DNA of 39,227 nucleotides, taken from IMG/VR virus record IMGVR_UViG_3300042541_001181, positions 1-39,227 of that record; one strand, given 5' to 3'. Of this stretch, positions 1 through 39,227 are shown piece by piece. The notes beneath the pieces were generated by a model. The model worked only from the letters and a program-made list of their open reading frames with translations. It was not told where the DNA came from and searched no databases. The position numbers and the translations under genes were made by a program. Numbering within the stretch: position 1 is the first letter of the stretch; each line of letters begins with the position of its first letter. Source of the stretch: a virus.

Positions 1-151
1 TCTGAAAAAAACATCCATTAAAACGTACATTAATCCAAAATAAAGGGGTTTTTATGTCCGTTTATAGCCTAATTAATGTACGTTTTAACGGTAGACAGCG
101 GCACACATGACATCATGGGTAACTCTAAATTACCCTTCTGTCATTGATTTA
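1..151. repeat. Terminal direct repeat, left copy (contains integrase 3' tail)
   Basis: Bases 1-151 recur at 39077-39227 with one mismatch (A at 127, T at 39203). Bases 1-21 are the last six codons and stop of the integrase gene, so the repeat starts inside int and runs into the att-like region. The repeat is either the overlap of a circular assembly or the attL/attR pair of an integrated element. The mismatch is unexpected for a simple assembly overlap of a clonal genome. Confidence 0.95.
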
Positions 152-195
152 TATATGTTTTTTTACAAAACGTACATAAAAACGTACATTAATCC
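18..195. other. Probable attP region with four integrase arm-type sites
   Basis: The 11-mer AAAACGTACAT occurs at 20-30 (plus), 76-86 (minus), 167-177 (plus) and 179-189 (plus). The first two are the core of a perfect 17-bp inverted repeat (18-34 and 72-88) separated by 37 bp. The first and fourth copies extend to the shared 17-mer AAAACGTACATTAATCC. The cluster lies directly downstream of a tyrosine integrase with an N-terminal arm-binding domain. Repeated short arm sites flanking a core are what such enzymes bind in attP. Assignment as attP is inference; the core crossover sequence was not identified. Confidence 0.6.
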
Positions 196-201
196 GATTT
201 T

Positions 202-239
202 GCGTGGTAAAAAGTCGCATTGCGCGGTAAAAAGGCGCA
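202..239. repeat. Two near-identical 18-bp direct repeats
   Basis: GCGTGGTAAAAAGTCGCA (202-219) and GCGCGGTAAAAAGGCGCA (222-239) are tandem with a 20-bp period and two mismatches. They lie about 45-80 bp upstream of the secreted-protein gene at 283, so they could be regulator sites for that gene or accessory sites of the att region. A 20-bp period puts both on the same face of the helix. Confidence 0.6.
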
Positions 240-282
240 CACTAAATTTGTGTTTTTTACTCTTTATATATAGGAAAAACTA

Positions 283-519
283 ATGAAAACATTTATCGCA
301 CTATTACTAATCTCAACCTCAGCCCTTGCTTGTGACGATTACATGGAGCAACAAACTAATATCATGCAACAACAACTGTTCTCGCAACAGCGTCAGGCTC
401 AGGAACAAAGGCAAGCTGACTATACGGCTAATCTTAATGCTCAGGAACAAATGCGTCAGGAACGGTACAATACTTTCTCAACTAATATGATATTGTTAGA
501 TGGGCAGGATCGCCAATAA
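283..519 (+). CDS. Small secreted glutamine-rich protein (possible lysogenic-conversion gene)
   Basis: The 78-residue product begins with a clear signal peptide: MKT, a hydrophobic stretch (FIALLLISTSALA) and an AxA-type cleavage site before Cys17. A lipobox is not well matched, because Leu is at -2. The mature part is very rich in Gln, Arg and Glu (QQQLFSQQRQAQEQRQ), hydrophilic and probably helical. An AGGA ribosome-binding site lies 7 bases before the ATG. The gene stands alone on the plus strand between the att region and the convergent end of the late operon. That is the usual place for a moron expressed in the lysogen, perhaps acting in the periplasm or envelope. No family is recognised; function unknown. 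Confidence 0.75.
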   Translation: MKTFIALLLISTSALACDDYMEQQTNIMQQQLFSQQRQAQEQRQADYTANLNAQEQMRQERYNTFSTNMILLDGQDRQ

Positions 520-520
520 T

Positions 521-549
521 AAAAAACGGGAGTTATTTCGGTAACTCCC
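521..549 (-). terminator. Intrinsic terminator of the late operon
   Basis: Perfect 8-bp stem GGGAGTTA/TAACTCCC (528-535 and 542-549) with a 6-base loop. On the minus strand it is followed by C then six T-equivalents (521-526). It lies 13 bases beyond the stop of the last late gene. It also lies just past the convergent plus-strand gene at 283-519, but the plus-strand side lacks a T tract. Confidence 0.85.
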
Positions 550-561
550 TATTAGCGCAAA

Positions 562-2058
562 CTATTGTTGACTGCTTTCTTGATTCATTTGTTTGAGCAA
601 TAAGGAGCCTAGTAAGCCACTGGCCAACAAACTTGAGCTATTCTTTCGGAGTGGATCAAATGCTGCGAAACGGGAGCGTATTTTACTGGTATCATTTGTG
701 ACATCCCAGTTTTCTCCACTTCCTTGGTGCATTGTATGACCTTTATAACCTAGCTCCTTTACTCCATCCCATCCTGTATTTACCATTAATGAAAACGCTT
801 CATGAGGGGTGTTTATTGGTATATCTGAATTGTAATTTATAAAATCCACAATAGGCGTTCCATTTTCCATTGATGCAGTAGGTTTTGCTCTGTCATAGCC
901 ATCTGCGAAATGCTCCCAATCTTTCTGCCTCTGCGAAAAGAATTCTCTCGCATCTTCAAGGCTCTTAAATTCTTTTCTTTCTTGGCCTATCATCTTATAA
1001 GCTCTTTCACTTGGAAGCATAGAATTGCTTGCATATTTTCCAAGTAGATTTTTGTCGCTTTCCTTAAGTGCAGGCAAATTTAAAAAATCTTCTTTATCAA
1101 TTTTTAATGGAATAATTCCTGCTCCTGGTGGTTCTTGACGATAATTACTATATGTTGATGCTGTATGTGGTCTATTACTTGAATAAATACCTTCTCCATA
1201 AGCTGCACCATTTGACCTATTAGCGTGCATCCCTCCTATTTTTAACTCACCTCCTATTTGGTTCAAGACGGGTGTTCCATGAAACGAATCATACAAATAT
1301 TTAGACCTGCTCTCAGGACTTCCACCCTGTGCATTAGCATTATCTAAGTTATATCTTTGCAACTGTGGCGTTTCCATCTTTGCACCATTAGCTTCATATA
1401 AAGCCATTTCTTCTGGCGTCAATCCTTTTCCTGATAAGTGTTTGTTCAATAGCTCAAAATTGAGATTAGGGTTTATTTTTTCTCCATCAAAAACATTAGC
1501 TGAAATACTTTTTTCATTATTTAAATTAGCAAGAGAAGCTCTATGATGACCATCAGTTAAATAATACTTACCGTTCATCATAACTGCATTAACTGGGTCT
1601 TCAATATTATTAACGCCTTTAAGATTATTTAATGTAATGTTTTTTTGAGTAGGAACAATATCGGAAATATTGATCTGTTGAGGCTGATTAGTGCCAGAGA
1701 AATAATTGTCCGCTTTCAGTCTCGTATCTAATGGTATTTCTCCTAAACTATTGTTAAATACGTTCCCAGTTGGGATTTTTGGAACTGTTGATTTATTACT
1801 CGCCTCCAGTTCTTTTATTATTTTATTCATGGCTGGATTACTAAGCGAGCTTAACCCCATTGGCGCATTTAAAGCCGCAGCCGTACCCCAATCACGCATA
1901 GCTTCGGGCGATTTAAAGTCGGCATTGCTGGGAATTAATTGACCTACACCTTTTTGCAGTACGCTGGCAAAACTATCCATCCTTGGATTATTATTAAACA
2001 ACTGACCGTAATCTTGTCCGGCAGACTTTAGGTTATTGACGATCTCTTCAAGTGTCAT
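562..2058 (-). CDS. ParB-like plus PARP-like ADP-ribosyltransferase protein, probably virion-carried
   Basis: The 498-residue product is the last gene of the late operon, two bases after the transglycosylase gene. Residues about 115-190 look like a ParB/sulfiredoxin-fold domain, with the typical DGHHRAS at 169-175. Residues about 255-465 resemble an ADP-ribosyltransferase of the PARP-like group: HGT at 260-262, YGEGIYSSNRPHTASTYS at 287-304 (compare the PARP pattern GxGIYFA...S..Y), and a C-terminal KIRSRFAAFDP stretch often seen at the end of phage-associated ART domains. A hydrophobic tail (SSLLASGLLGSLLL, about 475-488) ends the protein. Fusion of such domains is known from polyvalent proteins of phages and conjugative elements. 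Position after the ejection genes suggests delivery with the DNA, as for T4 Alt. This is inference: the third catalytic Glu is not assigned with certainty. Confidence 0.7.
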   Translation of the reverse strand: MTLEEIVNNLKSAGQDYGQLFNNNPRMDSFASVLQKGVGQLIPSNADFKSPEAMRDWGTAAALNAPMGLSSLSNPAMNKIIKELEASNKSTVPKIPTGNVFNNSLGEIPLDTRLKADNYFSGTNQPQQINISDIVPTQKNITLNNLKGVNNIEDPVNAVMMNGKYYLTDGHHRASLANLNNEKSISANVFDGEKINPNLNFELLNKHLSGKGLTPEEMALYEANGAKMETPQLQRYNLDNANAQGGSPESRSKYLYDSFHGTPVLNQIGGELKIGGMHANRSNGAAYGEGIYSSNRPHTASTYSNYRQEPPGAGIIPLKIDKEDFLNLPALKESDKNLLGKYASNSMLPSERAYKMIGQERKEFKSLEDAREFFSQRQKDWEHFADGYDRAKPTASMENGTPIVDFINYNSDIPINTPHEAFSLMVNTGWDGVKELGYKGHTMHQGSGENWDVTNDTSKIRSRFAAFDPLRKNSSSLLASGLLGSLLLKQMNQESSQQ

Positions 2059-2059
2059 A

Positions 2060-4153
2060 TTAGTTGCCTTGATAGCCGATAGAAGTATCCAGTAATAACT
2101 TAATTAAGTTATCAGCCTGTTTTCCACTCCATCCTGATATACCTTGCCTTTCATTAGGCAATCTCATCAGTTGCGCTGCTTTTTTAGGATTTAACATAGC
2201 ATCAGCAAGTGACTGTCTTAGTGATAGTTCAGCCGGAGCATTAGCAAACTGACTAACTGCTTTTGCACCTGGTATTTTGCTCAATAAATTACCAGCTATT
2301 CCAAATCCACCAGTGGAATCAACCATATCATTAAATATCAAGTTTTGTGCTGTATTGCTATTAGGGCCACGTCCGAGAGTATCGGCTTTTCTTACCCTAG
2401 CCATATCATTAGTGATTCGATCAAGCAGCTTTAGTTGTGGCTTTGTCATCGTATTAGCAAGGGTTGCATTTTTCCTACCTGTAGCCGCTACCGCTGTTTT
2501 ATCACCTGACTTAATAGCTCTTGCTAACTGCGTGACTGTTTCCATGCTGTCATTGCCGCCATAATTACTAAGTGCTGGCTTGGCCTTGTCGTATAAGTAA
2601 CTTCCTATTTCAGCCCTATTGACACGCCCAGAAGCGTCCTTGTATGCCTTTTGTGCCACCGCATAATCAGGAGCAACAGCTTCCCTCCATGTCTCAAATG
2701 CGTTTCTTGTTCCTTTCATCGCTGCGCCCTCTACAGCAGAAAGAGGGTTCTTGGGATCAGAGATCATAGAATCTAAGCCTAACTTCAAATGGTGTAAGTT
2801 ATCGCCACTTATATCAGGCAATAAATTACCAGCATCATCATAAAGATTAGGGAGTGTTTTACCATTTTCTGCCGCTATTGCTTGTGCCTTGTTCCAAGAT
2901 GCTTTCATAGATGGGCGCTTCATTAGCCCTGCAAAGGTATCATCAAGTGGTATTGTTCCTAATTTTGCTAGGTCATACAGTGGCCCTGTTTTTAACGCTC
3001 GTTTATTGGCTAATAGTCCAGCATCAGGCGCTAATGCACTTAATGAGTAATCTCTAGCGGCTGCGTTCTGCGCTCTTCTAAATGCGTAGGCTTCAGGATT
3101 AGCCGCTTCTGCTGATCGTTGTAGTGCCGCTAAACCACCGCTATCTGCAACTTCTGCAACCGTTGGCATAGAACCTTTTACCAAATTATTGTTACCTTCA
3201 AGCCTTGCTAATAGATCATCTAAATTTACACTGCCTGGACTTGCCCCATCACCTTTATTGATTGCATTACGCAATATTCTGCCCATGACAATATCACGGC
3301 CTTTTTCTGTGTAAGGTTGCGTTACTTTTCCAAGTACGCCTAAAAGATTACTTGCATATTTGCCAGCCACCCCTAATGCGCCACCTTCTGCCCCTGCTGT
3401 TAATCTATTTTTTAAGCCGCCTTCTGTCGTTAATGCTGAATAGGCCGCACCTGTTCCAGCTAATGCAGGATAAGTCATAGGTGATAATATAAGTGGCAAT
3501 CCAGATGCAACTGACCCAACAAGCTCACCAGCCATAGACGCGCCTGTAGGTGGCGCTTTTCGGTCAATTTCTGATGTATCCCCAAGAAAATCATTACCGA
3601 ATAACTGAGTTATAGCATTGGCGGCATGTGCCATAGGCTTACCAATTCCCTCAACAAACGTCATTGGAGGTAGCTGTCCAACTGCTGGTTGCGTAGGTGT
3701 TTCTATGCCCAAAACTTTAAGCTGATCTGGGGTTAATTCTTTAAGTGATTTAACTTGTGGCATCCAGCTACCTTCTTTTGATATAGGTTTTCCAGAAGAA
3801 ACTGAGCTTGGCCCGTCATGATAGGCAGAATATGCTCTATCTTTACCAAACCTATCCTGCTGTTGTTTATAGTATCTTGCGCCTCCGCTTATATTAATTT
3901 CAGGATTAAATCGTTGGTCAGGATTGATTCCTGAATCAACAGCGGCTGCATGACTTAACTGCATAACTCCTTGTGGCCCAGTAGGAGAAACTGCATTTGG
4001 ATTAAGGCTTGATTCATGGATAGCTACTTGTTTAATTACTCTTGGATCAAGCCCAGTATCATTAGAGGCAGACTGTATTGCATTATCTATTCTGGTATGG
4101 GGTTGTAAGCCCAACTTAACTATTTCCTCATTAGTTAATTCTTTAAGCGCCAT
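2060..4153 (-). CDS. Ejection/internal virion protein with N-terminal lytic transglycosylase domain
   Basis: The 697-residue product has an SLT-type (GH23-like) domain at residues about 20-115. The motif HESSLNPNAVSPTGPQGVMQ carries the expected catalytic Glu47, and ARYY and AYHDG follow near 93-113. Such domains let internal virion proteins open the peptidoglycan during DNA entry. Residues 205-265 are small-residue-rich and hydrophobic, perhaps membrane-inserting; the rest is alpha-helical and low in recognisable motifs. The N-terminal LKELTNEEIVKLGL is echoed at 137-150 (LKELTPDQLKVLGI), so a short segment flanks the enzyme domain on both sides. The gene lies between another ejection-type gene and the ADP-ribosyltransferase gene. 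Confidence 0.85.
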   Translation of the reverse strand: MALKELTNEEIVKLGLQPHTRIDNAIQSASNDTGLDPRVIKQVAIHESSLNPNAVSPTGPQGVMQLSHAAAVDSGINPDQRFNPEINISGGARYYKQQQDRFGKDRAYSAYHDGPSSVSSGKPISKEGSWMPQVKSLKELTPDQLKVLGIETPTQPAVGQLPPMTFVEGIGKPMAHAANAITQLFGNDFLGDTSEIDRKAPPTGASMAGELVGSVASGLPLILSPMTYPALAGTGAAYSALTTEGGLKNRLTAGAEGGALGVAGKYASNLLGVLGKVTQPYTEKGRDIVMGRILRNAINKGDGASPGSVNLDDLLARLEGNNNLVKGSMPTVAEVADSGGLAALQRSAEAANPEAYAFRRAQNAAARDYSLSALAPDAGLLANKRALKTGPLYDLAKLGTIPLDDTFAGLMKRPSMKASWNKAQAIAAENGKTLPNLYDDAGNLLPDISGDNLHHLKLGLDSMISDPKNPLSAVEGAAMKGTRNAFETWREAVAPDYAVAQKAYKDASGRVNRAEIGSYLYDKAKPALSNYGGNDSMETVTQLARAIKSGDKTAVAATGRKNATLANTMTKPQLKLLDRITNDMARVRKADTLGRGPNSNTAQNLIFNDMVDSTGGFGIAGNLLSKIPGAKAVSQFANAPAELSLRQSLADAMLNPKKAAQLMRLPNERQGISGWSGKQADNLIKLLLDTSIGYQGN

Positions 4154-4155
4154 AG

Positions 4156-5427
4156 CTATTGCTCCACATAATATTTTCCATCTTCACCAATATGGATAGA
4201 TAGGCCGTCTTTTATAATGGTATGAATAATTTTAGGTTGTATTGTTTTTGACGTGCCAGCCGGAGCTTGTGAACCAGCTATGCCTTCAGCCACTCTTCTT
4301 CTTTCTGCCTTACGCATAACTTCTTCTTTGCTATCGCCAGGCTCAGGCCAGTATATTCTTAACTTTGTGCTATATTCACTAGGCGCAATAGATGCACCTG
4401 ACTCATCACGCAAGTTTTTCTCAGCCCATGTTTTCTTGATGTTGTTATAAGCCTTTTGTCCATCGGGTATTAAACTAGAGCCAACTGTTGATATAAGTGG
4501 GTTATCTGAACCTTGAATAGCCTCACCTAGCTTTGCTTTAACAATAGTTGAGCTTGTAATGGGTGCAGATGGATCAAAACCAGTGCCAATAAGTTCATCA
4601 TATTGCTTGTTTATCTCATTTGAAAGCCTTGAGTTTCCTAATGATTTTACTTGTTCAGCGGTAGGATTTTGAGTCTTTGTTTCTCCTGTAAAGTTATTTG
4701 TTTCGGTTTTTATTCCTGATGTAGTATCTATAGTATTAGTAATTTTTTCAGGTGCTGTCTTTACAACATCTACCTTACCATGACTGTTTATTTGAACGAT
4801 TGACTTTGGGGGGAAGGCTCCACCGAGTCCTTCATCATCTTGTCCACTGCCAACGATAATAGGTTTGTCATAGGAAGTCTGATCTAGGAAGGCACGATAT
4901 GGATCGCCTACAGGGACTACTTCATTATTTGGCCCAAAGATATTTTGCTGCCTCATTAATGGATCGCCTTTAACTCCACCAGTCCAAGGTTGAGCCTGTG
5001 TTCTTGGCTTGTTTTGTTCAGCCATCATAGATAAGCCATGTATAGCCATACTAGGGTCAGGATTAGCCGCTAATCTAGCTGCAAATTCTCTATCAGGCAT
5101 ATCGCCTCTTAGATACCCAGTACCCGGCAAGCCATTCGCTAATACTGGATCAGCACTATCAACACCCATTACTGGACGAGTACCGATCAACTGCCTCATC
5201 TGCTCAGTCGCATCAGCTTGCTGTTTCTCTTTCCTGCGTCCGGCTGAGATAGCCGCTAACTCGCTGAGGCTAGGCATTTCTGGCTTAGCAACTTGAGCTA
5301 CCGGCTGTTGATTAGAGTTCATAAGGAAACTTAACATCTGCCCGAGTCCAGCACTGCTATTGTCCTGTGCAACTGGTCGCGGCTGAACGATATTGCCACT
5401 CAGCATCTCTGCTATTGAAAATCCCAT
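4156..5427 (-). CDS. Probable internal virion/DNA ejection protein
   Basis: The 423-residue product is polar and Gln/Pro/Ser-rich in the N-terminal half, probably disordered. The C-terminal third has the pattern RDESGASIAPSEY followed by WPEPGDSKEEVMRKAERR. An ESGA-I...E....P.PGDS...V..KA..R arrangement is familiar from long internal virion proteins of podovirus-like phages. The start codon overlaps the stop of the preceding gene by one base (TAATG), indicating coupled translation. It lies next to the transglycosylase gene, and three adjacent genes look like one ejection set. Function is inferred from context and the C-terminal motif. Confidence 0.6.
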   Translation of the reverse strand: MGFSIAEMLSGNIVQPRPVAQDNSSAGLGQMLSFLMNSNQQPVAQVAKPEMPSLSELAAISAGRRKEKQQADATEQMRQLIGTRPVMGVDSADPVLANGLPGTGYLRGDMPDREFAARLAANPDPSMAIHGLSMMAEQNKPRTQAQPWTGGVKGDPLMRQQNIFGPNNEVVPVGDPYRAFLDQTSYDKPIIVGSGQDDEGLGGAFPPKSIVQINSHGKVDVVKTAPEKITNTIDTTSGIKTETNNFTGETKTQNPTAEQVKSLGNSRLSNEINKQYDELIGTGFDPSAPITSSTIVKAKLGEAIQGSDNPLISTVGSSLIPDGQKAYNNIKKTWAEKNLRDESGASIAPSEYSTKLRIYWPEPGDSKEEVMRKAERRRVAEGIAGSQAPAGTSKTIQPKIIHTIIKDGLSIHIGEDGKYYVEQ

Positions 5428-5945
5428 TAGCCACCTCCAGAAAGCATTCTAAGTAAAGTATCCCATGTTGCATTTGGATGAACTGCACCAGGCATTTTAG
5501 GCATTTGAAATACGCCAGCAGCACTCATTGGTTGTCTTTGTGGTTGCTGTTGATTTTGACCTTGCATAACCTGTTGCATCATCTGCCCATACATGGGGTC
5601 ATTAGGTTGTCCTGCAACCAAGCCAGCAGAAGTATCTTGTGGGGTAGCCCACTTCTCCCATTTCTTACCACCGCCACCACTACCCATGCTAGGAGGCGCA
5701 GAGCCAGCCCCTATTGTCGATGACATCATTGGATTGGTAGACGTTGGTGATCCAGTGAGGGCTTGGTTTAAGGAGTTTTGTGGTAATTTTGCGCCAGGCA
5801 CAGGCCCCGACATTGCGCTATTAGCACCACCCATTTTACTGCTGCCCTTACTTAATAAATCCATTAATCCACCGCCACTTGCTCCAGCCGATCCTGCTCC
5901 ACTCTTAAATAATCCAGACAACATTGGTATTAATTGTTCCCACAT
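5427..5945 (-). CDS. Small Gly/Met/Gln-rich virion-associated protein
   Basis: The 172-residue product starts with an amphipathic helix (MWEQLIPMLSGLFKSG) followed by low-complexity Gly/Ser/Pro and Met/Gln-rich sequence (GQMMQQVMQGQNQQQPQRQP). It has no enzyme motif. It sits in the ejection cluster and its stop overlaps the next start (TAATG). Low-complexity proteins with a short amphipathic start are common in the equivalent place in podovirus genomes and are thought to be injected or internal. The family is not recognised. Confidence 0.55.
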   Translation of the reverse strand: MWEQLIPMLSGLFKSGAGSAGASGGGLMDLLSKGSSKMGGANSAMSGPVPGAKLPQNSLNQALTGSPTSTNPMMSSTIGAGSAPPSMGSGGGGKKWEKWATPQDTSAGLVAGQPNDPMYGQMMQQVMQGQNQQQPQRQPMSAAGVFQMPKMPGAVHPNATWDTLLRMLSGGG

Positions 5946-5948
5946 AAC

Positions 5949-6404
5949 TTACACCTTGTATTGCGTTGAGCCATCAGCACCGTACCATTCTTCGCCAGCG
6001 CTAGAAGGTAGAGTGCCATTGATGTATTTTTGAACTGAATAAAAGGTAGCGCCAGCTTTACCAAAAACACCACCATGCCATGAGGTAGGTAGTATCCTGA
6101 TAGGCATCATTGAACCTTCCATCTCTGAGCTATAAAACTGACCATTATTTTCAAAGACTACATCGCCAGAATTGAAAACCTCATAACTATCCATATTCGG
6201 ATGAACATGCAGTTTTATTTCAGTATTAGGCGGCACATGAATCAACTGAACTTGATAGACATCACTTCGATAGACATTAAAAAGTGTGACTGTTTTTCCT
6301 AGATCATCTTTATAGGTATAAATTGGATCATCAAGGGGTATATTTAGCGGTCTACCATTACTGAACCACCAATTCAGAAAGCTAGTTAAGTCATCGTAGA
6401 TCAT
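5949..6404 (-). CDS. Cupin-like protein in the ejection gene set
   Basis: The 151-residue product has a single cupin-type beta-barrel signature. VPPNTEIKLHVHPNMDSYEVFNSGDVVFENNG (residues about 58-89) matches cupin motif 1 with HxH metal ligands and the downstream Glu, and ILPTSWHGGVF (about 104-114) matches motif 2 with the third His. Cupins bind small ligands or metals and many are enzymes, but the substrate cannot be told here. The start overlaps the stop of the preceding gene (ATGA). A metal-binding cupin inside a late structural operon is unusual. It could be a virion component or an enzyme acting on the cell envelope or host metabolites. Confidence 0.65.
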   Translation of the reverse strand: MIYDDLTSFLNWWFSNGRPLNIPLDDPIYTYKDDLGKTVTLFNVYRSDVYQVQLIHVPPNTEIKLHVHPNMDSYEVFNSGDVVFENNGQFYSSEMEGSMMPIRILPTSWHGGVFGKAGATFYSVQKYINGTLPSSAGEEWYGADGSTQYKV

Positions 6405-7240
6405 TTTCCACCACCAGCGCCCATACCCATCGCACTACTATTACCAGAACTGCTGCCTGAACTAAGTACAGTCGGTGAACCAATAGAATTAGCATAATTG
6501 CTCATGTTTTGCCAAGGCATCATGCCGGGTGCAAATGATCCCATGCCTAGATTTTGCATGTTCTGCCCTTGCCCTAATGCACCAGTCTGTACACCTTGTT
6601 GAGCGCCCAACATGCCTGACATCATTTGCTGACGTGCAAGAGTTCCTTGGTCTGCCTGTTGAGCAATTCCTAGTTTATTCTGTAGGTCTTTATCAAACGT
6701 GTTGTAACCCGTATCTGCAAGATTCTTTTGCAGATTACTGTTAATGTCGTACATACCTTGTGATGTTGCGACACCATGCCTTGAACCACCCGACATACCA
6801 GAAGCCGCAGCCCTTGAGTCAAGGTTAGCCAGCATGTTATCGGTAGCACGATTGGCATCTGCCGTATAACCAGCCTTCATTGCATCCGCATAGTTGTTGC
6901 CATTACCGCCCATCATCTGACCATAGATGTTTTGCGTATTGGTAGGACTATTTAAAGACTGTTGAAGTGAATTAGACAAGGCATTAGCATTATCCATACC
7001 CTGATAAACACCACCATTTAACTGGCTCTGCCACTCCGGCATTGCCGACTGATTGGTTTGATTGATGTAATTTTGCACACCTGGCGTTTGTGCATTTATT
7101 GCATTACCAGTATTACCAAACGTTCCTGCTGCTGCTTTATACATTTTGGTAAGCGCATCAGACTGCCATTTTGGTATTCTCTGATTAAAATTACTTTGAT
7201 TATTTGCACTACTTTCACTATAATTTCCACCACCTGACAT
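6401..7240 (-). CDS. Asn/Gln/Gly-rich internal virion protein
   Basis: The 279-residue product is rich in Asn, Gln, Gly, Ala and Met, with Gly/Ser-rich termini. It opens with a motif common in such proteins (RIPKWQSDALTKMYKAA, about residues 22-38). No catalytic residues are seen. The middle (about 110-200) reads as helical (ATDNMLANLDSRAAASGMSGG). It has a good AGGAG ribosome site 8 bases before the ATG and starts the run of ejection-type genes after the acetyltransferase-like gene. The best call is an internal or ejected structural protein by context; the family name is not certain. Confidence 0.55.
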   Translation of the reverse strand: MSGGGNYSESSANNQSNFNQRIPKWQSDALTKMYKAAAGTFGNTGNAINAQTPGVQNYINQTNQSAMPEWQSQLNGGVYQGMDNANALSNSLQQSLNSPTNTQNIYGQMMGGNGNNYADAMKAGYTADANRATDNMLANLDSRAAASGMSGGSRHGVATSQGMYDINSNLQKNLADTGYNTFDKDLQNKLGIAQQADQGTLARQQMMSGMLGAQQGVQTGALGQGQNMQNLGMGSFAPGMMPWQNMSNYANSIGSPTVLSSGSSSGNSSAMGMGAGGGK

Positions 7241-7241
7241 G

Positions 7242-7670
7242 CTATTCTCCTAATTTATTGAGTGATTTACCTGTTACTACATATTTCTGTGTCATACCGT
7301 AACGGTTCCATAATCGGATGATTGACTCACGACCGGAACCCTCAAGATAAGTTGCACCATTTTGTCGAATAATGTCCTCAAATTGCCCCCAAGTATTACG
7401 ATTAGAAACACACTTGCCACCAATAGCAACCACAAAAGCCACACGGTTAGTGGGTCGATTGAAGTACGATACAACCAAAGCACCATGTACTTTCTCATTC
7501 TCGTCAGTGGCAATAATCAGTTGCCAGTTGCCTTGTGTTAGCATGACTTTGATCTCTGCTGTATCATAGTCACCAGCTGAATAGGACAAGGCCGACTCGA
7601 TAAAGTGTTCTACATAGGGCCATGTTTGATTGACGTAATTAGTATGAATTGCCTGTACTTTTAAACTCAT
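7242..7670 (-). CDS. GNAT-fold acetyltransferase-like protein
   Basis: The 142-residue product resembles GNAT-like proteins found among late genes of T7-like and related phages. It has helix 1 (NYVNQTWPYVEHFIESAL), a beta-hairpin region (WQLIIATDENEKVHGALVVSYF), and a late strand and helix ending with LWNRYGMTQ. The acetyl-CoA pyrophosphate loop (Q/RxxGxG/A) is not clear, so enzymatic activity is uncertain. I chose the ATG at 7670 because it overlaps the upstream stop as ATGA; the ATG at 7685 has no ribosome site. The gene lies between small tail-associated genes and the ejection cluster. Confidence 0.6.
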   Translation of the reverse strand: MSLKVQAIHTNYVNQTWPYVEHFIESALSYSAGDYDTAEIKVMLTQGNWQLIIATDENEKVHGALVVSYFNRPTNRVAFVVAIGGKCVSNRNTWGQFEDIIRQNGATYLEGSGRESIIRLWNRYGMTQKYVVTGKSLNKLGE

Positions 7671-7900
7671 CCTAGTAACGTCCATACACCAGTTGTTTTA
7701 TAAATCCACGCACCCTCATCGGTGATGGTTGGTAAGATAATATTCTTGAAGTAATAGACTTTACCTACCACAGGACGTGCTGGTAGTGCGGTTAGCATTT
7801 CTAAGTTACCCAGTTGCAGTGACTTGTTTTCAAGTGCTGATAGCTGTCTAAACAGGTATTCAGTCAGTTGAGTATCGGTGTTAGCTGGGGGTTGTTCCAT
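7667..7900 (-). CDS. Small tail/neck-associated protein, unknown
   Basis: The 77-residue product has an N-terminal predicted helix (DTQLTEYLFRQLSALENKSLQLG) with heptad-like Leu spacing. A beta-rich C-terminal part follows (ARPVVGKVYYFKNIILPTITDEGAWIYKTTGVWTLLG). A coiled-coil plus small beta domain is compatible with a trimeric tail needle or plug component, but this is only a shape argument. Start and stop overlap neighbours (TAATG at 7900, ATGA at 7670), so it is translated in the same chain as the tail hub gene. Confidence 0.55.
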   Translation of the reverse strand: MEQPPANTDTQLTEYLFRQLSALENKSLQLGNLEMLTALPARPVVGKVYYFKNIILPTITDEGAWIYKTTGVWTLLG

Positions 7901-9480
7901 TATCTAACCCCATTCACGACATACTGAATGTCGAGTCCTGTTAAGGTAAAAGGTAACGTACCGGTAGAATAAATACGCCATGAGAGTAGCTTGCCAGTCG
8001 TCCGAATATCTACTTTACGCATGGTATTAGGGTCAAATGATACAGGTGCTTTCCAAGATATGGGGCCAGCTACAAACTGCTGAGAACCAAGCTGAATCAA
8101 GACAGGCGCTTGTGAAACTATATGTGGAAACACACTCTGTGTAGTTATCACCACCTCTTGGCCCTCTACTGGAAAACTTGTACGCTCCAGTATCGTATTT
8201 TGGGTAGTAGTCGCATCATCTAACTCTAAAGAGATAATGGCGCTATTAACATTGTTAGTTGATACGATAGTGCGAGAGAAGATTGATGTTGGGTCATACG
8301 TCCAGTTATTGGCGACCTGATTCCAATCGCCAAGAACATTGCTCCATAGAATTGGTACTTGTAAGTTAGGACCAAACGCTAAACTAGTTGTTGTGTTTGG
8401 AATACTCCGCATCGATACGAGATCGTCTTGGGTATTAATAACAAACGCTATGTTAGGCAGCGTATTATTAACCTGTGGAATACAAAACCAAATCTCTTCT
8501 GTAATAGGATTGGAAAAGGCAAACGAGTTCATGTAATAAGTCGGGTCTATATTATTGACCAACTGCGTCTGCATTTGGTTATGCAAAACAGACACAAAGC
8601 TATTGCCATCAGTCTTTAAAATATCTCCGTCTGTTAAAAAGTAATGGTATCCTTTGCTCTCAACTACGCAGTTTTTAGCCAATAGACCATAACTGGTGGT
8701 TAGTACATTTCTAGCCCATACAAATTCACCACCCACATAAGAAAGTACACTAATACCACGCTGTGAGTACAGCATGAAGTTATCACGCAATGTCATGCCA
8801 TCCACTAGGTCGCCCATGTCACCGCCAACACTGGCAATACCAGCAATAGCGGCTAAATCTGTTTCATCCCATGTATAAGGAAGCCCGTTAATATCAGCAG
8901 GATGTGACCAACGATAACTAGTAGCTAAGACAGTTGCAGACTGCTGGAGGTTAAGGGCGAACAGGAAGTTCTTGTGAGAGCGTACTACTTTGGCGCTGAG
9001 TCCGTGTGCCTGCCAAGTCTGACCAGCTTTAAAGTTGAGGGGTTGAAGTTTCTGTGCGGTTTGTTGTGGAGACCAGTAGTTAGGATAATCTTGGACATTA
9101 TTAACAATGGGTATGTTGCCTAACAAGCACCCTGTCCATAGCAACTCACCTCCTGCGCTGATACCAGTATAAGCACCAACTTGAGATATATCAGTCCATT
9201 CTGTGCCGTTGTACACCCAGGCAACTTGTGTGCCACTCGGACTATTTTGTCCAAGAAGCAGATAGAAGTTGCCGCTCTCGCCAAGGACTGTCATGATAAG
9301 TCCAGCCTTGAAGTTGGCTGATGGAATTGCCAATGTGTAGGACATATTAGTAGCTCTAATCTTACCGTTTACTAGTTTGTAATTAGTACCATAAGTTAAG
9401 GTATTAACTGGTAAATCACACGGCTCAAGATCAAAGTTTATGTTTTGAGCGCCTAAACTATTTAATTTTAATAGTGGCAT
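7900..9480 (-). CDS. Tail hub / packaged-DNA stabilisation-type protein
   Basis: The 526-residue beta-rich product starts with NSLGAQNINFDLEPCDLPVNTLTYGTN. This type of opening is shared by many podovirus structural proteins, which place FDL.P.DLP...... at the N terminus. Several WSxxL and YSQRGISVLSYVGGEFVW-type strands suggest a beta-propeller-like or repeated beta fold. It follows the adaptor gene and a fibre-like gene and precedes the small needle-like gene, the position of P22 gene 10. The equivalence to gp10 is inference from order and fold impression. Confidence 0.6.
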   Translation of the reverse strand: MPLLKLNSLGAQNINFDLEPCDLPVNTLTYGTNYKLVNGKIRATNMSYTLAIPSANFKAGLIMTVLGESGNFYLLLGQNSPSGTQVAWVYNGTEWTDISQVGAYTGISAGGELLWTGCLLGNIPIVNNVQDYPNYWSPQQTAQKLQPLNFKAGQTWQAHGLSAKVVRSHKNFLFALNLQQSATVLATSYRWSHPADINGLPYTWDETDLAAIAGIASVGGDMGDLVDGMTLRDNFMLYSQRGISVLSYVGGEFVWARNVLTTSYGLLAKNCVVESKGYHYFLTDGDILKTDGNSFVSVLHNQMQTQLVNNIDPTYYMNSFAFSNPITEEIWFCIPQVNNTLPNIAFVINTQDDLVSMRSIPNTTTSLAFGPNLQVPILWSNVLGDWNQVANNWTYDPTSIFSRTIVSTNNVNSAIISLELDDATTTQNTILERTSFPVEGQEVVITTQSVFPHIVSQAPVLIQLGSQQFVAGPISWKAPVSFDPNTMRKVDIRTTGKLLSWRIYSTGTLPFTLTGLDIQYVVNGVR

Positions 9481-9485
9481 TAGGA

Positions 9486-10640
9486 TTACTCGTACATTAC
9501 GTTAATTGTGCCGCCGTTAAACGTGTCAGCTCCTGTTGACATACGCAGTTGTAATTGGCTTATATCTCCAGAAAAAGTTTTATAACCTGTTGTAAGTGCA
9601 GTGGAACCATTTGTACCATACATAACCTGTCCAGCTATGGTATATAAATAACCTTCCAATCTTGTTATAACTAGCTGCCCTGAATATACGTTTGAACTAC
9701 CACCAGCATTTGCTAAATCCCAAGAAGTTGTTGCACTTAGAGTACTGGTGACTGAACTAGTCCCTATAGCATTATTTGTAGAGCTATATCCTGTCGCTTC
9801 ATAACTTCCTGCCCCTGCTCTTATAGCTGGCAACCCACTAGAAACAGTAACAACGCCACTTAAAAGCACGGTTATTCTTTTTGCCCAACTAGGAATACCT
9901 GTAAATGATACCGTTGCGCCTGACGCTGTAACTGCTGTTCCTGATATTAAAGGCGCATAAGTAGCCGTTGCTGAGTTGCCTGTAAAACCAGTGCTATTAA
10001 ACTGTCCAACGGTACTTGCATTACATCTTACATTCATTACACCATCAGATGCCCAAGAAATACCTGTGTCTTGACCACCATCAGAAGCAAACATAAACCC
10101 TGCGTCTGCAAGTAATGTTGTTCCATTAATATGTACGTTGCCGGAGGAGTCGATGCGCATACGTTCTGTGTTGTTTGTACTGAACGCCATTGCCGCATTA
10201 GCTCTTTGTACAATTGAGGCTAAATTAGAACTATCTTGAATAATGTCGAATGAACTGGATAAAAAGGAATTTCCATTTCCAATAACAGAGAAAAACGCAT
10301 TTTGCCCTGAAGCCGCACGAACAACAGAAACAGCCGCGCCAGCGCCGCCAAATACATCTAATTTAGCCACAGGACTACTCGTCCCAATCCCCACATTGCC
10401 GGAAGCATCTCCATGTACATTGGTAACAAGGTTTTCAATACCACTATTATGAAGTGAATTTAACTCAGCCTCAGTTGTTGTAATTGCCGTATTAAACCCA
10501 TTTCCACCAGCACCAGGGAACTGCGCTTGTAACACCGACTTTATCAATCTTATATGGTTATCTCCCTGATTGACTGGGTCAGATGAAGTTGGGTTTGATG
10601 TAATAAAACTTGCTATGGTTGAACCTGTCTCTAAGCCCAT
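9486..10640 (-). CDS. Tail fibre-like protein
   Basis: The 384-residue product, from the ATG at 10640, has an N-terminal attachment-like region (GLETGSTIASFITSNPTSSDPVNQGDNHIRLIKSVLQ). It continues with fibre-shaft type sequence (VHGDASGNVGIGTSSPVAKLDVFG) and repeated short beta segments ending ERMRIDSSGNVHING. A Ser/Thr/Gly-rich C-terminal receptor-binding-like domain lies at about residues 245-384. The GNVGIGTSSP and MRIDSSGNV phrases are typical of phage fibres. I chose 10640 because AGGAT sits 8 bases upstream; starting at 10682 would add 14 residues that overlap the upstream gene and have no ribosome site. Confidence 0.75.
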   Translation of the reverse strand: MGLETGSTIASFITSNPTSSDPVNQGDNHIRLIKSVLQAQFPGAGGNGFNTAITTTEAELNSLHNSGIENLVTNVHGDASGNVGIGTSSPVAKLDVFGGAGAAVSVVRAASGQNAFFSVIGNGNSFLSSSFDIIQDSSNLASIVQRANAAMAFSTNNTERMRIDSSGNVHINGTTLLADAGFMFASDGGQDTGISWASDGVMNVRCNASTVGQFNSTGFTGNSATATYAPLISGTAVTASGATVSFTGIPSWAKRITVLLSGVVTVSSGLPAIRAGAGSYEATGYSSTNNAIGTSSVTSTLSATTSWDLANAGGSSNVYSGQLVITRLEGYLYTIAGQVMYGTNGSTALTTGYKTFSGDISQLQLRMSTGADTFNGGTINVMYE

Positions 10641-10645
10641 AATAA

Positions 10646-11266
10646 TTATCCTGCAAAAGTGGTTAGTGAAGTGCCTGACCAAGTGGACTTAGCATCGTTT
10701 AAAGTTATCTCTGACATTGCTTGTTGAAAGCGTCCATCCCAAAGCTGTGAGGCTTCAGCGTCTTTAACAAAGCTGTTAATCTCAACCAACAAACCAAACA
10801 CATAAGCATCTGGATTAGACTCAGACAGCCAGTTAGTTGTTAAGTCAGTAGACAGTGGAGGCAAAGTTCTAAAATAATCTATCTCTAATGAATGGTCAGA
10901 GTCATAAAAAGGTTGCACATGAATATTTCCAGAAATAACCGTATAACAAGGAAACTGTGTCTCACCGTTATTAACTAGGTTAGCCATCTGCTCAGGATTA
11001 ACTTGTAGCAAGGTCACTCGACTTGTTGAGTTAGTATTGTCAATGACCTTGATAGATCGCATAACAGAATAGTCTGTTGGTAACGGATAATACTCAAGCG
11101 TTGAACTCATTGCAGTCTTAGCCCGACTAGACATATCTAACGTCATTAATGTGCGGTTAATTCTTGCTTCTGTAACACGCAAAAAATTATCCATACGAGA
11201 AGTTACTTCTGAATCTTGCCGATCAGCGTAGCCAAGCGTTAAGTTTATAATGTCGTTATAGTTCAT
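10646..11266 (-). CDS. Head-tail adaptor protein (P22 gp4-like group)
   Basis: The 206-residue product has the usual adaptor pattern: an N-terminal NYNDIINLTLGYADRQD, then FLRVTEARINRTLMTLDMSSRA, then YYPLPTDYSVMRSIKV, and later LEIDYFRTLPPLS. Proteins of this pattern are called phage adaptors and form the ring under the portal. The ATG at 11266 overlaps the upstream stop (ATGA), so I prefer it over the start at 11278. It is followed five bases later by the fibre gene. Confidence 0.75.
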   Translation of the reverse strand: MNYNDIINLTLGYADRQDSEVTSRMDNFLRVTEARINRTLMTLDMSSRAKTAMSSTLEYYPLPTDYSVMRSIKVIDNTNSTSRVTLLQVNPEQMANLVNNGETQFPCYTVISGNIHVQPFYDSDHSLEIDYFRTLPPLSTDLTTNWLSESNPDAYVFGLLVEINSFVKDAEASQLWDGRFQQAMSEITLNDAKSTWSGTSLTTFAG

Positions 11267-11772
11267 TCTATTTCCCAAATAATAGGCGGCACATATTCAA
11301 ACTGCCAAGTTCCCAAATACAGACCAATATCTGCATTAACACCAGTTACAGAGTAAGTTCCATAGTTAGATGAAATCAATGTGTTATGTTGCATTATTGA
11401 TGTCTGTCCAGCATACGAATACACACCATTTTCAGCCAATATAACTTTGTGTAAAAATGCTTCAGCTGATTGTCCTGTGTAGGCATAAGTACCATTAGAT
11501 GCAACAATTAAACTATTTTTATTGTTTAGCGCATCAACACCAACATAACTATATGTGCCATAGTTTGTTGTTAATATTGTGCTACCTGTCTTATCTGCTG
11601 ATTGCCCTGAGTAGGTATATGTACCATTATTGGCAACTAATATGGTGCTACCTATCTTATCTGCTGACTGCCCTGTATAGGTATAAGAACCAGTTAAAGA
11701 ATAATTTAAGCCTTTTATTTCAGCAGGAGAAACGCAAAATGCTGATTCAGCAAATGATGAAAATCCAAACAT
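11263..11772 (-). CDS. Structural protein with five to six ~26-residue Tyr/Gly repeats
   Basis: The 169-residue product begins with MFGFSSFAESAFCV, an opening found in many phage virion proteins. It continues with tandem units of about 26 residues of the form NGTYTYSGQSADKTGSTILT. Units start near residues 28, 54, 80, 106 and 131 and diverge increasingly towards the C terminus. Each has a G-x-Y-x-Y-x-G core, suggesting a beta-solenoid or stacked hairpins. At DNA level the two most similar units lie at about 11580-11700. Role: probably an outer virion or fibre-associated protein. The start of the adaptor gene overlaps its stop. Confidence 0.65.
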   Translation of the reverse strand: MFGFSSFAESAFCVSPAEIKGLNYSLTGSYTYTGQSADKIGSTILVANNGTYTYSGQSADKTGSTILTTNYGTYSYVGVDALNNKNSLIVASNGTYAYTGQSAEAFLHKVILAENGVYSYAGQTSIMQHNTLISSNYGTYSVTGVNADIGLYLGTWQFEYVPPIIWEIE

Positions 11773-11785
11773 CTTTTATCCACCT

Positions 11786-12157
11786 TTAGTAGCTAGGATA
11801 CCATTTAGTAGTAACAGCATCGTATGTCATAATCAATGCCCTACTGACTACAGTAGTTGTAATCAAAGCTATATTGCCTGCCGTAGTCGTTGCAAAAATA
11901 CCCGTAGGAATAATTGTAATCTGCCCACCCGTTGTCAGTAAGCCTGTAGGCGGTGTAATGGTTGCTATGCTGGTAATGCCTGACACAAACGTAATAAGTG
12001 CAGTAGGCGCAATAGTCGTAGCACTGGCTATGGTTGGAGCTGTTTGGATAGTTTTTAACGCACCTGATACTGGCACATCTTGATTTAAAAATGCAGCTTT
12101 GCCCAACATCCCATTGACAGACACTTGGTCGGGTGCTGTTCCAATTAGTGTACTCAT
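11786..12157 (-). CDS. Probable head-fibre/decoration protein
   Basis: The 123-residue product is dominated by Thr, Ala, Ile and Val strands (TAPTIASATTIAPTALITFVSGITSIATITPP). It is preceded by a short polar start (MSTLIGTAPDQVSVNGMLGKAAFLNQD) and ends TKWYPSY. The composition resembles trimeric beta-structured fibres on capsids. Its ATG overlaps the stop of the preceding gene (ATGA). The family is not securely recognised; the role comes from location among virion genes and composition. Confidence 0.55.
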   Translation of the reverse strand: MSTLIGTAPDQVSVNGMLGKAAFLNQDVPVSGALKTIQTAPTIASATTIAPTALITFVSGITSIATITPPTGLLTTGGQITIIPTGIFATTTAGNIALITTTVVSRALIMTYDAVTTKWYPSY

Positions 12158-12591
12158 AAGATCACCTCAGGCCAGCCAGCCCAGTTGTTAGGAATATGTA
12201 AAATAGAGCCTTCAGGTAAGTAATTAATAAAGCTAGGGTCTAGTGGCTCAAGCTCAACTAATGGACTATCACTATTGCCCTCCCACTGCCACATGCCCAT
12301 CACGGTAAACGGCAAGCCCAGTGCTGTAATTGCTTCAACAGTAAAGTTATCGGTTGTTGTTGCGTCTAAGATTGATAAGCCTGTGTACACTGTGATAATG
12401 TCGGGTAATGGTGCATCTGTTGTAGACTCAGGATCAGGTGTAGTGATTGTATACGTTTCCGTACCATAGCTGATTGTACCCGGCATTGGCATAATATACT
12501 GAGCAAATACCGAGCTAATACCCGCTTGTTGCTCAGGTGTCAGTTGGTCAAATGTCAGCCCCGTGGGACTTGTTAGTATTAGTCTTTTCAT
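12154..12591 (-). CDS. Small virion protein, unknown
   Basis: The 145-residue product runs from the ATG at 12591, which overlaps the stop of the spike gene as ATGA. A longer reading from 12657 lacks a ribosome site and would overlap the spike gene by 70 bases. The sequence starts MKRLILTSPTGLTFDQLTPEQQAGISSVFAQY and contains acidic, Pro/Thr-rich stretches (TTPDPESTTDAPLPD). It ends LHIPNNWAGWPEVIL. No catalytic motif is seen. The gene lies between spike and decoration-like genes, so it may be a fibre chaperone or accessory structural protein. Confidence 0.55.
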   Translation of the reverse strand: MKRLILTSPTGLTFDQLTPEQQAGISSVFAQYIMPMPGTISYGTETYTITTPDPESTTDAPLPDIITVYTGLSILDATTTDNFTVEAITALGLPFTVMGMWQWEGNSDSPLVELEPLDPSFINYLPEGSILHIPNNWAGWPEVIL

Positions 12592-14585
12592 GATGTCAAA
12601 GCCACAAGGTTGGAAGATGAAAGAGCCACAGGGTAGTAAGAGAGTTTTCGTACCCATCCATTTAAAGGAGCTGATGACCCATAAGCAGTGCCTATATTCA
12701 ATTTATTAATAGTTGTAGATACGCTTGTTAATGTACTATTTGTAGTTATTACCCCATTAACCCCTGACGCATAGAGACTGGCTTTATAAGATAAACTAAC
12801 TTTATATGGAGATGCCCCCGGAGCACTTCCCACACTGATTGCAGTACCATTTGAAGCAGCAAATATAGTAGCCCCAGACCTAATGGTATAAATATTGCCA
12901 TAATTAGAAACACCATCATCAAGACTTGCTGAAATCCCCCATAATGCCCCAGTTGCATAAGGACTCCACGCTTCAACATATAAGTTCCCCTGACTAATAT
13001 TATACCAACTACTAAAGTTAGTCCCACTCATGCTGGCAACATCAGCAGCACGAGTTACGGTTGAAGCAACTGTTGGTATATACGATGTTGCAAAAGAACC
13101 AGCTTCAAGCTGTGCGCCCCAAATGTAGATGCCTGAGTAGCCGTTGCCTGTAACTACCGCAGATGTATTTGCATCAACTGACGATAAATATAAAATTCTT
13201 GCTGTACTTATATTAAGCGAGCTTACTGATATTCTATACCAACCATTTCCAACAGATGTAATGGTAGGATTTAACGCCAAAGACCTTACTGTCCCAACCA
13301 CACCATTTAAAATGTCAAACCAACAATCATCATTACTACTATTTGCTTCAGGGGCTGCAAGGTAAACCCATTGTCGTCCCGCATATTTGACATAAATATT
13401 AACAGTATCTGTTACACCAATACTACCACCCCCTACACTGCGTAATACACGAGATGTTGCGGTAGTAAATGACCCACTGGAGGGTACAAAAAGGCTAGCA
13501 GTTAAAGTACCGTCAGGAGCAATATTAGCCGCAGACGTTACTGTGCTACCCGTCTTAATCCAAACCGCATTACTAAAATCACTACTATAAGTAGCCAAAT
13601 TAGTCCTACCCTCTTCAATCAACAGCCCCAACGCCTGACTTGTAGTAGGGTTATAGTCTAATCTAGGTACACCAGCAGGTGCAGTCATTAATACGGGTAT
13701 GTAGTTAGTTATGGCTGCGGTGGTTGTGGGTGTGTAGGCAGTTACAGCGGAGCGTTGTTCCAGTTGTGCGCCCCAGATATTAACAACATCACCTGAAGTA
13801 GCCAGACGAATACCAGCAGTTTTAGAACCAGCCGCAGGCGTTGTGGTGATAGTAAATCTTGTCCATGTGCCAGTTGTTGTTTGAGTAGCATAGGTCGTTC
13901 CATCCACTGTAATATCTATATTACCCGTCCCAGTTACTCGCTGAATGTATATAGAAAAAGTGTATGCGTTAGCTGTAGCAGTAAATGTTTGTATTAAAGT
14001 TCCATTAATAGCAGAAGCTGTTAATGGATAAGCTGTAGTAGTTCCATCAGGTGCAGTTGTTAAAGAACCAAGCGTTGCATTAGATGCTACCCAAGTAGTA
14101 GCAAAAGTCTGACTCTGCAATAACAAATTCTGCTCAGCCACTGCACTGGTCTGACCGTCATAATACGCAGCTGTGCTGTTACGCACGAACGTGATGCGAG
14201 GGTCTACGGTTTTGCTGTTGGCAAAGTCTAAGTTAAGGGTTGGTTGTACTGTTGGATATGTGCCACCGCCCCCACCGGATACAGCGGTTTCAGCAGGGTA
14301 GGTTACAAATACATCTTTAGTGCCAGCAGTAAAGCTAACTAGGTTATTTGAATTTGATGACTTTAAAACAGTAGTACGAGCAAGTGTATTACCAGAAGAT
14401 GAATAAGTACCAATACCAACTTCCCAGTTAAGACCAACTTGGTCTGAAATTGTGTAGTAGCAAGTGTTACCATTTCCAATTACAGAAAACGCTTGATACC
14501 CACCAACATAGCCTAATAAATTTACAGCACCAGTACCAACTACTGATGTTGTTTCACGAACACGATCATTAAGTACGAGTGCCAT
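12588..14585 (-). CDS. Large spike/fibre protein with head-spike-fibre and lectin-like modules
   Basis: The 665-residue product has a compact N-terminal domain (residues 1-110) carrying the DRVRETT and TYSSSGNTLARTTVLKSSN phrases common in phage structural proteins. It then has LDFANSKTVDPRITFVRNSTAAYYDG (about 128-153), the pattern that marks head-spike-fibre domains. Two beta-sandwich modules with carbohydrate-binding character follow (each containing QTFATTWVAS- or YSSDFSNAVWIKT-like starts and WGAQLE near the end), plus a final concanavalin-like domain. WGAQLE occurs twice (about 270 and 490), so the two modules are probably a duplication. Likely role: host-surface polysaccharide binding. 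AAGGAAA lies upstream of the ATG. Confidence 0.7.
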   Translation of the reverse strand: MALVLNDRVRETTSVVGTGAVNLLGYVGGYQAFSVIGNGNTCYYTISDQVGLNWEVGIGTYSSSGNTLARTTVLKSSNSNNLVSFTAGTKDVFVTYPAETAVSGGGGGTYPTVQPTLNLDFANSKTVDPRITFVRNSTAAYYDGQTSAVAEQNLLLQSQTFATTWVASNATLGSLTTAPDGTTTAYPLTASAINGTLIQTFTATANAYTFSIYIQRVTGTGNIDITVDGTTYATQTTTGTWTRFTITTTPAAGSKTAGIRLATSGDVVNIWGAQLEQRSAVTAYTPTTTAAITNYIPVLMTAPAGVPRLDYNPTTSQALGLLIEEGRTNLATYSSDFSNAVWIKTGSTVTSAANIAPDGTLTASLFVPSSGSFTTATSRVLRSVGGGSIGVTDTVNIYVKYAGRQWVYLAAPEANSSNDDCWFDILNGVVGTVRSLALNPTITSVGNGWYRISVSSLNISTARILYLSSVDANTSAVVTGNGYSGIYIWGAQLEAGSFATSYIPTVASTVTRAADVASMSGTNFSSWYNISQGNLYVEAWSPYATGALWGISASLDDGVSNYGNIYTIRSGATIFAASNGTAISVGSAPGASPYKVSLSYKASLYASGVNGVITTNSTLTSVSTTINKLNIGTAYGSSAPLNGWVRKLSYYPVALSSSNLVALTS

Positions 14586-14594
14586 TTAATTTCC

Positions 14595-15011
14595 TTAAGT
14601 TACTTGAAATACGCCATTAGTGGCATCGAGTACAATCTGCACAGTTTCTCCTGCTGTTGCAGTTTGGCTTGATCCATAATCCCAAGAACCAATCGGTATA
14701 TTTAAAGTTGAGTTATATAAAATTGCATACCTGTAAGTAAAGCCAGCGCCAGTGGATGTCCATGTTGCAGGACTTGCCAGAACAAGTTTAAACAGTCCAG
14801 CACTCTGCGATGATGAGGTAGTTGTACAAGTATTACCACCAGCGGTATAGCCTCCAGCAGTCGGTAAATCTGTTGTGCCAGCAACAAATGTTGTATTAGC
14901 TAAGTTGATGGTGTTTGATAGTGCTACTTTCCAGACATCAGTTGCAGCATTGCCGTTTTCTAAAAGTGATTCAACACCAGCGGTGTATTTTGAGTAAACA
15001 GATGTAGTCAT
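14595..15011 (-). CDS. Beta-rich structural protein
   Basis: The 138-residue product matches a common phage pattern. The start MTTSVYSKYTAGVESLLENGNAATDVWKVALSNT is followed by TDLPTAGGYTAGGNT and FTYRYAILYNST, ending WDYGSSQTATAGETVQIVLDATNGVFQVT. This arrangement often occurs next to capsid and spike genes and is probably a capsid-surface or spike-base protein. It has an AGGAA ribosome site and is ten bases from the spike gene. Exact function unknown. Confidence 0.6.
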   Translation of the reverse strand: MTTSVYSKYTAGVESLLENGNAATDVWKVALSNTINLANTTFVAGTTDLPTAGGYTAGGNTCTTTSSSQSAGLFKLVLASPATWTSTGAGFTYRYAILYNSTLNIPIGSWDYGSSQTATAGETVQIVLDATNGVFQVT

Positions 15012-15019
15012 GTTTGTTC

Positions 15020-15292
15020 CTATGAAGTAAGGGTAATGTTGATAACAGTGCCACGATTGACCTTGGTATAGACTGCTGTGCTTTGTGCTGTCACTGGGCC
15101 AGTTGTTAGTGTTACTGTTCCCAATACTAAGCCAGCCGATTGCAGGGCATTAGTTGCTTGTGCTAGTGTTAGCCCAATGAGTTGTGGTGTGACTATCTGA
15201 GTCTTGCCGAGTCCTTTAAGCCCTAAACGTCCACCGTCAGGGTTCTTATTTCCTGCATAGACATTCCGCGCAAAGTCTAAGAACTTAGCCAT
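15020..15292 (-). CDS. PASTA-domain small structural protein
   Basis: The 90-residue product has a Gly/Lys-rich N terminus (about 30 residues). One PASTA-like domain follows from about residue 32: VTPQLIGLTLAQATNALQSAGLVLGTVT, then KVNRGTVINITLTS. The pattern P.LIGLTLAQA...L..AGL..G..T is the classical PASTA signature. PASTA domains bind peptidoglycan fragments in bacterial kinases and PBPs; single copies also occur in phage proteins near capsid genes, possibly on the virion surface. The start overlaps the upstream stop (TGATG). Confidence 0.7.
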   Translation of the reverse strand: MAKFLDFARNVYAGNKNPDGGRLGLKGLGKTQIVTPQLIGLTLAQATNALQSAGLVLGTVTLTTGPVTAQSTAVYTKVNRGTVINITLTS

Positions 15293-15615
15293 CAGCTTTT
15301 ACCCTGCACTAAGCACAACTTGCCGTCAGACGACTGTAGGAATCGGTGCATCTCTTTACCAGCAATCTTGCTGTCTGGGCAGTTCAGATCAAAGCCAGCC
15401 CTGATTGCTTTCTCGAACATAATGAACGGTATGGTCGCCACCATCCTGCCGAATGATTCTCCACTCTGTGCGCCCAAGTCATGCAATATGCCAGGGTTAT
15501 TACGCATCTGGGCATTTCGTGCCAAGATGAGATTCTCGGTAGGCTGCGTGGTGATATGTGTCAGTGTATTTGAGTGATTGTCATAGTGCATATCACTCTT
15601 GATGACGCTATCCAT
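15292..15615 (-). CDS. Conserved hypothetical protein of the capsid gene region
   Basis: The 107-residue product reads SVIKSDMHYDNHSNTLTHITTQPTENLILARNAQMRNN, then GESFGRMVATIPFIMFEKAIRAGFDLNC. The D.H.D.....THI.TQP....L..N...RN pattern recurs in small proteins coded near capsid genes of various podoviruses, but no function is known to me. It is predicted to be mainly helical and soluble. It lies three bases after the small gene at 15618-15776 and overlaps the PASTA gene by one codon's bases. Confidence 0.65.
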   Translation of the reverse strand: MDSVIKSDMHYDNHSNTLTHITTQPTENLILARNAQMRNNPGILHDLGAQSGESFGRMVATIPFIMFEKAIRAGFDLNCPDSKIAGKEMHRFLQSSDGKLCLVQGKS

Positions 15616-15617
15616 TA

Positions 15618-15776
15618 CTAGACCTTTTGAACGTATGCGGAGAGTGCCTCAGCCTCAGCGAGTGAGATAGTTCCCTCTTCGCCTGGTGCTAGTGTGCAAG
15701 TCTCGAAATTGATAGCTGCTTCCCAGATATTCTTCACCTTTACTGTTTTTGCTTTTACTTCTTTTGCTTCAGCCAT
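15618..15776 (-). CDS. Small protein downstream of major capsid gene
   Basis: The 52-residue product reads MAEAKEVKAKTVKVKNIW at the start and SLAEAEALSAYVQKV at the end. It has a basic N terminus and a short beta/alpha C-terminal part (TCTLAPGEEGTISLAEAEAL). It is preceded by a strong GAGGAA ribosome site 6 bases from the ATG and fits exactly between the capsid gene and the next ATG. Small proteins in this place may decorate or cement the capsid. Function unknown. Confidence 0.65.
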   Translation of the reverse strand: MAEAKEVKAKTVKVKNIWEAAINFETCTLAPGEEGTISLAEAEALSAYVQKV

Positions 15777-15823
15777 CTTAATTCCTCGTAAAGATGGCCC
15801 ACCGTTTAAGATGGGCCGTCAGA

Positions 15824-16885
15824 TTATGCAGTTACAGCAGATGCAATAGTGATGTCACCAATGATTGCGTGAGATTTTTCAGTATTACAAATCAAAGACC
15901 AATCAACCGACATTTGACGATTCTCTGCCAAACCTGTTTTAGCCAATTCTTCAGTACGGTAGCCTTTCATATAAGTCATGGCTAAGTAAGAAGGATCAAT
16001 GATAAACACGTCAGCAGATACGCCATTTGCGGCATAAACACCCGTAGTAGAACCAGCAGTTCCAGTGTAAGGAGTTTGCAAGCGGTTAGGCACTAACTTT
16101 AAAGTACCAAAGTCAGTCACGAAAACATTGACAGAACCTAACGCAGTCGCAGCAGAAGCATCTTTACCTTGGTCAGACATCAGAGTTGCGACTCTGGCAG
16201 ATGAAGTAAATAAATACTCGCTGAACTTACGGATTGTGCCAGGCACTGACATCATGATTGATGGATCGCCACCTTGTGTATAAACAGACTGCACAGCGTC
16301 ACGAACCAATGTTTCAGTCAATGCACGGGCAGTACCGTATGTTCTAAGAGCAGTTACACCTGATGATTGAAAACCACCAACAGCGCCAGTTGCACCAGCA
16401 GAGAAGTTAGTAGTCAACCAAGTTGGTAAACCACCAGCCTTACCAGCCGCAGAACCTGTATCAGCAAATGAGGCTTGGTTAGTCAGTACAATCGCTTCAA
16501 CGTCACGTCTTAGCTCTTGCTGTCTGCGCATCATTTGATATGACAATTCTTTAGTACGACCAATAGTGTCTGACTCATCAGCTCTAAAAGAGGTGCGAAC
16601 CACTTTAGTAGAGATTTGGTGATGATTACCGACTCTTAAACCTAATACAGTGTTGTTGCCTGAAGCATCAGAGCCGTCAATAACCGCGTTGGTTAAGTTA
16701 GGTGCAGCTAGTGCATCAGTAGTCCACTCTTTGTACGGGTTTTTAGATGTTTCAGAACCGACTGCGTCAGTAAATGGCAATGGGATTTTGCTTATATCCC
16801 AAATAGCGTTCATGACATCTTCACGGATTAAACCGCCTCGAACTACGCCCTTAAGTGTTGCAGCGTCTAAATTTGCTGTACTCAT
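15824..16885 (-). CDS. Major capsid protein, SU10/DUF5309-type HK97 fold
   Basis: The 353-residue product matches the SU10-type major capsid family. It has an early PFTDAVGSETSKNPYKEWTTDAL segment, a central ELSYQMMRRQQELRRDVEAIVLTNQASFADTG (the E-loop/spine region typical of the family), and a C-terminal VFIIDPSYLAMTYMKGYRTEELAKTG. Length is usual for the family. It follows the scaffold gene by 20 bases, and the ATG has a GGTAT-containing upstream region. Several hundred copies would form the T-number shell; no covalent cross-link residues are assigned. Confidence 0.85.
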   Translation of the reverse strand: MSTANLDAATLKGVVRGGLIREDVMNAIWDISKIPLPFTDAVGSETSKNPYKEWTTDALAAPNLTNAVIDGSDASGNNTVLGLRVGNHHQISTKVVRTSFRADESDTIGRTKELSYQMMRRQQELRRDVEAIVLTNQASFADTGSAAGKAGGLPTWLTTNFSAGATGAVGGFQSSGVTALRTYGTARALTETLVRDAVQSVYTQGGDPSIMMSVPGTIRKFSEYLFTSSARVATLMSDQGKDASAATALGSVNVFVTDFGTLKLVPNRLQTPYTGTAGSTTGVYAANGVSADVFIIDPSYLAMTYMKGYRTEELAKTGLAENRQMSVDWSLICNTEKSHAIIGDITIASAVTA

Positions 16886-16905
16886 TTCGATACCCTTAAA
16901 TTAAT

Positions 16906-17979
16906 TTATAATCCACCGAGCAACATTGCTACGGCATCTGTCTCCGCTGCACGTTTGCTATAACCTTTTGCGTTATGCGCTTGCTGTGTCAGTTGTTGGA
17001 GCTTGCTTACTGTTTTCGATGACTTGCCGGTACTCTTCTGATAAGAAGGAACCTTTACCGCCATCTTAGTTTTGGCTGACTCTTTGCTCGATCTGTACGC
17101 CATCGCGTCCTTCACGATCTCTAAGATTCTTGCGTCTTGGATATTGGCAAACTCTTGTTGGCTAAATCCATACGCGGAACCCAGAAAATCAGTCATCTTG
17201 CCGAGTGCTTTTTTAAACTCATCAGGGTTAGCCCATGAAGGGTTCTTCTCCAGCACTTTTTCTACTTGGCCTACTACATACTCTTGGTTGAGTTGCTGTT
17301 GTTCAGCACCCATCTGATTACTCATATCCCCACGCTCATTAGCGACAGCGTTCATGATGCTTTCTATTTCCTGATTACGGAAATTAAAGTCTTGAACAGC
17401 GGCAGCATATTCGCCAGGGTTTTCATAACGCAGTTTGTTCCAATCGACATTGGCGTACTCACCGAGTAGGTTCTTCTTTAGGTGTCCAGTCAGTGCGTCT
17501 ATGGTCTCGATCTTCTTGGTGTATTCGCCCACTACTGCATACTTCACTTCATCAAATTCCCTGCGATCATCTGCCAGTTGCTTTGATTTGTTGGTATTGC
17601 TCTTATTGGACTGATAGCCAGCAATCAAGTCTTTAACGCCCACTGTATTAACTTTGCCATCGACTTTGACGTTGATACCGGAAAGGTTGCCATCTTCATC
17701 TAGCACGACACTCTTCTCATCTACGCCCAAGGTTTTAGCCCAAGTTACTTCTTCATCAGATTCCGCATCTGCGTCCTCTTCTTCTTCCTCTGCGCCTTCC
17801 TCATCTTCTTGGGTAGAATCGTCTGGTTGGGTATCAGCCTCCTCAGATTCTTCAGTCAGTTTCTTTTTGGCAGGGGTTTCTTCAGAGCCAAACAACAGCT
17901 CAGATATTTGGTCAACAGCATTTACGCTTCCAGCATCACTTGATAGTTCAGCCGTTGAAGTAGTAGATTCTTCACTCAT
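16906..17979 (-). CDS. Scaffolding protein
   Basis: The 357-residue product has a strongly acidic N-terminal half (a run of about 45 residues mostly Glu and Asp near 40-80). A helical middle follows with Lys/Glu/Gln-rich coiled-coil character (ADDRREFDEVKYAVVGEYTKKIETIDALTGHLKK), then a basic C terminus (VPSYQKSTGKSSKTVSKLQQL). This acidic-helical-basic layout and its position between portal and capsid genes are typical of podovirus scaffolds, which leave the procapsid on packaging. No protease domain is seen. Confidence 0.8.
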   Translation of the reverse strand: MSEESTTSTAELSSDAGSVNAVDQISELLFGSEETPAKKKLTEESEEADTQPDDSTQEDEEGAEEEEEDADAESDEEVTWAKTLGVDEKSVVLDEDGNLSGINVKVDGKVNTVGVKDLIAGYQSNKSNTNKSKQLADDRREFDEVKYAVVGEYTKKIETIDALTGHLKKNLLGEYANVDWNKLRYENPGEYAAAVQDFNFRNQEIESIMNAVANERGDMSNQMGAEQQQLNQEYVVGQVEKVLEKNPSWANPDEFKKALGKMTDFLGSAYGFSQQEFANIQDARILEIVKDAMAYRSSKESAKTKMAVKVPSYQKSTGKSSKTVSKLQQLTQQAHNAKGYSKRAAETDAVAMLLGGL

Positions 17980-18219
17980 TTATAGTGTGTCCTGTGTTTG
18001 TATTCGGGCAAGTCGCCCAGTGTCAATAGCGTTCAGTAGGTCACGTTCAACCACTTGGATCGCTCTTAGTTCGGCTTTAATAGCCAGTAATTCTTCAGCT
18101 TCATCAGACTTAAACTTCTCGTATAAGCCCTCGTAACGGTTCTCAAAGTACGCCTTGAAGTAGGTGTGATAAGCCCGTTCAGCACGTCCACCAAAATCAA
18201 TCTGCTCCTCAACTGTCAT
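17980..18219 (-). CDS. Small helical protein between portal and scaffold
   Basis: The 79-residue product from the ATG at 18219 has a GAGG ribosome site 6 bases upstream; the alternative ATG at 18234 lacks one. The sequence is mostly helical and charged: VEEQIDFGGRAERAYHTYFKAYFENRYEGLYEKFKSDEAEELLAIKAELRAIQVVERDLLNAI. It overlaps the portal stop by 11 bases and ends one base before the scaffold start codon region. It could be a head-assembly accessory protein. Family not recognised. Confidence 0.65.
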   Translation of the reverse strand: MTVEEQIDFGGRAERAYHTYFKAYFENRYEGLYEKFKSDEAEELLAIKAELRAIQVVERDLLNAIDTGRLARIQTQDTL

Positions 18220-20386
18220 ACATGCCTCGGTCATCTTGCTCGATCATATCTTCGTTACGGATGTAGTTAGCGTCTTGATCTGTCGCAGATGATGCCTCGA
18301 TCTCGGTTAGCTTTAGTGCCACTTGGGTATAGAGTTGCTCGTACTTAAACTGCATCTCTTCCATATCTTTTTCAGCGCCTTGAACGGCCTTGGCTTTCTC
18401 CAGTTCAGCCGTCAGTCCAGCCAGTTGAGCTTTAAATGTTTGTTGCTCCATATCACGCTGATGTTTAGCCATCTCAACTTGACCCTTCATCGTCACGTTC
18501 TGCATCTGTGCTTCTGCTGTAGTCGTAGCACTCTTAGCCAGTTCAGCTTGCATACGCATCTGCTCCATCTGGGCTTGCTGTGCTTGCTGTTGTTGTTGCT
18601 GTTGTTGCTGTCCTGCTTGCTGAGAGGCTTGTTGGCCTTGTGGAGACGATGGATCAACGAAATACTTGTTAGCTGAATCAAGCCCTGAGAACTTGCAGAA
18701 GTCGTCTATCGTTGCGTATATCTTGGAGGGGTTAGTCAGGGCCTGACCAGGTATAGCCATGATTTTTTCTTGCAGCATTTGTATCTGCTGAATCGCCATT
18801 AGCTTGGCTTGTGTGTCGCCTGTGCCGGTTCCAACTCTGACTGTGCTTTTAGTACGAGTGGGCCATGTTGCAGGGTTTACTTTCACCCATTGACCTCTGA
18901 ACTTAAAGTCTTGGATGGTATCAACATGCTCAGTCACTAGGTCTCTGATCTTTTCGCACAAAGGCTTGATACCAGTCTCACAGATAACGCGGATGATTAA
19001 GCCAACCAGTTCTTCTTTCGCTGTCATGATACGAGCGACACCTTGCGAGCCGATGCCATCACCAATATCTTCAGGACTTGCTGTGCCGTCAGCAGATACG
19101 CCCGTTCTTCCTGCCCGTACTTCGTCCAAGTATCTCATCATGTCGAAAGCACTTGAACCGAGAGCTGGAGTAGCGAGCGGCATGATAGCGTCAAGACGTT
19201 TGGCACGAATCAATCCACCCGGCTTAGAGACTAACAAATCATCGAGGTTGACTTGCCCTTCCAGCACCACGTTGCGCTGATTATTCTGCAAGTACATGTT
19301 ATCCATAATGTTTCTTATTATGGCAGTCTTGTTGTCTTGGATAGACTTGAGGCGGTCAAAGATTGATAGCCCTTGGAACTTGTGGCTCATTAGAATCGCT
19401 GTCGTAGCAATCCAAGGCACACAATCAACAGCCTCTTTGCTTAGTATCAGTGTCGGAGTATCAACACCAGCCACCGTGATCTTCATTAGCTGTGTGATGC
19501 CTGAGCCGTCAATGTCGAGCTTCATGTAGCACTCAGCAATCTCGATCAGTCGATTTGCTTCATCACCTGTGGTTGTGCTGGGTACTTGCGTTGACTCGCC
19601 TTGCATGTTGAATCGGTAAGCCGAGCGCAGTAGATCGGAGCTAACCAACTCTTCTATATCTTCATCACGATAGCCTTCCTCGCGTAGATCAGAGAGCGTC
19701 TTGTTGACTATGTGACAAGTGAAACGGGCGTTAGCTAAGCTAATATTGTTGTGCTGTGAGTTGACCCTGAACTCTTCCGGTGCGACTGGATCAATGCAAA
19801 TCTTACCGATGTTGTTCGATACCTTGATCTTAACGTCAAAGCTCATGCTAGGCGGTTGCATGGGATCATCTGACGGTACTTCTACCGGAGACATCTCAAT
19901 AATCTCAGCGTTCTTCTCGTTCAAGATGATAGCGAGTTGATCTTCGTTTAAGCCGGTATAGTTATAAGTCTTAACCTCTTCGGCTTCCTCGTAGTACACC
20001 TTTAAGATACCGTTACGTTGCATGAGGCTATCTTTAATAAACTGATGCAGCAAGGTGAAGCCATCGTTCTGCTTCATCAATACGTCATAGATATACTCTG
20101 ACTCGATCTGTGCTTGGAGTTCGTCACCCTCATTAACCGGATCAAATACCACAACCTCGTTTGATTGCGTGAAAGAGCGCATGATCTGAGGCATGATCCA
20201 CTCAATACTATCTGCAACATCTGTCGAGACGATAGCAGAGCGTCCTTCTTGCTCAGTGCCTAGCGGAAGCCCAAGGTAATAGCTCAGTGGTACTTGAAGC
20301 GATGGCGCAGTATTAGTTGTGATGTTAGCGTTGCTCATCTCATTGGTGATGATGGTGAGAATTTCACTATCCGTCATTTTTGCCAT
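18209..20386 (-). CDS. Portal protein
   Basis: The 725-residue product is a long P22/T7-like portal: an early PLSYYLGLPLGTEQEGRSAIVSTDVADSIEWIMPQIMR, then NEGDELQAQIESEYIYDVLMKQNDGFTLLHQFIKDSLMQRNGILKVYYEE. A later segment (LSIFDRLKSIQDNKTAIIRNIMDN) and TRKSTVRVGTGTGD-like text follow. The C-terminal 130 residues contain a poly-Gln run (nine Gln at about 18584-18610) and long Gln/Glu/Lys/Met-rich helices, compatible with a barrel or crown extension. It starts directly after the terminase stop. The portal is the DNA gate and the motor dock. Confidence 0.88.
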   Translation of the reverse strand: MAKMTDSEILTIITNEMSNANITTNTAPSLQVPLSYYLGLPLGTEQEGRSAIVSTDVADSIEWIMPQIMRSFTQSNEVVVFDPVNEGDELQAQIESEYIYDVLMKQNDGFTLLHQFIKDSLMQRNGILKVYYEEAEEVKTYNYTGLNEDQLAIILNEKNAEIIEMSPVEVPSDDPMQPPSMSFDVKIKVSNNIGKICIDPVAPEEFRVNSQHNNISLANARFTCHIVNKTLSDLREEGYRDEDIEELVSSDLLRSAYRFNMQGESTQVPSTTTGDEANRLIEIAECYMKLDIDGSGITQLMKITVAGVDTPTLILSKEAVDCVPWIATTAILMSHKFQGLSIFDRLKSIQDNKTAIIRNIMDNMYLQNNQRNVVLEGQVNLDDLLVSKPGGLIRAKRLDAIMPLATPALGSSAFDMMRYLDEVRAGRTGVSADGTASPEDIGDGIGSQGVARIMTAKEELVGLIIRVICETGIKPLCEKIRDLVTEHVDTIQDFKFRGQWVKVNPATWPTRTKSTVRVGTGTGDTQAKLMAIQQIQMLQEKIMAIPGQALTNPSKIYATIDDFCKFSGLDSANKYFVDPSSPQGQQASQQAGQQQQQQQQQAQQAQMEQMRMQAELAKSATTTAEAQMQNVTMKGQVEMAKHQRDMEQQTFKAQLAGLTAELEKAKAVQGAEKDMEEMQFKYEQLYTQVALKLTEIEASSATDQDANYIRNEDMIEQDDRGMYDS

Positions 20387-21670
20387 CTAAATAATTCCTC
20401 TTTCTAAGTAGCTGTAATCCAATCGACCTACATTCCAAGTGTCGTTTGTCATGTCAGGCTCGCTCATCGCTATATATCTAAAGCAATCAGCACCGTGAGA
20501 ACTGTCATCGTGCAGGGGCGCACCAAATGTACCAGTTGATTGATTCTGTGTGCGTCTGTAGCGTTTGAGTTGGTTAAGCAGCATTGCCGCCTTATGATCG
20601 ATGTAGACTCTGCCAAACATTAGCCGTGCTGATCGTATGCCTTCTTCGACATCATCCCTGCCAAGCACAGTAACGCTACGACCTAGTTGCTGTAGTATCT
20701 CTTCGGTAGACTTGCCAGACTTAAAGTCACGGCTTCTACCATCGTGCGGAATATAATCAGTTCCCCAGTTGTATGACTTGTTGCGTAACTCATCGACATA
20801 ACTGTCTAGTGTCCGGTGACTATCTTCTATGTAATCTATAACCCTAACTTCACCAGAGCCTGAGCGTTGCACCATAGCGATTGACATGGAATCATTCCAG
20901 CCCAAATCCCAGACGGTATGGACTTTTAGCATCGGATCGTAGGGTGCATTGCAAAGCCGTTTATCGAGTAACAGTCTGGCTATCTCATGGGCGTAGATTG
21001 CACCTTCAACCGCAGGACGACATTCACCGCCCCAAACAGTCTTGTAGCCTTCTGGATCACGTTTAAGCCAGCTAATACGTTCTTTGTCCAACTCTTCGGG
21101 GAACCAAGGGTTATCAGAGTAATTGACATTAACAACAAAGGAATCATCTGATTGATCGAGTACAAACCGTTGATAGGTTTCATCTGTGTCTAACTCAGGG
21201 TTAAACGTGATCCATATCTCTGAGCCTGGTGAGCGAATAGTCGGCACTAAAGCATCCCAAGATTTCTTGGTCACCACTTGTGCCTCTTCCACCCAACAGA
21301 TAGCACACGATTCAAATGATTTCAGATTGACGATAGATTGTTGACGGATACCGGCAAAGACAAACTCACTGCCATTTTTACAGGTGATGCGGTTTTGTTG
21401 GATCGTGAACAGATCAGAAAAACCCATCTCTTCTATCTGCTTCTTTAGCAAGTAGTGGACAGATTCTTGTATTGAGTTTTGCATCTCTCTTGCGCAGAGT
21501 ATGCGAGTTGATTTCTCTAAGGCTTTAACGATGAGGAGTCGTGCAACTGTCCAGCTTTTGCCGCTTCCTCTACCACCGTATGCTACTTTATATCGCATAG
21601 GTTGCATAAACGGGATCATCTTTTGCGGAATGTCCACGTCAGCATCTATATGAATAGTTTCACTTGCCAT
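20387..21670 (-). CDS. terL: Terminase large subunit
   Basis: The 427-residue product has an ATPase domain with Walker A GGRGSGKS (residues 32-39) and Walker B CAICWVEEA (122-130), then an ITFNPE C-motif-like stretch. A nuclease domain follows with VWDLGWNDSMSIAM and IPHDGRSRDFKSG, whose acidic residues are expected to bind metals. It belongs to the Terminase_3/PBSX-type group. I chose the ATG at 21670, preceded by AGGTG; a GTG at 21682 would lengthen it by four residues. It overlaps the small terminase gene. Confidence 0.92.
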   Translation of the reverse strand: MASETIHIDADVDIPQKMIPFMQPMRYKVAYGGRGSGKSWTVARLLIVKALEKSTRILCAREMQNSIQESVHYLLKKQIEEMGFSDLFTIQQNRITCKNGSEFVFAGIRQQSIVNLKSFESCAICWVEEAQVVTKKSWDALVPTIRSPGSEIWITFNPELDTDETYQRFVLDQSDDSFVVNVNYSDNPWFPEELDKERISWLKRDPEGYKTVWGGECRPAVEGAIYAHEIARLLLDKRLCNAPYDPMLKVHTVWDLGWNDSMSIAMVQRSGSGEVRVIDYIEDSHRTLDSYVDELRNKSYNWGTDYIPHDGRSRDFKSGKSTEEILQQLGRSVTVLGRDDVEEGIRSARLMFGRVYIDHKAAMLLNQLKRYRRTQNQSTGTFGAPLHDDSSHGADCFRYIAMSEPDMTNDTWNVGRLDYSYLERGII

Positions 21671-22040
21671 TGATGCGAACACCTATTGAGAAGTTGCCTG
21701 TGTGTTCTATGCGTTCTGTGTAAAGCTGTGCTACCTTTCCTCGCGCTACTTCAGCAGATATTGCCGCTGTAAAACTCTCAGCATCTTCTGCTTTCTTGCC
21801 TAAGTGTTCGAGTCTGGCAAGGTGTGACTCTAGCGTAATTCCAGCGGCTTCAATGATAGGTTTCTTGAGTTCATCAACCCTTGACCTAATGTTGACTTTT
21901 GCCATAAGTCTTGATGCTAGTTGAAGCACAGATTCAGGCTTAGTAGTTGGCTTAACAGTAAACGCTTCACGATAAGCATCAGCCTGTGTCATTCCACTAG
22001 CGACAGCAATAGCAAATGCTTCTTGCTTGGGCGTTAGCAT
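21660..22040 (-). CDS. terS: Terminase small subunit
   Basis: The 126-residue product has the typical start LTPKQEAFAIAVASGMTQADAYREAF (helix-turn-helix for pac/cos binding). A central helical segment with ASRLMAKVNIRSRVDELKKPIIEAAGIT and a late ARLEHLGKKAEDAESFTAAISAEVARGK match the Terminase_2 family. It sits just upstream of the large subunit and overlaps its start by 11 bases. The gene sets the packaging start site, probably within or near itself; the pac site was not identified. Confidence 0.88.
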   Translation of the reverse strand: MLTPKQEAFAIAVASGMTQADAYREAFTVKPTTKPESVLQLASRLMAKVNIRSRVDELKKPIIEAAGITLESHLARLEHLGKKAEDAESFTAAISAEVARGKVAQLYTERIEHTGNFSIGVRINGK

Positions 22041-22241
22041 CTACTTGATCCTACTTTCCACAACTGATAACCGAGATTCAATCGCACTGAGTTCTTTGCG
22101 TATGTCGCGTTCGATTGAGATCAGCGTCTCGTTTATATCCGTTAGTCTTGAGTTAAGTTGGTTAGCACTCCAGCCGATAATCATAATCAGCACTGAGATA
22201 AGACCACCGATAACCGGCATTAAGATAGAACTGTCACTCAT
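22041..22241 (-). CDS. Small membrane protein with coiled coil
   Basis: The 66-residue product has one N-terminal membrane segment (ILMPVIGGLISVLIMIIGW) followed by a coiled coil (LNSRLTDINETLISIERDIRKELSAIESRLSVVESRIK). The start overlaps the holin stop (ATGA). Such proteins often occur next to the holin in phages lacking a clear spanin pair. It might be an antiholin or inner-membrane spanin-like component, but the periplasmic anchor partner is not visible. Confidence 0.65.
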   Translation of the reverse strand: MSDSSILMPVIGGLISVLIMIIGWSANQLNSRLTDINETLISIERDIRKELSAIESRLSVVESRIK

Positions 22242-22645
22242 TTAGTTACGCCTTTTGATTTCTCGAATGAGCGCATACCAGCCAAGCCAAGGAGACCTAG
22301 TAATATTTGCAAGGTTAATTCGGTGTTAATAATTGGGAACAAGCCCGTGTAAGTAAACAGGACGGTAGCGATGAAACGTGCGATAGGCTCAACTAATGCA
22401 GCATAGAGTAATGAAACGCCACAAACCCAACCGATTGCTGGTCGCCAGCCTGAAACGAATATTGATGTGCTTCCTGCTTCGACCTTGTTGATTTCTAACT
22501 GTGATAGCTGTAACTGATAGCTGTTGTTGATTTCACTTGCTGCGGCTTCTAGCTTTCCCTTTAACTCAAGGTCAGCGTCTGGAAAGAACTTATCCAGTCC
22601 AGTCTTGATTAGATCAAATCCTGCTGTAAACGGATCAAGCGCCAT
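22238..22645 (-). CDS. Holin of the 3TM / gene-transfer-release type
   Basis: The 135-residue product has a short helical N terminus followed by IFVSGWRPAIGWVCGVSLLYAALVEPIARFIATVLF and LQILLGLLGLAGMRSFEKSKG. The SGWRP.IGW.CG..LLY...LLGL.G.R..EK pattern is the hallmark of the 3TM holin family. I see two to three membrane segments. The ATG at 22645 overlaps the endolysin stop by 11 bases. It would form lesions releasing the cytoplasmic endolysin. Confidence 0.8.
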   Translation of the reverse strand: MALDPFTAGFDLIKTGLDKFFPDADLELKGKLEAAASEINNSYQLQLSQLEINKVEAGSTSIFVSGWRPAIGWVCGVSLLYAALVEPIARFIATVLFTYTGLFPIINTELTLQILLGLLGLAGMRSFEKSKGVTK

Positions 22646-23096
22646 ACTCACCACTCTTCATCTGTGTGGATAGCTCTAATGCTCTTCCCTTTACGTCTTT
22701 AGCCCACTTACTATTAAGTAGCTCAATAGATGCCTGGGAGTATTCACCAGCTTCAATAAGCAATAATGATTTCTTGAATTTAAGCAGTCCAGCCAGACCA
22801 ATATTAAATACCATATTGATTAAGCAGTCTTGTCTTACTGTGTCGAGCTTGGAAAAGAATGGGAGGGTTACTTCGAGCTGGTGACGGCATTGAGTAATCA
22901 TGAGTTTTAGCAATCTCTCTGCTTCTACCTCATTAATGCCTTTGGTGTGTGCTTGGGATATTTCTATGCTGGATAAGTGAAGTGGGTTTGCTTCAAGATT
23001 GTAACCATAACCAATCGTCTTTTTGCCACCGCTACAAAGGTAGACCTGTTTTCGGAAGCCTTCGTGCCGCTTTAATTGATCGACCAATTTATCCAT
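22635..23096 (-). CDS. Endolysin, T4-lysozyme-like (GH24) with E-C-T triad
   Basis: The 153-residue product is a GH24 lysozyme: RHEGFRKQVYLCSGGKKTIGYGYN carries Glu12, Cys21 and Thr27 with the spacing E-8-C-5-T. The usual Asp is replaced by Cys, a known variant in phage lysozymes. It lacks a signal peptide or SAR domain, so it needs the holin coded next. The ATG at 23096 is used; a GTG two codons upstream is possible. It is the first gene of the late operon and follows an AT-rich promoter region. Confidence 0.88.
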   Translation of the reverse strand: MDKLVDQLKRHEGFRKQVYLCSGGKKTIGYGYNLEANPLHLSSIEISQAHTKGINEVEAERLLKLMITQCRHQLEVTLPFFSKLDTVRQDCLINMVFNIGLAGLLKFKKSLLLIEAGEYSQASIELLNSKWAKDVKGRALELSTQMKSGEYGA

Positions 23097-23126
23097 AAAC
23101 ACTACAAATAGTATTAATTTGGCTTC

Positions 23127-23166
23127 ATTATACTACATATAATATTAAATCAATCACTTATATCAA
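23127..23166 (-). promoter_or_regulatory. Candidate late promoter
   Basis: On the minus strand TTGATA (23166-23161) and TATTAT (23144-23139) are separated by 16 bases. A second -10-like TATAAT lies at 23132-23127, 15 bases after TTGATT. The stretch 23097-23200 is very AT-rich, has no gene, and directly precedes the lysis-packaging-structural genes. The promoter is probably served by host sigma-70 with help from the phage sigma-like protein; that is inference. Confidence 0.45.
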
Positions 23167-23201
23167 CTTTCTAATAACTTACATTACTTATTGACTATAA
23201 G

Positions 23202-23294
23202 TTATTGTTTATATTCTAAATATTTATAAGAACTCTCATCGGCTTTAAACTTAGCAATCTTCTTTCTATTCTTGTTACTCGTCTTAAGCGCCAT
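23202..23294 (-). CDS. Tiny basic protein
   Basis: The 30-residue product MALKTSNKNRKKIAKFKA...YKYLEYKQ is very Lys-rich. Its ATG overlaps the end of the preceding membrane-protein gene by 11 bases. It is the last small gene before the AT-rich candidate late promoter region. It is either a real small nucleic-acid-binding protein or a chance reading frame; the tight overlap speaks for the former. Confidence 0.4.
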   Translation of the reverse strand: MALKTSNKNRKKIAKFKADESSYKYLEYKQ

Positions 23295-23406
23295 CGTCAT
23301 CCCACAAATCATTGAATTTTATCAGCGCATACTTAACAAGGCACATAGTTACCCCGATAATTCCAATGCAGATTGCGATTAATCCTGTAAGCAGTTCCAT
23401 GTCCAT
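23284..23406 (-). CDS. Small single-pass membrane protein
   Basis: The 40-residue product MDMELLTGLIAICIGIIGVT...CLVKYALIKFNDLWDDDGA has one membrane segment (residues about 5-25) and an acidic tail. The start at 23406 has AGG seven bases upstream and lies nine bases after the previous stop; longer readings from 23490 would run through the preceding gene. Function unknown. Confidence 0.55.
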   Translation of the reverse strand: MDMELLTGLIAICIGIIGVTMCLVKYALIKFNDLWDDDGA

Positions 23407-23414
23407 TCCTTTAC

Positions 23415-23591
23415 CTATCTCTGATGTTGAATTTCTATTTCGTATAGCGGCTTGTCTAAGCCACAATCTACACAGGTGCGTTTTTTCCAACTGACATACG
23501 TTGCCCAGTGCGTGTGTTTGCAGTGTGCTACCCGTACTGGCGCATTGAATAGGTTGATTGGGCTAAACGTAAGCATCGGCCAACAGGTCAT
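23415..23591 (-). CDS. Small zinc-ribbon-like protein
   Basis: The 58-residue product contains HCKHTHWATYVSWKKRTCVDCG, where Cys and His residues followed by CxxC could form one zinc site. The start overlaps the stop of the preceding gene as ATGA, supporting a real coupled gene. Small zinc-binding proteins are common in early phage operons. Family unknown. Confidence 0.6.
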   Translation of the reverse strand: MTCWPMLTFSPINLFNAPVRVAHCKHTHWATYVSWKKRTCVDCGLDKPLYEIEIQHQR

Positions 23592-23782
23592 ATAAAATCA
23601 TCCAGCATCGCCAGATAATCGAGTGCTTTAGCGGCATCATCATTACTGCCCTCTTTCCTTCCTGCTCTGAGTGAGTATTTAATAGCGTTGCCCTTAATGA
23701 ATCCAATGAACTCTTCGGCTGTTAGTAACCTTTCCATTAATGTGAATGGTTCAATCGGCATATCTTTATAGTGCTGTTTCAT
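23588..23782 (-). CDS. DUF3310-type small protein
   Basis: The 64-residue product matches the DUF3310 core, which is often a part of larger nucleotide-kinase-labelled phage proteins: MPIEPFTLMERLLTAEEFIGFIKGNAIKYSLRAGRKEGSNDDAAKALDYLAML. The phrases F.KGN.IKY..RAG.K and D..KA..YL are diagnostic. Biochemical role unknown. It overlaps both neighbours by four bases. Confidence 0.75.
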   Translation of the reverse strand: MKQHYKDMPIEPFTLMERLLTAEEFIGFIKGNAIKYSLRAGRKEGSNDDAAKALDYLAMLDDFI

Positions 23783-23961
23783 TTGATTACCTTTGCAAAT
23801 GCTCTATATCGAGCTTGGATAGGACTTAAACCTTCTTCTACAACTACTTCCCAGAACTTAGTTTTAAATAGCTCTTCCTCTTCCCCTGTTGGGTTTCGTC
23901 TGAATGTCTTTCGGCACTCATTGAAAAGAAAGTTGTTGTTTAGATCATCCATGTCATCCAT
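23779..23961 (-). CDS. Small protein of the early operon, unknown
   Basis: The 60-residue product [24 protein letters not shown]...EEELFKTKFWEVVVEEGLSPIQARYRAFAKVIK is mainly helical. Three successive ATG codons (23967, 23964, 23961) are possible; the third has GGGGA at the best distance (about 7 bases). The stop overlaps the DUF3310 start as ATGA. Function unknown. Confidence 0.6.
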   Translation of the reverse strand: MDDMDDLNNNFLFNECRKTFRRNPTGEEEELFKTKFWEVVVEEGLSPIQARYRAFAKVIK

Positions 23962-24043
23962 CATCATTTCCCCAAGCCTTATAGATTGCATACATCATAA
24001 AAATCATCGTTAAATAAAACGGTAAAATAATCCAACTAATCAT
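23954..24043 (-). CDS. Very small membrane peptide
   Basis: The 29-residue product [19 protein letters not shown]...AWGNDDG is a single hydrophobic helix with a charged tail. The ATG lies within the last codons of the RusA gene and the stop lies inside the following gene, so it bridges the gap between them. Size and hydrophobicity suit a membrane peptide; it could also be chance. Confidence 0.4.
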
Positions 24044-24389
24044 CCTGTCCACCTGTTATTGATACTTTAATAAAATTACCAATGTCATCACTAACAAATG
24101 GGTGCGTGATGAATCGACAATCATTAATCCCAAGCGCATCTGCTATGCCGTCACGACCACTTTTAAAACTCGCTATCATGTTGTCGTCATCCCTTTGTCT
24201 TTTGTCCGGTGGATAGAATGTTATCCACAGATGTAATCTGCCTTCTGTTTCTGGCACAACAACCTTCGCGGCTTTTGTCATCAAGCAACATTGCAAACGA
24301 TAACCTTTCGCGGCCTTGCTTTTCTTTGCCCAGTGAACGCGAGCGTTGGGTGATAGTTCTTTAGGAGGCCACGGTAGGTGTAATTTCAT
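24036..24389 (-). CDS. rusA: Holliday-junction resolvase RusA
   Basis: The 117-residue product, from the ATG at 24389 overlapping the YbcO stop (ATGA), starts [20 protein letters not shown]. It contains [30 protein letters not shown], which carries the family's DxDN and [11 protein letters not shown] catalytic Asp residues. RusA resolves branched DNA made in replication and recombination before packaging. Length is normal. Confidence 0.88.
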
Positions 24390-24670
24390 CGTGTTGTTAC
24401 CATGCCATTCTCTATCCAATAGTTCTGCGTTCTCTCAACACCCTGACGGTGCGCCAGTTCTGTATAATCTTTTTCGAATACCCAAGTGCGCCTGTCTACT
24501 TCGTCATGGCAACTGCTACAGCAAAATGCACCCTGTAAGTCATGTTTCTTCAATGCCATACCACCACCACCTAAATGAGCCAGCACAACTGTTTCAGGAT
24601 TGCGATTACAAACACCCGGCAATCTGACTAAGCACTCTTGTCCACGTGCGCTTTCTCGTAATTTACTCAT
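24386..24670 (-). CDS. YbcO/DUF1364-type putative nuclease
   Basis: The 94-residue product has [43 protein letters not shown], then [10 protein letters not shown]. The pattern of Cys (C14, C21), AHL and CxxCHDxxD is typical of the YbcO family, which has a zinc-bound HNH-like fold. It sits next to RusA and NinB as in lambdoid nin regions. A near-copy of its first five codons lies upstream because of a 22-bp duplication. Confidence 0.82.
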
Positions 24671-24705
24671 AAGTTACTCGTAATTTACTCATAAGTTACT
24701 CGTAA
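24662..24705. repeat. Perfect 22-bp tandem duplication at a gene junction
   Basis: Bases 24662-24683 and 24684-24705 are identical. The unit covers the end of the sigma-like gene and the start of the YbcO gene. On the minus strand it leaves a decoy ATG (24692) that opens MSKLRVTYE and stops at 24663. The true start with the same first five codons (MSKLR) is at 24670. Confidence 0.9.
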
Positions 24706-25270
24706 ACATTTCATGGACTTCGTGCATACCTCTATCTGGATGGCGAAGTTTTTGAAGGGCTTTTTGCTCGATTTGCATAATCCGCGTACGGCTAACATCA
24801 AATTTTTTAGCAATTTCATCGAGCATCAACTTCTCGCCATCAATCCCAAATCTAAGATTTAATACCTTCTGCTCTCTGCTTGTGAGAGTTGAAATGGCAT
24901 TATCAAAAGCGTCTATTGCTTGCTCTCTTTCTAATGAGCGCAGTGGATTGCTTGAAGCTGTTAGTTGTTGCATTTGACTGAAACTAACCTCAGCCTCAAA
25001 ATTGTTTTTTTCAATGGGTGTAAGCTGTTCAAGCGACCAAAGTTCTTCAGGTAATTTATTTAAATATTCGCAAAGTTTAAGCGCACACGGCTTAAGCTTA
25101 CCGCTCTCATAAAGTGGCGATCTAATTAAATTCACATATCTAAATAAAGTAGGATATGAAATGCCTATTTTTTCACAAAAAATTTTCCCACTAACGCCTC
25201 CCGATTCTTCTATTGCTCTTAATAAATTAGCGTTTCTAATTTTTAAATTAACTCTATAGTCATTAAACAT
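24689..25270 (-). CDS. Sigma-70 region-4 protein, candidate late-gene activator
   Basis: The 193-residue product has a C-terminal sigma region 4: LEREQAIDAFDNAISTLTSREQKVLNLRFGIDGEKLMLDEIAKKFDVSRTRIMQIEQKALQKLRHP (about 113-178). The -35-binding helix-turn-helix lies near 152-172. The N-terminal 80 residues hold a separate HTH-like segment (VSGKIFCEKIGISYPTLFRYVNLIRSP) rather than regions 1.2-3. No region 2 is visible, so it cannot melt a promoter alone. It sits after NinB, the Q position in lambdoid phages, upstream of the late promoter, so a late activator role is likely but inferred. Confidence 0.8.
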   Translation of the reverse strand: MFNDYRVNLKIRNANLLRAIEESGGVSGKIFCEKIGISYPTLFRYVNLIRSPLYESGKLKPCALKLCEYLNKLPEELWSLEQLTPIEKNNFEAEVSFSQMQQLTASSNPLRSLEREQAIDAFDNAISTLTSREQKVLNLRFGIDGEKLMLDEIAKKFDVSRTRIMQIEQKALQKLRHPDRGMHEVHEMFTSNL

Positions 25271-25691
25271 TTGCTGTAAACCTCACGTCCAACTCAGTCA
25301 CCGCATAGGCATAGAGTTTTTCAAAATAGATACTCATGCCCTTAGTCGTTAATTTCGTTGTGCTGCCGACCATCTTGAGCGTTCCGTCTGGCATTTCTTC
25401 CCATTTCACATAACTTGGCAAAGTCAATTCTTCGCTGGGTACATCCGGCAGAAACAATCCTTTCAAGTGTTCGTGCCAGATTTTAGGTGTGTAGCCTTTG
25501 CCGTCTATTCGCACTTGTCTGGATATGTCACCCAAGATAGCCTTCCACTGATAACGGTTCTGTCCACTGGTGCGTTTCTTAACGTGCTTTTGAATGACAA
25601 CTTCCATTGATCCATCAGTCGGCAGATCGTTAATCGTCTTTATTGCATGGAAGTGTTTACGGTCACTGTCTATAACAAAGGTTGCTTTCAC
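25263..25691 (-). CDS. ninB: NinB-type recombination mediator
   Basis: The 142-residue product uses a GTG start at 25691 (overlapping the preceding stop as GTGA). It has VVIQKHVKKRTSGQNRYQWKAILGDISRQVRIDGKGYTPKIWHEHLKGLFLP, then STTKLTTKGMSIYFEKLYAYAVTELDVRF. These are the conserved segments of NinB/YbcN, a single-strand DNA-binding helper of recombination. Length is usual. It ends overlapping the sigma-like gene start. Confidence 0.88.
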   Translation of the reverse strand: MKATFVIDSDRKHFHAIKTINDLPTDGSMEVVIQKHVKKRTSGQNRYQWKAILGDISRQVRIDGKGYTPKIWHEHLKGLFLPDVPSEELTLPSYVKWEEMPDGTLKMVGSTTKLTTKGMSIYFEKLYAYAVTELDVRFTANV

Positions 25692-25831
25692 CAGCTAACC
25701 CTCGACTTCGGTACTGTCATATCTCTAACGCCCTGAAACTTACCTTCATTCATTAATACTTTTCCCTTGTGTCTCATGGCTTTAGCTTGTATGCCGAATG
25801 TGCTTTCTAGGCTGTCCGTTAATACTTGCAT
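25688..25831 (-). CDS. Small basic protein between primase and NinB
   Basis: The 47-residue product MQVLTDSLESTFGIQAKAMR...MTVPKSRVSW ends in TGA overlapping the GTG start of NinB and begins seven bases after the primase stop. There is no strong ribosome site, so it would depend on coupling. Composition looks like a real small protein. Function unknown. Confidence 0.5.
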   Translation of the reverse strand: MQVLTDSLESTFGIQAKAMRHKGKVLMNEGKFQGVRDMTVPKSRVSW

Positions 25832-25837
25832 TTTCAG

Positions 25838-26788
25838 TCAATTAGCCGCTTTCATAATCACATAGTCGTTGTAATCGCATTTGCGCCCATAATCCTCAAC
25901 GGTTTCTTGATTGATTAAAGTAACGACTCGAACGGTTTTGCCCTCTTTTACCTTCAATCTGTTAGCCAAGTCATAGGCCGCTTTCTGTCCGGTAAAGCTC
26001 TCGTCTGAATCGGCATAAATCCACACGACTTTGACAGTCTCAGGAATAACGATATTAACCATTGCTTGTGCTGATCCAGCCGCCCAACAATGTATGTTTT
26101 GATCTTGTCGAACTGATAACGCGGTTTCTATGCCCTCCGTAATGGCTAATACTTCTTCGGCCTCAAATAATCTAATAGCACTCCCTACCATTGGACGCAT
26201 AACGGGTAATATCTTTCTAGGTATTTGTACGGGTGCTTTCTCCCCCTCCTTGGTCACATAAGTAATGTGATAGGTCGACACTTCGCCCTTTGGTGTTCTA
26301 AATACCGATACCATTGCCGGATAACTGCCGGTTTTAACGCCCTCCTCCCAATAATCTAGGCTGGGGTGTTCATAGCAATCATGATCGGGTAAGACTGTGA
26401 TGCCGCGTTTAGCCAGGTATAAAAATACTGCTGAATCGGGGGTAATCTGTTTTAACCCTGCATGAATCTTGCGTATTCTGGCCTCGGCTTTTTCTGTATC
26501 GGCAGGCTTAACGATCTGGAGCGGTGTAGTCATTACGTTCGGCCTGATTAAGTTGGTGGTTTCTTTAAATGACAATCCGGTGTGTTCGATCGCCATGTCG
26601 ATTGGCTGTTTCTGTCCGCATTGTGAACAGTAATAAAATTCTTTTGCCCTATCCCACCTAGCCCTATCTTTACCGCCACAAAAGATACAAGGTTGATGCT
26701 TACCATTGAATAACTGCGCGTTTATGCCCAAATTTGTCAGAATGGGCGCCCAACGGCCTATACACTCTTGCTTAATATCAACTCTCAT
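25838..26788 (-). CDS. DNA primase with zinc finger and TOPRIM domain
   Basis: The 316-residue product has a CHC2-like zinc finger at the start (C34xxC37 ... C54xxC57: PCIFCGGKDRARW and YYCSQCG). A TOPRIM-type catalytic region carries LAITEGIETALSV (near 215) and VWIYADSDES (near 255). The architecture matches short phage primases of the P4/gp4 type without the helicase part; the helicase is coded separately upstream. It overlaps the helicase stop by four bases. Confidence 0.88.
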   Translation of the reverse strand: MRVDIKQECIGRWAPILTNLGINAQLFNGKHQPCIFCGGKDRARWDRAKEFYYCSQCGQKQPIDMAIEHTGLSFKETTNLIRPNVMTTPLQIVKPADTEKAEARIRKIHAGLKQITPDSAVFLYLAKRGITVLPDHDCYEHPSLDYWEEGVKTGSYPAMVSVFRTPKGEVSTYHITYVTKEGEKAPVQIPRKILPVMRPMVGSAIRLFEAEEVLAITEGIETALSVRQDQNIHCWAAGSAQAMVNIVIPETVKVVWIYADSDESFTGQKAAYDLANRLKVKEGKTVRVVTLINQETVEDYGRKCDYNDYVIMKAAN

Positions 26789-28245
26789 GCTGCTGCCCGT
26801 GAGTTTTTAATATTCAAGTGCTGCATAAAACCCAATACTTCGGGTGTCGGTGGTATGGGCATAACGCCATTTTTCTTATGAGGCCATTCACTGAATTTCT
26901 CCATAAACTTATTAGCCGCCCAACCGTCCTTGTAACCTTTGCTTCTGCTGATATAGAGAAATTGTGCGTACCAATCAGCCTTTATTGCTGGAGCTGGTTT
27001 CTTTAACTCTTTAAGTTCAGCCTCATGAAACGGTATGGCCTCACCTTTTTGGATCATTGCCAAACCACAGGAAGGACAAACACGACTGGCCCGAAACACA
27101 TAACCACATTTACATTTAATATCTTTTGGTTCTTTAGCCGCTTTTTGTGCCGCTTCTTTGCGTTCGCGTATCGTTGACTTATCGTCTAGCGTCCACTCAA
27201 TCGGATCGTCAATGCGCCCCAAGTCGTCAAAGTTATCCCCGTGATAAATAACCAGGCAATCTTGCTTATCTGGATATAAGCGCGATCCACGCCCAATCAT
27301 TTGTATCCAGCTTGAAATATTGCGCGTGACTCTGGCAATTATGACGCAAGAAATAATGGGCCAGTCAGTACCGAACGCCATAACGCCTATATTGACGATC
27401 ACCTTACTTTTACCGGACATAACACGGGCTTTTATTGCCTCCCGTTCTTCTGTGGGTGTTGAGCCGTCAATATATTCAGAAGATACCCCATGACGCATAA
27501 ATTCATCATGAATGTGCTGGGCATGTTTGCAGTTGACCGCAAATATCAACGTGGTTCTATCACCGGCAATGCGTTTGTAATTCGTATAAATGGAACCAAT
27601 CAATTCAGGCTTGTCGGTAGCTTCTGCCAAGCCCTTTTCCTGATAGTCACCGTCTGCGTTGAGTTTCACCAAAGCCAAGTCAGGTGCATCAGCCCCGTAG
27701 TATTTCATTGGCACTAAATAGCCTTGATCCACCATAGCCGCCATAGATAAACCCTCGACTATATCGGTATAAAATGCGCCCATGCCTTTACCGTTTGCCA
27801 GTGCCGGTGTTGCAGTAATGCCAATCACTAACGGATACTTCTTTAATAATTCCAGTCGTGCCTGACTAAAACACGCATGAGCCTCATCAACCATAACCAC
27901 ATCCGCAGCCGGTAACTGCATTGCCCCCGAACTTACGCGACTGGTAATGGTGTCAAAACTGCCAACTTGTAGTAATGGCATACCGAAAGGCCTTTCACCT
28001 GCCATGATTAAGCCCGTGTTAATGCCATAATTCGTAAAGGTTTGCACCGCTTGATAGGCCAACTGTCTGCGTGGCACTAAAAACAATACTTTCTTGTAAT
28101 GGCTAACCGCTGAACGGGCTATTTCTGCCGCTACTACGGTTTTTCCAGCGCCTACATGCATTTGTAAGATAATCCGTCTATTGCCCTTGCCATAAGATTG
28201 ACGGCTGTCTTTTATTATCTGGTTTTGGTAGTCTCTTAATTTCAT
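26785..28245 (-). CDS. DEAD/DEAH-box helicase (SSL2/UvsW-type superfamily 2)
   Basis: The 486-residue product has Walker A VGAGKT (31-36), DEAH (120-123), ITATPA (143-148), then a second RecA-like domain with INIGVMAFGTDWP-like and QMIGRGSRLYP (motif VI). A C-terminal zinc ribbon (CKCGYVFRASRVCPSCG) follows. It is a superfamily 2 helicase of the kind that replaces DnaB-type helicase in some phages. AGGA lies before the ATG. It works with the primase coded next, presumably at replication. Confidence 0.88.
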   Translation of the reverse strand: MKLRDYQNQIIKDSRQSYGKGNRRIILQMHVGAGKTVVAAEIARSAVSHYKKVLFLVPRRQLAYQAVQTFTNYGINTGLIMAGERPFGMPLLQVGSFDTITSRVSSGAMQLPAADVVMVDEAHACFSQARLELLKKYPLVIGITATPALANGKGMGAFYTDIVEGLSMAAMVDQGYLVPMKYYGADAPDLALVKLNADGDYQEKGLAEATDKPELIGSIYTNYKRIAGDRTTLIFAVNCKHAQHIHDEFMRHGVSSEYIDGSTPTEEREAIKARVMSGKSKVIVNIGVMAFGTDWPIISCVIIARVTRNISSWIQMIGRGSRLYPDKQDCLVIYHGDNFDDLGRIDDPIEWTLDDKSTIRERKEAAQKAAKEPKDIKCKCGYVFRASRVCPSCGLAMIQKGEAIPFHEAELKELKKPAPAIKADWYAQFLYISRSKGYKDGWAANKFMEKFSEWPHKKNGVMPIPPTPEVLGFMQHLNIKNSRAAA

Positions 28246-28270
28246 GTATAATTCCTGTTGTTGGATGATT

Positions 28271-28308
28271 AGCCGGTTACTTTCTTCGTGGGAATGACCG
28301 GCTTTTTT
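28271..28308 (+). terminator. Terminator-shaped hairpin on the plus strand
   Basis: AGCCGGT (28271-28277) pairs with ACCGGCT (28297-28303), followed by a T run to 28308 on the plus strand. On the minus strand the T tract would come first, so it is not a terminator for the early operon. It may block antisense transcription, or fold in the helicase leader next to its ribosome site. It lies in the gap between the nuclease-like gene and the helicase. Confidence 0.5.
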
Positions 28309-28864
28309 ATGCTGCTTGTTCTACTTGTTCTAACTCAAATGGATTAAAATTAATCCTCAATTCCTCACCTAATGCTTTAAATAAAATTGCTGTTGGTACG
28401 CCAACCGACATGGTTGTATAGCCTATGTTTGAAGCTGGTATTTTTGGATATTTATTAATCCATTGTTCACCGTATTTTTGCCATGCCGCTTGAAGCTGTA
28501 TGACTGGAAGCATGTAACATCTGCCTAATGGCGCTATTAAATAAGCTATATAGTCAGCTCTTAAAGGCTTACATACCCACCCAGGCTTGCTCTGTTCTTT
28601 TGACGATAAATATTCAAGCGCAATATCATCGTAAACAAGACCAGTTTTTTTGTTTCTTCCTCTTACTTTTTCATCAATAAAAACTTGCTTGGTATTGCTT
28701 AAAACGATACCTCTATCAATCCCTTCTCTTTGCCAAAAACCATCGGACTTGTATGAGATTTTCTCTATCATTGTCGGAAATGATTTTTTATAAATTTCAT
28801 CCCAGATAGGGTTTTCCTCAAATAAATGTGAAAATTCAAGATCAGCTTTAAAATCATTAACCAT
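28307..28864 (-). CDS. Possible PD-(D/E)XK nuclease paired with the methyltransferase
   Basis: The 185-residue product is taken from the ATG at 28864, which overlaps the methyltransferase stop and is preceded by GGGGGA. It contains REGIDRGIVLSNTKQVFIDEKVRG, where Asp50 and the Asp64-Glu65-Lys66 cluster have the spacing of a PD-(D/E)XK active site. The rest (YIAYLIAPLGRCYMLPVIQLQAAWQKYGEQW) is hydrophobic and aromatic. Frequently such proteins are unannotated phage nucleases. Being coded just after an MT-A70 methyltransferase it may form a modification/cleavage pair, but activity is not shown. Confidence 0.55.
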   Translation of the reverse strand: MVNDFKADLEFSHLFEENPIWDEIYKKSFPTMIEKISYKSDGFWQREGIDRGIVLSNTKQVFIDEKVRGRNKKTGLVYDDIALEYLSSKEQSKPGWVCKPLRADYIAYLIAPLGRCYMLPVIQLQAAWQKYGEQWINKYPKIPASNIGYTTMSVGVPTAILFKALGEELRINFNPFELEQVEQAA

Positions 28865-30059
28865 TAGATTGATTCCCCCATACAGACCAACCATCACGAG
28901 GAGTTCTGCAAAAAAGTTCGAGTTTTTTATACTCCGGATACATATCTTCAATAATTGAATAAAATTCTTCTGGCTTGCTGCTATGCTCTCCACGCTTGTA
29001 ACTTAAAACTGATTTCACTCTAGCGGCTGGGATGGGTACTGGAATATTTCCTTTCTTGGCAACCAGCAATAATTCATGCTGCTGTCTAAAGTAGTAACCC
29101 ATGCCTATTTTTTCTTTATCCCAAACAGCGCACGTTACATAGCTAAACCCCCAAGCATTAATAACTCTCAATGCTTCCTCTAGTTTTGGCGAGGTTGCCC
29201 ACATAAACAGAACACTGTCATCTGTGGCTATTTCGCTTATATCCATATTACAAATATCATCAAGTTCCATTGTTGGATAATGGTTTTCAATAGCTCTTGA
29301 TTCAGTTTCTACATGCTCATAGCGCCAAGGCGGATCGGCATAAATAACGGGGAACTTGCCAATACCCTCTAAGGTTTGATTGCCTTGGCTAATCTCTACA
29401 ATCTTATTAACTCTCTCAACCCTTGCTTCTACTTTTTTAATATCTTTGTAGGCTTGGTTAATACTTACCTCGCCCGTTAAAACCTGTTCTTTAATTTCTG
29501 GCGTGGCGTCCTTCCAAACCTTGTCAGCCATTGCCACTTTGCCGGTACTCCAGCCTAGTTCGGAGGCTATGGTGTCGCGTGTGTTGTGTTTTGTTTTGTC
29601 AACTACTGACAAAACAAAATCAGTCATAAAATTAAAGTCACACTCAGTGCAGTTCTCGTCAGCCGCCCAGCAATAATGCTCACATTCAGGACATTCTTTG
29701 CCGTGATACTCTGGCTTTCTTACCTGTGCAATTTTGCCAGCCTCTAGCAATATCTCTTTCTTTGACTGCGTTAGTTGATACTTCCAGCCGTCTGTTAAGT
29801 TTCTGCGCCCGTTTTGGTTGTCAATCATCCATAACTTAGCCTCGCCACTATCAGCAAAGTCTTTCTCTAAAATACTGAATGGCAAATCATGCTTGGTGCA
29901 TATCTCATAGCGGTTATGCCCGTCTACTAATGTATTATTGAAAACCACCAAAGGTTCTCTGCACCCGTCAGCAATGATATTTTTCTCAAGCTGGCTGTAC
30001 TCCTCTAATGACAGTGGCGGTATCAGTGCTTTAAATTCAGTGCAGATTTCAATTTTCAT
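28857..30059 (-). CDS. ParB-like/MT-A70 adenine methyltransferase fusion
   Basis: The 400-residue product starts with a ParB-type domain (LSLEEYSQLEKNIIADGCREPLVVF, then DGHNR at 46-50). A Cys cluster (C123, C126, C130, C137, C140) looks like a zinc site. A helical linker leads to an MT-A70 methyltransferase with FPVIYADPPWRYEHV (DPPW at 242-245), LFMWATSPKLEEALRVINAWGF and WDKEKIGMGYYFRQQHELLLVAKKG. The DPPW motif indicates N6-adenine methylation of DNA. Uses: protection from host enzymes or regulation. The preceding small gene ends in TAATG overlapping its start. Confidence 0.87.
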   Translation of the reverse strand: MKIEICTEFKALIPPLSLEEYSQLEKNIIADGCREPLVVFNNTLVDGHNRYEICTKHDLPFSILEKDFADSGEAKLWMIDNQNGRRNLTDGWKYQLTQSKKEILLEAGKIAQVRKPEYHGKECPECEHYCWAADENCTECDFNFMTDFVLSVVDKTKHNTRDTIASELGWSTGKVAMADKVWKDATPEIKEQVLTGEVSINQAYKDIKKVEARVERVNKIVEISQGNQTLEGIGKFPVIYADPPWRYEHVETESRAIENHYPTMELDDICNMDISEIATDDSVLFMWATSPKLEEALRVINAWGFSYVTCAVWDKEKIGMGYYFRQQHELLLVAKKGNIPVPIPAARVKSVLSYKRGEHSSKPEEFYSIIEDMYPEYKKLELFCRTPRDGWSVWGNQSNG

Positions 30060-30232
30060 TAGTCGTAGGTATCGCTAGAATTAGAGTCAAAAAGACCGTA
30101 TGTGATATGAATATATCTATACTGTCTTAGGTTATTCGTAGAAGCCTGAGCGCCTCGTTGTCCAGCATCAATAATTTGCACTCGTTTATTCTCGGTATGT
30201 GATGCCGAAGGTAAAACCAGACCTAATATCAC
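30059..30232 (-). CDS. Possible small protein coupled to the methyltransferase gene
   Basis: A 57-residue frame from a GTG at 30232 ends in TAA overlapping the methyltransferase ATG (TAATG), a strong sign of coupling. The C-terminal part (GQRGAQASTNNLRQYRYIHI) reads like real protein. There is no clear ribosome site and an in-frame stop lies just upstream, so the start is uncertain. The stretch also overlaps a tRNA-like sequence on the other strand. Function unknown. Confidence 0.4.
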   Translation of the reverse strand: MILGLVLPSASHTENKRVQIIDAGQRGAQASTNNLRQYRYIHITYGLFDSNSSDTYD

Positions 30233-30292
30233 GTTGGCGGTGTTTAACTGGGTTCAAATCCAGTGGGTCGGCCTACTCCCCTATTGATGCTG
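30163..30292. repeat. 11-bp inverted repeat enclosing folded sequence in the early leader
   Basis: CAGCATCAATA (30163-30173) and TATTGATGCTG (30282-30292) are perfect inverted repeats 108 bases apart. Inside is a 7-bp hairpin with one wobble pair, TCGGTAT/ATGCCGA (30192-30198 and 30202-30208), and a T-arm-like GGGTTCAAATCC (30250-30261) on the plus strand. On the minus strand it would be part of the early operon leader before the methyltransferase gene. It may fold as RNA; a complete tRNA cannot be drawn. Confidence 0.45.
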
Positions 30293-30369
30293 CTATCTAT
30301 CTGGTTTCCTGCCTATCTACCCCAGACGGGTAAAACTAAAGTGAGGCGTGACTTATGCTTTTGCCTTGG

Positions 30370-30564
30370 TTAGGGCGCTTTTGATCTAAAATCATTCCTC
30401 ATTGCAATACACTGCTGAATACGATTTCTTTCACAGTGATCTATGTCGGTTAAGGCTGGCGTAAACTCAAAGCCACGCCCGAAAGTATTCCTTTGTGGAG
30501 GACGAGGTTGCAAAGTCAAACTTGCCGCCCTCTTATCCCCTGCTATGTTTCTTTTTTGACTCAT
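30370..30564 (-). CDS. Small hypothetical protein
   Basis: The 64-residue frame MSQKRNIAGDKRAASLTLQPRP...CERNRIQQCIAMRNDFRSKAP is basic (many Arg) and polar, with no membrane segment. Its upstream region has only a weak ribosome site (AGCGG). It lies in the early operon between the ribbon-helix-helix gene and the methyltransferase. Its position resembles that of small regulatory proteins such as antiterminators, but no arginine-rich RNA-binding motif is clear. Confidence 0.4.
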   Translation of the reverse strand: MSQKRNIAGDKRAASLTLQPRPPQRNTFGRGFEFTPALTDIDHCERNRIQQCIAMRNDFRSKAP

Positions 30565-30644
30565 AAATACCGCTAGACGAGATTTCTAAAAATACAAATA
30601 ATGAAACGTAGATTATTTCCTACACCCCTCTACATTAGGGGCTT

Positions 30645-30842
30645 CTAATCAAACCGCTTATTAGGTATTCTGGGTACAACGTTTTCATCAAGCCACTCGG
30701 TGTAATCATGTTCCTTAGCCCAATCCTCGATGATCATGTACATCAAAGTTGCCTTTGTACGCCTGTCGTTCTTTGCGATAACTGTTATAAATTTGTCGAG
30801 TGGTTCGTCAAGCCTGACCGATGTGGTGATGTCTCTAGCCAT
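30645..30842 (-). CDS. Ribbon-helix-helix (CopG/Arc-like) regulator
   Basis: The 65-residue product MARDITTSVRLDEPLDKFIT...AKNDRRTKATLMYMIIEDWAKEHDYTEWLDE fits the ribbon-helix-helix fold: a short N-terminal strand (ITTSVRL) then two helices (LDKFITVIAKN and TKATLMYMIIEDWAKE). It begins two bases after the Cro stop, so both are made from the same early transcript. It could be a second early repressor or an antitoxin-like regulator. No toxin is coded next to it. Confidence 0.72.
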   Translation of the reverse strand: MARDITTSVRLDEPLDKFITVIAKNDRRTKATLMYMIIEDWAKEHDYTEWLDENVVPRIPNKRFD

Positions 30843-30844
30843 GT

Positions 30845-31039
30845 TTATTTACCAAAAATGTCGGGGCGGATTTCTTTAGCAAGTTTTTGTATTGCTACTG
30901 TACGGATATATGAAGTTTCTTGATGCACACCACGCCTCAATCTATTAATCGTTGGCTGTGGAATATCGACAATAGCGCTGATCTCATTTTCAGTAAGACC
31001 ACTATCTCTAATTTCATTTAAGGCGTTTTGTATGTTCAT
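30845..31039 (-). CDS. cro: Cro-like repressor
   Basis: The 64-residue product has one helix-turn-helix, ENEISAIVDIPQPTINRLRRG, ending PDIFGK. Its recognition segment PQPTINRL is almost the same as PQPTIQRF in the divergent CI-like protein, so both should bind the same operators. I chose the ATG at 31039: the next ATG upstream (31051) lies in the -10 box. The predicted transcript begins within a base or two of this ATG. It is first in the leftward early operon. Confidence 0.8.
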   Translation of the reverse strand: MNIQNALNEIRDSGLTENEISAIVDIPQPTINRLRRGVHQETSYIRTVAIQKLAKEIRPDIFGK

Positions 31040-31046
31040 GGCCCCT

Positions 31047-31074
31047 ATCATATACGAAAGCGTATATTTGTCAA
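31047..31074 (-). promoter_or_regulatory. Early promoter for cro (PR-like)
   Basis: Minus-strand TTGACA (31074-31069), 16-base spacer, TATGAT (31052-31047). Operator O1 lies within the spacer and touches the -10 box. The expected start is about 31040, next to the cro ATG, giving an almost leaderless message. Confidence 0.75.
31052..31065. promoter_or_regulatory. Operator O1
   Basis: Perfect palindrome ATACG-AAAG-CGTAT arms, in the cro promoter spacer. One of four sites of the form AnACG-N4-CGTnT in the window. Its centre is 21 bp from O2, two helical turns. Confidence 0.75.
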
Positions 31075-31086
31075 ACGCAAACGTAT
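31073..31086. promoter_or_regulatory. Operator O2
   Basis: AAACG-CAAA-CGTAT, one arm position different from the perfect palindrome. It lies between the cro -35 box and the cI -35 box, so binding here should affect both promoters. It is paired with O1. Confidence 0.7.
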
Positions 31087-31115
31087 TCGACTTAGAAAAT
31101 AATCCGCCTTATATT
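31087..31115 (+). promoter_or_regulatory. Promoter for the cI-like gene
   Basis: TCGACT (31087-31092), 17-base spacer, TATATT (31110-31115). The ATG of cI begins at 31122, six bases after the -10 box, so the message would start at the ATG, as lambda PRM does. The -35 box is weak, which suits a promoter needing activation from O2. Confidence 0.6.
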
Positions 31116-31121
31116 GGTTGC

Positions 31122-31622
31122 ATGACAATATTGCGTAAGAATTTGAAACAAGAAATGAATTCCAGAGGATGGAACGCCACCGTATTGTCTGAAAGATCGG
31201 GCGTACCACAGCCAACAATACAAAGATTTTTATCCGGAACGCATGGCGACCCAAGAAGCAGTACGATACAAAAGCTTGCTAAAGGCCTTGGTACTACAGA
31301 AGCAGCGCTTAGAGGATTTGAAGAAGCAGAAGCGCCTATTCCTCTTTATGAAAATATTGAAAAACTAAATGAAGAAAACAGAAAATTAATTGAGCAAATG
31401 GTTAGCACGCTAGTAAAAGCACAGCCAGAATTTGCACCTAAATCTAGTGAAAATAAATCAAATAAACCCTTGACACCCCGACCGGAAAATGTGGGGGGGG
31501 GGGGGGTGAACCAGCCTTATACACTGGCTTCGTACCGTAGGCGGCAGGGAGACGGGCCAGCAAGTAAAGAATTTATTGAAGCAGTACAGCACGATTGGGA
31601 AGATCACGAACGATCAAAATAA
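31122..31622 (+). CDS. cI: Short CI-like repressor without peptidase domain
   Basis: The 166-residue product has an N-terminal HTH domain (TILRKNLKQEMNSRGWNATVLSERSGVPQPTIQRFLSG...TIQKLAKGLG, 2-57). A helix with coiled-coil character follows (PLYENIEKLNEENRKLIEQMVSTLVKA, about 74-100). A polar linker contains GGGG coded by a 14-G tract (124-129), then a short C terminus. No S24/LexA-type Ser-Lys peptidase domain is present, so RecA-driven self-cleavage is not expected. Dimerisation may come from the helix. I chose the ATG at 31122 because the upstream frame overlaps cro and the operators. Confidence 0.82.
   Translation: MTILRKNLKQEMNSRGWNATVLSERSGVPQPTIQRFLSGTHGDPRSSTIQKLAKGLGTTEAALRGFEEAEAPIPLYENIEKLNEENRKLIEQMVSTLVKAQPEFAPKSSENKSNKPLTPRPENVGGGGVNQPYTLASYRRRQGDGPASKEFIEAVQHDWEDHERSK
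31493..31506 (+). repeat. 14-base poly-G tract inside cI
   Basis: A run of 14 G follows GT at codon 124. With 13 G the frame meets TGA at once (128 residues); with 15 G it stops after about 139 residues. Such tracts are prone to slippage during replication and also to sequencing error. Confidence 0.95.
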
Positions 31623-31735
31623 GCGGTTATGAGGATGGGCGTTGGGATCACACCTATTTGAATGTAATTAACACCCCGCAAAATGATGATAAGAAATAAG
31701 TTATACTGATAGTCAAAATATAAAGCGAGCTAGTA

Positions 31736-31960
31736 ATGACAACAATAAGTTTTGATACTGACAGACTGGTTGAAGATTTAAAATCTTCTGGACTTCCTCA
31801 TGACCAAGCTCGTGCTATCGTTCGTGGCTTAGTAGAAGCACAAACAGAGTTAGCAACTAAAGTGGATTTGGTGCAGCTTGAGCAGCGCTTAACGATAAAA
31901 ATAGGCAGCATGATGGTAGTCGCCATTGGTATTGTTGCTGCCCTAGTTAAGTTATACTAG
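31736..31960 (+). CDS. DUF1640-like coiled-coil membrane protein
   Basis: The 74-residue product has FDTDRLVEDLKSSGLPHDQARAIVRGLVEAQTELATKVDLVQLEQRLTIKIG (coiled coil) then MMVVAIGIVAALVKL (one membrane helix at the C terminus). This is the DUF1640 layout, common in bacteria and prophages as tail-anchored small proteins. It follows cI on the plus strand, so it is probably expressed in the lysogen. Role unknown. Confidence 0.75.
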   Translation: MTTISFDTDRLVEDLKSSGLPHDQARAIVRGLVEAQTELATKVDLVQLEQRLTIKIGSMMVVAIGIVAALVKLY

Positions 31961-31999
31961 GTACAAGTGCTGATTAACAGCCGTAGTTTTGGAGAGAAT

Positions 32000-32308
32000 A
32001 TGAGACCAAATCAATTAGTCATTAGATGCTTCGCAAAACAAGAAGAAGGCTTGTGGATAGCTGTTTGTGTTGATTTTACATTAGCTGCTCAAGCTTCATC
32101 ATTCTCTGAAGCAAAGGAAAAACTGGAAGAACAAATATATAATTATGTGAAAGAGGCTTTGGAAGATAAAGAATATGGCGCTCAATTAATCAATAGAAGC
32201 GCTCCATTATCCTCATGGATTGAATATTACTACATTAAATTAACTGGCCTTATTAGTCATAAAACTAATCTCATTTTTAACGAAACAATGCCTATGCGCC
32301 CTGCATGA
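32000..32308 (+). CDS. HicB-like protein
   Basis: The 102-residue product, from the ATG at 32000 with GGAGAG just upstream, reads LVIRCFAKQEEGLWIAVCVDFTLAAQASSFSEAKEKLEEQIYNYVKEAL. The pattern of a short beta strand, W.A.CVDF.LA.QG-like turn and helix is that of HicB-type antitoxins. There is no HicA-like gene beside it, nor a C-terminal DNA-binding domain. It may be an orphan regulator or anti-defence factor; a longer reading from 31967 is less likely. Confidence 0.65.
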   Translation: MRPNQLVIRCFAKQEEGLWIAVCVDFTLAAQASSFSEAKEKLEEQIYNYVKEALEDKEYGAQLINRSAPLSSWIEYYYIKLTGLISHKTNLIFNETMPMRPA

Positions 32309-32396
32309 GTGGAGAGTATCCACCAATCACCGGAAAGACTAGAAAAGACTTTTACGCGATATTAAAACAGCTTTAACCCACCCCAATACCCCACCT

Positions 32397-32419
32397 AAGC
32401 CTCTTAACCGAGGCTTTTT
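32397..32419 (+). terminator. Intrinsic terminator of the cI operon
   Basis: AAGCCTC (32397-32403), loop TTAACC, GAGGCTT (32410-32416), then T run to 32419 on the plus strand. It ends transcription from cI, the DUF1640-like gene and the HicB-like gene, about 90 bases after the last stop. Confidence 0.85.
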
Positions 32420-32494
32420 ATTGCCTATCGAAAAATAAATCCCCCCCCATTAATCAATCACTTGTGGCTTTAGGTGGTATTTTGTTTGAAAAAT

Positions 32495-32508
32495 ATACGA
32501 ATTCGTTT
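32495..32508. promoter_or_regulatory. Operator O3
   Basis: ATACG-AATT-CGTTT, overlapping the -35 box of the rightward promoter. Same pattern as O1, O2 and O4; centre 24 bp from O4. Confidence 0.7.
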
Positions 32509-32535
32509 GCATTAATTTATACGTTAGCGTATATT
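32507..32535 (+). promoter_or_regulatory. Repressor-controlled rightward promoter (PL-like)
   Basis: TTGCAT (32507-32512), 17-base spacer, TATATT (32530-32535), with O3 on the -35 side and O4 covering the -10 side. The start would be about 32542. It drives the structured leader RNA and the recombination-integration genes. Confidence 0.75.
32519..32532. promoter_or_regulatory. Operator O4
   Basis: Perfect arms ATACG-TTAG-CGTAT covering most of the -10 box of the rightward promoter. Repressor bound here would block RNA polymerase. Confidence 0.75.
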
Positions 32536-32541
32536 ATCATC

Positions 32542-32704
32542 CAACGAAACGGAAAATCCCCGTAGAAGGATTGCAAGGCCGCCTGATAGCGATAGACCTT
32601 AGCAGTAAACGCTCTTTGTACAAATAGCATTTTAACGAGTGCTATTTATACAACGTCCTCATGTTGTTACTCCTACCTGCTCCGTAGCGATACGGGGCTT
32701 TTTT
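32542..32704 (+). ncRNA. Structured leader RNA / sRNA from the rightward promoter
   Basis: The expected ~160-nt RNA starts at the repressor-controlled promoter and ends at a strong intrinsic terminator. It contains a perfect stem AAATAGCA/TGCTATTT (32625-32632 and 32643-32650 approximately) and a second hairpin ACAAC/GTTGT (about 32650-32667), then the terminator hairpin. No open reading frame of note lies in it. It may be a cis-acting antitermination leader (as the put RNA of phage HK022) or a released small RNA. Both are inferences. Confidence 0.55.
32679..32704 (+). terminator. Intrinsic terminator within the rightward operon leader
   Basis: GCTCCGTA/TACGGGGC stem (32679-32686 and 32691-32698; one G-T pair), loop GCGA, followed by six T (32699-32704). 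It lies between the promoter and the first gene, so downstream expression needs read-through, antitermination or another promoter. Confidence 0.85.
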
Positions 32705-32709
32705 GAGGG

Positions 32710-32775
32710 TTCATAAGACTGTCTATCTCGCGGATTTTTTTGAGAGACTTGACGCTTGGTAGGCAGTCTTATGAA
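32710..32775. repeat. 18-bp near-perfect inverted repeat after the leader terminator
   Basis: Bases 32710-32727 pair with 32758-32775; the outer 12 bp (TTCATAAGACTG/CAGTCTTATGAA) are perfect and the rest continues with two T-G pairs. The 30-base loop contains a T run and a TTGACG (32749-32754). With TGAATA 17 bases on (32772-32777) that could be a promoter that bypasses the terminator. Alternatively it is a second RNA structure. The gap from 32776 to the next gene at 32865 has nothing else I can name except its ribosome site. Confidence 0.55.
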
Positions 32776-32864
32776 TACAGCTTAGACAACTAAACGTATT
32801 TCACTTGCGTGTAATGTCCGAAACGGTGTGAAGCCGAAACAATAATAATTTTAAGGGGTACAAA

Positions 32865-33122
32865 ATGATTAAGTACGATTACGCAAGTAAAGAACGTCAA
32901 GACTTCATCAAGTCCGAAGCAAAGAAAGTATTTGTGCAACCTGTTGAAGAATACGAGGAGTTCCATTACGAACCAGCCTCAGATAGTAAATTCATAATAG
33001 TCATGCTTGTTGGCTTTGTTCTACTCATGAGTCTTTATCTAGTCAATACCCAAGCCAAGGCTGATGGCAACTGTATGCCTATCTCGCCAATGTCGCTTGT
33101 TGATTCTTTTGGGGGTGAATAA
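32865..33122 (+). CDS. Small single-pass membrane protein
   Basis: The 85-residue product has an acidic cytoplasmic start (EAKKVFVQPVEEYEEFHYEPAS), one membrane helix (FIIVMLVGFVLLMSLYLV, about 43-60) and a short outer tail. AAGGGG lies 8 bases before the ATG. The stop overlaps the next start (TAATG). First protein of the rightward operon; function unknown. Confidence 0.7.
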   Translation: MIKYDYASKERQDFIKSEAKKVFVQPVEEYEEFHYEPASDSKFIIVMLVGFVLLMSLYLVNTQAKADGNCMPISPMSLVDSFGGE

Positions 33123-33304
33123 TGGCTACTTCTATGAGTATTCACTATGTTGAAAATTTGGCGTTCAAACAAGAGAACCTGTTTCTTCCCAATGACAAAA
33201 TGATCCGGTTAATGCGTGTGACTGGAGTTGATAAAACGGGCGAGACTAACGAAGTCGTTTTCTTCCTGACGGACGACTGCAATATCGAGGAGGTGCTTAC
33301 ATGA
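33122..33304 (+). CDS. Small hypothetical protein of the recombination operon
   Basis: The 60-residue product reads SIHYVENLAFKQENLFLPNDKMIRLMRVTGVDKTGETNEVVFFLTDDCNIEEVLT. It is a soluble mixed alpha/beta small protein without a known motif. It is linked by TAATG to the preceding gene and by ATGA to the next. Confidence 0.6.
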   Translation: MATSMSIHYVENLAFKQENLFLPNDKMIRLMRVTGVDKTGETNEVVFFLTDDCNIEEVLT

Positions 33305-33450
33305 TTAAGTTGATTATGCAAATCTTGGCTAGGGCTGATTTTGAGAACCACCGCGAACCAAGATTCACAAATAAACATTACTTAAACGAATTTGGGAACC
33401 GCTACGCAATAGCAGAAGCCCACGCACATTATAACAGAGGCACACAATGA
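33301..33450 (+). CDS. Small protein before ERF gene
   Basis: The 49-residue product MIKLIMQILARADFENHREP...YAIAEAHAHYNRGTQ is joined at both ends to its neighbours by ATGA overlaps (33301 and 33447). Codon use resembles its neighbours. Function unknown. Confidence 0.6.
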   Translation: MIKLIMQILARADFENHREPRFTNKHYLNEFGNRYAIAEAHAHYNRGTQ

Positions 33451-34007
33451 ATAAATCAGAATCTATTGCCAACCTAGCTTTGGCACTATCAAAAGCACAA
33501 CTGGAACTGAGTAATCCTAAAAAGACTTCAGCCAATCCATTCTTCAAATCTAAGTATGCGGACTTGAGTGAAGTTATTAACGTAAGCAAAACTATCTTAG
33601 CAGAGCATGGCTTGTCAGTTATGCAGTTCTTGTCTTATACAGACATGGTGCATGTTGAAACGATGATGTTGCACTCAACGGGTGAATGGATTAGCGAAAC
33701 ACTTTCATTGCCGATCATGAAACATGATGCCCAATCCATAGGCAGTACATGTACTTATGCAAGACGTTACTCATGGGCAGCTATTTGTGGGCTTGCTCAG
33801 GAAGATGATGATGCAAATGCAGCGGTTGGAAATGGCAATAAACCAGCTCTAGCACCTAAACCAACAATCGTTCCCAATACGAAAGGCTGGCAAAACGCTA
33901 AAGATGCCTTTATTCGCGATGGTAATCTTCAAGCGGTATTAAGCAAGGCAATTATAAGCACTGAACACCAAGCCCTACTAATGGAGGAGTGCAGAGATGT
34001 CGCTTAA
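33447..34007 (+). CDS. erf: ERF-family single-strand annealing recombinase
   Basis: The 186-residue product has the ERF signature: ALSKAQLELSNPKKTSANPFFKSKYADLSEVINVSKTILAEHGLSVMQF, then HSTGEWISETLSLPI and AQSIGSTCTYARRYSWAAICGLAQEDDDANAA. ERF anneals homologous single strands and circularises phage DNA after entry, working with an exonuclease, coded next, and SSB. Its length is usual for short ERFs. A 49-codon gene precedes it with ATGA overlap. Confidence 0.88.
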   Translation: MNKSESIANLALALSKAQLELSNPKKTSANPFFKSKYADLSEVINVSKTILAEHGLSVMQFLSYTDMVHVETMMLHSTGEWISETLSLPIMKHDAQSIGSTCTYARRYSWAAICGLAQEDDDANAAVGNGNKPALAPKPTIVPNTKGWQNAKDAFIRDGNLQAVLSKAIISTEHQALLMEECRDVA

Positions 34008-34617
34008 ATTTCATGAAGTCGAGCAAAATAGCGATGAATGGTTTGCCATGCGACTCGGTAAAGCCACCATGTCTAATGCGTCAAAGTTCATGGCTAACCT
34101 TGGTAAGGCTTTCGGTGAACCAGCCAAAGCCTACGCCCTCCAGCTCTCACTTGAGCAAGTGACAGGCCGTAAGTCTGGTGTGAGCTTTACTAACGAACAC
34201 ATGCTCAGAGGGCAGGAGCAAGAGCCGATTGCCCGTGAACTCTACGAGCATGAAAACTTTGTTACTGTCACTAATGGCGGTTTCTTTGCGTCTGATACCT
34301 GGGGAAGTTCACCGGATGGCTTGGTTGGGGATGATGGGATTATCGAGATTAAATCGGTTATCTCAACTACCCACTACGCAACTCTTAAACGTGGCGCACA
34401 TGACCCAGCTTACCACTGGCAGTTAATGGGGCATTTACACGCCACAGGTCGTGCATGGGTAGACTTTGTGAGTTACTGCGCTGACTTTCCAGAGGGTAAG
34501 CAATTAATCACCCACCGAGTCCACCGCAAGGATGTCGAGACTGATCTAAAGAGTCTGGAAGAAAGATTAACCGAATTTTTACAATTAATAGAAACAACTA
34601 AAGAGGCAATAATATGA
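33997..34617 (+). CDS. YqaJ-family recombination exonuclease
   Basis: The 206-residue product has RLGKATMSNASKFMANLGK at the start and SSPDGLVGDDGIIEIKSV with the predicted catalytic Asp107, Glu117 and Lys119 of the PD-(D/E)XK exonuclease fold. HWQLMGHLHATGRAWVDFVSYC follows. YqaJ exonucleases make the 3' single strands for ERF. It overlaps the ERF gene by 11 bases and the SSB start by four. Confidence 0.9.
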   Translation: MSLKFHEVEQNSDEWFAMRLGKATMSNASKFMANLGKAFGEPAKAYALQLSLEQVTGRKSGVSFTNEHMLRGQEQEPIARELYEHENFVTVTNGGFFASDTWGSSPDGLVGDDGIIEIKSVISTTHYATLKRGAHDPAYHWQLMGHLHATGRAWVDFVSYCADFPEGKQLITHRVHRKDVETDLKSLEERLTEFLQLIETTKEAII

Positions 34618-34997
34618 GCAATGTTTACACCGCAGTATGTACAGTCACAAGAGATTGTGAGGTGCGCTATTTGCCCAGTGGTGGTGCAGTTTTAACCGTG
34701 AATGTCGCTAATAATCAGGGCTTTGGGGATAAGCAAACCACCATGTTTATTCGTGTGGCATTGTTCGGTAAACGTGCCGAAGGCAACCTGAAAGACTATT
34801 TATTGAAAGGCCAGCAAGTCAATATTTCGGGTGAATTACGCACCAATGAGTACCAAGCGAAAGACGGCACGACTAAAACCAGCATGGAGTTGAACGCCAA
34901 TATTATTGACTTAGTAGGCGGTAGAAAAGAAGGTGCAGCACCAAGACAAGCAGCGCCTAAAGCTGATGTTGCTTATGATGATGACATTCCTTTCTAG
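34614..34997 (+). CDS. ssb: Single-strand DNA-binding protein
   Basis: The 127-residue product has an OB fold: YTAVCTVTRDCEVRYLPSGGAVLTVNVANN, then FIRVALFGKRAEGNLKDYLLKGQQVNISGELRTNEYQAKDGTTKTSMELNANII. It ends in the acidic tail YDDDIPF that recruits partner proteins. It completes the ERF-exonuclease-SSB set. Length fits a short bacterial-type SSB. Confidence 0.92.
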   Translation: MSNVYTAVCTVTRDCEVRYLPSGGAVLTVNVANNQGFGDKQTTMFIRVALFGKRAEGNLKDYLLKGQQVNISGELRTNEYQAKDGTTKTSMELNANIIDLVGGRKEGAAPRQAAPKADVAYDDDIPF

Positions 34998-35006
34998 GAG
35001 TCTGTA

Positions 35007-35363
35007 ATGGATAGATCAAAATTAATTTCAAGACGGGAAATTGGCGAACTGCTAAACGTAACTAAAGAACATGTTGGCGTGTTGGATGATCGGGGCAAAT
35101 TACCTTGCGCCTCCATCACACTGGATGTAGGCATTAATCGAGGCAAACAGCCCAAATACTACGATAGAGAAACAATATTACATTGGATCTATGCCAGAGA
35201 ACGCAAAAAGTTTGGCGCTACGGGACAAGTGACATTCCAGCAGATCTTTGCTGGCAACTTTGAATCCATGTACATGCGCAGGCGTTATGAAATGAAACGT
35301 ATGCGGGCGCGACTCTCTAGGCCAAAGACTCAAATTATAAGAATAAAAGGTGAAGTGGGATGA
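35007..35363 (+). CDS. Helix-turn-helix DNA-binding protein
   Basis: The 118-residue product begins SKLISRREIGELLNVTKEHVGVLDDRGKLPCASIT, a MerR/AlpA-like winged-helix type opening. Then YYDRETILHWIYARERKKF, and a strongly basic C terminus (YMRRRYEMKRMRARLSRPKTQIIRIK). This could be a regulator of the int/xis region or a DNA-binding helper. AGGAG precedes the ATG. Its end overlaps the HNH gene by four bases. Confidence 0.6.
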   Translation: MDRSKLISRREIGELLNVTKEHVGVLDDRGKLPCASITLDVGINRGKQPKYYDRETILHWIYARERKKFGATGQVTFQQIFAGNFESMYMRRRYEMKRMRARLSRPKTQIIRIKGEVG

Positions 35364-36157
35364 ATAACTTAAGCAAATTGAATGATGTCTTATTCGATCA
35401 ACTGATAAGGCTTACTGATGACACGGTAGGCGATGACTATTTAAGCACTGAAATTGAACGCAGCAAAGCGGTTAGCTCTATTGCCCGTGACATTATTTCA
35501 AACTCTAAACTTGCCCTTGATATTGTCCGGTGCAAAAAAACATGGGTAGCGTTAAAGACTTACCCAAGATGCTTGAAAATGAACGCGCATAAGTGGCAGC
35601 CCTATCAAATAGCCTGGTTAAAAGCTAACCGTTATGAGCTTAATAATATCGAGCTTGTTGCCCAATTTAACCGGATGTTTAGCCTCAATCTTATCAGTGA
35701 CCAGATTATTCCAGCCTGTAAACGTCGTCGATTTCAGCATAAATACATAGGCTATCAAAAAGGCCATGTGCCTTGGAACACTGGACTGAAAGGCGTTAAT
35801 GGTAGCAGCTCAACGACCTTCAAAAAGGGTAATCCCTGCCACAATACTCGCTCTGTAGGATCCGAACGAATAACCAAAGATGGGTATTGGGAAATAAAGG
35901 TAGCAGAGCCGAGGCAGTGGGACGCTAAACACCGAATTGTTTGGGAATCAGTACACGGCCCCATACCAAAAGGAAGTCTGGTGCTATTTCTCAGTGACGA
36001 CAAGCTAAACGTCAACATAGAGAACCTGCAAATGGTGACACGGGCCGAATTAGCTGTATTGAATCGACATGAAAAGTATAGCAAACAAGCCCCAGAAGTC
36101 AGACGGGCATTAATTAACGTGGTCAGGCTGGAACAAGCCGCAAAGAGGGCAGCATGA
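35360..36157 (+). CDS. HNH endonuclease (homing type)
   Basis: The 265-residue product has a helical N-terminal DNA-binding part (residues 1-130) and an HNH domain. The relevant text is SERITKDGYWEIKVAEPRQWDAKHRIVWESVHGPIPKGSLVLFLSDDKLNVNIENLQMV. The His-x-Val-W-E, the D..LNVNIENL Asn residues and the K-G-S-L turn match the HNH family found as homing endonucleases in phages. It stands on its own within the operon, overlapping both neighbours, so it is not inserted into an obvious host gene or intron. It may instead have a terminase- or integration-related role. Confidence 0.78.
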   Translation: MNNLSKLNDVLFDQLIRLTDDTVGDDYLSTEIERSKAVSSIARDIISNSKLALDIVRCKKTWVALKTYPRCLKMNAHKWQPYQIAWLKANRYELNNIELVAQFNRMFSLNLISDQIIPACKRRRFQHKYIGYQKGHVPWNTGLKGVNGSSSTTFKKGNPCHNTRSVGSERITKDGYWEIKVAEPRQWDAKHRIVWESVHGPIPKGSLVLFLSDDKLNVNIENLQMVTRAELAVLNRHEKYSKQAPEVRRALINVVRLEQAAKRAA

Positions 36158-36714
36158 AACTTTTAAGAATGACAGATCCTAGTTTTGGGGGTGACATTGT
36201 GACTAATAATGACAATGCTGGAGAATTAAAAAATAAAGAAATAGATTATAAATATCTTGATGAGATCGAATTAAAAAACTTAATTGAAATAGAAATTGAT
36301 AAACGAGACGATATTGATAACCAGATTTTAATTTATGGCAGGACTAGTGTTGATGATTGGTATTTAAAGGCAACTAGGGCATTAAATGCAACAAAAAGAA
36401 GATTATTTTTTTTAAGGCGTTGTTTAAATAAAATAACCAAGATACGCGCTGCAGAAATTAAGGAAGAAAATATAGAAAGAGCCAAGCAATTAATTGTAGA
36501 TTCCATTGAAAGAAAGGAAAAGAAAAAATACGATCATTTAATAACCACAATAAACGAGGATAAAAAATTTAGATCTATAGCTAGAAAAATGCTAGACAAG
36601 GATGTTTTTAAAATGCTTGCCGCTGAATATAACAGATTACACATTATTGAGTGTGTTGCTGAATATGAAAGATTAAACATTGTTGAGTGTGAGGAAGTAG
36701 AGGTGACATTGTGA
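36154..36714 (+). CDS. Coiled-coil protein, AT-rich gene, unknown
   Basis: The 186-residue product is rich in Lys, Glu and Ile, mainly helical (RALNATKRRLFFLRRCLNKITKIRAAEIKEENIERAKQLIVDSIERKEKKK). It ends in a short internal repeat AEYNRLHIIEC-V-AEYERLNIVEC (about residues 157-180). The coding sequence is visibly more AT-rich than its neighbours, suggesting later acquisition. No family is recognised. Confidence 0.6.
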   Translation: MKLLRMTDPSFGGDIVTNNDNAGELKNKEIDYKYLDEIELKNLIEIEIDKRDDIDNQILIYGRTSVDDWYLKATRALNATKRRLFFLRRCLNKITKIRAAEIKEENIERAKQLIVDSIERKEKKKYDHLITTINEDKKFRSIARKMLDKDVFKMLAAEYNRLHIIECVAEYERLNIVECEEVEVTL

Positions 36715-36752
36715 GTAAACAGCAAGAGTCTTTATGCGTGGGAGTCTACTAA
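36711..36752 (+). CDS. 13-codon minicistron
   Basis: GTG-started frame MSKQQESLCVGVY overlaps the upstream stop as GTGA and the downstream start as TAATG. It carries GGAG, the ribosome site of the next gene. It may serve coupling only; a function for the peptide is not implied. Confidence 0.3.
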   Translation: MSKQQESLCVGVY

Positions 36753-36919
36753 TGAAACTCTATAACTTACCCAGAGACACATTTTTTACTATTCAAGGTG
36801 ATGAATCAAACACGGTTTACTTCTTAGAGAATCTGGATGGCATGTTCAGCTATTGCAAGAATGAGGCTGGGGATGTCGTACATTTCTCAGCAAGTTTAGA
36901 GGTTGATATTTATGTCTAA
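36752..36919 (+). CDS. Small hypothetical protein
   Basis: The 55-residue product MKLYNLPRDTFFTIQGDESN...GDVVHFSASLEVDIYV is beta-rich and soluble. The ATG at 36752 has GGAG 8 bases upstream; an ATG at 36734 lacks a ribosome site. It overlaps the next gene by eight bases. Function unknown; the pattern of strands suggests a small barrel. Confidence 0.55.
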   Translation: MKLYNLPRDTFFTIQGDESNTVYFLENLDGMFSYCKNEAGDVVHFSASLEVDIYV

Positions 36920-37391
36920 AGAAAGAGAGTTACTTAAAAGGTGTTTAGATTTTATGCTTGATGCAGGTGCAAACCTTAATCCGCTATTTAAAGAGGTTAA
37001 TGATGTACTTCTTAACCAACCTGAGCAAGAGCCTGTCAACTTTGATTTAGAACGGATGAAGCTGGCTGTAGAGTCACCTGTGTCAGATGTTACGGTAGAA
37101 GGTTTAATAGATAAGGTTAAAAGTAATCGTGAGCATATCGTTGATGTTACCGATAAGGTAGAGCCTGTTGCTTGGATGCAAGACAGTATTGAGTTATATG
37201 TACTAGAAGAAAAAAACAGTTTAAGAGGCTATGTTATACCCCTGTACACAGCACCACCAAAGCGTGAGCCTTTGACACCACAACAAATAAGCGAGGGTAA
37301 TCAATCAATGCTCAATGTTACAAGAGATGCTTTTGTAAAGGGTGTTAAGTTTGCTGAAAAAGCACACGGTATAGGGGTAGATGATGAGTAA
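36912..37391 (+). CDS. Phage-type hypothetical protein with PVAWM/PLYTAPP motifs
   Basis: The 159-residue product, from the ATG at 36912, has KVEPVAWMQDS, YVIPLYTAPPKREPLTPQQI and a C-terminal DAFVKGVKFAEKAHGIG. The EPVAWM...PLYTAPP...LT..Q and F..GV.FAE.AHGI phrases recur in many phage hypothetical proteins, whose function is not known. An AGAGG ribosome site lies 9 bases upstream of the ATG. Confidence 0.65.
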   Translation: MSKERELLKRCLDFMLDAGANLNPLFKEVNDVLLNQPEQEPVNFDLERMKLAVESPVSDVTVEGLIDKVKSNREHIVDVTDKVEPVAWMQDSIELYVLEEKNSLRGYVIPLYTAPPKREPLTPQQISEGNQSMLNVTRDAFVKGVKFAEKAHGIGVDDE

Positions 37392-37431
37392 AGAAAATAT
37401 AGTGTGTGGCTCTATTAGGAGGGTAGTTTAA
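37384..37431 (+). CDS. 15-codon minicistron
   Basis: Frame MSKENIVCGSIRRVV starts inside the end of the previous gene and ends TAATG on the next start. It contains AGGAGG, the ribosome site of the next gene. May be chance or a coupling device. Confidence 0.25.
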   Translation: MSKENIVCGSIRRVV

Positions 37432-37754
37432 TGAGTTGTGGTTACTGTGCGCACTGGTCAGATAAAGCTAAAGATCGTTATACTGACTATGAAAAAGAAC
37501 CTGGGGTATGTGCAAGATACCCTGTCCATATAGAAACAAAAAGGAATCATACCTGTGGAGAATTGACTATATCACTAAAAACTAGATTTCCATGGTCTAA
37601 TGAAATTTCGCCTTTAGCGCAGTTTAGGGCAGACAACGTAAAAGATAGAAATAATTTTCACATGGAACGAGATAAACGTCTTGCGTTAGAGAAAAAGATA
37701 AAAGCACTGAGGGTTCAATTAAAAACCAAAACCGTGCTGGTTGGTGGTCTGTAA
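37431..37754 (+). CDS. Small Cys-containing protein
   Basis: The 107-residue product has four Cys in the first 45 residues (CGYCAHW, GVCARYP, HTCGEL), a possible single zinc site. A basic helical C terminus follows (RDKRLALEKKIKALRVQLKTKTVLVGG). AGGAGG precedes the ATG. Its stop overlaps a small frame at 37754. Function unknown. Confidence 0.6.
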   Translation: MSCGYCAHWSDKAKDRYTDYEKEPGVCARYPVHIETKRNHTCGELTISLKTRFPWSNEISPLAQFRADNVKDRNNFHMERDKRLALEKKIKALRVQLKTKTVLVGGL

Positions 37755-37795
37755 TGGAGTCAATGTTAAAAGAGAGGGAGAAAAGAGATGGCTAA
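37754..37795 (+). CDS. 13-codon minicistron before excisionase
   Basis: Frame MESMLKEREKRDG starts at the TAATG of the preceding stop and ends inside the excisionase gene. It contains the GAGGGAG ribosome site of that gene. This is the third such frame in 1.1 kb. Confidence 0.25.
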   Translation: MESMLKEREKRDG

Positions 37796-38078
37796 ATGGG
37801 TGACTGTCGATGCTTTTGAGTCACAAACAGGCATTAGGCGAGAGGAGGCACAACGAAAATGCCGAGCTAATGAGTGGCCTGAAGGAATTGCTTGGGTATA
37901 CTATTCTGATAAGATTAGGTTAATTAATCTGGAATGGTGGGATACAAAATGGCAAGAGATGGCACGGGCATCCGCAAAGCGACTGAAAACTCAATCCAAA
38001 TCGAGTTCACCTATCAATCTAAGCGATGCCGCGAACGCATCAAATGTGCGCCAACTGATGCAAACTTTAGAAAGATAG
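37788..38078 (+). CDS. xis: Excisionase
   Basis: The 96-residue product MAKWVTVDAFESQTGIRREEAQRKCRANEWPEGIAWVYYSDKIRLIN has the winged-helix start typical of phage excisionases. The T....F...TG....A....R...W..G..W...S...I..N pattern agrees. It is coded just before and overlapping the integrase by 130 bases. It should bend attR/attL DNA and direct excision. The C-terminal part is Ser/Asn/Ala-rich and polar. Confidence 0.82.
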   Translation: MAKWVTVDAFESQTGIRREEAQRKCRANEWPEGIAWVYYSDKIRLINLEWWDTKWQEMARASAKRLKTQSKSSSPINLSDAANASNVRQLMQTLER

Positions 38079-39097
38079 CGCTGTTTCGTGAAACCGTTAT
38101 CAATGAAATTGAGTCTGGTACATTTGATTATGCAAAAACATTTCCAGACTCAAAACACGCCACTAGATTTATTGAAAAAGTAGATAAGGTTTTATTGGTG
38201 TCTGATTGCCTAAATCGCTGGTTAGATGAAAAAGAAAAGCAGACTAAGGCCAGCAGTTACCAGACTTACAAAAAACGAGTCACAATGCTTCAAAAAGTAT
38301 TTGGCAACTATGCTGCTGAAGCAATAAGAAAAGTCGATGTCAAAGATTGGTGTAAAACACTGACTGTCTGCAATAAATCTATTCGTAGCTATACTCAGCC
38401 GCTAAGTTCTGCGATTCAGTTAGCCGTTGATGATGAATTGATTACGACAAACCCCTTAGCAGCATTTAAATACACCATTCTCGAAGAGCTAAAAGATGAT
38501 TTTGTTGATCCACTTGACAGATCGGAAGCAACAAAACTACTGGCGAGCCTTTCGGGATCGTATAAAAACTTGGTGCAGTTTGCCCTATGGACAGGATTGA
38601 GAACGAGTGAACTGATAGCCGTACAGTGGGGTGATGTTGATTTTAATCGTGGCGCTATTTTAATTAAACGGGCTAAAACACAAGCGTCTAAAAAAGACGA
38701 GGTAACAAAAACCAGAACTGGAAAACGGGAAGTAAAATTATTAAGCCCTGCTTTATCAGCATTATCAAGTCAAAAGGCTTTTACTTTTTTATCCGGTAAA
38801 CATATTTTTCTGAATGAAAAAACAGGAAAACCGTTCACTGGTGATACTCAAATAAGAAAAGCATGGAAACGGGCATTGTTGAGAGTTGGTATCCGCTACC
38901 GAAATCCTTACCAAACTAGACACACCTATGCGAGCTGGATGTTATCAGCCGGTGAACCTTTGGCTTGGATAAGTAAACAAATGGGTCACGCAAGCATCAC
39001 AACAACGACTAAACACTATGCAAGATTCTTGGATGACAGTCAGCCTGATGCAGGCAATAAAGCAGTAGATTTGTTCTCTGAAAAAAACATCCATTAA
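37949..39097 (+). CDS. int: Tyrosine-family integrase
   Basis: The 382-residue product has an N-terminal arm-binding domain of the DUF3596 type (GIRKATENSIQIEFTYQSKRCRERIKC, about 7-33) and a SAM-like core-binding domain (about 88-175). The catalytic domain has Arg218 (TGLRTSEL), Arg324 (PYQTRHTY), His347 (MGHASI) and Tyr357 (KHYARF). The first His of HxxR is replaced by Tyr (YQTR), as in other members of the group. The ATG at 37949 has GGTGGGA upstream. It overlaps xis. The 3' end runs into the att repeat, whose second copy lies at 1-21. Confidence 0.92.
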   Translation: MARDGTGIRKATENSIQIEFTYQSKRCRERIKCAPTDANFRKIALFRETVINEIESGTFDYAKTFPDSKHATRFIEKVDKVLLVSDCLNRWLDEKEKQTKASSYQTYKKRVTMLQKVFGNYAAEAIRKVDVKDWCKTLTVCNKSIRSYTQPLSSAIQLAVDDELITTNPLAAFKYTILEELKDDFVDPLDRSEATKLLASLSGSYKNLVQFALWTGLRTSELIAVQWGDVDFNRGAILIKRAKTQASKKDEVTKTRTGKREVKLLSPALSALSSQKAFTFLSGKHIFLNEKTGKPFTGDTQIRKAWKRALLRVGIRYRNPYQTRHTYASWMLSAGEPLAWISKQMGHASITTTTKHYARFLDDSQPDAGNKAVDLFSEKNIH

Positions 39098-39227
39098 AAC
39101 GTACATTAATCCAAAATAAAGGGGTTTTTATGTCCGTTTATAGCCTAATTAATGTACGTTTTAACGGTAGACAGCGGCACACATGACATCATGGGTAACT
39201 CTTAATTACCCTTCTGTCATTGATTTA
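39077..39227. repeat. Terminal direct repeat, right copy
   Basis: Same 151 bases as 1-151 apart from T at 39203 versus A at 127. It contains the last codons of integrase and two of the arm-like AAAACGTACAT sites (39096-39106 and the inverted 39152-39162). Confidence 0.95.

What the first reader, a model, noticed from the sequence alone, without database searches (positions are those of the whole stretch)
562..2058. Last late gene encodes a ParB-like and PARP-like ADP-ribosyltransferase fusion, possibly injected with the DNA
Seen: DGHHRAS (169-175), HGT (260-262), GEGIYSS (288-294) and a KIRSRFAAFDP-type ending with a hydrophobic tail. Known: the ParB/sulfiredoxin and ART folds are found in phage polyvalent proteins, and T4 Alt is an injected ADP-ribosyltransferase. 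Inference: placed after the ejection genes and before the terminator, it could be delivered into the cell at infection to modify host proteins or counter defences.
Basis: partly seen in the sequence, partly recalled or inferred. Interest (0 to 1): 0.72.

Follow-up and report, generated by a model that had tools for sequence, protein, structure and literature searches.

The report
Phage injected effector with swappable cargo
The last late gene of this uncultured short-tailed-type phage makes a protein with a constant front end, a ParB-like domain and a PARP-like ADP-ribosyltransferase, and related phages keep the same front end but swap in different enzymes, which looks like an interchangeable warhead delivered with the phage DNA.

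Summary
ORF 562-2058(-) encodes 498 aa, with every motif at the stated residues. The ParB/Srx-like domain is supported by Pfam. The ART domain is supported by a profile of 20 relatives built without the shared tail: 35 bits, against 10 for the best of 5,000 shuffles. A predicted model also supports it, with matches to ART-PolyVal, and weakly to PARP and a cyanophage pre-ejectosome protein. The catalytic set is probably H260/Y292/E449; D456 is the alternative acid.

The main new result is the architecture. Relatives in IMG/VR share the ~70-residue N-terminal leader, but the body behind it is exchanged: HExxH metallopeptidase, GNAT+ART, ParB alone, several mutually unrelated ARTs, ART plus lytic transglycosylase, or an unknown module. 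At DNA level only the leader, a 50-codon linker and a 30-codon tail are conserved; the ART core is not. The gene follows the ejection genes in most context-informative loci.

So it is a compact polyvalent effector, most likely carried in the virion and ejected. It is organised like T4 internal proteins or MuF toxins (constant leader, variable cargo) but has a different leader. Packaging, injection and activity are inferred, not shown. Verdict: new variant of a known kind.

The parts
562..2058 (-). effector gene, 498 aa, last gene of the late operon
   Evidence: starts 1 nt after the stop of the SLT gene, SD-like AAGG
1849..2058 (-). constant leader, residues 1-70 (three predicted helices, low confidence)
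   Evidence: 92% DNA identity to L003 over codons 1-70, then no similarity; leader profile finds about 21 distinct bodies in the window and related loci
1480..1758 (-). ParB/Srx-like domain, residues 101-193, DGHHR motif at 169-173
   Evidence: PF23719 E 6.7e-7, ParBc_2 E 0.0018; 80% identical stand-alone leader+ParB protein in L027/L028; 46% identical in a large multidomain protein L116
1330..1479 (-). conserved helical linker, residues 194-243 (NLNFELLNKHLSGKGLTPEEMALYEANGAKMETPQLQRYNL)
   Evidence: 73-86% DNA identity to L005, L006, L004a, L009, L012, L016 while flanking sequence differs
688..1311 (-). ADP-ribosyltransferase domain, residues 250-457
   Evidence: profile 34.7 bits vs best shuffle 10; nearest relative L099, 28% identity over the core; AF2 model and Foldseek
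1279..1281 (-). H260, predicted NAD-binding histidine of strand 1
   Evidence: invariant in 22 of 22 aligned ARTs; the rows were picked partly by an HG-type motif
1183..1185 (-). Y292, predicted strand-2 tyrosine
   Evidence: Y in 14 and F in 8 of 22
712..714 (-). E449, first residue of the predicted last long strand, candidate catalytic glutamate
   Evidence: conserved in L099 (GE[NQ]WDVT), DSSP strand 449-454; D456 is the alternative but is N in L099
565..687 (-). C-terminal tail, residues 458-498 (IRSRFAAFDPLRKNSSSLLASGLLGSLL...)
   Evidence: 78-84% DNA identity to other leader-bearing ART genes; the motif is confirmed in at least 431 viral stretches, of which the best 80 were kept
528..549 (-). 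terminator-like hairpin after the gene
   Evidence: number found is not above shuffled expectation
2060..4153 (-). 697-aa ejection-type protein with SLT lytic transglycosylase domain
   Evidence: PF01464 E 6.4e-19; phrog_342 internal virion protein E 1.2e-14
4156..5427 (-). 423-aa conserved gene of the presumed ejection block
   Evidence: syntenic in related loci
5427..5945 (-). 172-aa conserved gene of the presumed ejection block
   Evidence: syntenic in related loci
283..519 (+). convergent 78-aa gene with signal-peptide-like start, homologues at the same place in most relatives
   Evidence: function unknown

Best explanation
It is a compact polyvalent effector of a temperate podovirus-type phage. 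It is made late with the ejection proteins, is carried in the virion and enters the host cell with the DNA. The constant leader (1-70) most likely directs packaging or ejection. The ParB-like and H-Y-[E] ART domains are the cargo: the ART transfers ADP-ribose from NAD+ to a host target in the first minutes of infection to favour phage takeover or blunt a defence, and the ParB-like domain acts on nucleotides or DNA. Related phages exchange the cargo by recombination within conserved DNA islands (leader, linker, tail). Shown here: domain content, cargo exchange, late-operon position, ART-like fold prediction. Inferred: virion location, injection, enzymatic activity, target, leader function.
For: Leader shared, bodies exchanged: about 21 distinct bodies. 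DNA islands at codons 1-70, 194-243 and 459-489 with no DNA similarity in the ART core; L012 and L014 are 99.6% identical for 241 nt and then unrelated. Position: after the ejection-type genes in the window, L002, L006, L010, L012, L014, L016, L017 and others. L018 carries leader, ART, tail and an SLT transglycosylase (E 4.8e-20) in one protein. 17 of 22 aligned ARTs match ART-PolyVal, best 2.9e-14. ART profile against shuffles; H260 invariant. Fold: 20 BFVD hits at E<=0.001, several named ART-PolyVal, others named ParB/Sulfiredoxin, N-acetyltransferase or LT_GEWL proteins. Top PDB hit is chain B of the cyanophage A4 pre-ejectosome, whose sequence carries LYHGT...GSGTYFS. Polyvalent proteins are predicted injected effectors in which ART is the commonest protein-modifying domain (PMC5512222). 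T4 Ip1-3 share only a packaging leader and are injected anti-restriction proteins (PMC12373910).
Against: No virion proteomics exist for this phage. Fold matches in the PDB are weak (no E<=0.001, low TM), and the whole-protein model is poor outside about 200-465. The window ART itself does not reach the Pfam family. The third catalytic residue is not conserved across relatives and Tyr is Phe in 8 of 22, so some members may be inactive. In L005, L027, L028 and L030 the gene follows a tail-type gene rather than the ejection block.
Confidence: 0.7

Rival explanations
1. A structural ejection protein. The ART-like and ParB-like folds are catalytically dead building blocks of the ejectosome, and variation reflects drift and host-envelope fit rather than enzymatic cargo.
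For: An ART-like fold is resolved in the cyanophage A4 pre-ejectosome; the third acidic position is variable and Tyr is Phe in some relatives.
Against: Bodies of unrelated chemistry (HExxH peptidase, GNAT, ART, ParB) replace one another behind one leader, which a structural role would not tolerate easily; HG is invariant in 22 of 22; ParB alone behind the leader suffices in L028.
Confidence: 0.15
2. A late intracellular effector or lysogenic-conversion/superinfection factor that stays in the producing cell and is never packaged.
For: Temperate phage with integrase; last gene of an operon is a common place for cargo genes; no direct packaging evidence.
Against: Tight one-base coupling to the SLT ejection-type gene, fusion to an SLT domain in L018, no promoter-like signal above expectation in the region.
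Confidence: 0.12
3. A polymorphic antibacterial toxin used against competitors, with an immunity gene.
For: Constant N-terminus and variable C-terminus is the polymorphic-toxin layout; MuF toxins of temperate phages include ART domains (PMC5576092); a small convergent gene lies next to it.
Against: No MuF or secretion domain; no small same-strand ORF follows, the operon ends at a terminator-like hairpin; the convergent gene is conserved while the cargo changes, unlike a cognate immunity gene.
Confidence: 0.03

Closest known systems
Phage polyvalent proteins with ART-PolyVal (Tox-ART-HYD2) domain, PF18760 (Iyer et al. 2017, PMC5512222)
   Same: Unrelated enzymatic domains in one late-gene phage protein; H-Y type ART; ParB/Srx, GNAT, metallopeptidase and lytic transglycosylase partners are the same set.
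   Different: Small (498 aa), with a constant leader and a homologous linker and tail that flank exchangeable cargo; Iyer et al. state that their proteins did not follow the constant-N/variable-C layout. Window ART is below Pfam detection and probably uses E449.
T4 internal proteins Ip1-Ip3 (PMC12373910)
   Same: Family members share only an N-terminal leader and otherwise differ; encoded by a variable phage locus. In T4 the leader directs packaging and the proteins are injected.
   Different: No sequence relation between the leaders is known (not compared here); T4 Ips are GmrSD inhibitors, not enzymes; packaging of the window protein is not shown.
MuF polymorphic toxins of temperate phages (PMC5576092)
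   Same: Phage-borne constant N-terminal region with exchangeable C-terminal enzymes, ART and metallopeptidase included.
   Different: No MuF domain, no downstream immunity ORF.
T4 Alt
   Same: Proposed role: injected ART acting at the start of infection.
   Different: Alt is of the R-S-E clade; this is H-Y type.
Anabaena phage A-4L ORF27 (PDB 9k3a chain B, pre-ejectosome)
   Same: Carries an ART-like LYHGT...GSGTYFS segment preceded by what I read by eye as a ParB-like segment; resolved in a podophage pre-ejectosome.
   Different: 1717 aa, no leader or tail of this family; sequence similarity to the ART profile is marginal.

Membership tests
ART-PolyVal (PF18760) / Tox-ART-HYD2 | profile match above Pfam cut-off | tested here: not met
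   window no match; relatives with the same leader and tail match at up to 1.4e-6, still under the cut-off; 17 of 22 aligned ARTs match at E<=0.01, best 2.9e-14
ART-PolyVal (PF18760) / Tox-ART-HYD2 | histidine in strand 1 and tyrosine in strand 2 | tested here: met
   H260 in strand 256-262, Y292 in strand 290-294
ART-PolyVal (PF18760) / Tox-ART-HYD2 | aspartate in strand 5 | tested here: inconclusive
   D456 sits in the D/N/E column but is N in L099; E449 and D452 are the acids conserved with L099
ART-PolyVal (PF18760) / Tox-ART-HYD2 | ART fold | tested here: met
   model pLDDT 79.9; BFVD ART-PolyVal models E down to 1.6e-6; PDB matches weak
Polyvalent proteins | two or more domains of unrelated activity in one polypeptide | tested here: met
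   ParB-like plus ART
Polyvalent proteins | phage type lies among late virion genes | tested here: met
   one base after an SLT ejection-type gene
Polyvalent proteins | packaged in the virion and injected | not testable with these tools
   no proteomics or infection data
ParB/sulfiredoxin superfamily | G-x-x-R motif with conserved arginine | tested here: met
   DGHHR 169-173; PF23719 6.7e-7, ParBc_2 0.0018 below cut-off
MuF polymorphic toxins | N-terminal MuF domain | tested here: not met
   no Pfam match in residues 1-110
MuF polymorphic toxins | small immunity ORF directly downstream | tested here: not met
   terminator-like hairpin, then a convergent gene
T4 Alt (R-S-E ARTs) | R-S-E active site | tested here: not met
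   H-Y motifs instead
T4 internal proteins | capsid-targeting N-terminal leader | not tested
   a shared leader exists but no comparison with the T4 sequence was made and targeting cannot be tested here

The most novel reading that the evidence does not exclude
These phages have a dedicated exchange site for injected effectors: a new ~70-residue virion-packaging/ejection leader plus homologous linker and tail islands lets enzymatic cargo (ART, GNAT, metallopeptidase, ParB and an unknown module) be swapped by recombination between podoviral ejection operons, sometimes as tandem genes. The leader would be a general tag for loading cargo into a podovirus ejectosome.
Probability: 0.5. Interest if true: 0.75.

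Novelty: new variant of a known kind. Interest (0 to 1): 0.58.

Why it matters
If right, it extends the T4 internal-protein principle (one packaging leader, many cargoes) to enzymatic effectors of small podovirus-type phages. It gives a short, testable candidate signal for loading a protein into the ejectosome. It also marks a hotspot where unknown modules behind the leader (for example L013-L015) can be predicted to be early-infection effectors, a practical way to find new anti-defence enzymes.

Tried and rejected
Whole-protein searches of annotated phages and of viral contigs, and the ART core alone, found nothing, which first suggested an orphan; the leader query resolved this. Alignment A1 was too diverse for a degenerate scan. 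The leader was not found in sequenced bacterial genomes and the tail in only three loci, so no host could be assigned. PDB sequence searches gave no significant relative; weak Cholix/diphtheria-toxin lines are consistent with an H-Y ART but not evidence. T4 Alt membership and MuF membership were rejected (see Membership tests). I considered assembly chimeras for the leader swaps and think them unlikely: the same leader-body pairs recur in separate contigs (L006/L007; L009/L010 and, with near-identical sequence, L017; L013/L014/L015; L027/L028). The Foldseek match of the full-length model is not used as proof because rmsd is about 20 A.

Full report
Check of the observation. The genome record is a 39,227-base virus contig. 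It has a portal gene (its homologues are called portal in annotated phages) and, by reading of the ORFs, terminase, coat and tail genes on the minus strand and a tyrosine integrase at the right end. The gene begins one base after the stop codon of a 697-aa protein with an SLT transglycosylase domain that also matches internal virion protein families. A terminator-like hairpin follows it.

Domains. Residues 101-193 match the ParB-like model PF23719 at 6.7e-7 and ParBc_2 at 0.0018. Residues 241-498 give only a weak PARP hit in Pfam (E 0.21). With relatives in hand the ART call becomes firm: a profile built from 20 other phage ARTs, cut before the shared tail so that the tail cannot drive the score, gives the window core 34.7 bits, while the best of 5,000 shuffled versions gives 10. 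Of the 22 aligned ARTs, 17 match PF18760 ART-PolyVal (best 2.9e-14). His and Gly of HGT are invariant in 22, although the rows were partly picked by such a motif; the Tyr of GEGIY is Tyr in 14 and Phe in 8. The AlphaFold2 model of residues 240-470 is fair (pLDDT 79.9, pTM 0.71). Foldseek finds 20 viral models at E<=0.001, led by ART-PolyVal of a Yersinia phage at 1.6e-6. In the PDB the top hit is the cyanophage A4 pre-ejectosome (E 0.018, probability 0.94), then PARP catalytic domains (E 0.07 and up), none significant alone.

Third catalytic residue. In Iyer et al. the polyvalent ARTs use H, Y and a strand-5 D. Here the corresponding column is D456, but it is D, N, E or Y among relatives and N in the nearest relative, L099. 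E449 opens the last long strand and is conserved in L099 as GE[NQ]WDV, in the place where PARPs have their catalytic glutamate (from general knowledge). I favour E449; this is inference.

The exchangeable architecture. A near-identical phage, L002/L003, has the SLT neighbour at 99% identity and the first 70 codons of this gene at 92% DNA identity, and then a wholly different body with a HELQH motif. Searching with the leader alone gave 19 loci, then ten more hits, some on the same contigs. A leader profile finds about 21 distinct bodies: metallopeptidase-like (L003, L004, L008, L019, L026, L030), GNAT plus ART (L005), ParB alone (L027/L028, 80% identical to the ParB here), ARTs without DNA similarity in the core (L009, L012, L016 and others), metallopeptidase plus ART-like (L029), ART plus SLT (L018, SLT E 4.8e-20), and an unannotated module (L013-L015). 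L004 carries two leader genes in tandem, ART then peptidase. The DNA comparison is the clearest evidence: against other leader genes the window is similar only in parts of codons 1-70, 194-252 and 452-489, plus the ParB with L028, and not in the ART core.

Delivery. In most loci with enough context the gene comes after the ejection-type block and before a convergent small gene; in four loci (L005, L027, L028, L030) it follows a tail-type gene instead. L018 joins the ART to a lytic transglycosylase in one chain. Anabaena phage A-4L ORF27 (PDB 9k3a chain B, identified by sequence) has LYHGT...GSGTYFS at about 1424-1450, and just before it a segment I read by eye as ParB-like (PIVI...VVDNHAIYEAAKLA). 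Pfam does not support that ParB reading and supports the ART only weakly (E 0.22; hhalign E 9e-4, probability 23%). The A4 pre-ejectosome paper (Hou et al. 2025, as cited in PMC12810830) was not available to read. Together these make injection likely but do not show it.

Comparison with what is known. It belongs in the polyvalent-protein world of Iyer et al., who predicted injection and noted ART as the commonest protein-modifying domain. Those authors say their proteins do not follow the constant-N, variable-C layout of polymorphic toxins. The layout seen here does follow it, and in that respect is like T4 Ip1-3, which share only a packaging leader, and like MuF toxins, without being shown to be a member of either. 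I found no description of this leader in the papers searched, but the library is partial.

Limits. Virion location, activity, target and host are unknown. The full-length model is poor outside the ART and linker regions. The leader as a packaging or ejection signal is an inference from conservation, position and analogy.

Noticed in passing
window 1-151 and 39077-39227: The contig ends are a 151-bp direct repeat with one mismatch (position 127), compatible with a circular or terminally redundant genome, an att duplication or an assembly overlap.
   Followed up: partly
window 283-519 (+): 78-aa gene with a signal-peptide-like start, convergent to the late operon; homologues sit at the same place in most leader-bearing loci even though the effector cargo differs. 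Possibly an envelope or superinfection-exclusion protein.
   Followed up: partly
window 5949-6404 (-): Cupin-like 151-aa gene inserted within the ejection block; it has no counterpart at this place in the near-identical L002.
   Followed up: partly
L013:862-2073, L014:4953-6164, L015:4953-6164: Leader followed by an ~300-aa body with no Pfam or PHROG match, present identically in three contigs: a candidate new effector domain.
   Followed up: no
L006:4989-6116: Leader, linker and tail with an ART-position domain (KWHETDINGF...TPYAVFVK) that lacks the HG[TS] motif; possibly a divergent or different enzyme.
   Followed up: no
window 28857-30059 (-): Early-region protein that reads as a ParB-like N-terminal part (LVDGHNRYEI) joined to an adenine-methyltransferase-like part (DPPW).
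   Followed up: no
window 11263-11772 (-): Protein with imperfect tandem repeats (YTGQSAD type), seen also as a DNA repeat at 11572-11696.
   Followed up: no
L116:1958-4591: Large protein with two ParB-like DGH[QH]R segments, the second 46% identical to the ParB of the window.
   Followed up: partly

Follow-up and report, generated by a model that had tools for sequence, protein, structure and literature searches.

A poly-G tract in a phage immunity repressor as a probable frameshift switch of the repressor tail

The repressor gene and its surroundings

The stretch of DNA analyzed here (the window) is a complete IMG/VR record of 39,227 bases. On its plus strand, positions 31122–31622 encode a CI/Cro-type repressor of 166 amino acids, made up of an HTH domain (residues 8–61), a predicted helix (residues 79–99), a linker, a poly-glycine stretch and a tail. 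Residues 8–61 match Pfam HTH_3 (4.9e-9), and the protein is similar to PHROG repressors; both comparisons place its DNA-binding domain in the Cro/CI type. Foldseek matched the fold predicted by AlphaFold to 434 Cro and SinR. In the same model the linker is predicted to be disordered, and the linker and a tail helix (residues 149–164) have low confidence. A Pfam domain search of the repressor gave no match to the S24 peptidase domain. The protein is therefore not a RecA-cleavable CI of the lambda type, which bears out the initial annotation of a repressor without a peptidase domain.

A small divergent gene on the minus strand (30845–31051) encodes a Cro-like HTH protein (phrog_6831, 6e-12). The palindrome ATACGN4CGTAT, with at most one mismatch allowed, occurs seven times in the window versus 0.66 expected. 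Four of the seven copies form two pairs that bracket the repressor region. The first pair (31052–31086) consists of ATACGAAAGCGTAT at 31052–31065 and a copy with one mismatch at 31073–31086; the second (32495–32532) consists of a copy with one mismatch at 32495–32508 and ATACGTTAGCGTAT at 32519–32532. A promoter-like TTGACA/TATGAT of the cro-like gene overlaps the first pair. Putative operators, recognized by sequence only, and a divergent cro-like gene are thus both found beside the repressor gene. This palindrome also lies in front of the repressor in contigs L026, L033 and L025, all with the window-type HTH, and is absent from the corresponding place in L023 and L030, which carry another HTH; the candidate operators go with the HTH type. 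To the right of the repressor region lie recombination genes and an integrase gene (37934–39097, 6 kb from the repressor). We conclude that this is a lambda-like immunity region, and the 31122–31622 gene looks like its immunity repressor. A run of 8 C (32441–32448), flanked by a terminator-like site and the right operator pair, was also noted; it is not conserved, and L007 and L030 read CCCGTC there.

Within the repressor linker lies a tract of 14 G (31493–31506, plus strand), the longest homopolymer in the window, with runners-up of 8 nt. Matches to G8 number eight in the window, mostly overlapping, versus 0.24 expected from dinucleotide shuffles. GGG makes up 11% of the glycine codons of this phage, and the probability of four consecutive GGG through codon choice is ∼1.7e-4. 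Upstream of the tract is a linker segment shared with related repressors (31441–31492, from about –52 by blastn boundaries). It includes an invariant TTGACA block (31470–31475), then nine variable bases, then a conserved GAAAATGT directly 5' of the G-run (31485–31492). We considered TTGACA as the –35 element of a sense promoter and dropped the idea, since the –10 element would land in the G-tract. A phase-variable antisense promoter was likewise dropped, as inspection by eye gave weak hexamers only.

Downstream of the tract is a tail of type a (31507–31622, plus strand; supported by a frame test and multiple-of-three indels), which is read only if the number of G, n, equals 2 mod 3 and which opens with TGA in the –1 frame. 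The 14-G tract is in frame with it in the 166-residue protein, and the frame effects that the initial annotation claimed for one G fewer or more read off the sequence as claimed. With 13 G, the protein ends in ...ENVGGGG, followed by TGA (128 aa); with 15 G, it ends in ...GEPALYTGFVP, followed by a stop (139 aa). The truncated products retain the entire HTH domain and the predicted helix, and lose flexible linker and the low-confidence C-terminal segment.

Past the tail stop, a conserved peptide (ISGYEDGRWDHTYLNVINTPQNDDKK, 31619–31699, plus strand; a weak feature) is encoded in the –1 frame without a start codon; over 31616–31699 the conserved pattern reads GYxDGxWxHTYLNVIxxPQN. The sequence A-AAA-TAA adjoins this peptide, and relatives have A-AAG-TAA or A8-G. 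Judged from these sequences, it is faintly possible that the tail gains a –1 frameshift extension at A-AAA-TAA. In L008, a 98-bp unit rich in short C/G runs is repeated four times in tandem right behind the repressor tail (∼6503–6908).

A tract shared by divergent repressors

Related contigs were gathered by a relative search and by DNA scans with the motif TTGACA-N9-GAAAATGT-Gn-T[GA]AA. In 20 IMG/VR contigs, window included, for which both flanks are readable, the linker carries a tract of G8–G14 at a common position. Every true match to the motif either contains a poly-G tract or is cut off within it by the end of the contig. Near-variants of GAAAATGT occur in L007, L075, L174 and L176, and these four contigs together with L031 carry near-variants of the motif as a whole. 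TTGACA and GAAAATGTG (window 31470–31493) are nearly invariant in DNA across divergent repressors, the nine intervening bases vary freely, and the G-run itself hardly varies. None of the 20 tracts is interrupted by a synonymous change, despite the 11% share of GGG among glycine codons. A short, interrupted version, in frame, is present in L081; in L075, a T-to-G change lengthens the run and keeps the frame.

The repressors that share this tract comprise four or more divergent HTH classes: the window type, L023/L027/L030 (with Phage_CI_repr matches), L031/L067 and L174. Many of the HTH groups have 30–60% similarity or none detectable. Between repressors with different HTH domains, DNA similarity by blastn runs from ∼52 bases before the tract to about +200. 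The idea that the tract is a breakpoint for exchange of N-terminal modules was dropped, because similarity breaks at ∼–52 rather than at the tract. Behind the tract, the tails are of at least six kinds; they had no match above chance among phage or plasmid records. A tblastn search with protein P0001 found no relative in genome contigs. Just 3 of 18 records encode a homologue of the portal protein of the window; many of the 18 are fragments, although several of those lacking it are 36–42 kb long. The cassette is therefore not tied to one phage backbone.

Runs of at least 14 G followed by TGA are found in 83 stretches among 2.9 million IMG/VR contigs. Six of these, plus L134 (broken at a contig end), belong to the repressor-tract family. 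Several of the other contexts recur with different lengths beside similar flanks (L092/L144, L098/L140/L153, L093/L129, L103/L126 and L142/L143); in L098, L140 and L153, 15, 18 and 14 G, respectively, lie behind a long open frame. These recurring contexts are candidates for further phase-variable phage genes.

Tract length, reading frame and alternative repeats

Comparison of tract length across related phages, as the initial annotation had suggested, revealed variation from 8 to 14 G in assemblies, where G-tracts are error-prone. In contigs with both flanks, the lengths that keep the tail in frame are 14 (nine contigs), 11 (six) and 8 (one), and the out-of-frame lengths are 12, 10, 12 and 12. 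The tail is in frame in 16 of the 20 tracts (P = 2.5e-5 under equal frames; P = 1.4e-4 after removal of two near-duplicates). The lengths are therefore more than noise, and the tailed form is the most frequent. Close relatives also differ: the assembled tracts of L012 and L013 have 12 and 10 G, respectively, and the 350 nt on each side are identical. For the tails, indels are multiples of three and a synonymous excess is seen in the tail frame only, and tails of type b share 48–95% identity among phages. Judged by this frame and indel test and by protein conservation, the tails are coding and conserved.

In one relative, L180, an HTH repressor is joined to a homologue of tail b, and the G-tract is replaced by a linker encoded by (AGCC)10 and (CGAGC)8. 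In the assembled sequence the tail is read in frame, giving a protein of 233 aa. Neither repeat unit is a multiple of three, and gain or loss of one unit of either array would stop the protein at 157–169 aa, with loss of the tail. Contig L179, whose tail is nearly identical to that of L180, starts just past the repeat site. Although these alternative repeats are known from one relative only (L180, perhaps L179), they give us our best grounds for thinking that it is frameshifting, rather than poly-glycine or poly-G, that is selected. On sequence grounds, selection seems to favor a hypermutable site at which the frame can shift between the HTH and the tail.

Assemblies can fail at the tract. Contig 3300043409_001144, whose two ends are represented by L060 and L072, is broken there (nt 1–90 of L072 and the end of L060) and starts with poly-C/poly-G junk that the tract has seeded as an artefact of sequencing or assembly. 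The contigs of L022, L065/L134 and L164 end in or at the tract, and L022 has 15 G at its end versus 14 G in L008, which is 99.98% identical. Assemblies of such phages are thus broken or misread at a key regulatory gene. The junk and the extra G of L022 would fit a tract that is real with length differences that are sequencing or assembly artefacts. Such errors, however, would not prefer n = 2 mod 3; moreover, lengths of 8, 11 and 14 are found inside contigs with normal flanks, and the arrays of L180 are not homopolymers. We give this explanation little probability. Selection could instead act solely for a flexible Gly- or Ala/Pro-rich linker with an in-frame tail, and not for switching. The predicted disorder of the linker agrees with this, and an in-frame majority also fits a slippery linker under purifying selection. 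Yet the G-run is free of synonymous interruption in 20 contigs while the adjacent nine bases vary, two independent non-triplet repeat types occupy one site, four copies are out of frame, and an interrupted linker is found in L081 only. A merely tolerated linker therefore seems improbable to us.

Slippage might also occur during expression rather than replication, with RNA polymerase or the ribosome slipping on the G-run so that a single genotype yields tailed and tail-less protein in a constant ratio. Maintenance of a long pure G-run across the family agrees with this, and a second frameshift site possibly lies behind the tail. But near-identical phages differ in tract length, and AGCC/CGAGC arrays like those of L180 slip in DNA replication, whereas neither ribosome nor polymerase is known to slip on them, which leaves slippage in expression with little probability. 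The initial annotation had proposed that the repressor is phase-variable and that truncation inactivates it, causing induction. Its first part is supported by the conserved tract, the length variation and the repeat replacement; its second is not supported yet. If tail loss did inactivate the repressor, slippage would lead to spontaneous induction or to clear-plaque, virulent-like variants without RecA. Such a reading is in line with the support for phase variation, with a repressor that has no peptidase domain and with the in-frame form being the commonest. Against it, every product has a complete HTH and the predicted helix 79–99, and null alleles can arise anywhere in a gene, so that a conserved tail cassette after the functional part would be unneeded. 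The precedent of mycobacteriophage BPs is also the opposite: there, removal of 33 residues from the C-terminus leaves a stable, active repressor, and the long form is degraded (PMC4557955). We regard inactivation by tail loss as unlikely.

A probably switchable tail and its precedents

The tract is, we think, probably a contingency locus, that is, a selected frameshift switch of the repressor tail, common to a group of temperate phages. Replication slippage would alter the number of G; lengths with n = 2 mod 3 (8, 11, 14) would give a tailed repressor, and other lengths a tail-less one (immediate TGA/TAA) or a short-tailed one (few to ∼12 residues). Because no state loses the DNA-binding part, the switch would act on the tail's function rather than abolish repression. 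Because the tail is common to repressors with different DNA-binding domains, its function would be independent of the operator; it might contact a protease, antirepressor or partner required for induction.

Simple-sequence-repeat (SSR) contingency loci with poly-G, AGCC and similar repeats are known from Campylobacter, Neisseria, Bordetella and others (PMC1891110, PMC5084427, PMC539331). Like these bacterial loci, the repressor genes have a long, pure homopolymer or non-triplet repeat within an ORF (G14 in the window; (AGCC)10 and (CGAGC)8 in L180), with length variation and predicted on/off frameshifting. The bacterial loci lie mostly in surface, restriction–modification and virulence genes, whereas the gene here encodes a probable phage immunity repressor in which the tail alone would be switched. 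NeuO is likewise encoded by a phase-variable gene on a phage, but it is cargo, an enzyme that modifies the capsule of the host, unlike the lysogeny switch considered here. In vir mutants of phage Mu, frameshifts close to the C-terminus of the repressor alter its sensitivity to ClpXP and the choice between lysis and lysogeny; these are selected mutations, unlike the built-in repeat described here. As in BPs, long and short repressor forms would differ at the C-terminus only, a difference that decides immunity in that phage, but in BPs the switch is thrown by site-specific integration inside the repressor gene and not by repeat slippage (PMC4557955). The CI-like repressors of Gifsy-type phages also lack autocleavage, and a single antirepressor there can target several repressors whose operators differ (PMC3121763). 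In contrast to the window repressor, their genes have no described repeat; in the window, the analysis identified no antirepressor. In the literature searched, covered in part and mostly as titles and abstracts, we found no SSR-phase-variable phage immunity repressor, and the portions covered for C. jejuni CJIE1 describe no repressor tract.

The BPs and Gifsy precedents lead us to a weak preference for one direction of the switch. Tailed phages would be inducible and tail-less variants harder to induce, giving a mixed lysogen population; by analogy, we tentatively favor this over the reverse, while holding it somewhat less probable than not. Since the HTH and the predicted helix remain in the OFF product, loss of the tail may stabilize the repressor or block its induction; by the BPs analogy, the shortened protein could equally well be stable and more active.

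More broadly, linker, slippery repeat and tail could constitute a dedicated, horizontally shuffled phase-variation cassette, fused to many HTH domains and recruiting differing repeats, that makes inducibility or immunity stochastic, heritable, reversible and SOS-independent; we see the chances of this as evenly balanced. When some phages enter lysogeny and others lyse, the usual explanation is noise in expression or the SOS response. A reversible frameshift switch built genetically into the immunity repressor would, if true, be a different mechanism, and it would make mixed lysogen populations heritable.
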